Source of the DNA: Runella sp. CRIBMP
GTDB lineage: Bacteria; Bacteroidota; Bacteroidia; Cytophagales; Spirosomataceae
Length of the DNA stretch: 64,000 nt
Assembly: GCF_009905605.1 (NCBI RefSeq)
Contig: NZ_JAAAKZ010000005.1
Location: forward strand, 124,001-188,000
Reading direction: 5' to 3'
Under the pieces are notes generated by a model, which ran no database searches, was not told the origin of the DNA, and saw only the letters and a list, made by a program, of their open reading frames with translations. The position numbers were made by a program, and so were the translations under genes. This document shows, piece after piece, positions 1 through 64,000 of the stretch (positions are counted from its first letter, which is position 1; each line of letters begins with the position of its first letter).

Positions 1-555
1 TGTGAATTCAGCCACATTATGTTTGGCTTTTACGAAGTCCAGGTTCAATTTACCAACGGCTGGTATTACAGCATCGACCTCATCAAACATTATCCCGAAG
101 AAGTAAAAGAAAAGTACCCTTTTTCGGATCAATTTTCCGCCATCTCGGGCCAACGCGCCGTTTTTACGCCGATTCCTGAAATTGGGTTCGACCTTTCCAA
201 GTATGATTTATCCAACCATTCCAACACTGTGATGAGCACCAACGAATTAGGTTTCAGCGATGAGCTATTAAATGATGCCATGGAATTGAGCATCGAATGG
301 GGCGAGAATTACCGCAAGCCCATTTATGAACGATTACGCAAAAAATATCCCCACATCACCGCCGAGCAGGCCGAAAAAATTCAAAGACACTGTCGTGAAG
401 CAGAATCGTACATCTACGCCATGGGCGAAAAAGAACTCAACGGCGACATTACAGAGGCCGACATTGTGCCCCTTGCCCAACGAAAATACCCGTGGGTGAA
501 CGCCCGGCATTGGTATCGGCTGAAAAATATCGCGATGTATTACGCCCGAAAATGA
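1..555 (+). CDS. Hypothetical protein, probably 5'-truncated by the window edge
   Basis: The frame is already open at base 1, so the first Met (base 19) need not be the true start; the visible part is about 185 codons. No family is recognised with confidence. There is no signal peptide or membrane segment. The first 60 residues alternate hydrophobic and aromatic positions, loosely like DUF2442-type small proteins, but I would not assign that. The C-terminal half is helical, rich in K, E, Y and W, with a spaced KYP pattern (RKKYPHIT, QRKYPWVN). It ends 109 bp before the next gene on the same strand, with no clear terminator between them. Confidence 0.6.
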   Translation, partial: CEFSHIMFGFYEVQVQFTNGWYYSIDLIKHYPEEVKEKYPFSDQFSAISGQRAVFTPIPEIGFDLSKYDLSNHSNTVMSTNELGFSDELLNDAMELSIEWGENYRKPIYERLRKKYPHITAEQAEKIQRHCREAESYIYAMGEKELNGDITEADIVPLAQRKYPWVNARHWYRLKNIAMYYARK

Positions 556-664
556 TATTCCTATCCACGTCTCCCAGAAGCTATACACCAAACACATTAT
601 AATCCCCAAACATTTTGCTTTAACAGTTAATTGTTCAAACGACATTTTATAAATCCGGATACTT

Positions 665-3600
665 ATGAAAAAATACCTTTGGGGACTGGGTGGGTTGGCG
701 CTGGCCGGCTCTTTGTTGGCAACTTATCAAAACGACAACCCAAGTCGCGGGGCTCAAACGACCCTCGACAGTGTATACGCTACCCTCACGCAGGAACAAA
801 AACATGAATTGAAATACGCCGTGGGGGCCTTGGAAGTGGCCGACGGGTTGGAAGCCAATCTGTTTGCTTCAGAACCGATGATTACCAATCCGACCAACAT
901 CGACATCGACCACAAAGGTCGAATCTGGGTGTTGGAGGCCTACAACTACCGTCCGCACATTACAGGAAATGCTACCCACAAAGAAGGCGACCGCATCATG
1001 ATTCTGGAAGATACCAACGGCGACGGCAAAGCCGACGCCAGCAAGGTGTTTTATCAGGGGCCCGAAGTCAACGCGCCCTTGGGGATTTTGGTGATGGGCA
1101 ACCGCGTGTTGGTTTCGCAAAGCCCGTACGTGTGGTTGTTTACGGACGAAAACGGGGACGACAAAGCCGACAAAAAAGAAATCATCTTTCAAGGAGTTAA
1201 AGGCGAGCAGCACGACCACGGAATGCACGCTTTCACCTTTGGGCACGACGGTAAACTATATTTTAACTTCGGAAACGAAGGCAATCAGCTACTCGACGGC
1301 AAAGGCCAACCCGTGCTGGACCAAGACGGACAGCCTATTGACCGCAAAAAATACAAGCAGGGAATGGTGTTTCGATGCGACCAAGACTTCAAAAATGTAG
1401 AGGTATTGGGACATAACTTCCGTAACAACTACGAAGTAGCCGTAGACAGCTACGGCACCATGTGGCAGTCAGACAACGACGACGACGGCAACAAAGGGGT
1501 GCGTATCAACTACGTAATGGAATACGGCAACTACGGCTACACCGACGAAATGACGGGTGCAAGCTGGAGCGCCAACCGGACCAACATCGAATCAGAAATC
1601 CCGCTGCGCCACTGGCACTTGAATGACCCCGGCGCCATCCCCAACCTGCTCCAAACGGGTGCGGGCTCGCCCACGGGCATGTTGATTTACGAAGGAGACA
1701 TGCTGCCCAAAGTATTTCAAAACCAGATGATTCACTGCGATGCAGGCCCCAACGTGGTTCGCTCATATCCCGTTGAAAAAAATGGCGCTGGTTTCAAAGC
1801 CAGCATCGTAAATGTACTCTACGGAAAGCGCAATCAGTGGTTTCGCCCGTCGGATGTGTGCGTAGCCCCTGATGGTTCACTCTTTGCCGCCGACTGGTAC
1901 GATCCAGGCGTGGGCGGCCACCAAGCGGGAGATTTGAACCGAGGCCGCATTTACCGCGTAGCACCTGCCAATACGGCTTACAAAGTGCCTACGTCGGATT
2001 TCAGCACCTTAGAAGGAGCGTTAAAAGCAATTCAGAGCCCCAATGTTTCGGTACGTTACATGGCTTGGAACAAAATTCGTAGCCTTGGGCAAAGTGCCGA
2101 AAGTGACCTCGTAAAAATGTATCAAACCTCCCCCAATCCCCGCATGAAAGCCCGGGCGTTGTGGTTGTTGACGAAACTTTCCAACGGCACTAAATACGTA
2201 GAACTTGCCTTAAAAGATACCAATCCAGACATCAAAATCACGGCTATCCGCGCAGCGCGCCAGATTACTGCCAAAGGCGTATTGCCGTTGTCGATTGAAC
2301 ATTTGAACACTTTAGCGGCTGACCCCGACGCGCAGGTGCGCCGCGAAGTAGCTTTGGCGATTCGTCACATCAGCGACGATTTGGCCGCCGACGTGTGGGC
2401 ACAATTGGCCACCCGTTACGACGGAAAGGACCGTTGGTATTTAGAAGCCCTCGGGGTGTCGGCCGATGGTCAATGGGATAAATTCTACAACGCATGGCTC
2501 AAAATGGCGGGGTCTAATCCAACGGCCACCCCCAAAAACCGTGACATTGTATGGCGGGCGCGTACGGCCGCTTCGGTGCCGCTGTTGGCCTCGCTGGCAG
2601 GTGATAAAAATGTGCCGCTCAACGACCGTTTGCGCTATTTCCGGGCGTTTGACTTCAACCCTGGCGCAACCGAAAAATCAAACGCTTTGTTGGACATCAT
2701 GAAGGGCAACACCGACAACGACGTGGCTAAATTGTGCCTGCGCCATTTGGATCCTGGCTTTGTTAAAACGTCGCCCGTGGCGCAGCAATCCCTGCAAAAA
2801 CTGTTGGATGCCAGTTTTGGCACCTCCGAGTACATGGATTTGGTGCAACGCTTTGAGCCAATTTCGGAGTCAAAACGTCTTTTACAAGTGGCCACCGAAA
2901 AACCCATGCAACGCGACGGCCGCGACGCCGCCCGTCAGCTGTTGAAGCAAGAACAGGCACCACTATTGTGGGCCACCATCAACGGTAAAGATGCCGCCAA
3001 AGCGCAGAGTGTGGTCACTTCTTTACGGAGTGTGGGCACCAAGCAATCCATCGACATACTCAAGGCGGTTGCCCTTGACCCCAAACGCCCCAAAGCCCTC
3101 CGGGCCGAAGCAACGCGGGCGTTGGGCGGTAGCATGGACGGCGAAGATTTGGTATTGGCGCTGTTGAAAGAAGGCAAATTTAGCGGTGATTTAAAAGCCG
3201 CTGCCGTACAAGGCGTGAGCAGTGCTTGGCGCAAAAATGTAAGAATAGAAGCCGCCAAATACTTAGATGCCGCCCCCAGCAAAGCAGGCAAAAAACTGCC
3301 ACCCGTAAGTGAACTGATGGCCATGACAGGCAACGCCGCCAACGGGCAAAAAGTGTTTGCCAATTACTGCGCCATCTGCCACCAAGTCAATGGTGAAGGC
3401 AACGATTTTGGGCCTAAATTATCGGAAATTGGCAGCAAACTGGGCAAAGATGGTCAATATATGGCTATTTTCTACCCAAGTGCGGGGGTGAGTTTCGGCT
3501 ACGAAGGCTACGAAGTAAAGTTCAAAGACGGCACGACCACCGTGGGGATTGTTTCGAGCAAAACCGAGACCGATTTACTACTCAAATTTCCCGGAGGCAC

Positions 3601-3742
3601 CACCCAAAGCTACAAAATGAGCCAAGTGGTATCGATGAAAAAAATGGATGAGTCGCTCATGAGCGCAGGCCTACACGAAGCCATGAGCCAACCAGAATTG
3701 GTGGACTTGGTAGAATATTTATCCAGCTTAAAACGAAAGTAA
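665..3742 (+). CDS. Secreted membrane-bound-dehydrogenase-type beta-propeller with HEAT repeats and C-terminal cytochrome c domain
   Basis: This 1025-residue protein has three parts. An N-terminal signal or anchor (about residues 1-20) leads into a PVC-type membrane-bound-dehydrogenase propeller to about residue 440 (blocks GRIWVLEAYNYRPH, APDGSLFAADWYDPGVGG). HEAT-like helical repeats follow to about 880. A heme-binding domain carries a CAICH c-type heme site, with Cys902, Cys905 and His906. The architecture is known from Planctomycetes, Verrucomicrobia and Bacteroidota and is thought to oxidise sugars or similar substrates in the periplasm, passing electrons to the cytochrome. The substrate cannot be read from sequence. 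The start at 665 gives the expected secretion signal. It appears monocistronic and is followed by a hairpin terminator at 3874-3909. Confidence 0.88.
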   Translation: MKKYLWGLGGLALAGSLLATYQNDNPSRGAQTTLDSVYATLTQEQKHELKYAVGALEVADGLEANLFASEPMITNPTNIDIDHKGRIWVLEAYNYRPHITGNATHKEGDRIMILEDTNGDGKADASKVFYQGPEVNAPLGILVMGNRVLVSQSPYVWLFTDENGDDKADKKEIIFQGVKGEQHDHGMHAFTFGHDGKLYFNFGNEGNQLLDGKGQPVLDQDGQPIDRKKYKQGMVFRCDQDFKNVEVLGHNFRNNYEVAVDSYGTMWQSDNDDDGNKGVRINYVMEYGNYGYTDEMTGASWSANRTNIESEIPLRHWHLNDPGAIPNLLQTGAGSPTGMLIYEGDMLPKVFQNQMIHCDAGPNVVRSYPVEKNGAGFKASIVNVLYGKRNQWFRPSDVCVAPDGSLFAADWYDPGVGGHQAGDLNRGRIYRVAPANTAYKVPTSDFSTLEGALKAIQSPNVSVRYMAWNKIRSLGQSAESDLVKMYQTSPNPRMKARALWLLTKLSNGTKYVELALKDTNPDIKITAIRAARQITAKGVLPLSIEHLNTLAADPDAQVRREVALAIRHISDDLAADVWAQLATRYDGKDRWYLEALGVSADGQWDKFYNAWLKMAGSNPTATPKNRDIVWRARTAASVPLLASLAGDKNVPLNDRLRYFRAFDFNPGATEKSNALLDIMKGNTDNDVAKLCLRHLDPGFVKTSPVAQQSLQKLLDASFGTSEYMDLVQRFEPISESKRLLQVATEKPMQRDGRDAARQLLKQEQAPLLWATINGKDAAKAQSVVTSLRSVGTKQSIDILKAVALDPKRPKALRAEATRALGGSMDGEDLVLALLKEGKFSGDLKAAAVQGVSSAWRKNVRIEAAKYLDAAPSKAGKKLPPVSELMAMTGNAANGQKVFANYCAICHQVNGEGNDFGPKLSEIGSKLGKDGQYMAIFYPSAGVSFGYEGYEVKFKDGTTTVGIVSSKTETDLLLKFPGGTTQSYKMSQVVSMKKMDESLMSAGLHEAMSQPELVDLVEYLSSLKRK

Positions 3743-3873
3743 TTTTTAAGCAAAGTTTAAGCCACATTTAAGTACTTTTTAAGGATTAATTTGGACATTT
3801 GACCTAATCAAACGAAAAGCTATCACGTAAGTCGAAATTCTTTTTCGTTTTTTGTGGTGTTATATATACTCAG

Positions 3874-3913
3874 ATACCCGACGTGCCAATCCAAGTGCGC
3901 GTCGGGTATTTTA
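3874..3913 (+). terminator. Hairpin terminator
   Basis: Arms ATACCCGACG (3874-3883) and CGTCGGGTAT (3900-3909) pair perfectly around a 16-nt loop and are followed by TTTAT. The position after the cytochrome-propeller gene and before the next gene fits a Rho-independent terminator. Confidence 0.6.
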
Positions 3914-3977
3914 TTAAGACGGATAGCCCTATACTTTAAAGAAGTTTCAGTGAAAAACTTGAATTTATCTCCCTACT

Positions 3978-4790
3978 ATGAAATACCATTTATCAACAAT
4001 TGTCTTTTGTTTCTTCACCACCGCCACTACGTTCGGGACAAACCCCCATCATCTACTTGGCTTAAATCTCCGCGTGCAGGCGTTGGCATTCATGTACCCT
4101 GCGCAGGCACAGCTCATTTTTGATGCGGGCAACGAAGCCAATGCCTACACCGACCAATTTTTTGGGACAGGCGCACAAAGCCAAAATGACAATAGTTCCA
4201 ACGCTTTCCGACATTCGCTTTGGAATGCGCTTGCGGTCAAAAAACTGAAAGATGCGGGTGCCAACGATGCCACGGCCAACGACATTGTGCAGCAATTCAC
4301 GTCGGCTTATGAGTACAATGAAGCAGGAACGGCGCTGGTCAAAACGGCTGCTTCGGCCATGGATTTGCACAATAACTTAGTGGGACGTTCCTTTAAAAAC
4401 TACACAACGGTAAATCAATTATTGGACAGTCTATTTCTAAAAGCCATTGAACCCAAAGTGATTACGTCTACCCTCAGTCAGATTTTGGCGAGCCACAATG
4501 CGGATGTCAATACCGCATGGAATTTGTTGGAAAACACCGATAGCTCCGTCCTGAACGTTAGTAAATTTTTGGTTAGAATTGACCCCTGTACGGTTTCGTT
4601 GGTGTTGAATCACACCATTACAGATACGGTCAAATTTGAGGTTAGTACCCATATCCAAGCCCAAAATATCCTTTCGCCTTCGGCCAAAGTGACTTATGAT
4701 GCCCAAAATTATGTATTACTAAATCCAGGATTTAAAGCAGACGAAGGAAGTACTTTTTCTGCGTATGTGGATGGATGCGGAAATAAGTAG
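3978..4790 (+). CDS. Secreted protein with DUF6973-like domain and C-terminal 'coathanger' sorting-type domain
   Basis: The 270 residues start with a signal peptide (about 1-21). A domain follows with the conserved pattern NAFRHSLWNAL (about residues 72-82) and MDLHNNLVGR (about 130), which resembles the DUF6973 group; its His, Asn and Asp residues look like a possible active or metal site, but the function is unknown. The last 50 residues (SPSAKVTYDAQNYVLLNPGF ... GSTFSAYVDGCG) form the short beta-domain seen at the C-terminus of many secreted Bacteroidota proteins; the sugar dehydrogenase at 36730 ends in a related module. I chose the Met at 3978 because it begins the signal peptide. A longer overlapping frame from 3854 has no such support. 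Confidence 0.75.
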   Translation: MKYHLSTIVFCFFTTATTFGTNPHHLLGLNLRVQALAFMYPAQAQLIFDAGNEANAYTDQFFGTGAQSQNDNSSNAFRHSLWNALAVKKLKDAGANDATANDIVQQFTSAYEYNEAGTALVKTAASAMDLHNNLVGRSFKNYTTVNQLLDSLFLKAIEPKVITSTLSQILASHNADVNTAWNLLENTDSSVLNVSKFLVRIDPCTVSLVLNHTITDTVKFEVSTHIQAQNILSPSAKVTYDAQNYVLLNPGFKADEGSTFSAYVDGCGNK

Positions 4791-4793
4791 GGC

Positions 4794-5228
4794 TTATTTT
4801 TTTGCTTCTGCTGCTTTTTCAACAGTGGAATGATGCGAGGCGGCAAACATCCATCGGTCGTTTTGCTTTTGGATGGTGTAAGTAAACGCCACTGGATTTC
4901 CTCCAAACGTATGGATACCACTGGCTACAATCAAATCACCTGACTTAATGAATTTTAGATCAGAGACTTCGCTGTTGGTGCTCTTTCGTCCTTCAGCCCC
5001 TTTGACCACAGACTCTCGGTACGAAAACAAACCTTTGGTATTGGTATACCTAAAATCACTCGGAATGCGGCTGTTGAAAAAGCTGTGCGGGTCGGTGTTG
5101 TATTCTGTGATAAACAATTGGAGTACTTTTTCAGGATCATCCGTATTGTCTTTTTGGGCAAAACTGAACGAGTGAATGCTCAGAAAAAGGAAAGTACAAA
5201 AAGCGATTTTTACTGGTAAAGTTTTCAT
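4794..5228 (-). CDS. Secreted NTF2-like (SnoaL/DUF4440-type) protein
   Basis: The 144-residue product has a signal peptide ending near SFSFAQ. The NTF2-like fold signature includes an N-terminal helix (VLQLFITEYNTD) and beta-strands ending FTYTIQKQNDRWMFAASH, as in SnoaL/DUF4440 proteins. Such proteins bind small ligands or act as accessory domains; no catalytic set is identifiable. The open frame extends to 5297, but the Met at 5228 gives a clean signal peptide and leaves the conserved 21-bp palindrome at 5287-5307 outside the coding region. It lies just downstream of the LuxR-type regulator on the same strand and has its own predicted promoter. It converges on the preceding gene with 3 bp between them. 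Confidence 0.75.
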   Translation of the reverse strand: MKTLPVKIAFCTFLFLSIHSFSFAQKDNTDDPEKVLQLFITEYNTDPHSFFNSRIPSDFRYTNTKGLFSYRESVVKGAEGRKSTNSEVSDLKFIKSGDLIVASGIHTFGGNPVAFTYTIQKQNDRWMFAASHHSTVEKAAEAKK

Positions 5229-5259
5229 TGAAGCAGATAAGTTTAGTGAATGATTGAGA

Positions 5260-5307
5260 CAAAGGTCGGTCATAATCCTAAGCCTCACCATCCCCAATTT
5301 GGGTAGT
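5260..5307 (-). promoter_or_regulatory. Putative activator-dependent promoter: 21-bp palindrome plus -7-like box
   Basis: The plus strand has an imperfect dyad at 5287-5307, ACCATCCC-CAATT-TGGGTAGT. On the minus strand it is followed after 19 nt by GACCTTTG (5260-5267), one base from the Bacteroidota -7 consensus TAnnTTTG. The start codon at 5228 lies 58 nt from the palindrome. The same arrangement with the same 19-nt spacing occurs at 12191-12238. That the adjacent LuxR-type regulator binds here is inference. Confidence 0.6.
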
Positions 5308-5309
5308 TT

Positions 5310-5945
5310 TTAAACCAACTTTTGCTCAATGGCCTTCACCACGGCTTCGGGGGCGGAATTGACGTGGAGTTTTTCGTAGATATGCTTGATGTGGTAGTGA
5401 ACCGTATGTACACTCAACGAGCACGCGTCAGCTATCATTTTGTAACTCATGCCTTTTACCAAACAAGTCAGTACTTCGCGCTCGCGCCCCGTGAGTTCGA
5501 TATAGGTAGGTTGCGACTGTACAAACTGATTTTGAAACATTTGCATTACCTTGACCGCAATAGCGGGCGACATGTGCGCTCCTCCCTTGTGAACATCTTG
5601 AATAGCCTGCCACACGTCGTCGGGGTCGGGGCTTTTGAGTACGTAGCCTGATGCACCGCCACAAACTGCCGAAAAAATACGGTGTTCGTCTTCAAAAATG
5701 GTATGAATCAGTACTTTCGTTTCGGGGTAAACAGCTTTTATGCGCTGTAATGCTTCGATACCCGACAGCCCTGGCATCTGAATGTCCATCAGTACCACAT
5801 CGGGGCAATGCTTGCGGATTTTGGCAACGGCATCGTTGGCATCTTCATACGCACCGGCCAAATACGCACCTTCCGTATTGTCAAAATACAATTTCAGGCT
5901 TTGCCGCAGGCTTTTGTTATCCTCAAAAAGTACAATGCTGATCAT
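5310..5945 (-). CDS. LuxR/NarL-family response regulator
   Basis: The 211 residues form a receiver domain (1-120) with acidic pocket Glu8/Asp9, phospho-acceptor Asp54 (VVLMDIQMPG) and Lys104. A LuxR-type helix-turn-helix follows (about 145-205; LTGREREVL, MIADACSLSVHTVHYHIKHIYEKL). It is a DNA-binding transcription factor activated by phosphorylation. Its ATG overlaps the TGA of the upstream histidine kinase (ATGA), so the two are translationally coupled and it is very likely that kinase's partner. The second kinase just upstream probably feeds it too. A palindrome suitable for a NarL-type dimer lies beside the gene (5287-5307) and again at the head of the operon (12218-12238). Confidence 0.93.
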   Translation of the reverse strand: MISIVLFEDNKSLRQSLKLYFDNTEGAYLAGAYEDANDAVAKIRKHCPDVVLMDIQMPGLSGIEALQRIKAVYPETKVLIHTIFEDEHRIFSAVCGGASGYVLKSPDPDDVWQAIQDVHKGGAHMSPAIAVKVMQMFQNQFVQSQPTYIELTGREREVLTCLVKGMSYKMIADACSLSVHTVHYHIKHIYEKLHVNSAPEAVVKAIEQKLV

Positions 5946-7795
5946 TTTTTAATATTGTTTACTATCATCTCTATAATCGTTCCAATTCCTTCTCCCGACG
6001 AAATATTCACCTCAAACCCACCTTCCTTTGCCCGTTTTTGAAAATTTTTCAAACCATTCCCATCGGTATTTTTCGAACAATCAAAGCCTTGGCCGTCGTC
6101 CGAAATTCGTATGTGCAAAGCGTTGTCTTGCTGATAGATACGTACTTGAACGGTGGTTGCGTGGGCGTGCTTGGCGATGTTGTGGAGGGCTTCTTTATAG
6201 ACCAAATACAGGTTGCGTCGCTGCTCCATCGTGAAAATGGGCAATTGAGTAGCTGGGACTTCGTTCTCAAAAACAAAGGAGATGTCGTGGGTTGTGAGCA
6301 ATTTAAAACCCACCGCTCGCATCTTTTCGAGGAGTTTTTCGGGTGTGTCGTTATCAGGATTTAAGGCCCAAACGGTATCTCGAATGGTGTGAATGGCTTC
6401 TTCGGAATCGGTTTTGATTTGGCTCAAAATAGAATTTGCTTCCAGATTTTTAGTGCCGACTTTCTTTTGAATCACCTTGGCCGAAGTGGCAATGCTGGTG
6501 AGGGTGGCACCTACTTCATCGTGCAAATCACGGGCAATTTCGTCACGGATTTGGCGGAGTTTGTTTTGTTGGCGCAGATTTTCTCGGAGTTGGGCGATGA
6601 GTTGCTGTTGGGTTTGGGCCTGTTCTCTTCGCTGTTGACCCGCACGTTGAGCCAAAATATACCCCAGCATGGTGATTTCAATCAAGGTACCCGGGACAAA
6701 TAAATTGTTGTAAGGGATGAAGGGTAGCCAAGAAATATTGTAAAGGGCAAACATGCTAATAATCATGGCTATGAGGCTGATACTAAAAGCAACTCCATAA
6801 ACCCAGACTTGCTTAAAATTCTTAATTGACACGTAAACGAGCCCAATCAACAACATGAATAATACGATTAAGATATACCCTCCCCAGTCAATTTTGAGCC
6901 AAAAGAGTAGACGGTAAAGTAACGATGGGAAGTTATTATCAACAAGACGAATCATTTTGGTAACTATCCAATTCATAAAATAAAGCCCGTTGAGGCCCAT
7001 GATTGCCCAATAGAGCGTTTTTGAATAGAAACGCAAATTGAGAAACTTAACGTGGAAAAGCGACCAACATAATTGATATATAAATGGTGGAGCAATAATA
7101 TACTTACTGACTGGCAGAAACGCGTAAAAATCCAAGTAAAAGGTAATAATACTGAACATCAGTAACGCATACCAGCCAATCAAGGAATCACGGAGACGAA
7201 TAGAAAAAATAAAAGCATAGACAAAGACGAGAACAAAAATGCCCAACGAAAAACTTTGCCAAATGGTGTTATTTTTTTGATAAGCGAGTGCATGTTCTAA
7301 GTTGCCAATGTGTATGTAATCGCCGTAGGCATTTCCTGATACAATTGAGATATAGATAACTTTGGGGTAACTACCCATGGGAAAAATGGGTGGTCTCGTA
7401 AGTACTTGTTGATAGAAAGCAGGGGTTTTTAATCCTGCCTGAAACGCCCGTTGTTGCTCTTTTTCATCCATTATGATGACTTCTATTCTACGAAATCCTC
7501 GAAAACTGTGAATAAGGTAAAGGTCTTCTGAGGTGCTGTTTTTTACTTCAAAACGCAACCAAATCTTTTCGGTAAAGTAACCGAATCCCACAATTTCTTT
7601 TTGGTTCAACGCCTGAAAGGAATCCAATGGATAGCGGGCAACTTGCTCGGCTGTGAGTGTATGCGTGGCATCTTTTAAGAAGTAAACGTAGGTAGCAATA
7701 GGGTTGGCTTTTTGGGCATCAGTAATTGTGAGTATTTTCTGGGCCCAAGTGGGTGTTAAGCCTACAATTAGCAATATGAAAATAGGGAGGCGCAT
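5942..7795 (-). CDS. 7TM sensor histidine kinase (7TMR-DISM, HisKA_3, HATPase_c), proximal copy
   Basis: The 617-residue kinase has a signal peptide (1-18), an extracellular 7TMR-DISMED2-type beta-domain (about 20-155) and seven membrane segments (about 180-385). A short coiled coil rich in Q and R leads to a HisKA_3 dimerisation domain with the phospho-acceptor His in ARDLHDEVGA, then a HATPase domain (N-box HNIAKHAHA, G-box DDGQGF). Extracellular DISMED2 domains are thought to bind carbohydrate-like ligands. It is coupled by ATGA overlap to the response regulator and sits 3 bp after its paralogue. The last 45 or so codons are nearly identical to those of the paralogue at DNA level (133 bp with no mismatch), which suggests recent gene conversion. 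Confidence 0.93.
   Translation of the reverse strand: MRLPIFILLIVGLTPTWAQKILTITDAQKANPIATYVYFLKDATHTLTAEQVARYPLDSFQALNQKEIVGFGYFTEKIWLRFEVKNSTSEDLYLIHSFRGFRRIEVIIMDEKEQQRAFQAGLKTPAFYQQVLTRPPIFPMGSYPKVIYISIVSGNAYGDYIHIGNLEHALAYQKNNTIWQSFSLGIFVLVFVYAFIFSIRLRDSLIGWYALLMFSIITFYLDFYAFLPVSKYIIAPPFIYQLCWSLFHVKFLNLRFYSKTLYWAIMGLNGLYFMNWIVTKMIRLVDNNFPSLLYRLLFWLKIDWGGYILIVLFMLLIGLVYVSIKNFKQVWVYGVAFSISLIAMIISMFALYNISWLPFIPYNNLFVPGTLIEITMLGYILAQRAGQQRREQAQTQQQLIAQLRENLRQQNKLRQIRDEIARDLHDEVGATLTSIATSAKVIQKKVGTKNLEANSILSQIKTDSEEAIHTIRDTVWALNPDNDTPEKLLEKMRAVGFKLLTTHDISFVFENEVPATQLPIFTMEQRRNLYLVYKEALHNIAKHAHATTVQVRIYQQDNALHIRISDDGQGFDCSKNTDGNGLKNFQKRAKEGGFEVNISSGEGIGTIIEMIVNNIKK
5977..6109. repeat. 133-bp exact direct repeat, copy 1 (3' end of proximal kinase)
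   Basis: Identical base for base to 7834-7966 (offset 1857). It encodes the HATPase C-terminal segment. Identity includes all third-codon positions, while flanking paralogous sequence differs at many sites. Confidence 0.9.
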
Positions 7796-7798
7796 AAA

Positions 7799-9685
7799 TC
7801 AAAAGTCTAATTGAGAAATTACCAATAAAACTGTCGTTCCAATTCCTTCTCCCGACGAAATATTCACCTCAAACCCACCTTCCTTTGCCCGTTTTTGAAA
7901 ATTTTTCAAACCATTCCCATCGGTATTTTTCGAACAATCAAAGCCTTGGCCGTCGTCCGAAATTCGGATGTGTAAGGCATTGGTTTGTTGATAGACACGC
8001 ACTTGGGCGTTGGTTGCTTGGGAATGTTTGGCGATATTGTGAATGGCTTCTTTATAGACTAAGTAAATATTGCGTCGCTGTTCCATGTTAAACATGGGTA
8101 GTTGTGCTATGGGGACATCGTTTTCAAAAACAAAGGCAATGTCATGGGGTGTTAGCAGTTTGAAACCTACGGCTTTCATCTTTTCGAGGAGTTTTTCGGG
8201 GGCATCGTTATCGGGATTCAAAGCCCAAACGGTATCTCGAATGGTGTGAATGGCTTCTTCAGAATCGGTTTTGATTTGAGCTAAAATAGCGTTAGTCTGC
8301 GAATGAGTCCTGCCATTTTTTTTCTGAATCACCCTGGCTGAAGTAGCAATGCTGGTGAGGGTAGCGCCGACTTCGTCGTGAAGATCGCGGGCAATTTCGT
8401 CACGGATTTGGAGGAGTTTGTTCTGCTGACGCAGGTTTTCTTGAAGTTGGGCGATGAGTTGCTGTTGGGTTTGGAATTGCTCTTTGCGGTGTTGGCTGAC
8501 GCGTTCGGCTAACACAAATCCCAACAGAACTATTTCCAGTAATGAGCCAATAAAATAGAAATTGTTGTATGGATAATGAGGCAGCCAAGAAATGTCAAAA
8601 AGGGCTAAGATAGCGATAATCATCGAAGTCAACCCAATACTAAACGCCAGTGCGTACCACCGTACTTTTTGAAAATCTCTGATACTTACATAGACTACGG
8701 CAATCAATAAGATAAGTAAACTAATAGCCAGATACCCCACATATTCAATACCTAACCAATGCGTTACAATACGCATCAGCGAGTAGGGCGGCCCGAAAAA
8801 ACCAGTAATCATCTGATGCAGGTAAGCTGCTACGTCCAACCCAAGCCAAAAAATGAGTGAGTAATAAAGAAACTTAGAGTATTTTTTGAGGTTGATAAAT
8901 TTGATTAAAAAAATAGTCCACACACCCAAAAAGACCAAATGAATAGGATAATATGGACGGAATTGGGTATACCACGAGTCCTGTCCGAAAAATTCTAAAA
9001 GATATCCACTGCGGTCTATAAACCAGTGAGTATTGGTGAAAACAAATAACGCATACCAACCGATGAGTTGGTCGCGGAGCTGAAAATAGAAGACAAGTGC
9101 GTACAAAAAAACCAAAAAATAAACGCCGGCCAACCCACCATGCCAAAAACCGATTTGCTTTTGATAAAGAAGAGCATTGCCCATGTCGGTGAGTTGCAGA
9201 TAGTCATTGAAAAAGTCAACGATGGAAAACTCAGCCGCAAGATAAACCGTGCGCGGATGTTTACCTATGGAAGCTAAGGCTTGCGAAATCGGAGCTATGC
9301 GCTTATCAAAGGGGGTGTTTGAGGGTAGTTTTTGAATGGTCAATAGACCTTTTTCATCTACTGTATAAACCTCCAGCTTGGTAAATTTCCATTGGGTTGA
9401 AAGGAGAACTAATTCTCTATCGGTCTGATTATTGACGTTAAATCTTAGCCATACTGTTCCCAATCGAATTGCCAATTGAATGGCCCCCTGTCGGTTCATA
9501 GGTTTGAAGGAGTCTAAGGGATAACGTGCTATCTGTTCATAGGTAAGTTGGTGGGTTAAGTCTTCGTAATAATAGGCACCAGGTGCCACCGTCCGTATGC
9601 GTTGAGCATCACTGATGGTTAGCACTGGTTGTGCCCAAGCCGGGAGGTGGATACCAATGAGTAGGAAGAAGAGCAGGGTTCGCAT
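7799..9685 (-). CDS. 7TM sensor histidine kinase (7TMR-DISM, HisKA_3, HATPase_c), distal copy
   Basis: The 628-residue paralogue of the next gene has the same order: signal peptide, DISMED2 extracellular domain (to about 160), seven membrane helices (about 180-395), Q-rich coiled coil, HisKA_3 (ARDLHDEVGA) and HATPase_c (HNIAKHSQA, DDGQGF). The cytoplasmic half is strongly conserved with the proximal copy, whereas the sensor half differs widely. The pair therefore probably senses different ligands but talks to the same LuxR regulator. It starts 38 bp after the stop of the outer-membrane barrel gene and no terminator is visible between them, so an operon is likely. The C-terminus is slightly longer (TTVLLVISQLDF). 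Confidence 0.93.
   Translation of the reverse strand: MRTLLFFLLIGIHLPAWAQPVLTISDAQRIRTVAPGAYYYEDLTHQLTYEQIARYPLDSFKPMNRQGAIQLAIRLGTVWLRFNVNNQTDRELVLLSTQWKFTKLEVYTVDEKGLLTIQKLPSNTPFDKRIAPISQALASIGKHPRTVYLAAEFSIVDFFNDYLQLTDMGNALLYQKQIGFWHGGLAGVYFLVFLYALVFYFQLRDQLIGWYALFVFTNTHWFIDRSGYLLEFFGQDSWYTQFRPYYPIHLVFLGVWTIFLIKFINLKKYSKFLYYSLIFWLGLDVAAYLHQMITGFFGPPYSLMRIVTHWLGIEYVGYLAISLLILLIAVVYVSIRDFQKVRWYALAFSIGLTSMIIAILALFDISWLPHYPYNNFYFIGSLLEIVLLGFVLAERVSQHRKEQFQTQQQLIAQLQENLRQQNKLLQIRDEIARDLHDEVGATLTSIATSARVIQKKNGRTHSQTNAILAQIKTDSEEAIHTIRDTVWALNPDNDAPEKLLEKMKAVGFKLLTPHDIAFVFENDVPIAQLPMFNMEQRRNIYLVYKEAIHNIAKHSQATNAQVRVYQQTNALHIRISDDGQGFDCSKNTDGNGLKNFQKRAKEGGFEVNISSGEGIGTTVLLVISQLDF
7834..7966. repeat. 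133-bp exact direct repeat, copy 2 (3' end of distal kinase)
   Basis: Partner of 5977-6109. Unequal recombination between the two copies would fuse the kinase genes and delete 1857 bp. Confidence 0.9.
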
Positions 9686-9723
9686 TAGTAGCAGATTTGT
9701 TGTACAAGGTAGAGATAATAGTT

Positions 9724-12162
9724 CTAAAACTGAACTCGTCCCCTTTCTTCATCGGCACCTCGGCGTTGGCGGGTGGTTTTGACTTTTTGATTGCCAAAAT
9801 TACGGGAGTACGTCAATTTCACTACGCGCGGCTCAAACTTCATTTTGGCCTGAAAATCAAATTGTTGAATTGGAAATGAGGTGTACCATCGTAGCGTGTT
9901 TGTCCAAAAAATATCGCTGATATTCAGCCGAAACGTGCCTTTATTAATGGGTAATACTTTCTGAATACCCGCAATTACGTTGGTTCTGCTGCGTAAATTC
10001 ATGACACCTGCTGGAATAAGTGATAGGTACTGCACGTTTAATTCAGCCGTCCAATGGTTACCGAGGTTGAAAGTATGCACCGAATTGGCATTGCCGTAAT
10101 AGATGCGTTGGCTAAAAGGCCCAATGTCAAACTGCGATTGCGAACTGCGGTAATAACCCGCCAAGTTGTTCTGAACTTTCCACCAAGACGTGAGCGTGAG
10201 CGGGAAGGTTACTTCTACTGACAAGACATCAGAACGGTCGAAATTTTGGGTAATGTGAATCAATTCGGGGCGACCAGGATACGTAATGGGTTGGTGTTTG
10301 TTGATGATATCTCGTTCGTGGCTATACCCGACCCAGAAAAAATAAGCTCCTTTGAACCCATAGCCCGCCCTAAGACTGCTGTTATAGGCGGGTTTTAGGG
10401 CGATATTACCCACGTAGTAGGTATTGGGGTCGGTGATAAAAAAATTAGGAATTAGTTCGGTAAAGACGGGGCGCGTCAAGCGGCGACTGTAAGCCAAGTT
10501 GAGGGTATGCAGTTTTCCGACTTGATGTTTGAGCGACGCACTCGGAAACAGATTGAGATAGCGTCGGTCGAGGAGGGGTTTACCGTCCACCGATTGGATG
10601 TTGGTATGCGTATTTTCAGCCCGGAGACCGCCTTGAAAATCGGTTGTAGGGCCGAGCTTTCCCGTAAAATTGGCGTAAACCGCCCCGATTGTCTCGCGGA
10701 AAAGGGCTTTACTTGTCAAGTTGGGGTCCATGGTGAGCACTCCGTCTATGTTGCGCTCCACGCCGAGGGCGTTGTCAATGTGCGATACGTTGATTTTAAA
10801 ACCACTTTCCATTTTCCATTTTTTACCCAACGGTCGCGCGTAATCGGCGCGCAATACCCCAAACCGAATGCCCGTATCTTTGGTGGTTTTCATGGACTTG
10901 ATGGGCAAAACCGAAGGGTCGGTTGTCATAAATTGGTTAATGTCAAAAGTATTGAGTCCATTGTTTTCAAAAGACTGATAATCAGCGTCAATGGTAAGGG
11001 TATGTTGGCGGGTGGTGGTATGCGAAAGCCCTACGCTTGCGCCCCAATTTCGCCACGGCGCATCTTCTATCCACGTCAATTCCGACGTAGTAAACGGCTG
11101 AGACTGTCCCGCAATTCGGGTGTTGGAAGAGTTGTAAGAAATGACATCACGCTTGTTTAGTAAGCCCTGCACTTGTGCCGAAAGCACGGTTCGTTTGGTC
11201 AGTAAAATATCGGCTCCGACCCTAAAATCGGCGTTTTTGGTGATGGGGTAGCGGTCGGAGTATTGTTCGTTTCGCCAAATTGCCCCTTGCACGGGTTGGT
11301 TACGAATCGGTAAAAAATCAAACCAACCGCGGTCGTAATTGTAAGAAGTATTGGCAAACAAATTCACCCTTCCTTGATTGTGATTAATGGAAAAGCTACC
11401 GTTGGTTTTCTCGAATTTGCCATAGCCCGCCATCAGCGAAAAGCTGCCGTTGGTTCCTTCGCCTTGTTTGCGTTTGAGGACAATATTTATCAAACCCGCA
11501 TTTCCCTCCGCATCATACCGCGCCGAAGGATTAGTGATGAGTTCGATTGTTTCGACGTTGTCGGCGTTCATTCCGCTGAGCATTTGTACCAATGTTTCCA
11601 GCGGTAGCCGCGAGAGTTTACCATTGAGCATCACCATCACCCCCGACTTTCCGCCAAGGGCAATGTTACTGTTTTGGCGGTCTACCCGCACGCCCGGCGA
11701 GCGTTCGAGTACGTCCAAGACCGAACCACCCGCCGCCGTCATCATGGCCGAGGGATTGATGACCAACTTATCAAGTTGTTGTTCAAAAATTGGCTTTTGG
11801 GCAATGACCGTCACCTCGTTGAGTTGCTTTTCGAGGGCATTTGCCGTGAGGGTAGCCAATTGGTGCGTTCCTTCAGCGTCCTTTAGTACAAAAGGTGCGG
11901 AGTAGACATTTCGGTAGCCCACCATACTCGCCGTGACCAAATACTGCCCGATTTTAAGGCCTTCAAAAGCAAATAGGCCCGCCTCATTGGCCACAGCCCC
12001 CTTGGCCATCGAAGAATCTTTGGCGTTGATTAACAGCACATTGGCAAAGGCCAGAGGTTGCCCGTTGGTAGATTGCACCCTACCCGTAAGGCTACGTTGG
12101 GCAAAGCTAAAACTACTTTCCAGAAGGAGCAATAAACAAAGGAGGCGAGAAATGGCTGACAT
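9724..12162 (-). CDS. Outer-membrane beta-barrel protein of the TonB-dependent-receptor type with CarboxypepD_reg-like domain
   Basis: The 812-residue protein has a signal peptide ending near SFAQ (about 1-21). A carboxypeptidase-regulatory-like beta-sandwich follows (about 23-110; LTGRVQSTNGQPLAFANVLL). A plug-like domain (about 125-235; VLERSPGVRVDRQ, ITNPSARYDAEGNAGLINIVLK) precedes a long aromatic-rich barrel ending in F. It matches the Bacteroidota 'outer membrane beta-barrel family' related to TonB-dependent receptors; no classical TonB box is obvious. It heads the operon with the two 7TM kinases and the LuxR regulator and has the predicted operator/promoter at 12191-12238. A role in ligand uptake or in transmitting an envelope signal is inferred from this context. 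Confidence 0.9.
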   Translation of the reverse strand: MSAISRLLCLLLLLESSFSFAQRSLTGRVQSTNGQPLAFANVLLINAKDSSMAKGAVANEAGLFAFEGLKIGQYLVTASMVGYRNVYSAPFVLKDAEGTHQLATLTANALEKQLNEVTVIAQKPIFEQQLDKLVINPSAMMTAAGGSVLDVLERSPGVRVDRQNSNIALGGKSGVMVMLNGKLSRLPLETLVQMLSGMNADNVETIELITNPSARYDAEGNAGLINIVLKRKQGEGTNGSFSLMAGYGKFEKTNGSFSINHNQGRVNLFANTSYNYDRGWFDFLPIRNQPVQGAIWRNEQYSDRYPITKNADFRVGADILLTKRTVLSAQVQGLLNKRDVISYNSSNTRIAGQSQPFTTSELTWIEDAPWRNWGASVGLSHTTTRQHTLTIDADYQSFENNGLNTFDINQFMTTDPSVLPIKSMKTTKDTGIRFGVLRADYARPLGKKWKMESGFKINVSHIDNALGVERNIDGVLTMDPNLTSKALFRETIGAVYANFTGKLGPTTDFQGGLRAENTHTNIQSVDGKPLLDRRYLNLFPSASLKHQVGKLHTLNLAYSRRLTRPVFTELIPNFFITDPNTYYVGNIALKPAYNSSLRAGYGFKGAYFFWVGYSHERDIINKHQPITYPGRPELIHITQNFDRSDVLSVEVTFPLTLTSWWKVQNNLAGYYRSSQSQFDIGPFSQRIYYGNANSVHTFNLGNHWTAELNVQYLSLIPAGVMNLRSRTNVIAGIQKVLPINKGTFRLNISDIFWTNTLRWYTSFPIQQFDFQAKMKFEPRVVKLTYSRNFGNQKVKTTRQRRGADEERGRVQF

Positions 12163-12190
12163 ATCAATGTAGATTGTTTAATTGATACAT

Positions 12191-12238
12191 CAAAGTTCTC
12201 GAATTACGAATGATTGTACCATCCCCAATTCTGGTAGT
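12191..12238 (-). promoter_or_regulatory. Putative activator-dependent promoter of the barrel/kinase/regulator operon
   Basis: The plus strand has ACCATCCC-CAATT-CTGGTAGT (12218-12238), differing at two positions from 5287-5307. On the minus strand it is followed after 19 nt by GAACTTTG (12191-12198). The start codon of the barrel gene (12162) is 55 nt from the palindrome. The site also lies 82 bp before the GTG start proposed for the divergent sigma factor, so it could control both directions. Confidence 0.6.
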
Positions 12239-12320
12239 CTTGTTTAGTAACTTTTTTCACTCTCAGGCAACCCTTTTCTCTTTTTCTGCATTTCTGTTAT
12301 TGAAACCTAAAATCACAACC

Positions 12321-12875
12321 GTGTACCGCTGGCAACAAGTCATTGAAATGTGCAAAGAAAACAACCGTTTCGCGCAGAATCGGCTGTACGAAGGCTTTTC
12401 AGGGCGGCTGTTTCGGCTTTGTATGCGCTACGTACAACAGCAGGAAGAAGCTGAAGAGGTACTGATGAATGGTTTTTTGAAGTTTTTTCGAGGCTTGCCT
12501 GATTTTGAATACCGCGACGACAACAGCTTGGAGGTTTGGCTCAAACGCATCATGGTCAATGAGTCGCTTATGTACTTGCGCCAACAAAAAGCCCTGCCTG
12601 TATTTACAGATGCTGACGAAACGGAAGATTTAGCAACGGTTTATGTTCCCCATCATTCGATAGATACCGAGGCCATTTACGCCGCGATTTTGGAATTGCC
12701 AACGGGCTATCGGACGGTATTCAACCTGTACGTTGTGGAAGGATACACGCACGAAGAGATTGCCAAACAGTTAAACATCAGTGCAGGAACATCAAAGTCA
12801 CAACTCAGCAAAGCGCGGGTCATACTGCAACAACTATTAAAACAGCGAGGTTATGAACAATACGGAACAGTTTGA
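12321..12875 (+). CDS. ECF-type RNA polymerase sigma factor
   Basis: This sigma-70 family protein has region 2 (about residues 10-85; ARLY-like NRLYEGFSGRLFRLC, FLKFFRGL, VWLKRIMVNESLMYLR). Region 4 (about 115-175) contains LPTGYRTVFNLYVVEGYTHEEIA and the HTH helix SAGTSKSQLSKAR. It directs transcription of a small regulon. The frame is open from ATG 12210, but those first 37 residues are hydrophobic and unlike the family and would place the 21-bp palindrome inside the gene. GTG at 12321 (V-Y-R-W-Q-Q) fits family N-termini better; ATG 12348 is the other option. The next gene overlaps it by 23 nt, as in sigma/anti-sigma pairs. Confidence 0.85.
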   Translation: MYRWQQVIEMCKENNRFAQNRLYEGFSGRLFRLCMRYVQQQEEAEEVLMNGFLKFFRGLPDFEYRDDNSLEVWLKRIMVNESLMYLRQQKALPVFTDADETEDLATVYVPHHSIDTEAIYAAILELPTGYRTVFNLYVVEGYTHEEIAKQLNISAGTSKSQLSKARVILQQLLKQRGYEQYGTV

Positions 12876-13650
12876 TGAATGGATAAGAGGGGAAATGGAC
12901 AACCTCGACGGTTCGCCTGAACATTTTCGGCAAGCGGACATTTGGCAAAAACTGCAAACGGAATTACACCCTATTCCAGTAAAGAAATCTTTCTTTGGCA
13001 GAAGCAGATTTTTCACATTGGAGGCGTCTAAACTCCGTATGGCAGCGGCAGTTGGATTGTTATTACTGGCGGGCGGAGTTTGGTGGAGTATCCAATCAAC
13101 TCCTATTCCTTCGGTTGTTCATCAGGCAGAAAATAAGCCACAAAACAACCCTATTATACAGGAAAAACGAAGTATTCTCGTAGCAAAGAAAGACGTTTTG
13201 ATAGAAGCGACGTTAAAAAAACAGGAGTCTTTCAAGAAGCAATCAAAAGAGAAGCAAACCGAAATTAGCCTTGCACAAGCGCCGATGGTTATCCATTCTG
13301 AATCGGATAATAATGTTGGTACCACTACTAACGTCGGCAGGGTTTGGAACCCTGCCGACGTTCCCGAGGCTCAGAAAAATATAACTGAAACCTCTGAAAT
13401 TGCCGAAGTTGTTGCAGTGCCTGCAAACCCAACAAATCAATCAACTGCAAAAATCCCCCCTAAACCCAAATTTAAAATCGTCCACGCCAATGAGTTGACT
13501 GATTATCAGAAAGCTGAACTGGCGGAGGTACGAGAAAAAGAAGCGAAAGCCAAAGGATTTGTGGTCATCAATTGGAAAGCCAATGCCACTTCTCAATCTG
13601 AAAGCAGTCTAATGTCTTATTTCAAAAATAAATCTTCAAAGGCTGATTAG
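12853..13650 (+). CDS. Putative anti-sigma factor, single membrane span
   Basis: The 265-residue protein starts inside the end of the sigma gene (23-nt overlap). It has an acidic cytoplasmic N-terminus (about 1-55), one membrane helix (about 62-80; AAAVGLLLLAGGVWW) and a low-complexity periplasmic part rich in K, Q, N and P. No canonical zinc-finger anti-sigma motif is seen, so the role rests on topology and operon position. Residues of about 160-170 (NVGRVWNPADV) are encoded by a perfect 15-bp inverted repeat at 13330-13362, a palindromic element carried in frame within the disordered linker. The C-terminal block (KPKFKIVHANELTDYQKAELAE) looks conserved and may be functional. Confidence 0.7.
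   Translation: MNNTEQFDEWIRGEMDNLDGSPEHFRQADIWQKLQTELHPIPVKKSFFGRSRFFTLEASKLRMAAAVGLLLLAGGVWWSIQSTPIPSVVHQAENKPQNNPIIQEKRSILVAKKDVLIEATLKKQESFKKQSKEKQTEISLAQAPMVIHSESDNNVGTTTNVGRVWNPADVPEAQKNITETSEIAEVVAVPANPTNQSTAKIPPKPKFKIVHANELTDYQKAELAEVREKEAKAKGFVVINWKANATSQSESSLMSYFKNKSSKAD
13330..13362. repeat. Perfect palindromic repeat inside a coding region
   Basis: Arms AACGTCGGCAGGGTT (13330-13344) and AACCCTGCCGACGTT (13348-13362) pair over 15 bp with a 3-nt loop (TGG). The form is that of REP-like extragenic palindromes, but the element is in frame within the putative anti-sigma gene. Confidence 0.85.
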
Positions 13651-13699
13651 CAGCCATTTTTCAACCAACCGGTGCGGCGTACCGCAACTCCCAAATACT

Positions 13700-14809
13700 A
13701 TGAAAATCATTATTGCCGCGATGCTCTATGTGAGCATCCTTAGCCACGCTTTTGCCCAACAGTTGCCCGGCGTTTTGCCAAGCGCTCTGGATCGTCACAG
13801 TAAGTATAGCTTTGATCTGGGAAAAGGAAATAAAATGCTGGTTTATGCCCGAACGGTGCAGGACTTGCAGAAATTTCAAAATATTGATTCTGTTCTGGCT
13901 CTGTTTGCAAAAGAGTACAAAGAGATTAAGTCAACATTGGCAGAAAATACAAATGCAAGAATTGCGACCTACAAACTTTTGGATGATAACCAACACCAAC
14001 TTGATTTGAGAGAACAAGTGGCTGCCAAACAGCGGTTTCAATTCAGAACCAACGGTGGTGAGCCTTTGCTCATCAAAGATGTGCAGGATACGCTGCTGAT
14101 TATTCATACGTTTCTCAAGCCCATTCAGAAAAAGTCAGAGACGGTACAGCTCAACGAGCACGTATATTTTTATTTGGTTATCAATTACTTAGATGATATA
14201 GAAACCCTTGCCAAAAATGGGATTGCCAATGCTAAAATCAGCCTGGCATTGAAAGATGTAGCCCAATACCCGCACCATAATTTGCAGAAAACGGGTTTTC
14301 GCTACAATCTTACGTATGCTCCTGATTCCGATAAACCTTCTTTCAAAGCCGTCGAAACGCAAAACTCCCCCTTTATTGCCATTCACCCCTCCTTTGGGTT
14401 GGGCGTGTTTCGTAATCAATGGGTTCCTAACTTTCAGGCCGATTTTTCTTTTGTACCCAATAAATACAAAAACATAGGGTACACTTTAGGCTGGCGCAGT
14501 ATGTTTTTTACTGAGCGCAACGATTTAACCGGGCGGAACTCAACCCAAAGTAATAGGTTTGTAAGCGTTGGAATCACCTTTTACGATTTCCGGAGACCGA
14601 AAACCGGCGCTGTCAACACCAACCATATTCTTTTTGGTGCATATTTGGGCCATTCTGTTTTAAGAAGCGGGGATATTTTCGATAAAAACACCTGGAACTT
14701 TTCCATGACCATTACCACCAAAGGAATGTTTAAGGTACAACCCGAAATCTATTTCAACGGTTTTTTCAAAAATGTAATGCCAGGAATTCGGGTACAGATC
14801 GGGCTGTAA
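13700..14809 (+). CDS. Secreted/outer-membrane hypothetical protein downstream of the sigma/anti-sigma pair
   Basis: The 369-residue protein has a signal peptide ending near SHAFAQ (about 1-19). The N-terminal half is mixed alpha/beta with no recognised domain. From about residue 215 the sequence alternates aromatic and polar residues (FIAIHPSFGLGVFRNQWVPNF, FVSVGITFYDF, FNFSMTITTKGMF-like strands), which suggests a beta-barrel or beta-sheet surface. It follows the putative anti-sigma gene by 49 bp on the same strand and is probably co-transcribed, so it may be a target or sensor of that regulatory pair. I do not recognise the family. Confidence 0.65.
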   Translation: MKIIIAAMLYVSILSHAFAQQLPGVLPSALDRHSKYSFDLGKGNKMLVYARTVQDLQKFQNIDSVLALFAKEYKEIKSTLAENTNARIATYKLLDDNQHQLDLREQVAAKQRFQFRTNGGEPLLIKDVQDTLLIIHTFLKPIQKKSETVQLNEHVYFYLVINYLDDIETLAKNGIANAKISLALKDVAQYPHHNLQKTGFRYNLTYAPDSDKPSFKAVETQNSPFIAIHPSFGLGVFRNQWVPNFQADFSFVPNKYKNIGYTLGWRSMFFTERNDLTGRNSTQSNRFVSVGITFYDFRRPKTGAVNTNHILFGAYLGHSVLRSGDIFDKNTWNFSMTITTKGMFKVQPEIYFNGFFKNVMPGIRVQIGL

Positions 14810-14891
14810 AAATTAGTATTGACGTGAAGAAAACAACCTGTTTAAAATCAAAATTATGGTGACGGCCTAAAAATCCCATAACCATAATTAA

Positions 14892-16301
14892 TTATTTAGT
14901 CGCGCCCAATTTCCACCCATCGGTTCGAAAGGGAATGGCAGGTAGACCCTCTTTGTTGAATAAATTGGGAACGGGCGTATCCCGAAACGCAAAACGCACC
15001 GCAACGGGCTGACTAACCTTTTCGGAAGTCACTTCAACGGCGTTGTTTTTAACAATTCGGGCCTGTGCTTTGTAAAATACGCGGTCTGCCCCCGCCACTT
15101 CAAACTCCGTCAACGGGCCTCCTTTGGCGGTAAGGCCACTTTCAGCGTGGTCAAACGAAACAATGGCTTTGGCACCGTCTACTTGCAGAGATTTATACTG
15201 CGGGCTTTTGTAATTTCCGTTATTCTGACGGTAGGTCTCTGCCAATGCCCAACCCGCCAACCGATTGCCGACTTCTTTTTTATACACGGGGTGAATGTTA
15301 TTCAAATCATCCACTAAATCGGTAATGACCACCATCCCTGATTTTGGAATATCCATGGCGCGGGTTTGCATCTCGCGCACGGCGGGGGCTTTAAATTCGG
15401 TGGTATCGCGGTAGTTGAACGGGGCAATTTGAACGTAATAAAACGGAAAGTCTTTCTGCCACGCGCCCCGCCACGTATCCACCATCAGGTGCATAAGTTG
15501 GTAGTACGTAGAAGGATAATGGCGATTGGACTCGCCCTGATACCACAAAGCCCCCGCAATGGCAAACGAGGTGAGCGGAGCCACCATGCCGTTGTAAATA
15601 TATCCCGCCTGTCGCGGCCAACCTTTGCTCGGAATCATGGTTTCGGCCGAGGTACGGGTATTGGGGAAGAGATTGACCAAATGCTCGGGAATCCACGATT
15701 CGATGTACGAACCGCCCCATGCCACGTCAATCAGGCCGATGGGCACATTGAGCGATTGATTGAGTTTTTTGCCAAAGAAATACCCCACTGCACTGAACCG
15801 CTTCAACGTCAGAGAATCGCAGACTGTCCATGTACCTTTTGCATCGGTTTGGGGAGTTTCGGCGGTGAGCTTGGGCATTTTAAAGAAGCGAATGTTGGCG
15901 TTGTAGGCCGTAGGCAGTTCAGCCTTGGCATCTTTTACGCCGTGGTCGGCGCTCCATTCCATGTTGGATTGGCCCGCACACAACCACACCTCACCCATCA
16001 GGACGTTCTCTAACATAATTTTATTTCTTCCTTGAATGGTCAACGTGTACGGGCCGCCTCCTGCTTTGGGGGTAACAAGGGTTAATTTCCAAACGGCATT
16101 TTCGTTGGTCACCACACTGACCGTTTCACTTTGCCAACTTCCAGAAACCGTCACTTTTTCGCCTGGCTGCGCCCATCCCCATACCGTTACGTTGGCCTGC
16201 TGCTGCAACACCATATTACTACTAAAAATAGCCGGCAAGTACACATCGGCAACGGCAAAGAGAGGGGGAAGAAAGAGGAGAAGGAAGGAGATTTTTTTCA
16301 T
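14892..16301 (-). CDS. Sialate O-acetylesterase-like (SASA family) SGNH esterase
   Basis: The 469-residue protein has a signal peptide (about 1-19) and an N-terminal beta-sandwich (ADVYLPAIFSSNMVLQ). The SASA catalytic region has nucleophile Ser112 in LCAGQSNMEW, the oxyanion-type block ALWYQGESNRHYP and a late Asp/His block (DDLNNIHPVYKKEVG). These enzymes remove O-acetyl groups from sialic acids or other acetylated sugars. It closes a minus-strand run of esterase, sulfatase and GH2 genes, although 234 bp separate it from the esterase gene. A secreted role in de-acetylating glycans before hydrolysis fits. The precise substrate is not readable; some family members act on xylan acetyl groups. 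Confidence 0.88.
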   Translation of the reverse strand: MKKISFLLLFLPPLFAVADVYLPAIFSSNMVLQQQANVTVWGWAQPGEKVTVSGSWQSETVSVVTNENAVWKLTLVTPKAGGGPYTLTIQGRNKIMLENVLMGEVWLCAGQSNMEWSADHGVKDAKAELPTAYNANIRFFKMPKLTAETPQTDAKGTWTVCDSLTLKRFSAVGYFFGKKLNQSLNVPIGLIDVAWGGSYIESWIPEHLVNLFPNTRTSAETMIPSKGWPRQAGYIYNGMVAPLTSFAIAGALWYQGESNRHYPSTYYQLMHLMVDTWRGAWQKDFPFYYVQIAPFNYRDTTEFKAPAVREMQTRAMDIPKSGMVVITDLVDDLNNIHPVYKKEVGNRLAGWALAETYRQNNGNYKSPQYKSLQVDGAKAIVSFDHAESGLTAKGGPLTEFEVAGADRVFYKAQARIVKNNAVEVTSEKVSQPVAVRFAFRDTPVPNLFNKEGLPAIPFRTDGWKLGATK

Positions 16302-16424
16302 TTTTTTAGGGAGGGGGAGGGAATAATTTTCGTTTTAAAATACTGTAAAGTTCAAGGCTAAAGCCCGATCTATGTCCTGGTTTCCAAGCCCCACGCAAAA
16401 GAATGGGTTAAAAATCGCTTGCCG

Positions 16425-16448
16425 TTGTTGGTGTTTTTTCACCAACAA
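16425..16448. repeat. Stem-loop in a 234-bp intergenic stretch
   Basis: Arms TTGTTGGTG and CACCAACAA (9 bp) flank TTTTTT. On the minus strand, where the neighbours are read, no T-run follows it, so it is not a classical terminator. The remaining intergenic sequence also holds a 13-mer (16498-16510) identical to 13673-13685; nothing else is recognised there. Confidence 0.5.
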
Positions 16449-16535
16449 TCTCCCTTCCAAGCACGATGATGGAAAAGATTCAGGTTTTAAGAATCGCTGC
16501 GGCGTACCGCCCTAATGCACGAATAGGCACAAACA

Positions 16536-17402
16536 TCACTCCACCATTTGCCGCTTAAAAAACGCCCATGCTTCCAGATACACATCAATATCACGCGGGG
16601 AATTGTGCTCACCGTTCAGTACTTTTAAAAGGGTTACTTCGGGCTTTCCAGGTTCTTTATACGTATAGCGCTCAATGGTGCGGCCGTCGGTTGGGTCGGT
16701 ATCGGGCAGCGCCTCCATTTTGGGACGGCCTGCATATCCCGCCAGTTCAGACCAATATTTGAACGTCCGGTCGGTAGAGCGAACGAAACCAAGACTGATG
16801 CCGTTGGTCAACACCTCTCCACCAGCGTAGGGGTTGGTGCGGTCGGCCGTACCGTTGACAATCATCACCGGAATCGCCATGCGCTTTTCGGTGCAATCCA
16901 TGTTGTTGGTATCGGGTAAGTTGGCAATAAGCGCAGTAATGGCTCTAAACTGTTCAGGCATCGTCACCGCCAACTTATACGCCATGTGCCCGCCACCCGA
17001 ACTACCTACCGCAAATACTTTTTTAGGATTGATGACGTATTTTTGCTCGAAATAGGTAATCATGGATTGAAAAAAGGCATTGTCGTTGATGTTTTCCATG
17101 TTTGCCGCCGATTGCGCCGTTTTCCTACATTCATTCCAGTAGTTTTTGTAGCCGTCGGGATATACCATTAAAATGTTTTCATTGGGAGCAATGGCTTCCA
17201 GTTTTTGGGCACCACTGCGCATTCGGCGACCGTTGCCCCCTGAGCCGTGCAAAACAAACAGCAAAGAAGACTGCTTATCAGCAGGTGCTAGAAAATGGAA
17301 AGTACGGTAATGACCTTCAATCAACACCGAGTCGCTCACGAGTTGGCAGTGGGCAGTATGGACGAGTAACACTAAGAAGAAGAGAAATAGTTTTTTTTTC
17401 AT
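16536..17402 (-). CDS. Secreted PHB-depolymerase/feruloyl-esterase-type alpha/beta hydrolase
   Basis: The 288-residue protein has a signal peptide (about 1-19, ending AHC-Q). The LpqC/esterase-PHB fold shows the oxyanion block LLFVLHGSGGNG, nucleophile Ser135 in AVGSSGGGHMA, probable acid Asp in VNGTADRTNP and probable His in NGEHNSP. Family members hydrolyse polyester or ester links such as feruloyl or acetyl groups on polysaccharides. Beside a sulfatase (56 bp upstream) and GH2, a carbohydrate-esterase role is more likely than PHB degradation. The Cys near the signal cleavage site could make it a lipoprotein, but the lipobox is poor. Confidence 0.85.
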   Translation of the reverse strand: MKKKLFLFFLVLLVHTAHCQLVSDSVLIEGHYRTFHFLAPADKQSSLLFVLHGSGGNGRRMRSGAQKLEAIAPNENILMVYPDGYKNYWNECRKTAQSAANMENINDNAFFQSMITYFEQKYVINPKKVFAVGSSGGGHMAYKLAVTMPEQFRAITALIANLPDTNNMDCTEKRMAIPVMIVNGTADRTNPYAGGEVLTNGISLGFVRSTDRTFKYWSELAGYAGRPKMEALPDTDPTDGRTIERYTYKEPGKPEVTLLKVLNGEHNSPRDIDVYLEAWAFFKRQMVE

Positions 17403-17458
17403 AAAGAAGATTTTCTACACAAATTCAACTGATAATCAATTTATTAGCAAACAACCTC

Positions 17459-19045
17459 TCATTTTCTCACTCCCACTTTTTCGGCCCATTGGCGGTATTT
17501 TTCGGTTAACTGGGCAACAATTTCGGGGTGTAATTGCGCCAAATCTTGGGTTTCGGTACGGTCGTTTTCTATGTCGTAGAGTTCCCATTGACTTTTGCCT
17601 TTCATTCCCACCAACTTCCATTTTCCTTGTCGTATGGCGCGGTTGTCGAAATGTTCCCACGCGATATAGTCGTGTCCTTTGCGGGTTTTTCCCTGCAAAA
17701 TGGGCATCAAACTTTTGCCTTCGATGGGCTTAAGGCTCTGTTGGTTCATCGTAAGGGGTTGTTTCACCTGCGCAACTTCCAAAATTGTCGGAAGGAGGTC
17801 GATGATGTGCCCAACTTGCGAGGTTTGGAAAGGCTTTTTTATGACATTTGGATAATGGACAATCATGGGTGTAGCGATGCCTCCTTCGTGCGTAAACTGC
17901 TTGTACATCCGGAAAGGGGTATTGCCCAAAGCGGCCCATTCTTTACTATACGTGGTATAAGAGCCTTTTTGGCCCGCTGGTGTTGTCAACGAAATGGTGT
18001 ACGCTGCCTCACCCAAATCTTTTTTAGCGCGGGCATCCAGCACTTCGGCGCAGGCTCCATTGTCCGATAAAAACACAATCATCGTATTATTGAGCTGCCC
18101 GTTGGCGCGCAGTTTTTCAACGATTTTTCCAATGCCCGCATCCATGCGGCTCACCATGGCGGCGTAGGTAGCCATTTTCAAATCCCATTCGTCTTGGTTA
18201 GTGGTGTTTTCCCAAGCGGCAATGTCAGCATCACGCTCGGGCAGCGCGTATTTTTTGCCAAAGAGGCCCATTTTTTGTTGATTCAAAAACCGCTCTTTTC
18301 TCAATTCATCCCAACCTCGCTTGTACTTACCCCGAAACTTTTGGATTTCTTCATCGGGCGCGTGCAACGGCCAATGCGGCGCGGTGTAAGCAACGTACAT
18401 AAAGAAAGGCTGCTTCGTTTTTTCGTTGGACGAAATATACTCCACGGCTTTATCGCTGATGGCGTCGGTCATGTAAAAATCCTTGGGCAGGGTATACGGC
18501 TCGTTGTCTTGCAACATCAACCGACCTGGCAACACCTCATAATAGCTCGTGGCTCCGCTGATGAGGCCAAAATATTTATCAAAACCGCGCTGCAACGGCC
18601 AATCGACGCGCTCTTCGCCCACGTGCCATTTTCCCGACATAAATGTCTGATAACCTGCCGTTTTTAGCACTTCGGCCACGGTGGCAGTTTGCCTACTTAG
18701 CCAGCCTTGGTAGGGGTTTTCTTGCACACGGTCTTTTACCTTGGTCACCACCATTTCGCCCATTCCTGCCTGATGTGGGTACACCCCCGTCAGCAACGCC
18801 GCCCGACTAGGACAGCAACGGGCCGCGTTGTAAAATTGCGTGAATTTGGTGCCATTTTTTGCCAGATTATCCAAATGAGGCGTGGGAATTTCCGAACCGT
18901 AACAGCCGATGTCGCTAAAACCCAGATCATCGGCCATGATGACGATGATGTTGGGCTTAACGGTGGCGGTAAGTGGGCCAAAACTTAATCCGCTCAGGCC
19001 CAAGAAGACCAGCAACGCGACGGTAAATTTATATTTTGTTTTCAT
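17459..19045 (-). CDS. Secreted sulfatase (formylglycine-dependent, type I)
   Basis: The 528-residue enzyme has a signal peptide (about 1-28). The alkaline-phosphatase-like fold shows metal ligands Asp39/Asp40 (IMADDLGFSD) and the C-x-P-S-R maturation motif beginning at Cys77 (CCPSRAALLTG), to be converted to formylglycine. GKWHVG and SDNGA blocks complete the site. It removes sulfate esters from glycans. The length is usual for the arylsulfatase family. It is 68 bp downstream of the GH2 gene, though a strong terminator hairpin (19065-19098) lies between them. The formylglycine-generating enzyme it needs is not in this window. Confidence 0.93.
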   Translation of the reverse strand: MKTKYKFTVALLVFLGLSGLSFGPLTATVKPNIIVIMADDLGFSDIGCYGSEIPTPHLDNLAKNGTKFTQFYNAARCCPSRAALLTGVYPHQAGMGEMVVTKVKDRVQENPYQGWLSRQTATVAEVLKTAGYQTFMSGKWHVGEERVDWPLQRGFDKYFGLISGATSYYEVLPGRLMLQDNEPYTLPKDFYMTDAISDKAVEYISSNEKTKQPFFMYVAYTAPHWPLHAPDEEIQKFRGKYKRGWDELRKERFLNQQKMGLFGKKYALPERDADIAAWENTTNQDEWDLKMATYAAMVSRMDAGIGKIVEKLRANGQLNNTMIVFLSDNGACAEVLDARAKKDLGEAAYTISLTTPAGQKGSYTTYSKEWAALGNTPFRMYKQFTHEGGIATPMIVHYPNVIKKPFQTSQVGHIIDLLPTILEVAQVKQPLTMNQQSLKPIEGKSLMPILQGKTRKGHDYIAWEHFDNRAIRQGKWKLVGMKGKSQWELYDIENDRTETQDLAQLHPEIVAQLTEKYRQWAEKVGVRK

Positions 19046-19058
19046 AAAAATCGGTTGA

Positions 19059-19098
19059 AAAAAAGCAGGTTTTGAGAAGCAGTTTTCTCAAAACCTGC
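19059..19098 (-). terminator. Rho-independent terminator of the GH2 gene
   Basis: Perfect 14-bp stem (GCAGGTTTTGAGAA at 19065-19078, TTCTCAAAACCTGC at 19085-19098) with a 6-nt loop. On the minus strand it is followed by a run of seven T. Confidence 0.85.
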
Positions 19099-19113
19099 GT
19101 TAAAATCACGCCC

Positions 19114-21891
19114 TTACTTTACTTTCACGATAACCGTCGGGTCAAAGGGGTACATGCCAAATTTTTCGCCGTAAATCGCTAAGCCACCATCGCCTTCTAC
19201 CGCCAAACGCAACACCAATTCGCCCGATTGGATGGCTTTCTGGATGGCCTCATTGGGTACATTTACTTCCAAACGATAGCCGTAGCTGCCCGCTTCGCGC
19301 AGTTTACGGTTTTGGGGTTGATAGTGCCACGACAATACCCCCTGGTGGTCGGCGGGATCGTCGGGCAGGTTGAGTTTTCCTGCTGCTACCCCGTTGAAAC
19401 TGATGGCCACATCGCTCGGAAACTTCGTTTCATCGGTCATAGGATAAGAATTAGGATTGAGGCTATTGTCAAATGTACCACCACCGAGCATGTAGTTGTC
19501 GGCAATTTTCACGTCACCGCTTTTGTCTTTACCAAACAACTGTTTGGCGGAGGCTTCCATGATGAACGACGCCCCGTTGACGTTGTCAGCTTTTAGGTCG
19601 GTTGGCCATTTAATTTTGTATTCAAAATAACCGCTACCTGCGCCGTTTACTTTCAATCCGTCCAACACATCCCACTGCTTCATTGACCATTTTGCATCGC
19701 TAAATTTATTGGGTGCAATGGTCAATAATCGTTGTTTTTCTCCACCGCCCGTCACTATTTCGACAGCTTGGGGTTTCTCTATGATGTACATATTGAAATT
19801 GCGACTCAAGATATTGCCCTTGGCATCCTGCAACGTCAGCGCCAACACAGCCACCGATTTTTCGGAGGGCATTACCACGTACAACGGCGCGATTGCCTGC
19901 TGAATCCACGGGCTGTACGGGACTTTTTTGGTAAAACTCTGCCACTTTTTGGCCTGTCCAAAAGCATCCCAGCCGTTCAGTTCTACTTTTAGGGTCAGTT
20001 CATTGCCCAAATCAGTGCGCCCCGTCATCGACGAAATCGTTAGGGGTACTTGCACCACTTCGGTCGGGCGCACGCTGTGTGAAATATCCTGACCCGTAGT
20101 GACATAAATATCGGCGTGCAAATCCTTGAGACTCATGCCCGGCACAAAGGCTTCCAAGCCCGTGAACTTTTGGGTACGGTCAAATTTAAAATAACCGTTC
20201 CACTCGTTGATTACGTCGTGGTGCTCGGTGTACAACCACCCCGCCACCAACGGATATTTACGAAACGTATTGACCGAGCGGTGATAATCCCACGTCCAAT
20301 CCACGTCGCCAGAACTACCATCATAGCCCCACACGTTGCCAAATTCGGAGTTGATGTTGGGCTGTCGGCCCACTTTGTAGCCCTTTTCAAAATTAAAGGT
20401 AGAACCTTCGTACGTTTTGGTGGTCAAGTTTTTAAGGTAGTCTTCCCATCCGTAGCCGGGCAGATACTCATGCCACGAGTTGAGGTCGGTTTCGGTGTGG
20501 CCCGCACCGCAGCAGATTGAATTGTCTTCAATCAAACGGCTGGGGTCCAGTGCTTTGGCTTTGCGGTACATGCTTACCACCCACTGCTGGGTTTCGGGTA
20601 AGTATTTATCTACTTTTTTGCCGTTTTCTTCTACTTTGGTCTTTAATCCCCAGGTTTCATTGAAGAGAATCCACGAAAAAATGGCAGGGTGATTGAAATC
20701 TCGTTTGATGAGTTGGGGCAACACCCGCTCCGACTCAGCCCGGGCTTCGGCGTTGGGTTGTCCCCAGAAATTGGGTAAATCAGACATAATCAACAGCCCC
20801 ATTTTATCCGCCCAATACAACTTACGCGGTACGTCAATTTTGATGTGCGTCCGGATGCCGTTTAGGCCAATATCCTTGGCCAATTTTATCTCATTTTTCA
20901 TAAACTCATCCGTCGGGAAGGTATAAAAACCCTCTGGATGGTACGACTGGTCGAGCGCGAGTTGGAGATAAATCGGCTGATTATTAAGCGCGACATACGG
21001 AAAATTGGTCCCGGGCAGATTGACCACCGAAATCTTACGCATTCCGAAATAACTTTTAATTTTATCTGCTCCCAACTCCGCCTCCACTTCGTAAAGGTGC
21101 GGATTTTCCAACGTCCAAAGTTTAAAATCAGGGATAGAAACGTCAAACATCAGTTGCGTTTGCCCCTTTCCAATGGTTTGAGAAACAGGCGCAGATACAC
21201 CCGCGATGTTGAGTTTCAGCGCCAAATCTTGCGAAGCAGGTTTGGGCAAAGTGGCCGTCACCTGAACCTTGCCTTTGTCAATATCGGGCGTAAAATGCAG
21301 GGTTTCGAGGTAATCATTGGCCCGCGCTTCCAGATAAATGGTTTGCCAAATGCCCCGGGCGTTGCCGTAGCCCTGTTTACCATATAGTGCATAGTCACGG
21401 CGTACGTCGTCTACCCGAATCACCATTTTTTGACTCGCTCCTGCTTTCAGGCTTGCCGCAGGCAACTCAAATTCAAAAGGCACATAGCCCCCTTCAAACG
21501 AGCCGAGCTCTTTGCCACCAAACCAAACGGTGGTTTTGTAATCACTGGCCCCAATGACCACAAAAACGCGCTGCCCTTTCCAGTCTTTGGGAATAGAGAT
21601 CGTGCGCTGATACCACGCAATGTCGGCTTCATCTTTTACTCCTGATAGCGGCGCTCCCCACGGAAACGGCACGTGGATGGTCAGAGGAAATTTTTGGGTA
21701 CCTTTGCCCCAACCCTGTTTCAGGCCAGCATCTTCTTTATCGAACCTAAACTCCCAGTCGCCGTTGAGGTTGAGCCAATTGGTACGTTCCCAATCAGGAC
21801 GCGGGTGCTCGGGCAGTGGTATATTGGTTTGGGCAGTAAGGGTCTGCATCCCGAAAAGCAATAAACAAAGGTAGATAGAGAAACGAAGCAT
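19114..21891 (-). CDS. Glycoside hydrolase family 2 protein (beta-galactosidase/glucuronidase/mannosidase type)
   Basis: The 925-residue secreted enzyme has a signal peptide (about 1-20), a jelly-roll sugar-binding domain (about 30-190; DWERTNWLNLNGDWEFRFD), an Ig-like domain and a TIM barrel. The likely acid/base is Glu412 in SWILFNETWG and the nucleophile Glu516 in NINSEFGNVWG. C-terminal beta-domains extend it beyond the usual 600-800 residues. It hydrolyses terminal beta-linked sugars; the exact sugar is uncertain. It is first in the minus-strand glycan set with sulfatase, esterase and SASA protein, and its own terminator separates it from them. Confidence 0.9.
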   Translation of the reverse strand: MLRFSIYLCLLLFGMQTLTAQTNIPLPEHPRPDWERTNWLNLNGDWEFRFDKEDAGLKQGWGKGTQKFPLTIHVPFPWGAPLSGVKDEADIAWYQRTISIPKDWKGQRVFVVIGASDYKTTVWFGGKELGSFEGGYVPFEFELPAASLKAGASQKMVIRVDDVRRDYALYGKQGYGNARGIWQTIYLEARANDYLETLHFTPDIDKGKVQVTATLPKPASQDLALKLNIAGVSAPVSQTIGKGQTQLMFDVSIPDFKLWTLENPHLYEVEAELGADKIKSYFGMRKISVVNLPGTNFPYVALNNQPIYLQLALDQSYHPEGFYTFPTDEFMKNEIKLAKDIGLNGIRTHIKIDVPRKLYWADKMGLLIMSDLPNFWGQPNAEARAESERVLPQLIKRDFNHPAIFSWILFNETWGLKTKVEENGKKVDKYLPETQQWVVSMYRKAKALDPSRLIEDNSICCGAGHTETDLNSWHEYLPGYGWEDYLKNLTTKTYEGSTFNFEKGYKVGRQPNINSEFGNVWGYDGSSGDVDWTWDYHRSVNTFRKYPLVAGWLYTEHHDVINEWNGYFKFDRTQKFTGLEAFVPGMSLKDLHADIYVTTGQDISHSVRPTEVVQVPLTISSMTGRTDLGNELTLKVELNGWDAFGQAKKWQSFTKKVPYSPWIQQAIAPLYVVMPSEKSVAVLALTLQDAKGNILSRNFNMYIIEKPQAVEIVTGGGEKQRLLTIAPNKFSDAKWSMKQWDVLDGLKVNGAGSGYFEYKIKWPTDLKADNVNGASFIMEASAKQLFGKDKSGDVKIADNYMLGGGTFDNSLNPNSYPMTDETKFPSDVAISFNGVAAGKLNLPDDPADHQGVLSWHYQPQNRKLREAGSYGYRLEVNVPNEAIQKAIQSGELVLRLAVEGDGGLAIYGEKFGMYPFDPTVIVKVK

Positions 21892-21967
21892 ATAGAATAG
21901 ATATGTTTATGACAAAAAACGCAACTATTATTTAAAGCAATTTTATCCCTTAAACTAATGCTTTCCT

Positions 21968-21975
21968 TACATTTG
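21968..21975 (+). promoter_or_regulatory. Likely -7 promoter box
   Basis: TACATTTG matches the Bacteroidota -7 consensus TAnnTTTG exactly, 29 nt before the ATG at 22005. A weak TTTT -33 candidate lies at 21941-21944. Confidence 0.4.
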
Positions 21976-22004
21976 TAGCCTTCCTATCAACTTTTTAAAA
22001 CCAG

Positions 22005-22985
22005 ATGAAAAAATTCCTTAAATGGGCGGGTATCACGCTCGTCGCCTTGGTGATTATTTATTTTATCGGCCCCCGTCCCGAAAAAGCCATGTTATCTCCT
22101 ACCCTCACGAGCGTGACGACCGATGTCGTCCAACTCGAAAAAGACATTCAAGAAACCGAATCACAGTTTGAGCTTAAACCCGACAACGAAGCCCGTATCA
22201 TTTGGGCCGATACTGCCAACAAGCAAAAAACCAAATACAGCATGGTCTATATCCACGGTTTTGGGGCCAGTTGGGCGGAAGGCGACCCTATACATAAGCA
22301 ACTAGCCCAAAAATACGGGTGTAATCTCTACCTCGCTCGCTTGTACGATGCTGGCGTAAAAAGTCCCGACGCGTTTCAAAACCTAACCCCTGAAAACTTT
22401 CTATCAAGCGCAAAATACGCCATTGCCGTGGCCAAATCCCTCGGCGACAGTGTCATTGTCATCGGGTGCTCGGCGGGTGGACTGCTCAGTTCTTACATCG
22501 CCTCCGAACACCCTGACATCAAGGCACTTGTGCTGTATTCACCTTGCTTCAAAGTCAATGGGCTAGAAGTGGCAACGGGGCCTTGGGGCAAGCAATTGTT
22601 GGCCCTATTGGGCGGTTCCCACCGCGACCTCACGCATTATACCCCGGAGCGCGCCAATTACTGGCTAACGCGCTACCATACCAACGGGGTCATGACGCTG
22701 CAAAAGACGATGGACGCCATCGTAAAACCAGAAACGTTTGCCAAAATAAAAATGCCCGTTTTTATGGCCTATTATTACAAAGATGAAGAAAATCAAGACA
22801 AAGTAGTCTCGGTCGAAGCCATGCTCAAAGCCTTTGATGAACTAGGAACTCCCGCTGCTCAGAAGCGAAAAGTGGCGTTTCCAAATGCGGGCGAGCACGT
22901 GATTGCGTCGCATTTTACTTCCAAAGACTTGGAAGGCGTATTTCGCGAAACCGACATTTTTTTAAAGGAAATCGTCTTTAAATAA
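22005..22985 (+). CDS. Membrane-anchored alpha/beta hydrolase
   Basis: The 326-residue protein has an N-terminal membrane helix (about 5-22; WAGITLVALVIIYFIG) that probably anchors it in the periplasm. The fold is serine alpha/beta hydrolase, with oxyanion block VYIHGFGASW, nucleophile elbow IGCSAGGLLSS, an acid candidate in the FMAYYYKDEENQDK region and His in NAGEHVIASHF. The substrate is unknown; carboxylesterase or lipase-like activity is likely. It is transcribed alone, divergent from the GH2 gene, with a good -7 box upstream. Confidence 0.8.
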   Translation: MKKFLKWAGITLVALVIIYFIGPRPEKAMLSPTLTSVTTDVVQLEKDIQETESQFELKPDNEARIIWADTANKQKTKYSMVYIHGFGASWAEGDPIHKQLAQKYGCNLYLARLYDAGVKSPDAFQNLTPENFLSSAKYAIAVAKSLGDSVIVIGCSAGGLLSSYIASEHPDIKALVLYSPCFKVNGLEVATGPWGKQLLALLGGSHRDLTHYTPERANYWLTRYHTNGVMTLQKTMDAIVKPETFAKIKMPVFMAYYYKDEENQDKVVSVEAMLKAFDELGTPAAQKRKVAFPNAGEHVIASHFTSKDLEGVFRETDIFLKEIVFK

Positions 22986-23005
22986 TGAAATTGCAACTAC
23001 AGGCT

Positions 23006-23581
23006 CTATGATTTAATAAAAAGTGAAGATAATCCCAGGGTTTCGAAATCCTTGTAATTGAGTTGGGTAGTTATGTCACCGTCAACAAGTAGATAAAGAA
23101 AAGAAGATAGTTCCTGAATGCTCCATTTACTGGCGAAAGCCTCTTTTTGAATGCGGGCCACCAAAAGATAAGCCATTGTTCCCACTAAAAATGAAGCCGT
23201 TACCGTTCTTACTTTTGTCTATCCTACGATAATACCCACGATGGAGCTTTTCTGACTAGGCAACATGCCCGCTAACATTTGGTCTCCTTCCCGCTACATC
23301 TCGTGTAGAAAATCGGCGGTTGGAAAGCGCAAAAAACAGTGACGGTCAACCTCGGCTTTCATGATTTTGCCAGTGGCGAGCGGTTTCCCGACGGTGTAAG
23401 TCATTTGTTTGGAGAGGCAAAACGACAAACATTCAAGTGACAACTCAAACACTTGGTTTATTCTGTCAAACGATTCGTTAGTTGTTTCACTCACAAAAGC
23501 CAAAAACTCGGGCGCTTGGTAAAAATTATTTATATTAACGATAGATTGCTTCAGGGAAAATAACCGATTGGTTGTGTAAAT
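23006..23581 (-). pseudogene. Decayed gene with two in-frame TAG stops; family not recognised
   Basis: One minus-strand frame stays protein-like for about 190 codons from 23581 to a TAG at 23006-23008, broken by TAG at 23294-23296 and at 23219-23221. Coding-like blocks lie on both sides: NNFYQAPEFLAFVSETTNES and RINQVFELSLECLSFC before the first stop, REGDQMLAGMLPSQKSSIVG between the stops, and YLLVARIQKEAFASKW and LYLLVDGDITTQLNY after. No ATG start is clear; the frame opens at a stop at 23582-23584. It fills most of the 650-bp gap between the hydrolase and pyrophosphatase genes. I do not recognise the family. Confidence 0.6.
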
Positions 23582-23635
23582 TTAGACTTAGCACTTTCCA
23601 ATAGGTCACTTTCCAGAAGCACAGGCAGTTGTTAT

Positions 23636-24253
23636 TTACAACATCCCGAAGTTATTCAAATAATCGGTGATAGATTTACGAATCACCTCGTGGGCTTCTT
23701 CTCTCCCGTATACGTTGGCGATTTCGCAGGTCATCGGCTCACCGGGTAAGTTCTTGTACGTCAAGAAGTAGTGTTGCAAACGGTTCACAACACTTTGGGG
23801 CAAATCGGCGATGTCTTTGTATTTTCCGTACAACAGGTCGTCTTTCAACACGGCAATGATTTTATCGTCGGCCTCACCTTTGTCAATCAGCCGCAAACCG
23901 CCGATGGGAATGGCCTGGCAAATGATGTCACCGTGGGGGATGGTGCTTTCACACAGCACGCAAATATCAAGCGGGTCGCCGTCGCCTTCTTTGATGTCGC
24001 TACGGCCAGATTGCTGTCGGGCAAACTCCGCGATGGCATCGCCGCAGTAGGTTTTGGGCACAAAACCATACAGCGCCGGAACAATATTTGAGTATTTCTG
24101 AGGGCGGTCTATTTTAAGGTAACCCGTCAGTTTATCAATTTCATATTTAACCGTGTCGGTCGGTACAATTTCAATAAAGGTTGTCACGACTTCGGGGGCC
24201 TTTTCCCCGATGGGGATTCCGTGCCAAGGGTGCGATTTATAGACTGTTTTCAT
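23636..24253 (-). CDS. ppa: Inorganic pyrophosphatase (family I)
   Basis: The 205-residue cytoplasmic enzyme hydrolyses pyrophosphate to two phosphates, pulling biosynthetic reactions forward. The family I signature EGDGDPLDICVL supplies the metal-binding aspartates. Other conserved blocks are VTTFIEIVPTDTVKYEIDK, YGFVPKTYCGD and GGLRLIDKGEADDKIIAVL. The length is usual for bacterial PPases. It is monocistronic, read toward the decayed gene; 264 bp without a recognisable gene separate it from the divergent Fe-S protein. Confidence 0.95.
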   Translation of the reverse strand: MKTVYKSHPWHGIPIGEKAPEVVTTFIEIVPTDTVKYEIDKLTGYLKIDRPQKYSNIVPALYGFVPKTYCGDAIAEFARQQSGRSDIKEGDGDPLDICVLCESTIPHGDIICQAIPIGGLRLIDKGEADDKIIAVLKDDLLYGKYKDIADLPQSVVNRLQHYFLTYKNLPGEPMTCEIANVYGREEAHEVIRKSITDYLNNFGML

Positions 24254-24517
24254 TTGTTAAATTGAATCTTTAGACAAACATTGGAAAATTTTAGAGAATT
24301 ACCGACTTTGCATAGGTAAAAATCCAAATCATTAGTGAAATAACCGCATTCGCCGTGCTTAACAAAAACAAATTACGTCTATTTTTACTTTTTTCTGAGG
24401 TTCCTCCATCGGGGGTTTTAAAGAGGAAAAATAAGCGTCAATCACTCGGTGTAGCTTTTGTACTTTAACCTTTATCAAACCAAGCCTCTTACTTTTTTTC
24501 ATCAATTCTAAAAATCA

Positions 24518-25309
24518 ATGAGCGAACTGAAAGTACCAACCATGGCCGAAATGGCCGCCGCTGGCGAAACCCCCGAAGTGTTGTTTTGGGTCGGCTGCGC
24601 GGGCTCCTTCGACGACCGTTATAAAAAAGTGACCATTGCTTTTGTCAAAATCCTAAACAAAGTAGGGATAAAATTTGCCGTACTAGGCACCGAAGAAGGC
24701 TGCACCGGCGACCCCGCCCGCCGCGCCGGCAATGAGTTTTTGTTTCAGATGCAGGCCATGGCCAACATTCAGGTGTTGGATATGTACGGCATCAAAAAAA
24801 TTGTGACGGCTTGTCCGCATTGCTTCAACACCCTCAAAAACGAATACCCTGACCTCGGCGGTAACTACGAAGTGATTCACCATTCGGAGTTTCTGCAACA
24901 ACTCATCAACGCGGGCAAAGTAAAAATCGAGGGGGGGGGTACATTCAAAGGCCGTAAAATCACGTTTCATGATTCGTGCTACCTCGGGCGCGCCAACGAT
25001 GTATACGAGGCACCCCGCGCGGTTTTGGAAGCCCTAGATGCCGATTTGATTGAAATGAAGCGCTCCAAAGCCAAAGGTCTCTGCTGCGGTGCGGGCGGCG
25101 CACAGATGTTTAAAGAACCCGAAAAAGGGAAAAAAGACGTCAACATTGAACGCATTGAAGAAGCCCTCGCCACGGGTGCCGACACGATTGCGGTGGGTTG
25201 CCCGTTTTGTATGGTGATGATGAGCGACGGTGTCAAAAACAAAGAAAAAGAAGACTCTGTCAAAGTATTCGACTTGGCGGAACTTGTGGCGCAGGCCGAA
25301 GGTTTATAA
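24518..25309 (+). CDS. CCG-domain (Fe-S)-binding oxidoreductase subunit, LutA/HdrB-like
   Basis: The 263-residue protein has two CCG-type cysteine-rich modules. Cysteine motifs are WVGCAG, CPHCFNTLKN, DSCYLGR, GLCCGAGGAQM and CPFCMVMM. These modules bind an unusual Fe-S cluster and occur in HdrB, LutA/LldE and related subunits that pass electrons between flavoproteins and quinones. There is no signal peptide, so it acts in the cytoplasm or at the inner face of the membrane. In Bacteroidota the partner Fe-S/ferredoxin-type subunit often lies upstream; here it is missing and the gene stands alone, 110 bp before a small conserved protein. Confidence 0.85.
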   Translation: MSELKVPTMAEMAAAGETPEVLFWVGCAGSFDDRYKKVTIAFVKILNKVGIKFAVLGTEEGCTGDPARRAGNEFLFQMQAMANIQVLDMYGIKKIVTACPHCFNTLKNEYPDLGGNYEVIHHSEFLQQLINAGKVKIEGGGTFKGRKITFHDSCYLGRANDVYEAPRAVLEALDADLIEMKRSKAKGLCCGAGGAQMFKEPEKGKKDVNIERIEEALATGADTIAVGCPFCMVMMSDGVKNKEKEDSVKVFDLAELVAQAEGL

Positions 25310-25419
25310 GGGTGTCATGAGATGGCTGTGTTGGCAGATTTATTCAACTCTATGATAACCCATAGCAATACCTGACAGCCCTATTTACCAACCACTAATT
25401 CACTAATCACCATTCACCA

Positions 25420-25920
25420 ATGTATATTCCTTTTGATCAAATAGATTTTGAAGCGCGCGTCTGGATTTATCAGGCAAATCGCCCGCTGACCAACGACGAA
25501 GTTGGCACCCTCACCGAAACCCTCAAAGCCGCCTTGGACGAGTGGGAAGCCCACGGCATGAAGCTCACGGCGTCGGGAAAAATCTTTCATAATCGGTTTG
25601 TAGTCATTGCCGTGGATGAAAGCAAAGAGTTGCCGAGTGGCTGTTCTATCGACAAGTCTGTGCATTGGTTGCAGGAAATCGGGCCTCGTTTGGGCGTCGA
25701 CTTTTTCGACCGCTCGCTGATGTACATTGACGACCGAGGAGAACTTCAAAGCATCCCTGTATCAGGTATTAAAAGTGCGGTTAACGCCGAAGAATTAGCT
25801 CCTGACACTACGGTTTTCGACAATACCGTTACCACAAAATCGCAATGGATGAAACGCTGGAAAGTACGCGCTGATGCCACATGGCTTAAACGCTATTTTG
25901 CGGCGCAGCAAGCCTCCTGA
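25420..25920 (+). CDS. Conserved small cytoplasmic Bacteroidota protein
   Basis: The 166-residue protein begins MYIPFDQIDFEARVWIYQAN and carries conserved-looking stretches KLTASGKIFHNRFVVIAVDE and GVDFFDRSLMYIDDRGELQSI. From memory, relatives have been labelled 'ABC transporter ATPase' in databases, but no Walker A, signature or Walker B motif is present, so that name is not supported here. It has no signal peptide or membrane span. The 30 bp before the start carry tandem ACCA/CACTAA-like repeats. It sits 110 bp after the CCG Fe-S protein and may be co-transcribed, and it is followed by a clear terminator. Confidence 0.75.
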   Translation: MYIPFDQIDFEARVWIYQANRPLTNDEVGTLTETLKAALDEWEAHGMKLTASGKIFHNRFVVIAVDESKELPSGCSIDKSVHWLQEIGPRLGVDFFDRSLMYIDDRGELQSIPVSGIKSAVNAEELAPDTTVFDNTVTTKSQWMKRWKVRADATWLKRYFAAQQAS

Positions 25921-25946
25921 GCCATTATTCATCCCCAAATACTATG

Positions 25947-25974
25947 TGCCATGCCCCAAAGCATGGCATTTTTT
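25947..25974 (+). terminator. Rho-independent terminator
   Basis: TGCCATGC (25947-25954) pairs with GCATGGCA (25961-25968) around a 6-nt loop, followed by six T. It ends the transcript of the preceding small gene. Confidence 0.85.
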
Positions 25975-26162
25975 ATGCCCTATTTACAAAATTTCCCGAT
26001 CCGAAAAGTGTAGAAATAATTACCCACTTTGTTCATTCTACCGATGCCATCTTCAACGCACAAGAAATACATCACCCTTATTATTAAACCTTTAACCTCT
26101 ATTTGCTTGTATTGGCATGACTATTTAAACGATTGCACTTTACTTAAATACTTACCTTTCTT

Positions 26163-27326
26163 ATGAAACCAATCATCAGATACGCCCTATTTTCGCTTTC
26201 TATTTTTATCTTTAACGGTTGTCGTAAACCCGAAAGAACCGAAGAATTATTGCTAGAAAAGTTACAAGACAAAAAAACATACGCAACGCTTCTCAGCTAT
26301 TCTCACGCCATCGGAATTGATACCGCACGGGCTGCAAAAAAAGGTCCTTTGGGGCTATTGGAAGAAATCAGTTATGGCCACAAACCGCGCTATATTCGCT
26401 ATACGGCGAAGGTTTTACTCCCCGACTCCGCCCGAATTCGTGAAGCCGCTTGGGAGGTGGTGGAAGGTAAAAACAAAAACATTGACGACGTGCTAGCGCG
26501 TTTAGAGCCTTCATTCCCCGTTTATTCTCAACTAAAAAGCCACTACACCCGATTTATCAAAGACGGGCAAGCCGACAGCGCGGCCATCATTGCCGAATCG
26601 CTCAATGCCTATCGTTGGATGAACCGACAAGCGCAAGGAGCCGAACGCATGGTACTGGTAAACACGCGCGGTGCGTATTTGAAAGGATTTGACTCAACGG
26701 GTGCCCAAAAACTGAGTATGCGGGTGATTGTGGGCAAAGCGGACTCTCCCACGCCGGGCATTGATACCTACGCGACCAACATCATTATGTATCCTTATTG
26801 GAACGTCCCGACCAACATCGCGCTTCAGGAAATGTTACCAAAAATCAGGGAGGATGAAGACTATTTGGAAGACAACGGGATGGCCGTCATTGATACCAAA
26901 GGCGATAGCGTAGACGCCCACTCCATCAACTGGGACGAAATTTCGGAAGATAATTTTCCGTATCGTTTTCGGCAGGACAACGGCGAAGATAATTCTCTAG
27001 GTTTGATGAAAGTAAACATCAAAAACCCGCTCGCAATTTATTTGCACGATACCAACGTTCGCACCCTTTTTGTGAGCGACCAACGCTGGCGAAGCCACGG
27101 TTGTGTGCGGTTGCAAAGCCCCGCGCAATTGGCCAATTTTTTGGCGGGAAAACACCTATTAGACGATGATTTCATCAACGAACCCATCACCAATCAGAAG
27201 CCAAAATCGGATAAGTTAAAGCAAAAAGTGCCCGTATTTATTCTGTATTTAGGGGCCGACATCAACGACGTGGGTCAGTTGGTATTTTTCAACGACGTAT
27301 ACGGTTGGGAACGTAAACCCGTTTGA
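26163..27326 (+). CDS. L,D-transpeptidase (YkuD domain) lipoprotein
   Basis: The 387-residue protein has a lipoprotein-type signal (IFIFNGC, Cys20). A helical N-terminal region precedes the YkuD catalytic domain (about 165-360), whose active site is WRSHGCVRLQSP with catalytic Cys and its His. VNTRGAYLKGF and RVIVGKADSPTPG are family blocks. It cross-links peptidoglycan stem peptides (3-3 links) or attaches proteins to them. It is shorter than YcbB-type enzymes (about 600) and no separate peptidoglycan-binding repeat is visible. Its last 52 bp overlap the end of a convergent gene for a different L,D-transpeptidase family. Confidence 0.88.
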   Translation: MKPIIRYALFSLSIFIFNGCRKPERTEELLLEKLQDKKTYATLLSYSHAIGIDTARAAKKGPLGLLEEISYGHKPRYIRYTAKVLLPDSARIREAAWEVVEGKNKNIDDVLARLEPSFPVYSQLKSHYTRFIKDGQADSAAIIAESLNAYRWMNRQAQGAERMVLVNTRGAYLKGFDSTGAQKLSMRVIVGKADSPTPGIDTYATNIIMYPYWNVPTNIALQEMLPKIREDEDYLEDNGMAVIDTKGDSVDAHSINWDEISEDNFPYRFRQDNGEDNSLGLMKVNIKNPLAIYLHDTNVRTLFVSDQRWRSHGCVRLQSPAQLANFLAGKHLLDDDFINEPITNQKPKSDKLKQKVPVFILYLGADINDVGQLVFFNDVYGWERKPV

Positions 27327-28066
27327 GTTTCTTCCTCCAAACCCGCCAACAGCTTTGAATTTTTGAGGTAGGAATTATCGGGATAATACAAAAATAGCCC
27401 TGCGCCATTGCACAGTAGCGGAATGAGTTTTTTGGTGTCGTCTACCGATACGGCGGGGCAGCCTTGACTGCGCCCCAAGCGGCCCGTACGCCTAATAAAC
27501 TCCTCGCTTACGTAGTCTGCGCCGTGCATCACAATGGCCCGCTCCAGCGCGCGGTGATTGATGTTTTCCTCCAATCCTTGCAATTTAAGCGACAGTCCGT
27601 GCTTACCTTGGTAGGTGCTCATAGCCCGATAAAAGCCTAAACTGGATTGGTAAGAAGAATTTTTATTGGAAAATTGACGGGCAAATTCCTCACCCGAATT
27701 GCGGCCGTGCGCCACGTAGGTATTGTACAAAAGTTTATTTTCCTTTAGGTCAATCACGTACAAACGTTTGTGGCGGGAAGATTGACTAAAATCGGCAATG
27801 GCAAGAATGGATTTTGTAAACTTTTCCTTTTGAAAACCCGCCCATGCGTACCGAAAACCTTCGAGAGATAGGCCCGCTTCTTTGAGACGGAGCGAATTAT
27901 AGACCCGTTGCCATTGGGGCAGAGAATCGGGCTTTAGTTGCGTGGAATCTACCAAATGTTGGGTAGTAAATTGGGGAAATTGTAAGGGATGTTCTAACTT
28001 TTGAAAACCAACCAACGCCACAAAAGCCGTTGCACAAGCGCTCACTACCAACAACACATTTTTCAT
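27275..28066 (-). CDS. Murein L,D-transpeptidase catalytic-domain protein (YkuD_2 type)
   Basis: The 263-residue protein has a signal peptide or anchor (about 1-20). The YkuD_2 domain shows VIDLKENKLLYNTYVAHGRNS, MHGADYVSEEFIRRTGRLG and the active-site block RSQGCPAVSVDD with catalytic Cys. The fold is related to, but the family distinct from, the YkuD enzyme encoded convergently. Peptidoglycan remodelling in the periplasm is expected. The 3' ends of the two genes overlap by 52 bp (27275-27326), which implies read-through or antisense interaction between their transcripts. Confidence 0.85.
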   Translation of the reverse strand: MKNVLLVVSACATAFVALVGFQKLEHPLQFPQFTTQHLVDSTQLKPDSLPQWQRVYNSLRLKEAGLSLEGFRYAWAGFQKEKFTKSILAIADFSQSSRHKRLYVIDLKENKLLYNTYVAHGRNSGEEFARQFSNKNSSYQSSLGFYRAMSTYQGKHGLSLKLQGLEENINHRALERAIVMHGADYVSEEFIRRTGRLGRSQGCPAVSVDDTKKLIPLLCNGAGLFLYYPDNSYLKNSKLLAGLEEETQTGLRSQPYTSLKNTN

Positions 28067-28288
28067 CCGGTATTCTTTTTTAAGTTTTTACTTCACAACT
28101 TTACCTTGATTCTTACACGACGGTTTTGAAAAAACACCGCTTTTGATAGGTTTGGTTCCATCGGACCATTACATACTTCAACGCGTAGGTGTTTGATTTC
28201 TGTATAAAAATAGTTCAAGATTGACGATTCTGGCTTAATTTTGACGATATTTCCTCACACACCCTTCTATAAATTCAATTCCCTTTGC

Positions 28289-28969
28289 ATGAAAATTCTA
28301 TTAATTGAAGACGATATAAAAATCATTCAATCGCTACGTAAAGGCCTCGAAGAGAACGGATATGAGGTAGATATTGCCTACGACGGCACGATTGGAAAAC
28401 TGCTTGCCCGTCGGAATGACTACTTCGTGATCGTCTCCGACATCATCATTCCGGGCATCAACGGTGTGCAGCTTTGCCGTGAACTCCGAAGCGCGGGCGT
28501 CCGCACCCCGTTCATCATGCTGACCGCCTTGGGTGCGTTGGAAGAAAAGCTCGTGGGCTTCGATGCGGGCGCCGACGATTATTTGGTCAAACCGTTTGAT
28601 TTTTTGGAGTTATTGGCCCGCATCAAAGTCGTCACCAAACGCATTCAGTCGGAGCCCGTCACCGCCAACGTGCTCCGCTACGCCGACCTCGAAATGAACC
28701 TTTCCACCCGCGAAATAACGCGCGGCCGCCAACGCATTGATTTGACGGGCAAAGAATACGCCCTTCTCGAATTTTTGCTCCGCAACGCCGAAAGGGTTCT
28801 GTCAAAAGTAGACATTGCCGAAAAAATCTGGGACATTCGTTTCGACACGGGCACCAACATCATCGAAGTCTACATCACCCTTTTGCGCAAAAAAATAGAC
28901 CGAGATTTTCCCGTCAAACTCATCCACACGCACTACGGCGTAGGCTATGTGCTCAAACAGGAGGCATAA
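28289..28969 (+). CDS. OmpR-family response regulator
   Basis: The 226-residue protein has a receiver domain with Glu7/Asp8/Asp9 pocket, phospho-acceptor Asp51 (FVIVSDIIIPG), Thr (MLTA) and Lys (LVKPF). The winged-helix DNA-binding domain (about 130-222; LTGKEYALLEFLLRN, NIIEVYITLLRKKI, THYGVGYVL) is OmpR-like. The frame opens at 28241, but ATG 28289 gives the standard start MKILLIEDD. It is followed with no gap by its histidine kinase. A TAATTTTG box (28236-28243) lies upstream, but its spacing to a TTG element is too short for a confident promoter. Confidence 0.93.
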   Translation: MKILLIEDDIKIIQSLRKGLEENGYEVDIAYDGTIGKLLARRNDYFVIVSDIIIPGINGVQLCRELRSAGVRTPFIMLTALGALEEKLVGFDAGADDYLVKPFDFLELLARIKVVTKRIQSEPVTANVLRYADLEMNLSTREITRGRQRIDLTGKEYALLEFLLRNAERVLSKVDIAEKIWDIRFDTGTNIIEVYITLLRKKIDRDFPVKLIHTHYGVGYVLKQEA

Positions 28970-30343
28970 ATGCAGATTCGGACCAAGCTCACCGCCCAAT
29001 TCGCGCTGCTCGTATCGGCCATTATGCTGATGGCGTTTATCACCATTTATTTGATAAGAATGACCTACGTAGAGCAGGAATTCTACAAACGGTTGCGACA
29101 CAAAGCCATCACTACCTGTGAGCTATTGGTAAAAGTTGAAGGCGTTGACTCTAAACTCCTTAGAAAAATTGACAAGACCAACTACGATGTATTGTACAAC
29201 GAAAACTTAACCATCTATGACCACCAAAATGAAGAGCTTTACACCAGCAATGAGACCCTTTACTATGCCATAAACCCCGAACTTCTCGACCAAATAAGGC
29301 TCGAAAAAGAAGTTCAGTTTTCCGAAGGAAAAGCCAAAATCATCGGAATTGTGTACACCGACCGCTTCAACCGCGTAGTGTGCATTGCGGGGGCCGAAGA
29401 TAAATACGGCGACGAAGAACTGCATAGCCTTTGGCGAATTTTGACGGGTATGTACTTTGGCGTGATTGGACTGGTGATTGTTGCGGGCTGGTATTTTGCG
29501 GGGCAGGCCATGAAGCCCGTTTCCAACGCCATCGGGCAGGTGAATCAAATTTACCCTAAACTCATGGAGCAACGCCTGACCGTCCAAAACCCCCGCGACG
29601 AAGTGGGGCAACTGACCAGTACGTTTAACAAACTGCTGGACCGCATCGGCGAGGTATTTCGATTGCAAAACCTGTTCATTTCCAACGTGTCGCATGAACT
29701 CAAAAATCCCCTTATGCGCATTGGAGCACAACTCGACGTGGCCCTGCTCAAAGAACGAACCGAAGCCGAATACCGGCAAACACTGCTATCTATACGAGAG
29801 GATATTCGGGATTTGGGTCAACTCTCAGAAACCCTGCTCGAACTGGCCAAAGTAAACGACCAAAACCGCAGTTTGATTTACAACGACATCCGGATTGACG
29901 AAATCGTTTGGGAAGCCCGTGATTTATTGCTCAAAGCCGAGCCTTCGTATCAAGTGCAGGTTCGACTCCTGAGCACGATTGAAGACGACAATCAGCTCAT
30001 TGTCAAAGCCAATGCCCACCTGATGAAAACCGCCATCGTCAATCTGATGGAGAATGGGTGCAAGTTTTCCCCAGATTCAACCGTAGCGGTCGATGTATTT
30101 CCGATGAAAACTGACGTTGAAATTCGATTTACCAACAAGGGCACCGTCATTTTGCCCAAAGATCTACCCTATATATTTCAACCCTTTTATAGAAGCGATA
30201 ACACAACCAATATCAAAGGTTACGGTGTGGGATTGTCGTTGGTTGAGCGTATTGCCAAACTGCACAATGGCAACATCAAAGTCACTTCCGATGCCCCCGC
30301 TCAAACCACTTTTTTCTCCTTACTCATCCCCTACCGCCATTGA
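28970..30343 (+). CDS. HAMP-type sensor histidine kinase
   Basis: The 457-residue membrane kinase has TM1 (about 11-31), a periplasmic sensor region (to about 160) and TM2 (about 163-182). A HAMP segment leads to HisKA with the phospho-acceptor His in SNVSHELKNPLMRIG, then HATPase_c (N-box VNLMENGCKF, G-box GYGVGLSLVE). It starts directly after the stop of the OmpR regulator and is its cognate kinase. The design is close to CusS/RprX-type kinases. The sensed signal is unknown; neighbouring genes suggest an envelope stress or ion role, but this is only context. Confidence 0.92.
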   Translation: MQIRTKLTAQFALLVSAIMLMAFITIYLIRMTYVEQEFYKRLRHKAITTCELLVKVEGVDSKLLRKIDKTNYDVLYNENLTIYDHQNEELYTSNETLYYAINPELLDQIRLEKEVQFSEGKAKIIGIVYTDRFNRVVCIAGAEDKYGDEELHSLWRILTGMYFGVIGLVIVAGWYFAGQAMKPVSNAIGQVNQIYPKLMEQRLTVQNPRDEVGQLTSTFNKLLDRIGEVFRLQNLFISNVSHELKNPLMRIGAQLDVALLKERTEAEYRQTLLSIREDIRDLGQLSETLLELAKVNDQNRSLIYNDIRIDEIVWEARDLLLKAEPSYQVQVRLLSTIEDDNQLIVKANAHLMKTAIVNLMENGCKFSPDSTVAVDVFPMKTDVEIRFTNKGTVILPKDLPYIFQPFYRSDNTTNIKGYGVGLSLVERIAKLHNGNIKVTSDAPAQTTFFSLLIPYRH

Positions 30344-30528
30344 GTTTTTGCCCCGATTTCTAGTCTCTATCAGTCGTTTTTACTTTTTCGATTTTCTTCA
30401 TTTTTAGTGACTTTTTAATCATTCCTTCATAAGTTCTTAAGGATTGCCCTGTTTCTTTGTCATTGTAAAACAAGCGATTGCTGCAGTGGCGGTTGCCACA
30501 ATAAAGTATTCTCAATGCGCAGCTCTGA

Positions 30529-30843
30529 ATGAAGACACGAATTTTGCCAAGATACGGCAACACGTACGACCGTCAGCGCGGAAAACACAACCGACGCAGT
30601 GTAATTATCAGTCTTTTGGCCATTTTGGCGGGCATGGTTTTCGTCTGCTTCTACCAATGGATGGCGCAGCGCAACATGACCGAAATGACGAACCGAGCGC
30701 TTTTGCGACAAGACTCGCTCGAAGCCGTTAAGTTGTCGCAGGATAAGGTTATTTTTTTGATGAAAGATACCATCAATCAACTAAGACAGGCAAACCTATA
30801 CCTGCAACAACAGCAATTTACATTCAAAAAAAGCGGAAAATGA
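30529..30843 (+). CDS. Small single-span membrane protein with coiled coil
   Basis: The 104-residue protein has a basic N-terminus (about 1-23), one membrane helix (about 25-43; SVIISLLAILAGMVFVCFYQW) and a helical C-terminal tail with heptad-like spacing (DSLEAVKLSQDKVIFLMKDTINQLRQANLYLQ). No family is recognised. It is 185 bp after the two-component pair and ends at a hairpin (30871-30901). Codon use and position support a real gene, but the evidence is modest. Confidence 0.55.
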   Translation: MKTRILPRYGNTYDRQRGKHNRRSVIISLLAILAGMVFVCFYQWMAQRNMTEMTNRALLRQDSLEAVKLSQDKVIFLMKDTINQLRQANLYLQQQQFTFKKSGK

Positions 30844-30870
30844 AGGTAACATACGATTTGGTTGACTAGC

Positions 30871-30901
30871 AATGACGAGCGAGGTATCCTCACTCGTCAT
30901 T
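30871..30901 (+). terminator. Hairpin, probable terminator
   Basis: AATGACGAG.GAG and CTC.CTCGTCATT arms pair across GTATC, with one unpaired base on each side. The T-run is short, so termination efficiency is uncertain. Confidence 0.5.
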
Positions 30902-31036
30902 CTTACCTACTTTATTGCCGTTACGACATTTTTTTTCAACCATTCCCCAAAATTATTTTTTTTTAATTGCTGCTTAAGGTGTTGTTAAGATTGCCGGAAG
31001 ACCTTTGATTGTTAATTGTCCTGAGTGTTTGCCTCG

Positions 31037-31066
31037 CCCAAGCGGGAACGTCTCCGCTTGGGTTTT
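31037..31066 (+). promoter_or_regulatory. Terminator-like hairpin in the 5' leader of the glycosyltransferase-HAD gene
   Basis: CCCAAGCGG (31037-31045) pairs with CCGCTTGGG (31054-31062), followed by TTTTCTT, 32 nt before ATG 31098. A terminator has already ended the previous gene (30871-30901), so this one may be a leader attenuator or may end a short transcript starting between them. Confidence 0.45.
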
Positions 31067-31097
31067 CTTCCTAATCTATCTTCCAAACATCATTTCT

Positions 31098-32474
31098 ATG
31101 AACAACGTTACCGTTATCATTCCTACCCTCAATGAAGAAGCCACCATTGCCAACGTTATTCGAAAAGCCCAAAATTGCGCCCATGTTCGGGAAGTCATCG
31201 TCATCGACGATCAATCTTACGACAATACGGTTGACGTAGCCATGCTCTCTGGCGCAACGGCCTTTACGAGTACACAATTGGGAAAAGGGGCGTCTATGCG
31301 CGAAGGCCTTATGATGACCCAATCTGACATCGTCGTTTTTTTGGATGCCGACATTCCAACCTACCCCGAAAACGTCGTGGACATTCTCGTGGAGCCGCTT
31401 CTAAAAAATGAAGCCGACTTTGTAAAATCTTATTTTGACCGTCAGGCGGGGCGCGTAACGGAGTTGGTGGCCAAGCCGCTGCTGAGCATTTTATTTCCCG
31501 CCCTCACGCATTTCAAACAACCGTTGAGCGGCATCATTGCGGGCCGAAAATCATTCTTTGAAAAAATTAATTTTGAAAATGATTACGGCGTTGACATCGG
31601 AATTTTGTTGGATATGCATCGTCTCGAAACCCGCATTGCCGAAGTGAGCATCGGAACTGTCGAAAATAAAATGAAGCCTTGGCAGGAGCTCGGAAAAATG
31701 TCGAGGGAAGTGACAAAAGCCATTCTGGCGCGCACCAATCAAATCACGGAACCCTCCCTCGAAAATCTCGAAAACATCAACGTCATTCGGCGTGAGATGA
31801 CCGACGCCATCAAAGAATCAATGGTGGGATTGCGCAAAATGGTGGTTTTTGACATGGACAATACCATTCTGCGGGCGGGTTTTATTCACACCGCCGCTGA
31901 TGCCTTTGGGTTCAAAAAGGAACTTTGGCAAATCGTGGCCGAACAAACCAACCCCGTGGTGCGTACCAAGCAAATTGCCCAACTGCTACACGGAAAAACC
32001 TTCGGCGAAATCATTGAAGTTGTCAAGTCGATTCCCGTTGTGGCTGATTTCGGGGAAATTGTGGCGGAGTTAAAACAAAAAGGATTCATCACGGGCATTA
32101 TCAGCGACAGTTATACCTGCGTCACTAATCACCTCAAAAATCTATTTGGGCTGGATTTTACGCTGGCCAATGAGCTTGAATTTTCGCGAAGTGTGGCCAC
32201 GGGTCAAGTCAAAATTCCGTCGTATTTTTTCAAACGCACCACTTCCCATTGCGGGCATGATTTCTGCAAAACCAACGCCCTTTCTTACCTTTCAGAAATC
32301 TACCACGTGGGTTTTGAAAACATAATGGCCATCGGCGATGGAGAAAACGACATTTGCATGATTCGCAAATCAGGCATTGGCGTTTCGTTTTGTACCAAAA
32401 ACCAAATTTTAGAAAACAGCGCCGATGTGGTACTCAGCAAGCCCTATTTTCGTCCCATTTTAAAACTGGTCTGA
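31098..32474 (+). CDS. Bifunctional glycosyltransferase (GT2/GT81-like) fused to a SerB-like HAD phosphatase
   Basis: The 458-residue protein has an N-terminal GT-A domain (about 1-225; VTVIIPTLNEEATI, IVIDDQSYDNTV, GKGASMREGL, DxD-type Asp83/Asp85 in FLDADIP). The C-terminal HAD domain has Asp252 in VFDMDNTIL, Ser/Thr motif GIISDSY and GDGENDICMI. The GT part resembles glucosyl-3-phosphoglycerate synthase, and the HAD part resembles SerB and 3-phosphoglycerate-sugar phosphatases. A one-polypeptide route to glucosylglycerate, a compatible solute, is a plausible inference. ATG 31098 was chosen because the 31 preceding residues are not family-like and would span the leader hairpin. Ion antiporters follow, which fits an osmotic theme. 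Confidence 0.75.
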   Translation: MNNVTVIIPTLNEEATIANVIRKAQNCAHVREVIVIDDQSYDNTVDVAMLSGATAFTSTQLGKGASMREGLMMTQSDIVVFLDADIPTYPENVVDILVEPLLKNEADFVKSYFDRQAGRVTELVAKPLLSILFPALTHFKQPLSGIIAGRKSFFEKINFENDYGVDIGILLDMHRLETRIAEVSIGTVENKMKPWQELGKMSREVTKAILARTNQITEPSLENLENINVIRREMTDAIKESMVGLRKMVVFDMDNTILRAGFIHTAADAFGFKKELWQIVAEQTNPVVRTKQIAQLLHGKTFGEIIEVVKSIPVVADFGEIVAELKQKGFITGIISDSYTCVTNHLKNLFGLDFTLANELEFSRSVATGQVKIPSYFFKRTTSHCGHDFCKTNALSYLSEIYHVGFENIMAIGDGENDICMIRKSGIGVSFCTKNQILENSADVVLSKPYFRPILKLV

Positions 32475-32492
32475 GCATCCACGCTGGGCTGA

Positions 32493-33428
32493 TTAAATCA
32501 GCCCAGAGATTTTAAACATTACGATGAAATACAACACCAAAAACAAAGCACCTTCCCAAGTAGAGATGCGCTTATCTTGGGCCAAAAGATAAAAAAAGGC
32601 CGATGCAGCCACGAGTATCGGCAACGCAAGCGACAGAAGCTGGCCGCTGGCCGTTAGGTCTCCTGCCCAACTTGCCACGCCCGGAATGACCAAAACGTTG
32701 AAGATACACGAGCCCATCACGTTACCAATTGCCAACGACGCTTTACCCTGCTTTACCGAAAAATAGTTGACCGCCAACTCAGGCAGCGTCGTTCCTAACG
32801 ACAACACAGTGAGGGCAATGATGGACGGAGGAATCGTCAGAATTTCGGCAATCCGGGTAATACTCAACACCGTATAATCGGCCCCAAAGTAAATTCCAAC
32901 GCCCGCCAAAGCCAGAATCAGGCCCACTTTTCCCCATGTAGGAGTACTTTCGGTCGTTTCTTCGGGTTCGTCTTCATTGCCAGCCCTCAGTAGATAAAGG
33001 CTGTATATCACAAAGATAAGAATCAAAAAAGCCCCTTCTTTCCACGTAAGGATGCCGTCTTGTAAAAACAAATAAAAGACCAGCGCGGAGCCCAACAGAT
33101 AATGAAGGTCAATCATAAGATAACGTTTGCCCAAATCAATCGTTCGACGATTCATCAAGGCCGTAAAGCCTACAATCAAGAAAATATTGGAGATATTGGC
33201 CCCGATGAGATTTCCCGCCACAATCTCCGCCTGCCCCGACGAAATGGACAAAAGCGCCGTCACTAGTTCGGGCAATGAAGTGCCGATGCCTACGATAAAA
33301 ATACCCGTAACGAATGGAGGGAGGTTGAGGAGTCGGCCTGCACTTTCGGCGGCATTGGTAAAAAAACGGGCCGCAACCAACAAAACCGTTAGGCTGCCCA
33401 CAAAAAGTAAAATCCAGTTAAGAAGCAT
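32493..33428 (-). CDS. Calcium/sodium antiporter (CaCA family, YrbG-like)
   Basis: The 311-residue membrane protein has about 10 helices in two inverted repeats. The alpha-repeat motifs are GIGTSLPELVTALLSI...GNLIGANISN (first) and LGTTLPELAVNYFSV...GNVMGSCIFN (second), containing the acidic and polar residues that bind Ca2+ and Na+. It exchanges cytoplasmic Ca2+ for Na+ across the inner membrane. An acidic cytoplasmic loop (NEDEPEETTE, about 152-161) lies between the halves, as usual. It converges on the glycosyltransferase-HAD gene and is divergent from the NhaD-like gene. Confidence 0.92.
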   Translation of the reverse strand: MLLNWILLFVGSLTVLLVAARFFTNAAESAGRLLNLPPFVTGIFIVGIGTSLPELVTALLSISSGQAEIVAGNLIGANISNIFLIVGFTALMNRRTIDLGKRYLMIDLHYLLGSALVFYLFLQDGILTWKEGAFLILIFVIYSLYLLRAGNEDEPEETTESTPTWGKVGLILALAGVGIYFGADYTVLSITRIAEILTIPPSIIALTVLSLGTTLPELAVNYFSVKQGKASLAIGNVMGSCIFNVLVIPGVASWAGDLTASGQLLSLALPILVAASAFFYLLAQDKRISTWEGALFLVLYFIVMFKISGLI

Positions 33429-33544
33429 CGTTTTTCTTTTGCTTAATATTTCTGCAAAATCGGTGTTTTTTGCGTAAATAGCGAGTTTTTAACGACTTTT
33501 TAAGGATTCAGTTGTTGTTTTAACCCAGTCTTAAATTATCAATT

Positions 33545-34810
33545 ATGATTACTGCCATTATTATCATTTTTGTCATAGGTTACCTTTTTATTACCCTTGA
33601 GCATAACATTAATCTCAACAAAACCGCAACTGCTTTATTGACAGGGGTAATCTGTTGGACCCTCTATGCCCTCGGAAGTAGTGATTCACACCACATTGTC
33701 GAAGAGCTTTCCCATCATTTAGCCAATATATCCGAGATTGCCTTTTTCCTGTTGGGGGCCATGACCATTGTGGAGTTGGTCGACGCTCATCAAGGGTTTG
33801 GCGTAATTACGGAGCGTATTCACACCAAAGACAGCCGCGCTTTGCTGTGGATTATCAGCATTCTTACCTTTTTTCTGTCGGCGGTTTTAGACAATCTTAC
33901 CACGGCCATTGTGATGGTATCGTTGCTGCGTAAAATCATTCGGGATGATGAAATGCGGCGTTTTTTTGCAGGGATTGTCATCATCGCCGCCAACGCAGGC
34001 GGTGCATGGTCACCGCTGGGAGATGTCACCACGACGATGTTGTGGATTGGCGGGCAGATTTCGGCCATCAATGTTATGAAAACACTGTTTATTCCGAGCC
34101 TTATTGCGTTGATTGTTCCGCTAATTTATCTTTCATTTAAACTCAAAGGATCAATTGCTACCCCAAAGGTTTCAAAGAAATCAGAGGTCGACGATGTGAC
34201 CGAAAAAGAGCGTAACATCATGTTTGGGACGGGCATTGGGATGCTTTTATTCGTTCCCATTTTTAAAACCGTGACGCACTTACCGCCTTACATGGGTATT
34301 CTGCTGGCATTAGGCGTGGTTTGGATTGTTTCAGAAATCCTCCATTCCAAAAAAGACGAAGAAGACCGCAAGCCTTTTACGGCTAGTCATGCATTAAGTA
34401 AAATTGACACCAGCAGTATTTTATTCTTTATGGGCATACTTCTAGCCATTGGCGTCTTGGAAGTTACGCATGTATTGACCGACCTAGCGGCGTGGATGAA
34501 CGATACCATCGGCAACCTCGACGCCATCGTTTTTATCATCGGGATTGCCTCGGCGGTCATTGACAACGTGCCGCTCGTGGCGGCCTCCATGGGTATGTAC
34601 GATTTGGCAACTTACCCCCAAGACCACCGAATCTGGGAATTTTTGGCCTACTGCGCTGGTACGGGCGGCAGTATGTTGATCATTGGCTCGGCGGCGGGCG
34701 TGGCGGTGATGGGCATGGAGCGCATCAGCTTTTTCTGGTATCTCAAGCGCATCAGCCTTCTGGCGTTGATTGGGTACGTGGCAGGCGCGCTGGTGTTTTT
34801 GTTTGTGTAA
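33545..34810 (+). CDS. nhaD: NhaD-type Na+/H+ antiporter
   Basis: The 421-residue protein has about 11-12 membrane helices and belongs to the IT superfamily. Family blocks include LDNLTTAIVMVSLLRK, ANAGGAWSPLGDVTTTMLW, and near the C-terminus IDNVPLVAASMGMY and CAGTGGSMLIIGSAAGVAVMGME. Pumping Na+ (or Li+) out in exchange for H+ gives salt tolerance and pH control. It is divergent from the CaCA antiporter with 116 bp between them, so both may share regulatory sequence. Confidence 0.9.
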   Translation: MITAIIIIFVIGYLFITLEHNINLNKTATALLTGVICWTLYALGSSDSHHIVEELSHHLANISEIAFFLLGAMTIVELVDAHQGFGVITERIHTKDSRALLWIISILTFFLSAVLDNLTTAIVMVSLLRKIIRDDEMRRFFAGIVIIAANAGGAWSPLGDVTTTMLWIGGQISAINVMKTLFIPSLIALIVPLIYLSFKLKGSIATPKVSKKSEVDDVTEKERNIMFGTGIGMLLFVPIFKTVTHLPPYMGILLALGVVWIVSEILHSKKDEEDRKPFTASHALSKIDTSSILFFMGILLAIGVLEVTHVLTDLAAWMNDTIGNLDAIVFIIGIASAVIDNVPLVAASMGMYDLATYPQDHRIWEFLAYCAGTGGSMLIIGSAAGVAVMGMERISFFWYLKRISLLALIGYVAGALVFLFV

Positions 34811-34889
34811 GATTGGATTTACCTTTGGGAATTGAAGAACTCTTCAAGCGGTTTTTATCATCAACAAATCCAATTTCCAAATTTATCAG

Positions 34890-36416
34890 ATGCAAACAAT
34901 CTTAGAAACACTGCGCATTTCCAGCACAAATCACGGCATCAGCACGGGCTTGGCCGCTTGGGAAGGTCGGGGCGAAGAGTTGTCTTCGTTTTCGCCGGTA
35001 GATGGTCAACTCATCGGCAAAGTTCACGCGGCATCCCGTGAAGATTACGATACCGTCATCGGTCAGGCGCAGGAAGCTTTCAAAACGTGGCGGCTCGTGC
35101 CCGCTCCCAAGCGCGGCGACATCGTTCGGCAAATGGGGGAACAATTGCGCAAATACAAAACCGAACTAGGCACCTTGGTCAGTTATGAAATGGGCAAGAG
35201 CCTTCAGGAAGGCCTCGGCGAAGTGCAAGAAATGATTGACATCTGCGATTTTGCCGTCGGGCTCTCACGCCAATTATACGGACTCACCATGCACAGCGAG
35301 CGCCCTTCGCACCGAATGTATGAGCAGTGGCACCCGCTGGGCATTGTGGGTATTATTTCGGCATTCAATTTTCCCGTGGCGGTGTGGTCTTGGAACTCCA
35401 TGCTGGCGTGGGTATGCGGCGACGTATGCGTGTGGAAACCTTCCGAAAAAACGCCTTTAACGGCCATTGCCTGCCAAAATATCATTCAGGAAGTACTGAA
35501 AACCAACGATGTTCCGGAAGGAGTTTCGGGCCTCATTGTTGGCGGACGCGAAGTAGGCGAATGGCTTTCGCACGATGAACGGATACCGCTCATCTCAGCC
35601 ACGGGCAGTACGCGCATGGGCAAAGCCGTAGGGCAAGCCGTGGGTGGCCGTTTGGGGCGCAGTTTATTGGAATTGGGCGGCAACAACGCCATCATTATTT
35701 CGCAACATGCCGACCTGCCATTGGCAATTCCAGCGATTGTGTTTGGGGCCGTAGGAACGGCAGGGCAGCGCTGCACCAGTACCCGCCGGTTGATTATCCA
35801 TGAAAGCATATATGAGGACGTAAAACAACGTTTGGTCAAAGCCTATGGTCAACTGCGCATCGGCAACCCGCTCGATAGCAACATCCACGTTGGCCCATTG
35901 ATTGATACGCTGGCCGTCAAAAACTACCAGTCGGCGGTCGACGAAGTACGCATTGTGGGTGGTACGTTTGTGGTAGAACCTGGCGTTTTGACAGGTGCCG
36001 ATTTTGCGTCGGGCTGCTACGTACAACCCTGCATTGCCGAAGTTGAAAATCACTGGCCGATTGTACAGCACGAGACCTTCGCCCCCATTTTATATCTTAT
36101 CAAATACAGTACTTTAGAGGAAGCCATTGCCTTACAAAATGGCGTTCCACAAGGGCTTTCCTCGGCCATCTTTACGCTTAATTTGCGCGAGTCAGAGTTG
36201 TTTTTGAGTCATGCGGGTTCTGATTGCGGCATTGCCAATATCAACATCGGCACCTCAGGCGCCGAAATCGGTGGGGCATTTGGCGGCGAGAAAGAAACGG
36301 GTGGCGGGCGCGAATCTGGCTCTGATGCGTGGCGAGCTTACATGCGCCGTCAGACCAACACCATCAACTACGGCACCACGTTGCCGTTGGCGCAAGGAAT
36401 TAAATTTGAAATATAA
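34890..36416 (+). CDS. ALDH7-type aldehyde dehydrogenase (L-aminoadipate-semialdehyde dehydrogenase-like)
   Basis: The 508-residue cytoplasmic enzyme shows all ALDH hallmarks: cofactor block [33 protein letters not shown], general base Glu261 (LLELGGNN) and nucleophile Cys295 ([12 protein letters not shown]). The C-terminal [28 protein letters not shown] is typical of the antiquitin/ALDH7 branch, which oxidises alpha-aminoadipate semialdehyde in lysine degradation and also betaine-type aldehydes. The true substrate is not fixed by sequence. It follows the NhaD-like gene by 79 bp and may share its transcript. Confidence 0.9.
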
Positions 36417-36729
36417 AAAAACCACTTCCCCAATTACAGGTCACCGCTGTACGGTCCAATTTACGGGCCCAAGCAGCGGTGATTTCTGTTTTCTAGCCTT
36501 TATTTTTAATCTTTTTTATACTACACAGCGTAGTTGTTTATTTTAATATTTAAGTATATAGACTATATATTTAAATGACAAAAGTTGTCTTTTTTGGATA
36601 AAAAGTTATCAAACGGTCGTTTTTGAGCAATAAAATTTCCAAAAGACAGGAGTGTAGTCCGTATTTTTGCATTGTTACAATTCCGCTCTAAAGACCCTAC
36701 TTTTATTCACCTTTGCCCGTATCTTTGAA
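36417..36729. other. AT-rich intergenic stretch with weak hairpin and possible -7 box
   Basis: Bases 36441-36482 contain TCACCGCTG/CAGCGGTGA arms with a 24-nt loop, a weak terminator candidate for the dehydrogenase gene. TATTTTTG (36662-36669) fits the -7 consensus, but no TTG lies at the right distance upstream. No gene is seen. Confidence 0.4.
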
Positions 36730-39414
36730 ATGAAAAAAGGCTGTTTACTTTTGTATTTGACGCTTTTTTTTGTGAAAGGCCAATCCCAAACCCTTCCGTC
36801 AGGTTTTGCTCAGCAAGTCTATGCTTCCAACTTTAATTCGCTGATGGGCTTCACTTTCGACAATAGTGGAAGATTATTCTGCTGGGAAAAGGAAGGGAAA
36901 GTGTATGTTATCAACAACGGTGTACGTACTACGTTGTTGGATATTAATCAGGAAGTGTACAACGTCACTGATTTAGGGCTCATCGGCCTAGTACTAGATC
37001 CCAATTTTCTGAGCAATGGTTTATTTTATATTTATTACATCGTTGACCCCAAGCATTTATTGAACATTGGAAGCCAATACGATGATGCAGGTAATGGCGG
37101 GACAATGGCCCGAGTCACGAGGTACCAAGCAGACGCCGCCACCGGGTTTACCACGATAGTAGCCAATACGCGCACCATCTTGATTGGAGAAACGGCAAGC
37201 ACGGGGATACCTTGTACGTCATTTTTTCACATGGGAGGGAGTATGAAATTCGCCAAAGACGGCACGCTCTTTATCTCCGTTGGGGATGCCGCCACAGCCG
37301 CCAACAACGACATTGGAGGGTTTGATTATGGTTCACGTACGGTTTCACGGGGCATTATGACGGCAGCCGAAAACATCGGCTCTTACCGCAGTCAGAATCT
37401 GGATTCCCATTGCGGAAAAATTCTTAGAATAAACGCTACCAACGGCAACGGTATCTCTTCAAACCCTTATTATTCAGGGGATTCTCCCCGCTCACCTCGG
37501 TCGCGTATCTGGGCCAGCGGGCTCCGCAATCCTTATGGTATCTTGCCCATCCCCGAAACTGGCTCTCACAATCCTGATGAGGGAAACCCAGGAAGCCTGT
37601 TGATTGGAGATGTCGGCAGTATTTTGTTTGAAGAAGTCAATCTCGCTACTAGCCCGGGGCAAAATTTTGGCTGGCCGCGTTACGAAGGAGAGAACACCCG
37701 CGCCGAACACCCTAGTGCTACTTGGGACCCCGGCAGCAACAAAAAAAAACCTCAGCTTTATTATAACTCCACAACAGGATACAGCATTGTAGGCAGTACT
37801 ACGTATACGGTAGGGGGTATACAAGTTCCTGGAGAAATCAGCGGGCATTGCATATTGATTGGTGATTTTTACAAAAGAACAGATTTATCGAGTCAATACC
37901 TCAACAAGCTCTACATTGCCGACTATTCCCAAAAATGGATTAAAATGGTCAATTTAGACATGACCAATCAAGTAACCGCTGTTGAAAATTTTGCTTCAAA
38001 TCTCAGCAACAATGTCATTTCGTTGAGTGTTTCACCTACCACTAGCGGTATTTTTTACTGTACTGCTAACGAAATCCTACGAATTTTCCCAACGACCAAC
38101 AGTGCCCCCATTGCCAAGATAGAAGCTGACAATACACACGGAGCGGGCCCCTTAGTTGTACGGTTCAGTGCGGCAAAATCATACGACCCCGACAGTACTA
38201 GCCTGACATATTTATGGCAATTTGGCGACGGCAGCCCTACCGAAAGCGGGCTCAAGCCCCACCACCGTTTTGTATCTAACTCCAGCGCACCCCAAAAATA
38301 TACCGTAAAGGTGACGGTCACCGATGCCAACGGGGCATCTGCCTCCGACTCGCTATACATATTTCTCAACAATACTCCTCCTGTTATTGCAGCAACTTCG
38401 TTGGACGCCATCGCCTCTTTTCCACTCAATCAAAACTATCCTATTACTTTAAATGCAACAGTCCAAGACAATGAGCAGAGCCCTGCTTCGCTGAGTCTGA
38501 ATTGGAAAATATACCTTGCCCACAATGACCACCAACACTTGAGTTCATCTTATTCGGGCAATAATATCAATACTACCCTTGCCCCTTTGGATTGTGAATT
38601 GGGAGCGGCCTCGTACTGGTACCGTGTTTATCTCACAGTATCAGACTCACTAGGTCTAACCACCACCCTCATCAAAGACCTCTTTCCTCAGTGTGGCGGT
38701 ATTGCTCAAACCATTACTTTTCCAACAATCAACGACAAACAAACCACAAACACCCCCTTTGTCTTAGGTGCAACTACATCTTCGGGCCTGTCGCCCTCTT
38801 ATTATTCAATTTCGGGGCCCGCGTATGTAATAGGCAATCAAGTGACTCTTTCTGGCATACCCGGCACGGTGGTCCTTCGGGCAACCCAGCACGGCAACGG
38901 GACCCACAATCAAGCCGCTCCCGTTGAACGCAGTTTTCAGGTAAATCGCCCGTTGGATTCACAAAGTTTTGCATTTTCGCCTATCTCGAGCAAAAATGTC
39001 AATGCGGCCCCTTTTACGCTGAGTGCATCAGCCTCAACAGACCCCCCTAAGTTTCTTGTGGTCTCTGGTCCAGCTACCGTAATCGGAAATACCGTTACAC
39101 TCACTGGCACCGCGGGACAAGTAACAATCCGTGCCTATGCCTCAGGCACTTACTCCACCGACGGGGTCTATTTCGATCGGAGTTTTCAAGTAGTATACCC
39201 TTGCCCTTCCACCCAAACCGTAAATAGTTTGGCATATAACGTGTACCAAGCCCAAACCGCTCTTACAGTGACGGGAGCTACGTTGGTTACACCTTCCAAT
39301 CAATCACTTTTATTGCGAGCTGGCGGTTCTATCACCATCCAACCCACGGCGGGCACTTCATTTTCTACTGGCACCAACAGTACTTTCAAAATGGAAATTG
39401 CAGGATGCCCTTAA
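36730..39414 (+). CDS. Secreted PQQ-type sugar dehydrogenase with PKD domain and C-terminal coathanger-type domain
   Basis: The 894-residue protein has a signal peptide ending near GQSQ (about 20). A six-bladed Gdh/sorbosone-dehydrogenase propeller follows (about 25-450; FTFDNSGRLFCWEKEGKVYV, GLIGLVLDPNF, SFFHMGGSMKFAKDGTLF, SGLRNPYGI). A PKD domain (about 455-545; YLWQFGDGSPTESG) comes next, then Ig-like repeats (two ITFPTIND/FSPISSK units) and a terminal small beta-domain ending AGCP. PQQ dehydrogenases oxidise sugars outside the cytoplasm. ATG 36730 was preferred over 36667 because it starts the signal peptide. The last 60 residues resemble the tail of the protein at 3978. Confidence 0.87.
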   Translation: MKKGCLLLYLTLFFVKGQSQTLPSGFAQQVYASNFNSLMGFTFDNSGRLFCWEKEGKVYVINNGVRTTLLDINQEVYNVTDLGLIGLVLDPNFLSNGLFYIYYIVDPKHLLNIGSQYDDAGNGGTMARVTRYQADAATGFTTIVANTRTILIGETASTGIPCTSFFHMGGSMKFAKDGTLFISVGDAATAANNDIGGFDYGSRTVSRGIMTAAENIGSYRSQNLDSHCGKILRINATNGNGISSNPYYSGDSPRSPRSRIWASGLRNPYGILPIPETGSHNPDEGNPGSLLIGDVGSILFEEVNLATSPGQNFGWPRYEGENTRAEHPSATWDPGSNKKKPQLYYNSTTGYSIVGSTTYTVGGIQVPGEISGHCILIGDFYKRTDLSSQYLNKLYIADYSQKWIKMVNLDMTNQVTAVENFASNLSNNVISLSVSPTTSGIFYCTANEILRIFPTTNSAPIAKIEADNTHGAGPLVVRFSAAKSYDPDSTSLTYLWQFGDGSPTESGLKPHHRFVSNSSAPQKYTVKVTVTDANGASASDSLYIFLNNTPPVIAATSLDAIASFPLNQNYPITLNATVQDNEQSPASLSLNWKIYLAHNDHQHLSSSYSGNNINTTLAPLDCELGAASYWYRVYLTVSDSLGLTTTLIKDLFPQCGGIAQTITFPTINDKQTTNTPFVLGATTSSGLSPSYYSISGPAYVIGNQVTLSGIPGTVVLRATQHGNGTHNQAAPVERSFQVNRPLDSQSFAFSPISSKNVNAAPFTLSASASTDPPKFLVVSGPATVIGNTVTLTGTAGQVTIRAYASGTYSTDGVYFDRSFQVVYPCPSTQTVNSLAYNVYQAQTALTVTGATLVTPSNQSLLLRAGGSITIQPTAGTSFSTGTNSTFKMEIAGCP

Positions 39415-39561
39415 CAGAAGGAACTACTAAGCCGTTTTTTCTCCGCTTTATTCTTGTATTTCAACTTTATAACCTCTCTCTTAGCAGAAGATTGTTACTA
39501 ATCTTTCAGTAAGTTTTGCGTCCATTCTTATTTTGAATAAAATTGTTTTTCACCAAAAAGA

Positions 39562-40023
39562 ATGAAAATAATGAACCCTCTCCCCTATATAATCCAATGG
39601 ATGCCGCTTTTGGCATTTATTGGCACGTATCTGCTTATCATCGCTTACGACAAATCAAAAATGGTAGAACGAGTCAAATCTAAAGGCATCAAAACCGTAG
39701 GAACAGTGGTTGAAATTCGTCAAAACCCTGGTGAATTATTTGGTTCAAAAGAGGGCGAAGGCCAAGCTCCAGTGGTAGATTTCGTCACCAACAATGGCTC
39801 GCATCGGCATTATTCTACCCATTACCAAAGCCCCTGTCCTTATCAAGTGGGGCAGAAAGTGGAAGTTTGGTATTATTTCTACAAATCAATCAGAGAAGTG
39901 CTTTTAGCCGACGAAGATGCGGGAACGTTGCCCAAAACGCTGTTTCGTTGGGGCATTGCACTGTGTCTCATCAGTTACCCGTTTCTCATCAAAAAACTGA
40001 TGCTTTTGGGGGGAACCAATTGA
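39562..40023 (+). CDS. DUF3592 membrane protein
   Basis: The 153-residue protein has two membrane helices (about 9-27 and 132-149) flanking a soluble beta-rich domain (about 35-125; GTVVEIRQNPGE, PVVDFVTNNGSHRHYSTHYQ, YQVGQKVEVWYY). This is the DUF3592 pattern, a widespread small domain of unknown function that may bind ligands or assist membrane complexes. It stands between the sugar dehydrogenase (147 bp) and the PfkB-HAD fusion (107 bp), all on the same strand. Confidence 0.8.
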   Translation: MKIMNPLPYIIQWMPLLAFIGTYLLIIAYDKSKMVERVKSKGIKTVGTVVEIRQNPGELFGSKEGEGQAPVVDFVTNNGSHRHYSTHYQSPCPYQVGQKVEVWYYFYKSIREVLLADEDAGTLPKTLFRWGIALCLISYPFLIKKLMLLGGTN

Positions 40024-40130
40024 AAGTCGTGGACGATTCATCCCAAATATTTAATAAATTAAAGAATAGCCTTGAGTAGTGCAATTGGAGTATTTACTTA
40101 AACGTACAGTAGCTATTCCAATTTTATTTT

Positions 40131-42056
40131 ATGGACACCCTTCAAATTCAATCTATTCTTGAAAAAATAAAAACCGTCAAAGTGGCGGTGTATGGAGACT
40201 TTTGTTTGGACGCGTACTGGATCATGGATACGCGCAAATCAGAAGTATCAATCGAAACGGGCCTACAAGCCGAGTCAGTGGCCAAGCATTATTATTCGCC
40301 GGGCGGTGCGGCCAACGTCATCGCTAATCTTTCGGCCCTTCAACCTGCCCAACTCAAGGTTATCGGCGTAGTAGGCGACGATATTCACGGACGTGAATTG
40401 GCCGCACAGTTGCAAAATCTCGGAGCGGATACAAGTTCGCTATTTATTCAAAAAGAGCATTTTCAAACCTACGCATACCTCAAAAGATACATCGAAGGCG
40501 TAGAAGAACCGCGTATTGACTTTGGAGTGTACAACAAACGTTCGGAAGAAATTGACGAGCTAATTCTAAACAGTTTAAAATCTGCTTTGGAAACCCACGA
40601 TGCTGTCATTTTCAATCAGCAAGTCGTCGGAAGTATTACAAACGACAGCTTTATTGAAAAAGCCAATGCACTTTTTGAGCAATACAACAACAAAATCATC
40701 TTGGTTGATTCCCGCCATTTCAACGACCGTTTCTCCAACGTATACCGCAAAGTAAACGACGTAGAGGCTGCCCACCTCAACGGCGTTCAGGTAGAGCCGC
40801 GTACGATGTTGCCGCGCACTACCGTGCTGGAATACGGTCAGGCTTTATTTGCCCAATCCCAAAAACCCGTCTTTGTCACCTGCGGGGCAAGGGGCATTAC
40901 CGCCTTTGATTCAACGGGTTATCATGAGCATCTGGGTTTACAGCTGAACGTTCAACTCGACACCGTGGGCGCGGGCGACACCGTCATCAGCGCCATTACG
41001 TTGTGTCTGGCGGCAGGAATTAGCCCCAACGAAGCCGCTGAATTCGCCAACTTTGCGGCGGCCGTTACGGTTCAAAAACTGTTTATTACGGGCACCGCCA
41101 ACGGCGAAGAAATCCTAGCCATCAGCCAAGACCCCAATTATATCTACCAAGCCGATTTGGCCGAAAATCCGCGTCAGGCCGTCTATTTACCCGACTCCGA
41201 AACGGAGCTCTGTGACCCATCGGTGTTGGAAAAACTCGGCCATATCAAATACGCTGTTTTTGACCACGACGGCACCATCAGCACCCTCCGCCACGGTTGG
41301 GAAGAAATCATGGAGCCCGTAATGATGAAGGCGATTTTGGGCGACTCTTACGATACTATCGACGCGGCAAGTTTCAAAAAAGTACAACGGGAAACGCAAG
41401 AGTTTATTCACAAAACCACTGGTATTCAGACCATTTATCAAATGGAAGGACTGGTCAATATGGTACGTGAAGCAGGCTACGTACCCGAAGACCAAATTTT
41501 GGATAAGTTTCAGTACAAACAAATTTACAACGATGCCTTGATGGAATTGGTCAACAAACGCATGGCCAAATTGCAGGCAGGCGAGTTGGATTGGGAAGAC
41601 TATACCATGAAGGGCGCGGTTTCCTTTTTGCACCAGCTCAAAGAGCGCGGCGTAGTGATGTATCTGGCCAGCGGCACCGACGTAGATGACGTTCGCCACG
41701 AAGCCACTGTGCTCGGTTACGCAGATTTGTTCGACGGCGGTATTTACGGTGCTTTGCGCGAGTACACTAAGTTTTCCAAGAAGATGATTATTGAGCGAAT
41801 CATCCGCGACAACAACCTGAATGGCAACGAATTGGCTGTATTCGGTGACGGTCCCGACGAAATCCGTGAAGGGCGTCGTTTTGGCGGTATTTCGATAGGA
41901 ATTACGAGCAACGAAGTACAACGCCACGGACACAATTTCGACAAGCGTCCGCGCCTCGTGAAAGCTGGTGCGCAGTTGATTATTCCTGATTTCTCGCAAT
42001 ACCGCAAGCTCGTGAGTTTGCTCTTCAAAGAAGCGGAAGTTTCCGAAGCCGTATAA
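40131..42056 (+). CDS. PfkB-family sugar kinase fused to a HAD phosphatase
   Basis: The 641-residue cytoplasmic protein has an N-terminal ribokinase/PfkB domain (about 1-325) close to the HldE/RfaE kinase branch, with PGGAANVIANL, VVGDDIHGREL and the catalytic GAGD loop (Asp283 in DTVGAGDT). A HAD-superfamily domain (about 370-630) has nucleophile Asp378 and Asp380 (VFDHDGTIS), LASGTD and GDGPDEIREG. Joining a kinase to a phosphatase in one chain is unusual. It could make a sugar bisphosphate and remove one phosphate, as in heptose activation, or act on a sugar-phosphate repair product. Both active sites look intact. An inverted repeat follows the gene at 42071-42149. Confidence 0.82.
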   Translation: MDTLQIQSILEKIKTVKVAVYGDFCLDAYWIMDTRKSEVSIETGLQAESVAKHYYSPGGAANVIANLSALQPAQLKVIGVVGDDIHGRELAAQLQNLGADTSSLFIQKEHFQTYAYLKRYIEGVEEPRIDFGVYNKRSEEIDELILNSLKSALETHDAVIFNQQVVGSITNDSFIEKANALFEQYNNKIILVDSRHFNDRFSNVYRKVNDVEAAHLNGVQVEPRTMLPRTTVLEYGQALFAQSQKPVFVTCGARGITAFDSTGYHEHLGLQLNVQLDTVGAGDTVISAITLCLAAGISPNEAAEFANFAAAVTVQKLFITGTANGEEILAISQDPNYIYQADLAENPRQAVYLPDSETELCDPSVLEKLGHIKYAVFDHDGTISTLRHGWEEIMEPVMMKAILGDSYDTIDAASFKKVQRETQEFIHKTTGIQTIYQMEGLVNMVREAGYVPEDQILDKFQYKQIYNDALMELVNKRMAKLQAGELDWEDYTMKGAVSFLHQLKERGVVMYLASGTDVDDVRHEATVLGYADLFDGGIYGALREYTKFSKKMIIERIIRDNNLNGNELAVFGDGPDEIREGRRFGGISIGITSNEVQRHGHNFDKRPRLVKAGAQLIIPDFSQYRKLVSLLFKEAEVSEAV

Positions 42057-42070
42057 TATAACTACAACTA

Positions 42071-42149
42071 TGGAACGCTGATTTTTAAGATAATTATGAT
42101 TGAAAAAGCCACATAATTAATCTTAAAAATCTTAATTATCAGTGTTCCA
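42071..42149. repeat. Imperfect long inverted repeat between two co-directional genes
   Basis: TGGAACGCTGAT...AAGATAATTATG (42071-42098) faces CATAATTAATCTTAAAAATC...ATCAGTGTTCCA (to 42149), with an 8-9 nt bulge. This resembles the interspersed 'GGAACGCTGATTTTTAAGAT' palindromes I recall from Cytophagales genomes. It may act as a terminator. Confidence 0.65.
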
Positions 42150-42161
42150 ATCACCTCTCCA

Positions 42162-44531
42162 ATGTTGAAAAAAAATCTACTATACGTTGCCTTAGGCATT
42201 CTGACGGCCTCCCTTTTTTCCTGTTCCGAATCCAACAAAGAACCCGTTGATTACGTAGACCCGTTTATCGGGACAGATTTCTTTGGTCATACCTTTCCTG
42301 GGGCTACACTCCCTTACGGAATGGTACAACTCAGCCCCGACCACGACGTCAAAGGGTGGACCTACGCGGCTGGCTATGCCTATCCCGACAGTTCCATCAT
42401 CGGCTTCAGCCACACGCATTTCAGCGGTGTCGGCATGACTACGGGCGGTGATATTTTGGTGATGCCCACCGTAGGCGACAAAATCCAAACTTCAGCTGGC
42501 AGCAAAGAGAATCCTGATTCGGGTTATCGTTCTCGTTACGATAAAAAAGACGAATCGGCCTCACCGGGTTATTACTCTGTGTTGTTAAAAGACGGTAACA
42601 TCAAAGCCGAACTCACCGCCACAAAACGCGTAGGTGTACACCGCTATACCTTCCCCGAATCACGAAAATCAACTATTCTGCTCGACATCGGCCACGAAAT
42701 CGGCGGCAATGCGGAAAGCGGCGAATCGTTGGTAAAAATGACCAATGATTCCACCCTTGAAGGCTACAAAGATGCCAACGGCACGATGGTTTACTTTGTA
42801 GCAAAATTCAGCCGCCCGTTTGAGTATTACGGTACGTGGGACAATGACTACATTACCCCCGAATCTTCGGAAGGCTATTGGCCGTACAAAAACGAAGAAA
42901 AAGGGTTGAATGTAGGCTTTTTTGTAGGTTACAGAACAAAAAAAGGCGACCAAGTCACGGTCAAAGTGGCCATTTCGCACGTGAGTGTAGAAGGTGCAAA
43001 AAAGAATTTACAGGCCGAAGTTGCGCATTGGGATTTTGACAAAGTGAAAAATGACGCCCGCGAGACGTGGAATGAAGAACTCAAACGCGTAGCCATCAAA
43101 GGCAACGATGAAGCCCAAAAGCAGATTTTCTACACGGCATTTTACCGTAGTCTATTGGCCCAATACATCGGGCAAGACGTGGATGGGCAGTACATGGGCA
43201 TGGACAAAAAAGTGCATACCGCACAAAAATACGACTTTTATCCATCGTTTTCTTGCTGGGACACCTACCGTAGCCAACATCCCCTGTTGACGCTTATCGC
43301 CCCCGACCACGTCAACGATTTTGTTAAATCCATTGCCGCCAAAACCACTGAATTCGGCTGGCTTCCGGCGCAACATTTCCGTAATACGTATCGGCCCAGC
43401 ATGGTCGGTGACCACCTAATTCCTGTTATCGTAGATGCGTATTTTAAGGGATACCGTGATTGGGACATTGAAGGGTTGTACGCCGCTATGCGTCGTAAAG
43501 CCTTAGAATCGCCCCCTGCCGACATTCCGGCCTCAGCTGGACGCGCTGGGTTGGCCGATTATATTCGCTTAGGCTACGCCCCCGCCGACCGCACCACCGA
43601 ATCCGTTCCCAATACCATGGAATTGGCCTACGACGACTGGTGCATTGCCCGATTGGCCGAAGCATTGGGCAAAAAGGAAGACGCGGCATTGTTTTACAAA
43701 CGCGCCCAGAATTACCGAAACGTATTTGATGCGTCTACGGCTTTTATGCGTCCGCGCCGCGAAAACGGCACGTGGTTGGAAGCCATCGGCACCAATCAAC
43801 AAACCATTGATTCTGTGGGAGCACATCATTACTACCGATATTTTGACCCGCTATTGGTGGGCCGTCGCCCCAACCGTCATTACACCGAGTCCAACGCGTG
43901 GCAATACCTCTGGTCTGTGCAACACGACCCCGCAGGTCTGATTCAATTATTGGGTGGAAATCAAGCATTTAACCAACGTCTTGATACCTTCTTTTCCATG
44001 GATGTCTCCATCAGTACGCCCAAATACGTGGGTGTAGTGGGAACCATCGGGCAATATGTCCACGGAAATCAACCATCGCATCACGTAGCTTACCTCTACA
44101 ATTATGCGGGCACTCCGTGGAAAACCCAGTATTGGGCCCGCGAAATCATGGAGCGTTTTTACCGCACTGGACCAGGCGGCCTATGCGGCAACGAAGACAT
44201 GGGCTCGCTATCGTCTTGGTACTTATTGAGCAGCATGGGCATCTATCCCGTAGCTCCGGGCAGTACCCAATACGCCATCGGCAGTCCGGTATTTGAAGAA
44301 CTTGAATTTAATGTCGGGAAAGATAAAACCTTCAAAATCATTGCCCAAAACACCTCCTCCAAAAACCGATACATCCAATCTGCCACGCTCAACGGCAAAG
44401 CCTTGGACCGAAGTTGGATCGACCATTCCGAAATCATGGCGGGTGGAGAATTGACGTTTGTCATGGGCCCCGAACCCAATAAATCGTGGGCAACTGGGAA
44501 AGATGCCGCGCCGTATTCGCAGAGTAAGTAG
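42162..44531 (+). CDS. GH92 family alpha-mannosidase lipoprotein
   Basis: The 789-residue protein has a lipoprotein signal (LTASLFSCSES, Cys21), so it is membrane-anchored at the periplasm or surface. The GH92 signature begins YVDPFIGTDFFGHTFPGATLPYGMVQLSPD. The (alpha/alpha)6 barrel carries YPSFSCWDTYRSQHPLLTL, ESNAWQYLWSVQHD, HHVAYLYNYAGTPWKTQ and GGLCGNEDMGSLSSWYLLSSMG, the last containing the acidic catalytic region. GH92 enzymes are Ca-dependent exo-alpha-mannosidases acting on N-glycans and yeast mannan. Its neighbours ChbG and sialidase-like proteins suggest glycoprotein glycan use. No SusC/SusD pair lies in the window. Confidence 0.93.
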   Translation: MLKKNLLYVALGILTASLFSCSESNKEPVDYVDPFIGTDFFGHTFPGATLPYGMVQLSPDHDVKGWTYAAGYAYPDSSIIGFSHTHFSGVGMTTGGDILVMPTVGDKIQTSAGSKENPDSGYRSRYDKKDESASPGYYSVLLKDGNIKAELTATKRVGVHRYTFPESRKSTILLDIGHEIGGNAESGESLVKMTNDSTLEGYKDANGTMVYFVAKFSRPFEYYGTWDNDYITPESSEGYWPYKNEEKGLNVGFFVGYRTKKGDQVTVKVAISHVSVEGAKKNLQAEVAHWDFDKVKNDARETWNEELKRVAIKGNDEAQKQIFYTAFYRSLLAQYIGQDVDGQYMGMDKKVHTAQKYDFYPSFSCWDTYRSQHPLLTLIAPDHVNDFVKSIAAKTTEFGWLPAQHFRNTYRPSMVGDHLIPVIVDAYFKGYRDWDIEGLYAAMRRKALESPPADIPASAGRAGLADYIRLGYAPADRTTESVPNTMELAYDDWCIARLAEALGKKEDAALFYKRAQNYRNVFDASTAFMRPRRENGTWLEAIGTNQQTIDSVGAHHYYRYFDPLLVGRRPNRHYTESNAWQYLWSVQHDPAGLIQLLGGNQAFNQRLDTFFSMDVSISTPKYVGVVGTIGQYVHGNQPSHHVAYLYNYAGTPWKTQYWAREIMERFYRTGPGGLCGNEDMGSLSSWYLLSSMGIYPVAPGSTQYAIGSPVFEELEFNVGKDKTFKIIAQNTSSKNRYIQSATLNGKALDRSWIDHSEIMAGGELTFVMGPEPNKSWATGKDAAPYSQSK

Positions 44532-44638
44532 TCGCTCGGTTCTACCGCGTGAAGATTATTATCAGGCCTCCGGCCTAAGTAATTAAATAGGCCGGAGGCC
44601 TACCAATAGCCATTACTCGCGGGACGCGAGCAACTGCC
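44527..44638. repeat. Dyad-symmetric interspersed repeat (BIME-like), copy 1
   Basis: Core arms AGGCCTCCGGCCT (44564-44576) and AGGCCGGAGGCCT (44589-44601), 13 bp perfect. A terminal hairpin CTCGCG-GGA-CGCGAG (44616-44630) is on one side and a degenerate mirror image (44530-44555) on the other. The same layout occurs at 51255-51368. Confidence 0.8.
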
Positions 44639-44686
44639 ATGTATAATGACAAATTCGCACTTTACTTTTAATAAAAACCAAACCCC

Positions 44687-45742
44687 ATGATAACCAACAC
44701 CTTAAAAACCATCCTCCTCTTGTTGGCAACGGCCTTCATCAGCCAAGCCCAGCAAACCTACGCCGAGAAACTCGGCTGGCCCAAAGGAGCCAAAGTCGTG
44801 ATTTTCCACGTAGACGACCCGGGCATGTCGTATTCTTCCAACCAAGGAACCATCAAATCGGTAGAGCAGGGCGTGGCTACGTCGTGCAGCATCATGTTTC
44901 CGTGCTCATGGTCAGCGAGTTTTGTCAACTATATCCAAAAAAGCAACCCCAATCTCGACGCGGGGGTGCATTTGACGTTGACATCGGAGTGGCGCGATTA
45001 CCGTTGGGGCCCCGTGGCGGGCTTTCAAAACGTACCGAGTTTGGTAGATAAAGAAGGGAATCTGTGGCACGAAGTAGCCCAAGTCGTGAAAAACGGCACC
45101 GCCGACGACGTAGAAAAAGAGATCAGAGCGCAAGTAGAAAAAGCGTTGCGGATGGGCCTAAAACCCACCCACCTGGACTCGCACATGGGAACACTCTTTG
45201 CACACATTCCTTTCATGGAGCGTTACATCAAAGTCGGCGTTGAATACGGCATTCCAGTCATGTTTCCGGGCGGTAACAACAAGTTACTGATTGAATGTCA
45301 GCAATACCCCATCATCAAACGAATGAAGGCCGAAGGTAAATGGCAGGAAGGCATGAAATTGCCTGAACCCGAATTAACCAAAATGTCGGGAGCCGTAGGA
45401 CAAAAAATCTGGCAATCGGGCTTACCAGTGTTGGATGATTTGCATACCATCAGTGGCGATTGGAAACCCTCTACCCCCAACCCAACACCCGAAGAATGGG
45501 GCAAGTACAAAGCCCAAAAATTCATCGAAACCCTCAACAACATGCAGCCCGGATTGGCCATGTTCATCGTTCACAGCAGCGACGTGACCGATGCCTTCAA
45601 GCACATCAGCGCATCGGGCGGTTCACGCTATGCGGATATGCTATCCATGATGAATCCCGAACTGAAAGCCTATATTCAATCGCAGGGCGTCATCCTCACT
45701 ACATGGCGTGAGGTGATGGAACGCCGGAAGAAAGTAAAGTAA
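44687..45742 (+). CDS. YdjC/ChbG-family carbohydrate deacetylase
   Basis: The 351-residue protein has a signal peptide (about 1-21, FISQAQ). The YdjC/ChbG fold shows metal-binding blocks HVDDPGMS (Asp pair), VHLTLTSEW and THLDSHMGTLFAH. ChbG removes one acetyl group from chito-oligosaccharides such as N,N'-diacetylchitobiose. The secreted form here, between GH92 and a sialidase-like protein, suggests de-N-acetylation of GlcNAc units outside the cytoplasm. It is 155 bp after GH92, with the BIME-like repeat between them. Confidence 0.87.
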   Translation: MITNTLKTILLLLATAFISQAQQTYAEKLGWPKGAKVVIFHVDDPGMSYSSNQGTIKSVEQGVATSCSIMFPCSWSASFVNYIQKSNPNLDAGVHLTLTSEWRDYRWGPVAGFQNVPSLVDKEGNLWHEVAQVVKNGTADDVEKEIRAQVEKALRMGLKPTHLDSHMGTLFAHIPFMERYIKVGVEYGIPVMFPGGNNKLLIECQQYPIIKRMKAEGKWQEGMKLPEPELTKMSGAVGQKIWQSGLPVLDDLHTISGDWKPSTPNPTPEEWGKYKAQKFIETLNNMQPGLAMFIVHSSDVTDAFKHISASGGSRYADMLSMMNPELKAYIQSQGVILTTWREVMERRKKVK

Positions 45743-45890
45743 TTTGATTTGTCACCGGCACCGGCACCGGCCGCCTGGCTGAACGGGTCTAAATCGAACG
45801 AATTAACACCTAAATACTCACCGAGAATATAAAATTATACCACCATGCAAAGGCTCTTAGATGCTTACAGCATGAAAAAATTAAATCTTA

Positions 45891-47078
45891 ATGAAATTCC
45901 GTTTTCCTTTCTCCATTTTTCTCCTTTTCACCTTTGGTTCCCTGCAAATCACCTTTGCGCAATCCTCCCCCATTGTCCGCTCCATGCTGATTTTTCCGGG
46001 TCAGGAAAAACACGTTCACGGCAGCAGCTTGGTTCATTTACCCAATGGAGATTTTCTGTCCGTGTGGTTTTATGGGAGCGGAGAGCGTACCGCCGACGAC
46101 GTCAAAATCATGGGTGCACGGTTGAAAAAAGGCGAAACCGTTTGGAGTGAGCCATTTGAAATGGCCGACACGCCCCACCTTCCCGATTGCAACCCCGTGT
46201 TGTTTCTAAACCAACAGGGCAAATTGTTTTTGGTCTGGATTGCAGTGCAGGCCAACCAATGGGAACAATCAATCTTGCGTTTTAAAACTTCGACCGATTA
46301 CGCTAAAAGCGGCCCACCTATTTGGAGTTGGCAGGACAATATTTTACTCAAACCTGACGATAATTTTGCCAAAGAGGTAGCCGAAAAATTCAAGAAACTG
46401 CCCGAAAATACCGCAGGTTGGGCGGGGTATGCGCCCAAATACGACAACATGATCATCGAAGCCGCCAAAGATGCCCCCAAACGCAGCATCGGGTGGATGA
46501 CGCGTATCAAACCGATGCTGATGGAAAATGGTCGCATTGTGTTGCCGCTGTATTCCGACGGGTATAATTTTTCGCTCATGGCTATTTCCGACGATTTTGG
46601 AACGACCTGGAAACCAAGCCTGCCGCTCGTAGGGCGTGGGCCGATTCAGCCGGCGTTGGCAAAACGTAAAAACGGGAACTTGGTGGCGTACCTGCGCGAC
46701 AGCGGCGACGAGCCTACGCGTGTTCACATCAGCGAATCTTCCGACAAAGGTGAAAGTTGGACGGCTTCCCTCAAAACCGACATCCCCAATACCGCAAGCG
46801 TTGAAATATTGACGTTACAGGACGGTAAATGGGCTTTTTTGGGCAACGACATCGACGACGGTCGCTACCGCGTGAGCCTGTATCTATCTGATGATGAAGG
46901 GAAAACGTGGAAGTGGAAAACACGCCTCGAAGATCACGCCCGCGACAAGGGCGGTTATTCGTACCCCTGCCTGATTCAAACGCCTGACGGTTTATTGCAC
47001 ATTACCTACTCCGCCCACGCCGATAACAAAAACAAGTCCATTAAGTACGTAGTAGTTGACCCTAAGAAGATGAAGTAA
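45891..47078 (+). CDS. Secreted sialidase-like BNR-repeat protein
   Basis: The 395-residue protein has a signal peptide ending near ITFAQ (about 1-24). The BNR/Asp-box six-bladed propeller is of the PF13088 type, with SLVHLPNGDFLSVWFYGSGER, DCNPVLFLNQQGKLFLVWI, RIKPMLMENGRIVLPLYSD and ISESSDKGESWTA. The family includes exo-alpha-sialidases and other glycosidases; the arginine triad expected of true sialidases cannot be proven from sequence alone. The start was set at 45891, where the signal peptide begins. It ends at a strong inverted repeat (47093-47162). Confidence 0.82.
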   Translation: MKFRFPFSIFLLFTFGSLQITFAQSSPIVRSMLIFPGQEKHVHGSSLVHLPNGDFLSVWFYGSGERTADDVKIMGARLKKGETVWSEPFEMADTPHLPDCNPVLFLNQQGKLFLVWIAVQANQWEQSILRFKTSTDYAKSGPPIWSWQDNILLKPDDNFAKEVAEKFKKLPENTAGWAGYAPKYDNMIIEAAKDAPKRSIGWMTRIKPMLMENGRIVLPLYSDGYNFSLMAISDDFGTTWKPSLPLVGRGPIQPALAKRKNGNLVAYLRDSGDEPTRVHISESSDKGESWTASLKTDIPNTASVEILTLQDGKWAFLGNDIDDGRYRVSLYLSDDEGKTWKWKTRLEDHARDKGGYSYPCLIQTPDGLLHITYSAHADNKNKSIKYVVVDPKKMK

Positions 47079-47092
47079 TCGGCTTTATCTTT

Positions 47093-47162
47093 AACCACTA
47101 AGGCACTAAAGGCCATTAAGAAGAGGTTAACCCCCTTAATGATTCTTAGTGCCTTAATGGTT
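47093..47162. terminator. Bidirectional inverted repeat between convergent genes
   Basis: AACCACTAAGGCACTAA (47093-47109) pairs with TTAGTGCCTTAATGGTT (47146-47162), with one G-T pair. Inner ATTAAG/CTTAAT arms extend it. It occupies nearly the whole gap between two converging genes, so it likely ends both transcripts. Confidence 0.7.
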
Positions 47163-47170
47163 ATAAAAAC

Positions 47171-47995
47171 CTACAACTTCTTCAAAATTTTCACCAACTT
47201 TTCTGTAATCACTTCGTAGCCCTCGTCGGAGGGGTGGAGGCCGTCGTAGGTCATGGCAATGGACTCGACGGGGTAAGGATATTCGTCGGTTTCGGGGTTG
47301 AAAGGAACGTCAATAAAATCAGGGTAAGCGTAGTTTTTGTACACGCCCGTTTGCGGGTCTTTCAGCCGTTTGTACTTTACCAACTTCTTCACGCTTAAGC
47401 GTTTGGTGTTGTACAAATCAATCACTTTCAGTTTTTCATGCTTCCCAATCGCGTTGATGGCCTCCGCAAACTGACCGAGCATTTGCCCTTTTTTCTCTTT
47501 GTACGAACCGTACGCGTTGTTTTTCATATTGGCGATGTACACAAAATCGACCCGCTGCATGGGCGTCATCAATATAATTTTGGCATCCGGGTTAAGGCGG
47601 CGTAATTTATCAATGATGATGCGAAACGAACCATAGAACGTTTGGTAGCCACCGTTATTTTCATAGTCGGCAAAGGTGCCCAACGGTCGTCCGCCCCACC
47701 AATCATTCGTCCCCAGAAAAACGGTGTACACATCGGCTTTGGTCAGGTTGAGCGTTTCTATTTTTTCCGCGATTCGGGCAGCCGTCCAGCCGTTGTATCC
47801 CTTGTTAACATACTCAACATGAGGCAGTTTCTCCACCACCCGCGTCATGTACCCTTTCGTAATTCGGTTGCCAGTTTCCTTTTGGTGTTCGTTCAGGTAG
47901 GTGATGGAGTCGCCAATGGCCACCCAGGTGATCTTTTCGGGAGAGAATGAACTGAACAGTCCAACGAGGACAATCAACGCAATGATTTTTTTCAT
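47171..47995 (-). CDS. Secreted SGNH/GDSL hydrolase
   Basis: The 274-residue protein has a signal peptide (about 1-17; KKIIALIVLVGLFSSFS). SGNH blocks are AIGDSITYL (nucleophile Ser), NKGYNGWTA (Gly), FLGTNDWW (Asn) and YDGLHPSDEGYEVI (Asp and His). These enzymes are esterases or lipases, often de-acetylating sugars. The open frame extends to 48166, but the added 57 residues are basic and unlike a signal; Met at 47995 gives the expected secretion signal. It is convergent with the sialidase-like gene and divergent from the next gene. Confidence 0.88.
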   Translation of the reverse strand: MKKIIALIVLVGLFSSFSPEKITWVAIGDSITYLNEHQKETGNRITKGYMTRVVEKLPHVEYVNKGYNGWTAARIAEKIETLNLTKADVYTVFLGTNDWWGGRPLGTFADYENNGGYQTFYGSFRIIIDKLRRLNPDAKIILMTPMQRVDFVYIANMKNNAYGSYKEKKGQMLGQFAEAINAIGKHEKLKVIDLYNTKRLSVKKLVKYKRLKDPQTGVYKNYAYPDFIDVPFNPETDEYPYPVESIAMTYDGLHPSDEGYEVITEKLVKILKKL

Positions 47996-48205
47996 GCCTA
48001 AAGTTAAATTGGGTGTATACTTTCTCCCAAAAGCCTTCAAGCGCGTTTTTATCCTTGCACACTTTGCAGGTTTTATCCCCCATAAAGGCACAATTAAGTC
48101 CTTTTTCGGGCGCTGATAAATTATTTCATTTTCCGAAAAACAATATTTCCCCCGCCTGCTCGTCATTTATAAAACAGCCGTTTTAACTAAAGTGAATCCC
48201 TTCCA

Positions 48206-49594
48206 ATGAAAAGTATCGACGTACTTCTTTTAGCCGGTATCATAATCACCGCACTATGGTTGATCATCTTCCCCAAGCGGACGAATGGTAGTTTAAAATT
48301 CTTAGTCGCGTTGACTGTCATCTTGGCTCTTGTACAGCTTTTCACGGAAGGGTACTATTGGCAATATGTACCCAGCTATCTACTGCTATTGGTGATGGTC
48401 ATGCAGTCGATTTTCTTAAAAGAAAACACCAGTAAACTAAAAATCAGGCTCCTGCGCTTTACGTTGCTGTTTTTGCTTTTGGCCTCCATTGTTCCGTGGG
48501 CCATTTTTCTACCCATTCCCACATTGATCAAACCTCAGGGGAATTACCCGGTAGGAACCAGAATTTTTCGTTGGGTCGACGTTGATCGGTTTGAGCATAT
48601 AACTTCAGACCCTCATGACAGAAGAAATGTGGTGGTTCAAGCGTGGTACCCCACCGAAGCAAACGCAAAAGGCGCTCATTCCCCCTACCTCGACGGACTG
48701 AATCATTTGCCGGAAAAAATCGGTATGCTACCCAAACGACTATTTGACCACTATGACCAAATCAATACCTATGGGATACTGAATGCTCCCATCTCTAAAG
48801 CACAACATCAATGGCCTGTGGTTATTTTTTTAACCGGGAATGTGGCCTCACGTGCGTTTTATACAAGCCTTATTGCCGGGCTGGCAAGCCATGGGTATGT
48901 TGTTCTGGCGCTTGACCATCCCTACGAGGCCATGATTACCCAATTGGCAGATGGCACAATCGCCACTACCATCGAAAATCATCCAAATAATGCTCCTGAC
49001 CTCACTCAATTCATGAAAGGTCGCCTCGACCTCCGAATTGCCGATGTAAAATTTGTACTGAATCAACTGAACAATCCAAAAGCTTGGCCCGACCCATTTT
49101 TAGGATCTCTTAATCAAAACCGTATGGTGATTGCAGGACATTCGTTGGGAGGCGCTACGGCCGCGGTGGCCATGGCGTCTGATTCACGATTGAAAGCGGC
49201 GGTTAATATAGACGGTACACTCTATGGAGAACTGCCAACACCTACCGGTCCGCGTCCTTTCCTACTCATAGAAAGTAACAAAGAGCAAGGTGAACGCTAT
49301 CGGAGGTATGAAAATGGAAATCAACGGTTCTTTAAACAATTTGGGGGAGGATATCGGTATGAGCTATTGGAAGCTGACCATTATAGTTTTACAGATGCAC
49401 CGCTTCTGCTGGCACCCCCTACTCGCTTTTTGGCCGGGGCTGTTTTAGGATTTGGCAACATCCCAACAAAGACGCATACTGCCACCATAGCCCTTCTAAA
49501 TACTTTCTTTCAGGGTGTTCTGAACGATAAACGCGCTGATTTGGATTCCGTGGCTAACCGTTATAAAGGGATTGTTCGAAAGCCAATTGATTAA
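48206..49594 (+). CDS. Membrane protein with PAF-acetylhydrolase-like alpha/beta hydrolase domain
   Basis: The 462-residue protein has four N-terminal membrane helices (about 5-22, 28-47, 50-68 and 80-105). The soluble alpha/beta hydrolase domain (about 110-450) resembles platelet-activating-factor acetylhydrolase, with an oxyanion block (VVIFLTGNVASRAFY), nucleophile Ser in VIAGHSLGGATAA, Asp in NIDGTLYG and His in EADHYSFTD. It probably cleaves short acyl esters outside the inner membrane. It is transcribed alone. A 142-bp gap without recognisable features separates it from the convergent DUF4062 gene. Confidence 0.83.
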   Translation: MKSIDVLLLAGIIITALWLIIFPKRTNGSLKFLVALTVILALVQLFTEGYYWQYVPSYLLLLVMVMQSIFLKENTSKLKIRLLRFTLLFLLLASIVPWAIFLPIPTLIKPQGNYPVGTRIFRWVDVDRFEHITSDPHDRRNVVVQAWYPTEANAKGAHSPYLDGLNHLPEKIGMLPKRLFDHYDQINTYGILNAPISKAQHQWPVVIFLTGNVASRAFYTSLIAGLASHGYVVLALDHPYEAMITQLADGTIATTIENHPNNAPDLTQFMKGRLDLRIADVKFVLNQLNNPKAWPDPFLGSLNQNRMVIAGHSLGGATAAVAMASDSRLKAAVNIDGTLYGELPTPTGPRPFLLIESNKEQGERYRRYENGNQRFFKQFGGGYRYELLEADHYSFTDAPLLLAPPTRFLAGAVLGFGNIPTKTHTATIALLNTFFQGVLNDKRADLDSVANRYKGIVRKPID

Positions 49595-49736
49595 TGTTTT
49601 TTTGCCAATATCCTTGCTTTTAAGCTACTTGATTGTCATTTACCGTGTTATAAACAGGCTTGTTATTTTGTGTTCACTGTCAGGCTTGGGAAGGTTGCGA
49701 ACAACTTGGACTTTAATTGGTTAATTTTATCAAAGA

Positions 49737-51047
49737 TTACTCTTTAAGGGAAACATTAATTGGAATATCATATTCAACTGGGCTGCCAAATTCTTCACAT
49801 ATAACACTTATTTTTGCAGAAAAAAAGCCTTCATTGATTGGCATAATATATACATTATTGGCAACAAAACTTTTTGTATGTAATAAACTCTTAATCCATA
49901 TTTTCAATGTATTCTTATCAATCTTTACAGAATCATGAAATGAAGGAACAGGCATAGTATCAATCCTTGATCCTAATGTAGAATATTTATTAATTCCAAG
50001 ACTTCTATTTACTGCATCCTTAGCGATTTTTAAAGGGCTTTCAGGAATATCGGCGGGATAATTCCAATCCTTTAAATTTTCTTTAATCTTTTCATTTAAT
50101 AATTTGACATTATCTGGGAATGTTATCGTAATATTTATATCATTTGCTTTTAAACTCCCCTCATTGATAATTTTTAGATTAAGTTCATCAATACCTGCTT
50201 TTGAACGCTCATAATGATGAATTTTATTATTATATTCTGATACTATCTGAGGATTATTCTCAATCCAATTATTATAATTAATGGCATCATCTTGGTAATA
50301 GTACTCTTTTTCATCACTAGACAAATAAGAAGGAGGTATAATAGGTACTTTATTTAAAACCTTAGAAGTAGAAAAATTTTTTAACAAACAGAGTTCTATT
50401 GATTCAATATTATTCAATTTAATATTGAATTTAGGCTTATTACTAAAATTAAGTTTTAGCTTCTCGTTCTCTTCTTTTAACTCTCTATATCCTTTGCTCA
50501 ATTTAGCCATCTCATTGAGAACTTCTACTGAGACAGCAGAGTCACTCTTTACCCAGCCTACCCTTGGGTATTTTCTAAAGGCTTTCGGTAAAGCGATAGA
50601 AACTTTTTGCCCTAAATCACTTGGATAATCCCAAAATTCAACCATAGAGTTTTTTTTAACTTTTTCAATAAATGCGTCAAGCTTAACATTTTTATCTTGA
50701 TTTGTTTCGCGTTCATTGGGAGTAGTCGGTATTTCCCTCTTACGGATATATGCGTAAATAGGAACTCCCATTTCTTTAGCATAATCAAATTCTTTTTCTG
50801 TATATCCAACCCCTTCATTAGTTACTGAACCATAACGATTACCAATAATAAGTAAATAATAGTCACTGTTATTAATAGTCTCCTGAATTGTTTCCCATTG
50901 GTCGGCATTATCTGCACTGAACATTTCCATTCCTATTGGTATATGATACATATTTAGTATCACCTTAATAATTTCTTGTCGGGCTTCAATAAGATCCGTA
51001 TAAGTTGAACTTATGAAAATTTGATATTTTTTTTCTAACATGCTCAT
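49737..51047 (-). CDS. DUF4062-domain protein, AT-rich and probably horizontally acquired
   Basis: The 436-residue cytoplasmic protein has an N-terminal DUF4062 domain (about 5-150; YQIFISSTYTDLIEARQEI, EMFSADNADQWETIQETI, SDYYLLIIGNRYGS). This is a TIR/deoxyribosyltransferase-like Rossmann fold often attached to STAND-type ATPases and stress or defence proteins. A short coiled coil (about 185-205) precedes an unrecognised C-terminal region without a P-loop. The gene is visibly richer in A and T than its neighbours (many AAA, ATA and TTA codons), and interspersed repeats lie on its upstream side. A defence or signalling role is only a hypothesis. Met3 (51041) is an alternative start. Confidence 0.8.
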   Translation of the reverse strand: MSMLEKKYQIFISSTYTDLIEARQEIIKVILNMYHIPIGMEMFSADNADQWETIQETINNSDYYLLIIGNRYGSVTNEGVGYTEKEFDYAKEMGVPIYAYIRKREIPTTPNERETNQDKNVKLDAFIEKVKKNSMVEFWDYPSDLGQKVSIALPKAFRKYPRVGWVKSDSAVSVEVLNEMAKLSKGYRELKEENEKLKLNFSNKPKFNIKLNNIESIELCLLKNFSTSKVLNKVPIIPPSYLSSDEKEYYYQDDAINYNNWIENNPQIVSEYNNKIHHYERSKAGIDELNLKIINEGSLKANDINITITFPDNVKLLNEKIKENLKDWNYPADIPESPLKIAKDAVNRSLGINKYSTLGSRIDTMPVPSFHDSVKIDKNTLKIWIKSLLHTKSFVANNVYIMPINEGFFSAKISVICEEFGSPVEYDIPINVSLKE

Positions 51048-51120
51048 TCCATTATAAAATTTATTTCAATTTTAATATTAAATTCTATAATATCCACACT
51101 TAAGTTTTGAAGCAAAATAA

Positions 51121-51180
51121 GACTTTCCAAGTTTAAGGCTTAAGTTGCTGATAATCATAGGTATTAAAACTTGAAAAGTC
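51121..51180. repeat. GACTTTCCAAG-family inverted repeat, copy 1
   Basis: GACTTTCCAAGTTT (51121-51134) pairs with AAACTTGAAAAGTC (51167-51180), with one mismatch. The second family member is at 55995-56042. Confidence 0.65.
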
Positions 51181-51254
51181 TCGTTTAATTCTGTTTAATT
51201 ACTTACACATATCGTTTTGTTAAATTTAATATTTTTCACTTGCATTCACTCCTC

Positions 51255-51368
51255 CGCAGTCGCTCACGTCCCGCGAGTGACGACTATTTTGAAGCCTCCG
51301 GCCTCTTTTATGATTGTACGGTCTGAGGCCTTTGAATACCGGTCACTCGCTAGAAGCGAGCGAATGCC
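51255..51368. repeat. Dyad-symmetric interspersed repeat (BIME-like), copy 2
   Basis: GTCGCTCACGTCCCGCGAGTGACGAC and GCCTCCGGCC on the left, GAGGCC and CACTCGCTAGAAGCGAG on the right. It aligns with 44527-44638 along its whole length, with substitutions in both halves. Confidence 0.75.
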
Positions 51369-51490
51369 CTCATACCTCCCCCCATTTTTCTCCCTCCCAA
51401 ATAGCCCTAACGCCCGCATACTGCGTACTATAAACGTAAATGCGATTCGCTGAATCGTTCTGTTTTATTCAACACCAATACTCCCGTTTT

Positions 51491-53701
51491 ATGAAGTGTC
51501 ACTTTCTCCTTTTGGGCGCACTGCTGAGTTCGCCCGTACTTTTTGCTCAAAAACCCAAGCAAGCTGTACACCAAGATATTCCGTTTGTGCAGGAGTACAG
51601 CATCAAATACTATTTCAAAGACGCCGCCGAACCGCTCAAAGCCTATACCGATCTCAACGGAGGCATCAAAGTCAGCACCAAATCGGGCTTGTACCAACTG
51701 TACGCGGGGCAATTTTTGTACCCAGGCACGTTGGAAAAAGACGTTTCGTACCGTCCCATTGCCGACAAGAAAATCGCCAATTTAGGCTTGTACCAACACC
51801 AGTTTGTGATGATTGACGACAAAGCCGTATTGAGCAACGCTTGGGCGGGAAAACTTTACACAAAACATTCATTGTCAGACGCGTATCTGTTGGCGGGAGG
51901 AAAGGATTTCAGCTTTCTGATTTCCAACGGCTCGCAATTGGAATATTTACCCAAAGAAGGAACGTCGTGGAAAGAGAGCATCAGCAACGGTAAGGTGCTG
52001 GATTTAAAATACGACGCAAGCGGCGATTTGTTTTACGCACTATCCGAAAACGCCGTTTATTCGGTTTCGGGCAAAGACAAAAAACTGCAAAAAATCTATT
52101 CCGCCAATGACCTGACCTGCTTTGAGTTGTTTTCGGGAAAAATTGTGGTCGGCACCAAAAATGGCTACCTCGAATTGGACAAAACGGGCAAGGTCGTCAC
52201 ACCGCTTCAACAAAAACTCCCTTGGACGGAACTGACCTGTATTTCGGTCATTGACAATCAGTTGTGGTTTGGCTCTACTATGGGAGCGTTTATGCGCAAG
52301 CCCGATGGCAAGTTTAATTACTACGCCTCCGAGCGCTGGATTCCCTCCGACAAGGTGGTGCACATCTCCAAAGGTGACGAAAATTCGGTACTGATCCTAA
52401 CCGACAAAGGCGTGGGAAAATTGGTGTTTACCAAAATGACCTTGCAAGAAAAAGCCGAATTTTACGACAAGCAGGTACGCACCCGCCACATCCGCAACGG
52501 CTTCAACGGGACATTGGGCCGCATGAAAAATGGCAATTTGGCCACGGGTACTTTGCAGGATTCCGACAACGACGGCCTGTGGACTTCCATGTATTTGGGC
52601 GGCGAGATTTTCCGCTACGCGGTCACCAAAGACCACAAAGCCCTCCAACACTGCCGCGAATCTTTGGATGCGATGGAGCGACTTTACACCATCAACGGCG
52701 TACCCGGCTTTCCATCGCGGTCATTTGAGCGCACTGGTTATAAATACGAAGACAAGCCGTGGCGTCGCACTTCTGACCCCGAATGGGACTGGAAGTCAAC
52801 CACGAGCAGTGACGAGGTCATTGGGCACATTTTTGCCTTTGGGGCCATGGCCGAATTGATTGAGGACAAAGACCTCAAATCGCGCTCCATTGCGCTGATT
52901 GATACGCTGATGAGTCACATTATCAAAAATGACATGTACTTGGTGGACTGGGACGGCAAACCTACGCTGTGGGGAAAGTGGCATCCCGATTACGTCAATT
53001 CGTTTCCAATTAACGTTGGCGACCGTAAACTAAATTCGTCCAATATCGTGGCCATGCTGCAAACGGCCTATCACTTCACCAAAAAAGAGAAATACAAAGC
53101 CAAGGCGTTTGAACTCATGAAAAAACACGGGTACTACGAAAACCTGATGCGCCCCATGAAGATCATCGGCCAAGCCCCGGCCAACGCCGACGAATGGAGC
53201 AAGCACCTATCCGGCGACTGGAATCACTCCGACGATGAAATGTATTACATGGGCTATTGGGGACTGTATCGCTATGCTTTCAACGACACGCTCAAGGCCA
53301 ACTACAAAAAAGCCATCGTGGACCATTGGCAGTTTGAACGTCCTGAAAAAGACGGACTTTGGAATATTTTGACGGCGATGACGGGCATTCAGGATTTCGA
53401 TCTGGAGGAGTCTGTGTGGTTTTTGCAGGAATATCCGTTGGACATGATTGATTGGACGGTCAAAAACAGCCATCGCAAAGACATCGAAATGTTGCCGCCC
53501 AATTTTATCGAACAGCTTACCAAAGAAGTGCTTCCACCCGATGAAGTGGGCATGATTCGCCACAACAACAGCCGTTTTCTTTTGGACCGAAACGGGCGGG
53601 GAAGCTCCGAATTAAGCGCTGGCGATACATGGTTGCTGCCGTATTGGGCAGGGCGGTATCTGGGCGTCATCAGCGGCCCCACAACGGCAACCAAAAAGTA
53701 G
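51491..53701 (+). CDS. Secreted propeller + alpha/alpha-toroid protein, paralogue A
   Basis: The 736-residue protein has a signal peptide ending near VLFAQ (about 1-20). The N-terminal half (to about 310) is a propeller like the two-component-regulator type (blocks YRPIADKKIANLGLYQHQFV, LWFGSTMGAFMRKPDGKFNY). The C-terminal half (about 330-720) is helical, like an (alpha/alpha)6 toroid: SDNDGLWTSMYLGGEIFRYA, VDWDGKPTLWGKWHPDYVN, WNHSDDEMYYMGYWGLYRY, NSHRKDIEMLPPNF. Conserved Asp, Glu and Trp clusters suggest a sugar-active enzyme, but I do not recognise a named family. ATG 51491 was chosen because it starts the signal peptide; the frame is open from 51440. The paralogue follows 17 bp later. 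Confidence 0.75.
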   Translation: MKCHFLLLGALLSSPVLFAQKPKQAVHQDIPFVQEYSIKYYFKDAAEPLKAYTDLNGGIKVSTKSGLYQLYAGQFLYPGTLEKDVSYRPIADKKIANLGLYQHQFVMIDDKAVLSNAWAGKLYTKHSLSDAYLLAGGKDFSFLISNGSQLEYLPKEGTSWKESISNGKVLDLKYDASGDLFYALSENAVYSVSGKDKKLQKIYSANDLTCFELFSGKIVVGTKNGYLELDKTGKVVTPLQQKLPWTELTCISVIDNQLWFGSTMGAFMRKPDGKFNYYASERWIPSDKVVHISKGDENSVLILTDKGVGKLVFTKMTLQEKAEFYDKQVRTRHIRNGFNGTLGRMKNGNLATGTLQDSDNDGLWTSMYLGGEIFRYAVTKDHKALQHCRESLDAMERLYTINGVPGFPSRSFERTGYKYEDKPWRRTSDPEWDWKSTTSSDEVIGHIFAFGAMAELIEDKDLKSRSIALIDTLMSHIIKNDMYLVDWDGKPTLWGKWHPDYVNSFPINVGDRKLNSSNIVAMLQTAYHFTKKEKYKAKAFELMKKHGYYENLMRPMKIIGQAPANADEWSKHLSGDWNHSDDEMYYMGYWGLYRYAFNDTLKANYKKAIVDHWQFERPEKDGLWNILTAMTGIQDFDLEESVWFLQEYPLDMIDWTVKNSHRKDIEMLPPNFIEQLTKEVLPPDEVGMIRHNNSRFLLDRNGRGSSELSAGDTWLLPYWAGRYLGVISGPTTATKK

Positions 53702-53718
53702 TTTAACGCTTACCGTTT

Positions 53719-55953
53719 ATGAACTTTAGAAAGTATTTTTTAGTGTTTCTCAGTGCCGTAGTTTGGAGCAGTATGTCTGCCCAAACTACGGCCAATACCG
53801 CTTACCCTGACCGACCGTTTTTGCAAGATTTCAGCGTAAAGCATTATTTACAAGACAGTTCCGTCAAACTTCAAAGGGTTTTTACCGATAAAAATGGCAA
53901 AGTGCGGATTCTTTCCTCGGCGGGAATTTTACAGCCCCACGGCGGACAATTTCAATATCCCGGCACGCTCCGCACCGACCGTTCGTACCTCCCGATGGTC
54001 GAAAAGAAACTCGTAGATATGACTGTGCATGAAAAACAGTTTGTGTATTTGGACGACAAAGCCGTATTCAGCAACGCTTGGGCAGGAAATTTGTACGCAA
54101 AACACGAGACATCCAACGCCCGACTTTTTTGTGCCGCCCCTAATTTTACCTTTCTAGTGTCTGACGGTAAAAACTTGAAAATCATTCAGGATTCTAGAGT
54201 TTGGGATGAAAAAATGCTTTCGGACAAGGAAGCCTTAGACATCCGTTTTGATGCGCCCAACAATCGCTTTTTGATTCTCAGCAATCAATCCATTGAAGCT
54301 TATTCACTGGCGACCAAAGAACTAAAAACCGTTTTTCAGGGAAAAGATTTTACCTGTTTTGAAGTCGCTAACAGTAAGATTTACGTCGGAACCCATAACG
54401 GTTATTTTGTGCTTCAGGCGGATTCTTTCAAACCCCTGGGCGATATTCAGCGAAAACTTCCCAGTACCGATTTGACCACCATAGCCGTGGTTCAGGGGCA
54501 AGTTTGGTTTGGCTCCACATTGGGCGCATTTATGCTGAGGCCCGAGGGTGGTTTTAATTATTATTTTGGTGAACGATGGATTCCTGACAATCGCGTTGTT
54601 CATATTTCGGCAGGTGAAAACAAAAACGTAAATATCTTGACCACCAAAGGATTGGGCGAAATACATTTTCAACCCATGACGCTGTACGATAAAGCCCTGG
54701 TGTACGAAAAACAGGTTCGTCAACGACACATACGGTACGGGTTTAATTGCGACGTATCGACCCTGAAACACGGCGATTTATCCACCTTCGAAATGGGCCA
54801 GCGCGACAGCGATAACTTATGGACCTCTATGTATTTGGTCAGCCAATTGTTTCGTTACAAGGTCACAGGCGACAAAGAAGCCCTCGACAATTGTCTCGAA
54901 TCCTTTGAGGCCATGCATCGCCTTTTCAGCATTACGGGTGTGAAAGGTTATTTTGCACGGGGGTTCGAACGTCGCGGTTTCTTCAAATTCAAACCCGAAC
55001 GTTGGGACGGAGGCATGACCAACGGTTGGGTAAAATCTTCGAATGACGAATGGGACTGGCGCGGCACTACGAGCAGTGACCAAACCGTCGGGCAGATGTT
55101 TGCGCTGACACTTTTGGCTCAAACCATGGAGGGCGAAGTCAAACAAAAAGCCGTGACAATGATGGACCAACTTATGACCAACATCATCGAAAACGACTGG
55201 TATTTGATTGATTTTGACGGAAAACCCACCCTCTGGGGCAAATGGAATCCCGAATACGTCAACGGTTTCCCTAAAAATGTAGGCGACCGAAAGCTGTACG
55301 CTTCCAACATCATCGGGTTTTTGCAAACGGCGTATCATTTCACCAAAAAAGAAATCTACAAGCAGAAAGCCTACGAATTGATGAACAAACATGGCTATCT
55401 GGAAAACTTGCTCCGCCCCATGAAAGAACTCGGCCAAGTGACCGAAGCCCATGGAAAACTGGCGGCCGAGCTCTCGGAAGAATGGAACCACTCCGACGAC
55501 GAAATGTATTTTTTGGCTTACTGGTGTCTGTACCCTTACGCCTTTACGCCCGAATTGAAGAAGCAATATGCCGCTGCCATCAAAGAACATTGGAACCTAG
55601 AACGCCCCGAAAAAAATGGTTTATGGAACCTCTGCTACGCCATGACGGGAGCCAAGGAATTTGACAAAGCCGAAACCATCTGGTTTTTGAAAGAATTTCC
55701 GCTGGATATGATTGAATGGCAGGTCATAAACAGCCACCGTAAAGACATTGAGCCGATTCCTGCTAATTTTCGTGGTCAAACCATTAAGCAAGTTTTGCCG
55801 CCCGACGAACGTCCAGAACTAAAACACAATCGAAATCTCTTCAAACTCGACCGTAGCACCAACGGACAAAGCGAGTTGAGCGCAGGTGATTCGTTTTTGT
55901 TGCCTTACTGGATGGGACGATATTTGAAAGTAATCAGTGCGCCAACTCGTTGA
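53719..55953 (+). CDS. Secreted propeller + alpha/alpha-toroid protein, paralogue B
   Basis: The 744-residue protein repeats the architecture of the preceding gene: signal peptide (about 1-21, MSAQT), propeller (to about 310; VWFGSTLGAFMLRPEGGFNY) and toroid (DSDNLWTSMYLVSQLFRYK, IDFDGKPTLWGKWNPEYVNG, WNHSDDEMYFLAYWCLYPY, NSHRKDIEPIPANF, GQSELSAGDSFLLPYW). The two differ through the propeller core but keep the toroid motifs, which points to an old tandem duplication with changed specificity. Function is unknown; polysaccharide processing is inferred from the toroid fold and nearby glycosidases. Its end overlaps the longest frame of the next gene by 17 bp. Confidence 0.75.
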   Translation: MNFRKYFLVFLSAVVWSSMSAQTTANTAYPDRPFLQDFSVKHYLQDSSVKLQRVFTDKNGKVRILSSAGILQPHGGQFQYPGTLRTDRSYLPMVEKKLVDMTVHEKQFVYLDDKAVFSNAWAGNLYAKHETSNARLFCAAPNFTFLVSDGKNLKIIQDSRVWDEKMLSDKEALDIRFDAPNNRFLILSNQSIEAYSLATKELKTVFQGKDFTCFEVANSKIYVGTHNGYFVLQADSFKPLGDIQRKLPSTDLTTIAVVQGQVWFGSTLGAFMLRPEGGFNYYFGERWIPDNRVVHISAGENKNVNILTTKGLGEIHFQPMTLYDKALVYEKQVRQRHIRYGFNCDVSTLKHGDLSTFEMGQRDSDNLWTSMYLVSQLFRYKVTGDKEALDNCLESFEAMHRLFSITGVKGYFARGFERRGFFKFKPERWDGGMTNGWVKSSNDEWDWRGTTSSDQTVGQMFALTLLAQTMEGEVKQKAVTMMDQLMTNIIENDWYLIDFDGKPTLWGKWNPEYVNGFPKNVGDRKLYASNIIGFLQTAYHFTKKEIYKQKAYELMNKHGYLENLLRPMKELGQVTEAHGKLAAELSEEWNHSDDEMYFLAYWCLYPYAFTPELKKQYAAAIKEHWNLERPEKNGLWNLCYAMTGAKEFDKAETIWFLKEFPLDMIEWQVINSHRKDIEPIPANFRGQTIKQVLPPDERPELKHNRNLFKLDRSTNGQSELSAGDSFLLPYWMGRYLKVISAPTR

Positions 55954-55963
55954 TTTAAAACCA

Positions 55964-57412
55964 ATGAATATTCAACCATTTTTCCAAAATCAGCAGACTT
56001 TCCAAGATTTTAAAAAAGGGGACGCCCAGTCTTGGAAAGTCTCTATCTTACTCCTCTCCCTTGCTATGTATTCCTGCAATGACTCCACTTATTTAGCTGA
56101 AAAACAGCTTACCCATGACCTAAGTTACAACCACGACTTAGACAACAACGACAACTTTTCGCCCGACAACCAATGGCTGGCTTACGACACACGCACCGAA
56201 GAAGGCGGCATTGCGGCGTCGGGTAAAATTGAAAAAGTAAACGTCGAAACGGGCGAAAAGAAAGTATTGTATGCACTTCCTAACAACGCAGAATGGGGCC
56301 CAGGCGCGGGAGCCGTAAGTTATTCTCCCGTCGATAATGCCGTGGTGTTTATTCACGGGTTGATGAGTGTAACCCAAGAAAATCCGTATCAACAATGGCG
56401 GCGTACGGGCGTCATTATCAACGATTCTGCTCCCAATGTGCCCGTCTTTATGGATGCCCGCGATATTACACCACCTTATACCAAAGGCGCATTGCGCGGT
56501 GGCACCCACCGCCATGAGTGGAGCGGCGACGGGCAGTGGATTGGCTACACCTACAACGACGCGGTTCTAAAAGAATTGGAAGACAAAACGGGCGTAAAAC
56601 ACAACTTACGCACCATCGGCGTTTCTAAAAGAAACATGCCCGTAAAATTGGAGAAAGATGCCCAAGGAGACAATGTTTCGGGCGAGTGGTTCAGTGCGTT
56701 GGTGGTTCGGGTAACGCCCAACCCCAGACCCGCTTCAGACGAAATCAGCCATGCAGCAGGAGACAGTTGGGTCGGAACAAAAGGTTATTTAAAACCTGAC
56801 GGAACGCACCAAATCGCCCGGGCGTTTATCGGAAAATTGAAAGACAAAAACGGCAAAGACGTAGATGAAGTATTCGTTGTAGATATTCCAAACGACATCA
56901 CCATCCCCAGCGAATTTGGTCCTTTGGAAGGAACAGATACGACTTTTCCGATGCCACCCAAAGGCACCGTTCAGCGCCGACTTACTTTTACGGCCAATAC
57001 CCCTCAGGCGGGTTGTACAGGCATTGTTAGGTCGTCGGCCGATGGTAGTATGTTGGCTTTTTTAGCAAAAGATGCGCAAGGGATTCAACAGATTTTTACT
57101 GTTTCGCCCCAAGGTGGCACCCCTGTTCAAGTCACGTTTCACGACAAAAACGTAGAAGGCAGCGTGCGTTGGCATCCCCGTGAAAAACAGATTAGCTACG
57201 TTTGGGAAGGCAGCATTGTTTTGTGTAAAATCGGCAACGAGCCTTTTGAAAATCGGTTTCAGGTACTGACAAAACCAACAAATCCATCGCCATCCAATCT
57301 TGTTTGGTCGCACGATGGCGCCGTCCTTGCTTTCAATCGAATCATTGAAGACGCAAAAGCGGGCAAATCCAAGCAAATTTTCGTTATTAAGCCGTCAAAT
57401 GTTGGAAATTAG
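55964..57412 (+). CDS. DUF3748 (YidR-like, TolB-type propeller) lipoprotein
   Basis: The 482-residue protein is a TolB/WD40-like beta-propeller (HDLDNNDNFSPDNQWLAYDTRT, GGTHRHEWSGDGQWIGYTYND, SSADGSMLAFLAKDAQGIQQIF, GSVRWHPREKQISYVWEG) of the DUF3748/YidR group, function unknown. A lipoprotein signal (VSILLLSLAMYSC) lies after about 25 extra residues. Those extra residues (about 12-26) are encoded by a palindromic repeat at 55995-56042, so an insertion has probably displaced the original start. ATG 55964 is the most likely working start; ATG 55937 would overlap the previous gene. Export efficiency may be reduced. Confidence 0.75.
   Translation: MNIQPFFQNQQTFQDFKKGDAQSWKVSILLLSLAMYSCNDSTYLAEKQLTHDLSYNHDLDNNDNFSPDNQWLAYDTRTEEGGIAASGKIEKVNVETGEKKVLYALPNNAEWGPGAGAVSYSPVDNAVVFIHGLMSVTQENPYQQWRRTGVIINDSAPNVPVFMDARDITPPYTKGALRGGTHRHEWSGDGQWIGYTYNDAVLKELEDKTGVKHNLRTIGVSKRNMPVKLEKDAQGDNVSGEWFSALVVRVTPNPRPASDEISHAAGDSWVGTKGYLKPDGTHQIARAFIGKLKDKNGKDVDEVFVVDIPNDITIPSEFGPLEGTDTTFPMPPKGTVQRRLTFTANTPQAGCTGIVRSSADGSMLAFLAKDAQGIQQIFTVSPQGGTPVQVTFHDKNVEGSVRWHPREKQISYVWEGSIVLCKIGNEPFENRFQVLTKPTNPSPSNLVWSHDGAVLAFNRIIEDAKAGKSKQIFVIKPSNVGN
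55995..56042. repeat. GACTTTCCAAG-family inverted repeat, copy 2, inside a gene start
   Basis: AGACTTTCCAAGA (55995-56007) pairs perfectly with TCTTGGAAAGTCT (56030-56042) around a 22-nt loop. It is translated in frame in front of the lipoprotein signal of the DUF3748 gene. Confidence 0.8.
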
Positions 57413-57481
57413 AGGCAACTTTCGGGGCTGTTTATGCGTTTAGTTTAAGATTATAAACCAACGTTTATTGCCCAATATCGC

Positions 57482-58675
57482 ATGAAATCTACCCAAAAAC
57501 GCTTTTACGCTCTTTTCCTTGTCGTCGTTGTACTGGTTAGTGGTTGTAACAGAAACGCCAACGACCTCATTCCTGAAGACCAATATTTGGTCAGCAGCAC
57601 CCTTATCGGTGAATTTACCAAGGAACAATTGGCCCAACGTATCACTTCTGGTGACCCTAGCCTTGCGGGCATCGCCCCTTTCCTTCAGAATGGCATCAAA
57701 GTCTACAAACTGGTTTACAAAACGAAAAACACCGATGGCAAAGAAATTCAGGCATCGGGGGCGTTTTTGTTTCCCGTAAAATCAGGTGCCACACCTATGA
57801 TTAGCATCCAACACGGCACCATTCGCAACGACCAAGAAGCTCCCTCTTACTTCGCTACCAATAGCGAAGCCAACATTGCGGGTTCTTTGTTTGCCGCTTT
57901 GGGATATATTATTGCGTACCCAGATTACATCGGATTTGGAGCTTCCAATAACGTTCCGCACCCGTACGAGCACCGCGAAAGTCTCGCATCGGCGTCTTTG
58001 GATATGATACGCGCTTCCAAGGAGTTCATCCGTCAGCAGAGTATCGCTTGGGATGAACGGTTATACATTGCGGGCTATTCGGCGGGTGGATACGCCACCA
58101 TGTCGTTGCAAAAGAAAATTGAAGAAGAAACGGGCACTGAATTCAACCTACGAGCCTCCAGTTGTGGCGCAGGTGCTTATGACAAAACCGCCTTTATGAA
58201 GTACTTAATCAGTACAAAAACGGGCGGCACGGTCAATTACAACCAGCTTTATATATGGGTCACCCTGACTTACGACCGCATTTATAACCTGAATCGGCCT
58301 TTAACGCAATACTTTAAGGAGCCATGGGCTGGCTTGATTCAGAAAGATAAAGAGAAAGCAAATGTAAACGTTAGTTTCAACACCATTTTTACGGATGCTT
58401 TTGCCAAAGGAATCGCGGACGGGACCGATACTGGATTTCTGAACGCCGTCAAAGACAACGATGTGTATGATTGGAAGCCAAAAACGCCCACGCGCCTCTA
58501 TCACGGAGACGCCGACCAATTGGTGTTTTATTTCAACTCGGTCAACGCCCTCAATGCCATGAAAGCACGGGGTGCCACCAACGTATCCCTTATCACCCTC
58601 AAGGGCAAAGATCACGCCACGGCCATTCAGGATTTTCTTTTGGGTACGTATGAGTTTTTCTCTTCAACACAGTAA
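57482..58675 (+). CDS. Lipase-like alpha/beta hydrolase lipoprotein
   Basis: The 397-residue protein has a lipoprotein signal (VVLVSGC, Cys22). The alpha/beta hydrolase fold has an oxyanion block (PMISIQHGTIRN), nucleophile Ser in IAGYSAGGYATM, Asp in LYHGDADQLV and His in GKDHATAI. The overall pattern (substrate-entry segment, long inserted helices) resembles secretory-lipase and prolyl-oligopeptidase-like hydrolases of Bacteroidota. It is 69 bp after the DUF3748 gene and probably co-transcribed, ending at an inverted repeat (58692-58736). Confidence 0.85.
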   Translation: MKSTQKRFYALFLVVVVLVSGCNRNANDLIPEDQYLVSSTLIGEFTKEQLAQRITSGDPSLAGIAPFLQNGIKVYKLVYKTKNTDGKEIQASGAFLFPVKSGATPMISIQHGTIRNDQEAPSYFATNSEANIAGSLFAALGYIIAYPDYIGFGASNNVPHPYEHRESLASASLDMIRASKEFIRQQSIAWDERLYIAGYSAGGYATMSLQKKIEEETGTEFNLRASSCGAGAYDKTAFMKYLISTKTGGTVNYNQLYIWVTLTYDRIYNLNRPLTQYFKEPWAGLIQKDKEKANVNVSFNTIFTDAFAKGIADGTDTGFLNAVKDNDVYDWKPKTPTRLYHGDADQLVFYFNSVNALNAMKARGATNVSLITLKGKDHATAIQDFLLGTYEFFSSTQ

Positions 58676-58691
58676 TAAAACGCACACAAAA

Positions 58692-58736
58692 AAGACGCAG
58701 AGAAGCAAAGCAATAAACTTTGCCACTCTGCGTCTT
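58692..58736. terminator. Bidirectional inverted repeat between convergent genes
   Basis: AAGACGCAGAG..GCAAAG (58692-58710) pairs with CTTTGC..CTCTGCGTCTT (58718-58736), with a 2-nt mismatch bubble and a 7-nt loop. It fills the gap between converging genes and probably ends both. Confidence 0.7.
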
Positions 58737-58761
58737 TGCGTGAGTTAATTTTTTTTAAATA

Positions 58762-60030
58762 CTACTTCATCTGCGCCTTAAACTCTTCTAAAATCTTCTC
58801 CTTCATCGTAATTTTACGACGCTGAATATTGATTTTACCCATCATCTGGCGTTCAGCTTCGGGGTCGGGCGGCATGTTTTGGGCGCTGGCAATGGTCACT
58901 TCCAAATCCGCTTTTTCGCGTTTGATGAGCCATTCCATTTCACGCGTTTTGATATTGAGCTGATCTTCAGGTGAGCGAATCTCAAACGCAGGGTATTTGC
59001 GCGAAATAACCCGGGCGAGATAGCTTAATTCAAAAATTTTGTCACAGGCCGAACGAAAACGCTCCGCCACCATTTTATCGCCCACGCGGGGTGGAAGGCG
59101 AATCTCCTTCCATTGATTAAGCAACACTTTTGCACGTTCGGAAGCCTGAATAATATCACTTGAACGGGCCAATTGCTCCGCTTCACGGCACATTTCACGC
59201 TGCTTGGTCACGAGCGGGTTTTCGTAGGTCTGTACCACGATACCTTTGACGCGGTTGTACTTGTCAACGATTCGTTGGTTAGACCGTTTGAATTGCTTGT
59301 ACAGTTTTGCCGAGCGTTTTACCGGAATTTCGCCTACTTCTTTCCATTCAGCACGAATTTGCCGCAACTGACGACTGGCTTCTTCCACGTCATACATCCG
59401 TACCAACATATCCGACTTGGCAATCAATTCGGTATAGCGTTCAATACGGTCGGCAATTGTGCGATTTTGCTCCGAGAAGAAATCCCGGCGCTGTTGGAAG
59501 AAAGTATCCAACAAGGTTTGAAATGTGCCTTCAATTTCTTCCTGGTACTCTTTATCAACAGGACCAGTACGAATCCATTTGGATTTGATTTCCTGAAGCA
59601 GGTCAGTGGCTCCTTGCCAATCATCCCCGATTACCGTTACGGCTCGGGTTTCATCCAACAAAGCACGTTTGATTTCGAGATTTTTCTCCTGATTAATTTT
59701 GATTAAATCTTCGAGTACCGTTTCAAGCTTATCCAAGCGTTCTAGCAACGGGATAAAATCTCCCAGTCCGTCAAAACTGAGTAATTTTTTACGAAGTTGT
59801 ACCAGTTTGGTCAGGTAAGAGCCCTTGTTTTGGGCTTCTTCAACGTCATGTTCGAGTTGTTCTACTTTTCCGGAAGCAATATTGAAGCGGTTTTTGAAAT
59901 AATCAATGGCTTCCTGCTCTGTTCGTTTTACTTCGCCGATTTGGCGATCTGGGTTACCTAAATACCCTTTTAAGAATACCTTGCCGTCTTTGACATAGCC
60001 GTATTCGTCCATTAAGGTGGCGTTTTCCAT
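58762..60030 (-). CDS. DUF349 coiled-coil protein
   Basis: The 422-residue, highly charged, mostly helical cytoplasmic protein has repeated DUF349 units (WQGATDLLQEIKSKWIRTGPV, LRQIRAEWKEVGEIP, LLNQWKEIRLPPRVG), each ending in a W-K-x-I/V-G-type turn. The N-terminal stretch YGYVKDGKVFLKGYLGNPDRQIGEV is a small beta-element seen in the family. DUF349 proteins occur in many Bacteroidota and Actinobacteria; the function is not settled, and RNA or ribosome association has been proposed. It is divergent from the ABC-F gene. Confidence 0.87.
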   Translation of the reverse strand: MENATLMDEYGYVKDGKVFLKGYLGNPDRQIGEVKRTEQEAIDYFKNRFNIASGKVEQLEHDVEEAQNKGSYLTKLVQLRKKLLSFDGLGDFIPLLERLDKLETVLEDLIKINQEKNLEIKRALLDETRAVTVIGDDWQGATDLLQEIKSKWIRTGPVDKEYQEEIEGTFQTLLDTFFQQRRDFFSEQNRTIADRIERYTELIAKSDMLVRMYDVEEASRQLRQIRAEWKEVGEIPVKRSAKLYKQFKRSNQRIVDKYNRVKGIVVQTYENPLVTKQREMCREAEQLARSSDIIQASERAKVLLNQWKEIRLPPRVGDKMVAERFRSACDKIFELSYLARVISRKYPAFEIRSPEDQLNIKTREMEWLIKREKADLEVTIASAQNMPPDPEAERQMMGKINIQRRKITMKEKILEEFKAQMK

Positions 60031-60184
60031 TGCAATCTTACTTTTTTATCTGCTTTAAAGGTTTTGGTGGGTGTAAAGTTAAACGTTCGGGCCTAAATGT
60101 AATCAGAAAAAACCCATTTACCTGCCCTGTTTAACAATTAACTCCTATTTTTAACGATATTTGCCTCCACAAAATAAGCAAAAA

Positions 60185-61855
60185 ATGAGTAACGAAACTA
60201 TTATTTTCTCAATGTCGGGGGTAAGTAAAGTAATCCCCCCCAACCGACAGATTATTAAAAACATCTACTTATCCTTTTTCTACGGTGCCAAGATAGGCGT
60301 TTTGGGTTTAAATGGTGCGGGAAAATCCACTCTTCTCCGCATTATTGCGGGTGTAGACAAAAATTATACCGGAGAGGTAGTTTTCTCACCGGGATATTCC
60401 GTCGGAATGCTCGACCAGGAGCCCCAATTTGACCCCACCAAAACCGTTCTGGAAGTAGTACAGGAAGGAACGCAAGAAGTGGTAGATTTATTGAAAGAAT
60501 TTGATCAAATAAATGAAGCATTTGGTGACCCCGATGCTGATTTTGACAAACTGCTCGAACGCCAAGGCGAAGTTCAGGAAAAACTCGACACCCTCGACGC
60601 ATGGGATTTGGACAGCAAACTCGAACGCGCCATGGATGCCCTCCGTTGTCCGCCACAAGATGCTCTCATTGCCAATCTCTCGGGTGGTGAAAAACGCCGC
60701 GTGGCCCTCTGCCGTTTGTTGCTCAAAAAACCCGACGTGCTTCTCCTCGACGAGCCTACTAACCACTTGGATGCCGAGTCGGTGTTGTGGTTGGAAGAGC
60801 ACCTCCGCCAATACGAAGGAACGGTCATTGCCGTTACCCACGACCGCTATTTTCTGGACAATGTGGCCGGTTGGATTCTCGAACTAGACCGTGGTGAGGG
60901 GATTCCGTGGAAAGGAAATTATTCTTCTTGGTTGGAACAAAAACAAAATCGTTTAGCCAAGGAAGAAAAGCAGGAATCAAAACGCCAAAAATCCCTGCAA
61001 CGCGAACTTGAATGGGTACGAATGGCTCCCAAAGCACGTCAGACCAAATCGAAAGCGCGTTTGAGCGCCTACGAAAAACTGCTCGACGAAGATGGCAAGC
61101 AAAAAGAAGAAAGATTAGAACTTTATATCCCTTCTGGACCGCGTCTGGGCAACAAAGTGATTGAAATGGAAGGCGTTTCGAAAGCCTACGGCGACAAACT
61201 GCTCTTCGAAAACTTAACTTTCTCTCTCCCTCCTGCTGGGATTGTGGGTATCATCGGGCCAAACGGTGCCGGTAAATCCACCCTCTTTAAACTTATTACG
61301 GGTCAGGAAAAACCCGACAAAGGAACCATCACCATCGGCGACACGGTCCAGATCGCGTACGCCGACCAAGAACACAATCAACTGGAAGCGGGAAAAACGG
61401 TGTTTCAGCAGATTTCGGAAGGCAACGAATGGATTATCTTGGGCGGTAAGCAGTCTAACGCCCGGGCGTACGTGAGCCGTTTTAACTTTTCGGGCAGCGA
61501 TCAGGAAAAGAAAATCGGCAACCTTTCGGGGGGCGAGCGCAACCGCGTTCACCTAGCAATGATGCTCAAAGAAGGCGGAAACGTTTTGCTGCTCGATGAG
61601 CCAACCAACGACCTGGACATCAACACCTTACGCGCACTTGAAGAAGGTCTTGAAAATTTTGCAGGCTGTGCGGTCATCATCTCCCACGACCGTTGGTTCT
61701 TGGATCGACTTTGTACGCACATTCTGGCTTTTGAAGGCGACTCTCAAGTGTATTGGTTTGAAGGAAACTTCTCAGATTACGAAGAAAACCGCCGCAAGCG
61801 TCTCGGCACCGACGCCACTCCGACGCGTATCAAATACAAAAAATTGATGGCCTAA
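60185..61855 (+). CDS. ettA: ABC-F translation factor, EttA-like
   Basis: The 556-residue cytoplasmic protein has two ABC domains without membrane spans. Domain 1 has Walker A GLNGAGKS, signature LSGGEKRR and Walker B LLLDEPTNHLD. An EttA-type arm follows (about 90-140) and a linker rich in K and R (about 240-315; QKSLQRELEWVRM). Domain 2 has GPNGAGKS, LSGGERNR and LLLDEPTNDLD. EttA binds the ribosomal E-site and couples ATP level to the first peptide bond. The start was placed at MSNETIIFS (60185), as in the family, rather than at 60161. Confidence 0.92.
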   Translation: MSNETIIFSMSGVSKVIPPNRQIIKNIYLSFFYGAKIGVLGLNGAGKSTLLRIIAGVDKNYTGEVVFSPGYSVGMLDQEPQFDPTKTVLEVVQEGTQEVVDLLKEFDQINEAFGDPDADFDKLLERQGEVQEKLDTLDAWDLDSKLERAMDALRCPPQDALIANLSGGEKRRVALCRLLLKKPDVLLLDEPTNHLDAESVLWLEEHLRQYEGTVIAVTHDRYFLDNVAGWILELDRGEGIPWKGNYSSWLEQKQNRLAKEEKQESKRQKSLQRELEWVRMAPKARQTKSKARLSAYEKLLDEDGKQKEERLELYIPSGPRLGNKVIEMEGVSKAYGDKLLFENLTFSLPPAGIVGIIGPNGAGKSTLFKLITGQEKPDKGTITIGDTVQIAYADQEHNQLEAGKTVFQQISEGNEWIILGGKQSNARAYVSRFNFSGSDQEKKIGNLSGGERNRVHLAMMLKEGGNVLLLDEPTNDLDINTLRALEEGLENFAGCAVIISHDRWFLDRLCTHILAFEGDSQVYWFEGNFSDYEENRRKRLGTDATPTRIKYKKLMA

Positions 61856-61872
61856 GATGCCCCATTAATGCA

Positions 61873-61911
61873 AAAAGCGCTGACAGAACTTTGAATCTTG
61901 TCAGCGCTTTT
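61873..61911. terminator. Bidirectional Rho-independent terminator
   Basis: AAAAGCGCTGACA (61873-61885) pairs with TGTCAGCGCTTTT (61899-61911), 13 bp perfect, with A-tract and T-tract flanks. It serves the ABC-F gene and the convergent gene. Confidence 0.88.
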
Positions 61912-61915
61912 GTTT

Positions 61916-62842
61916 TTATTCTTTCGCCCCTTTCCACTTTTTCAATTCGCGCTTCGACATTTCCTGCGTCACAATGCTTTCTGGGAAATCAGACGTATAA
62001 AAAGCCCCCTGTTGAAGAACCACCCCCGCTGGATGGGTCGTGGTATAAAAAGTAGGAACTAAGTAGCTAAAAGAATGGGCTTCGGTAAAAGCCTTTGCTT
62101 TATCTAAATAGTAAACCGTAAATTGCGCAAGCGTATTTCCTTCAAAAGTATCATCAGCCACAGTACCAAGCGGCTGCCCCGCTTCCACCAATTGGCCCGG
62201 TTTCACCATGATTGTGCCCATTTTGAAGCGATTGTAGCGTCCAAAAGTGCCATCTTGATGAAAGATTTCGACAAAATTGGTATTGGTAGAAAACCAAACC
62301 TCTTCTGAGTGCGTCGCAAATTCGTTTTTAATCTCACTAACGACCCCGCGCCGCGCCGCAAAAACGGTATCTCCTTTTTGCATTTGAAATGACATCCCAT
62401 AAAAGTTAGTCACTTTCTTCCCACCCAACACTTCAACAATATTTTGGGTCTGATTGGCTCGGTGAGCTTCTTTTTTTGAAAAAGGAAATAAGTAAATAAA
62501 AGGTTTGGGCGGTTTGTTGAGCAAGCGACCTTTTAGGGTTTTGTAACCAAATTGAAAAGACACTCCTTGGTTAGCCTGCGTGGGTTTAATGGTAAATAAG
62601 CTCCCGTTGCCCGACGAAACAGAGTTTAAATAAGGCAATACACAAGAGCAACTTCCTCCCTGCAAACTCGTAAACTCCACCCTAACGGCGTAGTCGCAGT
62701 AATTGGGGTTTTTGTATTGGAACGTGTATTCATTCTTGGTCTCGTCTCTGGTATAAGTTATTTCAATCGGATTTGATTGGCTAAAAGTCTGCGTGATTGA
62801 CCAATTGCTTAAAAAAATCAGGATTAAAAGTGTCCTTTGCAT
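61916..62842 (-). CDS. Secreted M23-like (LytM-fold) protein apparently lacking zinc ligands
   Basis: The 308-residue protein has a signal peptide ending near TFSQS (about 21), then a beta-rich N-terminal domain (about 25-125). A LytM-like domain (about 140-275) is recognisable by GDTVFAARRGVVSEI, NFVEIFHQDGTFGRYNRF and VKPGQLVEAGQPLGTV. Where active M23 enzymes have HxxxD and HxH ligands, this protein reads GMSFQMQKGD and LAQFTVYY. It is therefore probably non-catalytic, like EnvC or NlpD, and may regulate or bind cell-wall enzymes. The neighbouring SDR gene, 34 bp upstream, is likely co-transcribed. Confidence 0.8.
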   Translation of the reverse strand: MQRTLLILIFLSNWSITQTFSQSNPIEITYTRDETKNEYTFQYKNPNYCDYAVRVEFTSLQGGSCSCVLPYLNSVSSGNGSLFTIKPTQANQGVSFQFGYKTLKGRLLNKPPKPFIYLFPFSKKEAHRANQTQNIVEVLGGKKVTNFYGMSFQMQKGDTVFAARRGVVSEIKNEFATHSEEVWFSTNTNFVEIFHQDGTFGRYNRFKMGTIMVKPGQLVEAGQPLGTVADDTFEGNTLAQFTVYYLDKAKAFTEAHSFSYLVPTFYTTTHPAGVVLQQGAFYTSDFPESIVTQEMSKRELKKWKGAKE

Positions 62843-62876
62843 AAGTAATAAAGAGAGATTGTTTAGTAGAGGATTG

Positions 62877-63893
62877 TTATTTTGTCAGAAACGCACACAC
62901 CCGATTCACGGTTTCATCCAATGTTTTGTAGTCAATGCCCAGGGCTTGTTTAATTTTCTGCCCGTCATAAACAAGTTTGGTTCGGGCCGTTTTGGCCGTT
63001 TCTTTGGTAATGAGCGGTTTGCTGCCCGTGAGCCACGAGCGGAGCGCTTCCACCCGCCAGATGGTCTCGGCCATGAAAGAAGATACCACTTTTGAAGGCG
63101 GTTGCTTGCCAAAGGCCGTGGCTATTTTGGTAAACAACTCCCGGTACGTCACGTGACCAGCGCTCAGGATGTAGCGTTCATTTTTAATGTCAGAAAACAA
63201 CAACTTTACAATCGACTCGGCAACATCTTCCACGTCTACGTAGTTGATTAGCCCTTCGGTGTAATATTTTTTTTCGTCGTATACGTATTTAAACAACTGC
63301 GTGCTGCTGCGTTGCCAATCGCCTTCCCCCAATACCATGCTTGGATTGACCACCACCGCCGCTAGTCCCTCTGCCACTCCTCGCCATACTTCCAGTTCGG
63401 CCAAATACTTACTTTTGCCATAGTTTGAATTCAGCGGCGATTCTTCCCATTTTTGATTTTCATCAATCACACTCACAGCCCCCGGAGCAACCTTGTTGGG
63501 GTCGGGTCTTCCCAACGCCGCCACCGAACTTACAAAGGCCAGTTTTTTGATTCCTTCTTCCAACGCAGCATTGACCACGTTGGCGGTTCCGTTTACATTT
63601 ATATCGTACATTCGGGTACGATCGCGGGGAATAAAAGAAACAATTGCGGCGGTATGAATGGCATACGTCACTCCCGCAAAAGCTTCTTCGAGCGATAGTA
63701 CGTCCAACACATCCCCTTCAATCCATTCAATCTCCGCCTGAATGTCTTTCACTAAACGCATATCGCTGTCGGGACGTTTTAACCCCCTGACACGATAGCC
63801 TTCCTTCAACAAATGATGAGCCACGACGCTGCCGATAAGGCCATTTGTGCCCGTTACAAATACAATCGGATTAGAATCAGTTAGGTGTTTCAA
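62877..63893 (-). CDS. NAD(P)-dependent extended SDR (epimerase/dehydratase or dihydroflavonol-reductase type)
   Basis: The 338-residue cytoplasmic protein has an N-terminal Rossmann motif FVTGTNGLIGS (GxxGxxG) and the acidic/basic pair region RGLKRPDSD. The catalytic Tyr-x-x-x-Lys is in NYGKSKYLAE (about 160-164), with an upstream Ser in FVSSVAALG. The C-terminal part binds substrate. Relatives reduce or epimerise nucleotide sugars, sterol-like or flavonoid-like ketones; the substrate is not evident. It probably forms a two-gene unit with the M23-like gene. Bases 63894-64000 hold only its upstream region. Confidence 0.88.
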   Translation of the reverse strand: MKHLTDSNPIVFVTGTNGLIGSVVAHHLLKEGYRVRGLKRPDSDMRLVKDIQAEIEWIEGDVLDVLSLEEAFAGVTYAIHTAAIVSFIPRDRTRMYDINVNGTANVVNAALEEGIKKLAFVSSVAALGRPDPNKVAPGAVSVIDENQKWEESPLNSNYGKSKYLAELEVWRGVAEGLAAVVVNPSMVLGEGDWQRSSTQLFKYVYDEKKYYTEGLINYVDVEDVAESIVKLLFSDIKNERYILSAGHVTYRELFTKIATAFGKQPPSKVVSSFMAETIWRVEALRSWLTGSKPLITKETAKTARTKLVYDGQKIKQALGIDYKTLDETVNRVCAFLTK

Positions 63894-64000
63894 GTATCAA
63901 GCAGTTTGGTTATTTTTAGTAGCGCAAAGGTAAAGAATCTAGTTCCACATCAGCCTATCTTTCTCAGGATTGACGAAGGGTTTCGTAAGAATACACAAAA

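Follow-up and report, generated by a model that had tools for sequence, protein, structure and literature searches.

Response regulators of the NarL/FixJ type, such as NarL, VraR and DesR, have a receiver domain and a GerE helix-turn-helix domain, and inverted-repeat operators are usual in this class. At class II activator promoters of the CRP type, the operator axis lies at -41.5. The locus described here lies in a 64,000-nucleotide stretch of the genome of Runella sp. CRIBMP (hereafter, the window) and encodes a regulator with the same domains, which can be aligned with NarL (PDB code: 1a04) without gaps and has VraR as its best PDB matches. It differs from NarL in having H183, Y184 and K187 at the positions of Lys-188, Val-189 and Lys-192 of NarL, which we take to be base contacts. 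It also differs from the class in its predicted operator, CTACC-N3-ATTGGGGA, which stands at a single fixed distance from a Bacteroidota -33/-7 promoter.

As at class II promoters, the predicted operator abuts the upstream promoter element with rigid spacing, its axis preceding the first base of the -7 box by 31 nt (d=31). The promoters here are instead of the sigma-ABfr kind and, because the -7 element of such promoters, TAnnTTTG, is centred at -7 (PMC7366714), the axis would be at about -41.5 on an assumed start site. As in autoregulated two-component operons, a predicted operator is found on the regulator's own unit, whereas the cassette here is a compact set of a barrel, two 7TMR-DISM kinases, a regulator and a secreted protein with two matched operators, and among paralogues the operator sequence often differs within the same frame. 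The literature covered, from which most subscription papers are absent, yielded no description of either this system or a promoter frame of this kind among Bacteroidota. We propose, at a probability of roughly 0.8, that the two sites are class II operators of the local response regulator, through which it would activate both its own operon and the secreted gene.

Two matched sites in a two-component cassette

The features of the locus are as follows.

4794..5228, minus strand: target 1, gene of a secreted product of 144 aa with a signal-peptide-like start
5260..5267, minus strand: -7 box GACCTTTG, 19 nt from operator copy 1
5287..5307, minus strand: candidate operator copy 1, ACCATCCCCAATTTGGGTAGT as read, ACTACCCAAATTGGGGATGGT on the gene strand, in the promoter of the secreted gene
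5310..5945, minus strand: NarL/LuxR-type response regulator (Response_reg and GerE; recognition helix TVHYHIK; D54, T82 and K104 kept)
5942..7795, minus strand: 7TMR-DISM histidine kinase 2 (HisKA_3; 7TM domain match slightly under the Pfam cut-off)
7799..9685, minus strand: 7TMR-DISM histidine kinase 1 (HisKA_3)
9724..12162, minus strand: target 2, outer-membrane beta-barrel (CarboxypepD_reg and OMP_b-brl_3), heading a presumed operon that also contains the two kinases and the regulator
12191..12198, minus strand: -7 box GAACTTTG, 19 nt from operator copy 2
12218..12238, minus strand: candidate operator copy 2, ACCATCCCCAATTCTGGTAGT as read, ACTACCAGAATTGGGGATGGT on the gene strand, in the promoter of the presumed barrel-kinase-kinase-regulator operon
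4797..12253, no strand: presumed inserted cassette, approximate extent

The Pfam matches of the regulator, Response_reg (1.4e-21) and GerE (3e-17), both exceed the cut-off, and Asp-54, Thr-82 and Lys-104 of its receiver are invariant among 20 aligned family members. The product of the secreted gene has a weak DUF4440 match of 23 bits against a cut-off of 25.2, which its relative at L071 exceeds.

Direct reading of the window agrees with the earlier note that two 21-bp sites in one orientation are identical at 19 of 21 positions and that a gap of exactly 19 nt on the minus strand separates each from GACCTTTG (5267-5260) or GAACTTTG (12198-12191), each one base off TAnnTTTG, with the start codons 58 nt (5228) and 55 nt (12162) from the sites. 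The note had also described the sites as 21-bp palindromes. The sites are real, but the palindrome is not the conserved unit. Pairing about the axis assumed in the note is found at 6/10 and 5/10 positions in the two copies; about the axis derived from the near-palindromic operators of paralogues, which is shifted by 1.5 bases, it is found at 4/9 positions in each, so that both are poor palindromes. On the alignment of sites and these pairing counts, the 21-bp palindrome was replaced as the binding unit by CTACC-N3-ATTGGGGA.

Rarity of the sites

The whole 7.13-Mb genome contains three matches to the 21-mer at up to 3 mismatches, compared with none for the reversed-pattern control; for the window, 100 shuffled versions give an expectation of 0.00 matches at this threshold. 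Both window sites match at 0 mismatches, and the third match (C23:60288, 3 mismatches) lies within a 742-aa ORF (L007). The core with its spaced box, TACCNNNATTGGGGA-N23-NANNTTTG, is found at 46 places at up to 3 mismatches (control total, 23): 2 of them exact, 4 with 2 mismatches and 40 with 3, no place having a single mismatch. The genome-wide scan that the note had proposed as a check thus returns only the two window sites at 0-1 mismatch. Among 99 genomes, six of the seven 21-mer matches at up to 2 mismatches adjoin a regulator of at least 80% identity, the exception being in G082; at up to 3 mismatches there are 63 matches in 40 genomes, mostly distant from such regulators, with 36 for the reversed control. 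Core and box together, at up to 1 mismatch, occur at 57 sites in 222 family genomes (control, 7), several of them within genes or distant from the regulator family (e.g., G102-G133, G012:C17, G004:C11 and G009:C3).

The two window sites might be bound by another regulator of the genome, either a paralogue of the NarL type or a protein of the LytTR type, as related cores lie upstream of paralogues, at 2 mismatches in the case of this genome's C1 paralogue, and LytTR genes in relatives are preceded by such sites. However, the exact forms mainly adjoin orthologues of the local regulator, and the operator type tends to track the recognition helix of the regulator, making this assignment very improbable.

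Conserved spacing beside regulator orthologues

Comparison of orthologous promoters, another check put forward in the earlier note, places the site next to all five further regulator genes that the 99 genomes yielded at 80-89% identity. The spacing is unchanged in these closest orthologues found, and the intervening sequence has diverged. In relatives, site variants lie upstream of the gene for the regulator itself. The predicted operator is upstream of the regulator-encoding unit in the window and in four of the five orthologous loci (L067, L068, L069 and L070), operons here being assigned from gene spacing. At L071, a close-set run of the secreted gene, an oxidoreductase-like ORF and the regulator, with gaps of 45 and 23 nt, follows the operator at 3619.

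A footprint sample covering the first 20 kb of the window and the five orthologous loci contains 14 places at up to 5 mismatches. NANNTTT[GA] lies exactly 19 nt away in 12 of the 14 and CAACTTAA takes its place in one; the exception, at 15351 of the window, is within a gene and has no box at all. When the other 13 places, which include other genera, are aligned, core and box are kept and the remainder has diverged. Such an alignment speaks against a recent functionless duplication as the sole explanation of the likeness between the two promoters. Although there are two similar copies 7 kb apart, their flanks differ beyond core and box, and both elements are retained at comparable positions next to regulator orthologues, other genera included, leaving this explanation next to no credence.

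For 27 exact cores, taken from 40 regulator-fetched regions and the window with no selection for a box and with some loci near-identical, NANNTTTG is at offset 24, equivalent to the 19-nt spacing, in 18 and at other offsets within 0-69 in 2. The site listing chosen for a box at the expected place is left out of this spacing evidence. A single fixed spacing is what an activator touching the polymerase needs, whereas a repressor tolerates shifts. TGG at the usual -33 place, with no TTG there, and -7 boxes that begin with G rather than T in the window promoters also suit activator dependence. It is nevertheless conceivable, though unlikely, that the regulator binds these sites and represses, covering -33 in negative autoregulation, as the operator abuts -33 and the commonest bases in family members at d=23, 22 and 21, at the operator edge, are T, T and G/T.

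The comparison with orthologous loci bears out the local LuxR/NarL-type regulator as the one predicted to act at both sites. The autoregulation from the -33 region that the note had suggested fits the rigid spacing there and the variants upstream of regulator genes. On the activator reading, a 7TMR-DISM kinase of the cassette would phosphorylate the regulator encoded at 5310-5945, and a dimer of the phosphorylated regulator would bind with its axis at d=31, abutting -33. As a class II activator, it would then bring sigma-ABfr polymerase to promoters that have G-start -7 boxes and lack TTG at -33. Expression of the barrel-kinase-kinase-regulator operon would thereby be raised, giving positive autoregulation, and that of the secreted DUF4440-like gene would be raised as well, the cassette carrying its own operators. 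If this is right, the operators of many uncharacterised regulators would be predictable from upstream sequence, and the relation between helix and operator would provide a natural paralogue series for a change of specificity with autoregulation retained.

A possible promoter frame in the regulator family

Related regulators often share this layout, with a palindrome that is centred at d=31 and varies by paralogue. In a discovery set of 203 regulators (184 unique, 134 clusters), a palindrome of at least 6/9 with a box at d=31 is found in 37 of the 134 clusters, whereas 59 other distances give a mean of 2.4 and at most 8, and the reverse strand gives 1; the other 97 clusters have no palindrome that meets the test. 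An out-of-sample test over the phylum, with criteria set beforehand, covered 84 regulators in 75 clusters, from among the matches listed and 60 hand-picked places spread over genera (L402 is the same gene as L378), leaving out three loci already in the discovery set. Its signal is weak: a palindrome of at least 6/9 at d=31 in 7/75, against a mean of 1.5 and a maximum of 5 at other distances and 6 on the reverse strand. With the threshold raised to at least 7/9, d=31 gives 2 and d=30 gives 3. Split post hoc, the own class or order gives 5/25 (other distances at most 3; reverse strand, 3) and other classes 2/50 (at most 4; reverse strand, 3). A post hoc look at palindromes found irrespective of the box, in which d=30 was admitted next to d=31, gives palindromes of at least 8/9 in 12 of the 84 test regulators, 10 of which have at least 4/6 box letters at d=30 or 31 compared with 0-4 at other distance pairs; in the discovery set the corresponding figures are 17/134, 10 and 0-4.

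There is a tentative case, which we hold to be somewhat doubtful, that Bacteroidota NarL-type regulators, several per genome, share one rigid autoregulatory frame, in which the axis precedes the -7 box by 30-31 nt, and that mainly the half-site diversifies, along with residues 183, 184 and 187 of the recognition helix. Pairings of His-183 with ATTGG, of Asn-183 with ATTA and often of Arg-183 with ATG or ATC forms would belong to such a frame and are suggestive only. If it is true, the helix could be used to predict which operator an unstudied regulator binds, with paralogous sensor cassettes able to travel between genomes with private operators and stay insulated.

Recognition helix and operator sequence

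His-183 occurs with ATTGG in 17/20, compared with 3/30 otherwise; the 20 include four hand-added operon-head sites, all with His-183 and all chosen as ATTGGGG, without which the count is 13/16. The site assigned to L169 in this comparison was probably mis-picked. Without the hand-added sites, G is found in 14/16 and GG in 13/16 of the His-183 regulators. The effect of ancestry remains in these counts, and in the phylum test with its preset criteria 0/5 His-183 regulators follow the rule. By eye, L369, one of these five, shows a GGG-containing palindrome of 8/9 and, at d=31, a box that has diverged.

When 211 regulator columns are ranked blindly against operator bases (46 clusters), the contact residues do not stand out: M125, Y20 and T147 come first, with Y184 6th, K187 22nd and H183 56th. 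When whole-protein identity is controlled for (69 regulators, 2346 pairs), K187 is 3rd, Y184 7th and H183 18th, below the receiver columns S16 and N10. Among the 764 closer pairs, S16 and N10 again come first, followed by H183 in 3rd, Y184 in 7th and K187 in 51st place. On these rankings, a code linking His-183 to ATTGG is not proven and is suggestive only.

The sigma gene and its neighbourhood

An ECF-type sigma gene adjoins the cassette. The earlier note had raised the divergent sigma factor as a possible further target. Core (up to 1 mismatch) plus box is absent from six fetched regions with sigma orthologues of 78-92% identity in other Runella genomes, and sequence comparison reveals a matching neighbourhood in G007 and G010 in which no cassette stands beside the sigma gene. 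Given the six site-free orthologues and these cassette-free neighbourhoods, regulation of the divergent sigma factor is not supported, and it was rejected as a target.

A fixed spacing and an adjacent ECF-type sigma gene would fit a reading of the conserved block as a promoter element of a sigma factor and no operator, such as a long-spaced -35-like box read by the neighbouring ECF sigma. Yet the sigma orthologues lack the site, the cassette orthologue is located away from the sigma gene in G011 and G004, and in relatives the palindrome sequence differs between regulator paralogues with the -7 box constant, so that a sigma-factor element is extremely improbable. The cassette, with both predicted operators, apparently arrived beside the sigma gene as a single insertion, the difference from G007 and G010 presumably reflecting insertion rather than loss of the cassette.

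Operator Pair and Cassette Genes

The 21-bp sites at 5287-5307 and 12218-12238 share their orientation and 19 of 21 positions. Each is followed at a distance of 19 nt by GACCTTTG or GAACTTTG on the minus strand (-7 boxes 5267-5260 and 12198-12191), and the start codons are 58 and 55 nt from the sites. Direct reading of the sequence thereby bore out the description in the earlier note. By chance, no site with up to three mismatches is expected in the window. The complete-genome scan called for in that note (7.13 Mb, 55 contigs) found one further 21-bp site only, with three mismatches and within an ORF, and the conserved CTACC-N3-type core together with the box, at 0-1 mismatch, picks out exactly the two window sites in the whole genome. 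Sequence comparison indicates that the operator pair is real and conserved and that it most likely belongs to an autoregulated two-component cassette with the following genes:

9724-12162, minus strand, beta-barrel protein
7799-9685, minus strand, 7TMR-DISM histidine kinase
5942-7795, minus strand, 7TMR-DISM histidine kinase
5310-5945, minus strand, NarL/LuxR-type response regulator
4794-5228, minus strand, secreted DUF4440-like protein with its own operator

Since the genes from the barrel to the regulator are separated by 38 and 3 nt and then overlap by 4 nt, the barrel, both kinases and the regulator likely form a single operon. The kinases at 5942-9685 are a tandem pair ahead of one regulator; one 7TMR-DISM kinase stands beside the regulator in the five orthologous loci, and that of genome G011 (region L068:10713-12225) is divided between two overlapping ORFs. 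The system is ordinary in kind; its promoter frame and a possible recognition code are new. Among the papers listed in a literature search, none describes this cassette and operator system.

Conservation of the Operator with the Regulator

Regulator matches at E <= 1e-40 occur in 53 of 99 genomes, the own genome included, and regulators of 80-89% identity in five genomes besides the own one (G001, G004, G011, G044 and G053). At these orthologous loci, which the earlier note had proposed to compare, the site lies beside the regulator in all five. It is found upstream of the secreted gene in the window, G011, G004 and G044, and ahead of whichever gene opens the kinase-regulator unit: the barrel gene in the window and G053, the kinase gene in G001, G011, G004 and, with a weaker site, G044. 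The regulator gene itself is preceded by a site in G001 and G011, and one site in G001 is 3' of the regulator near a contig end. Because the secreted gene of G044, behind its operator, is followed after 45 nt by an oxidoreductase-like ORF and this ORF after a further 23 nt by the regulator, the regulator may be part of the unit headed by that operator. By eye, the intervening ORF (L071:4188-5564) resembles an FAD-linked oxidoreductase gene; it is a possible further target.

At up to five mismatches there are 14 places, and NANNTTT[GA] follows exactly 19 nt on in 12 of them and CAACTTAA in one. The other place is inside a gene and has no box 19 nt on; alignment of the remaining 13 shows that core and box are kept and everything else has diverged. 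Across the 99 genomes, the 21-mer has 63 matches in 40 genomes at up to three mismatches (reversed control, 36) and seven at up to two, six of which are beside a regulator of at least 80% identity. Core plus box at up to one mismatch gives 57 matches in 30 of 222 family genomes (control, 7), several of them within genes or distant from this regulator family. Spacing was also examined where no box was required for inclusion, in the window and in 40 regions retrieved because of their regulators. There NANNTTTG stood at offset 24, equivalent to 19-nt spacing, in 18 of 27 exact cores (ACCNNNATTGGGG), some of which come from closely related loci, and at other offsets within 0-69 twice. TANNTTTG at one mismatch stood at offset 24 in 23 of the 27, with 16 matches at all other offsets combined.

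Upstream of two paralogous regulators of the own genome (G000:C1:241626-242258 and G000:C52:182707-183339), the operator takes different forms (CACCCAAATTGGGGGG; CTACTTAAATTAACAG).

Position of the Operator in the Promoter

A family sample of 200 fetched loci plus the window gave 203 regulators, 184 of them unique. Among 277 upstream -7 boxes, ATT peaks 31 nt before the box (53; elsewhere 1-19, apart from 46 at 24), and so do 16-bp palindromes with at least 6/8 pairs (36 vs 0-6). With d the distance from palindrome axis to box, at least 6/9 pairs are found at d=31 in 37 of 134 regulator clusters (other distances, mean 2.4, maximum 8 at d=30; reverse strand, 1), the remaining 97 lacking such a palindrome, and at least 7/9 pairs in 20 (other distances, maximum 3; reverse strand, 0). 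An out-of-sample test with preset criteria, on other regulators of the phylum partly hand-picked from among the matches listed, gave a weak result: 7 of 75 clusters had such a palindrome at d=31, compared with 5 at the best of the other distances and 6 on the reverse strand. A post hoc look at palindromes chosen without regard to the box supports the distance, with 10/12 at d=30/31 and 0-4 at other distance pairs.

By eye, the axis seems to be 30, not 31, nt before the box for the TVRTHLK-helix regulators of regions L106, L286, L292 and L295. For the TVNAHLR-helix regulators of L100 (operator read by eye), L102 and L201, ATT recurs 24 nt ahead of the box and forms ATTCGCTATT, an asymmetric operator type.

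An axis near -41.5 with an edge at -33 is the position of a class II activator. Since the -7 element is centred at -7, as stated in PMC7366714, the operator axis would be near -41.5, with its edge abutting -33. At d=23-21 the window promoters have TGG where the family mostly has TT followed by G or T, and their -7 boxes start with G, so both promoters probably depend on an activator.

Recognition Helix and Operator Sequence

Operators differ among subfamilies; the forms below are typical, and some subfamily members show none.

TVH helices: ATTGGGG or ATTGGTG
TVNFH helix: ATTAGTAG or ATTAACAG
TVN[ST]HVK helix: ATTAGGG
TVRSHIKK helix: ATGTGAT
One TVRTHIV regulator (L236) and its relatives: TTATCCGA

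In a gap-free alignment, H183, Y184 and K187 of the local regulator are equivalent to K188, V189 and K192 of NarL, residues that contact bases. Over 50 sites, G is first after ATT in 18 of 20 with His183 and in 4 of 30 with other residues, and GG in 17/20 and 3/30 (Fisher p = 6e-8, uncorrected for ancestry); without four hand-added His183 sites the values are 14/16 and 13/16 (p = 1e-6). Distant Chitinophagales His183 regulators have ATTGG in L206 and L219 and lack it in L207 and L259. A blind ranking of columns, itself confounded, did not single out the contact residues; with identity controlled, K187, Y184 and H183 ranked 3, 7 and 18 of 211 columns, behind two receiver columns in first place. 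In the preset out-of-sample test the His183 rule held in 0 of 5. A helix-to-operator code is possible.

Probable Insertion beside the Sigma Gene

Six other Runella genomes have orthologues of the sigma factor (78-92% identity), and the site is present in none of the six fetched regions that hold them, so the suggestion that the divergent sigma factor is also a target found no support. In G007 the gene preceding the cassette and the sigma gene are 101 nt apart and the cassette is missing, G010 has a different insert at its place, and in G003 the preceding gene is missing too. Homology to G010 ends at 4796 and restarts at 12252; that to G007 restarts at 12254, its left alignment fading weakly to 4870. 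The regulator orthologues of G011 and G004 are located apart from the sigma gene. Insertion of the cassette appears likelier than repeated loss.

The G010 insert (L337), about 1.2 kb between the DUF6973 and sigma genes, resembles by eye a gene for an alcohol dehydrogenase/quinone oxidoreductase. Ahead of the sigma gene, 12254-12320 (GGCAACCCTT...TTTCTGCATTT...CCTAA) is kept in G003, G007 and G010 and is possibly the sigma factor's own promoter.

Possible Targets of Related Regulators

Sites of related regulators lie upstream of genes for LytTR-type proteins, collagen-like lipoproteins and an FG-GAP protein, as well as upstream of the regulators' own genes; in some species the regulons may be scattered. 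In different genomes, small LytTR DNA-binding proteins and collagen-repeat lipoproteins recur behind such operators, in these fetched regions:

L342:15967-16323, LytTR
L344:3455-3814, LytTR
L350:6761-7087, LytTR
L348:7114-7686, collagen-like
L351:7952-8485, collagen-like, below the Pfam cut-off
L073:5010-5756, collagen-like
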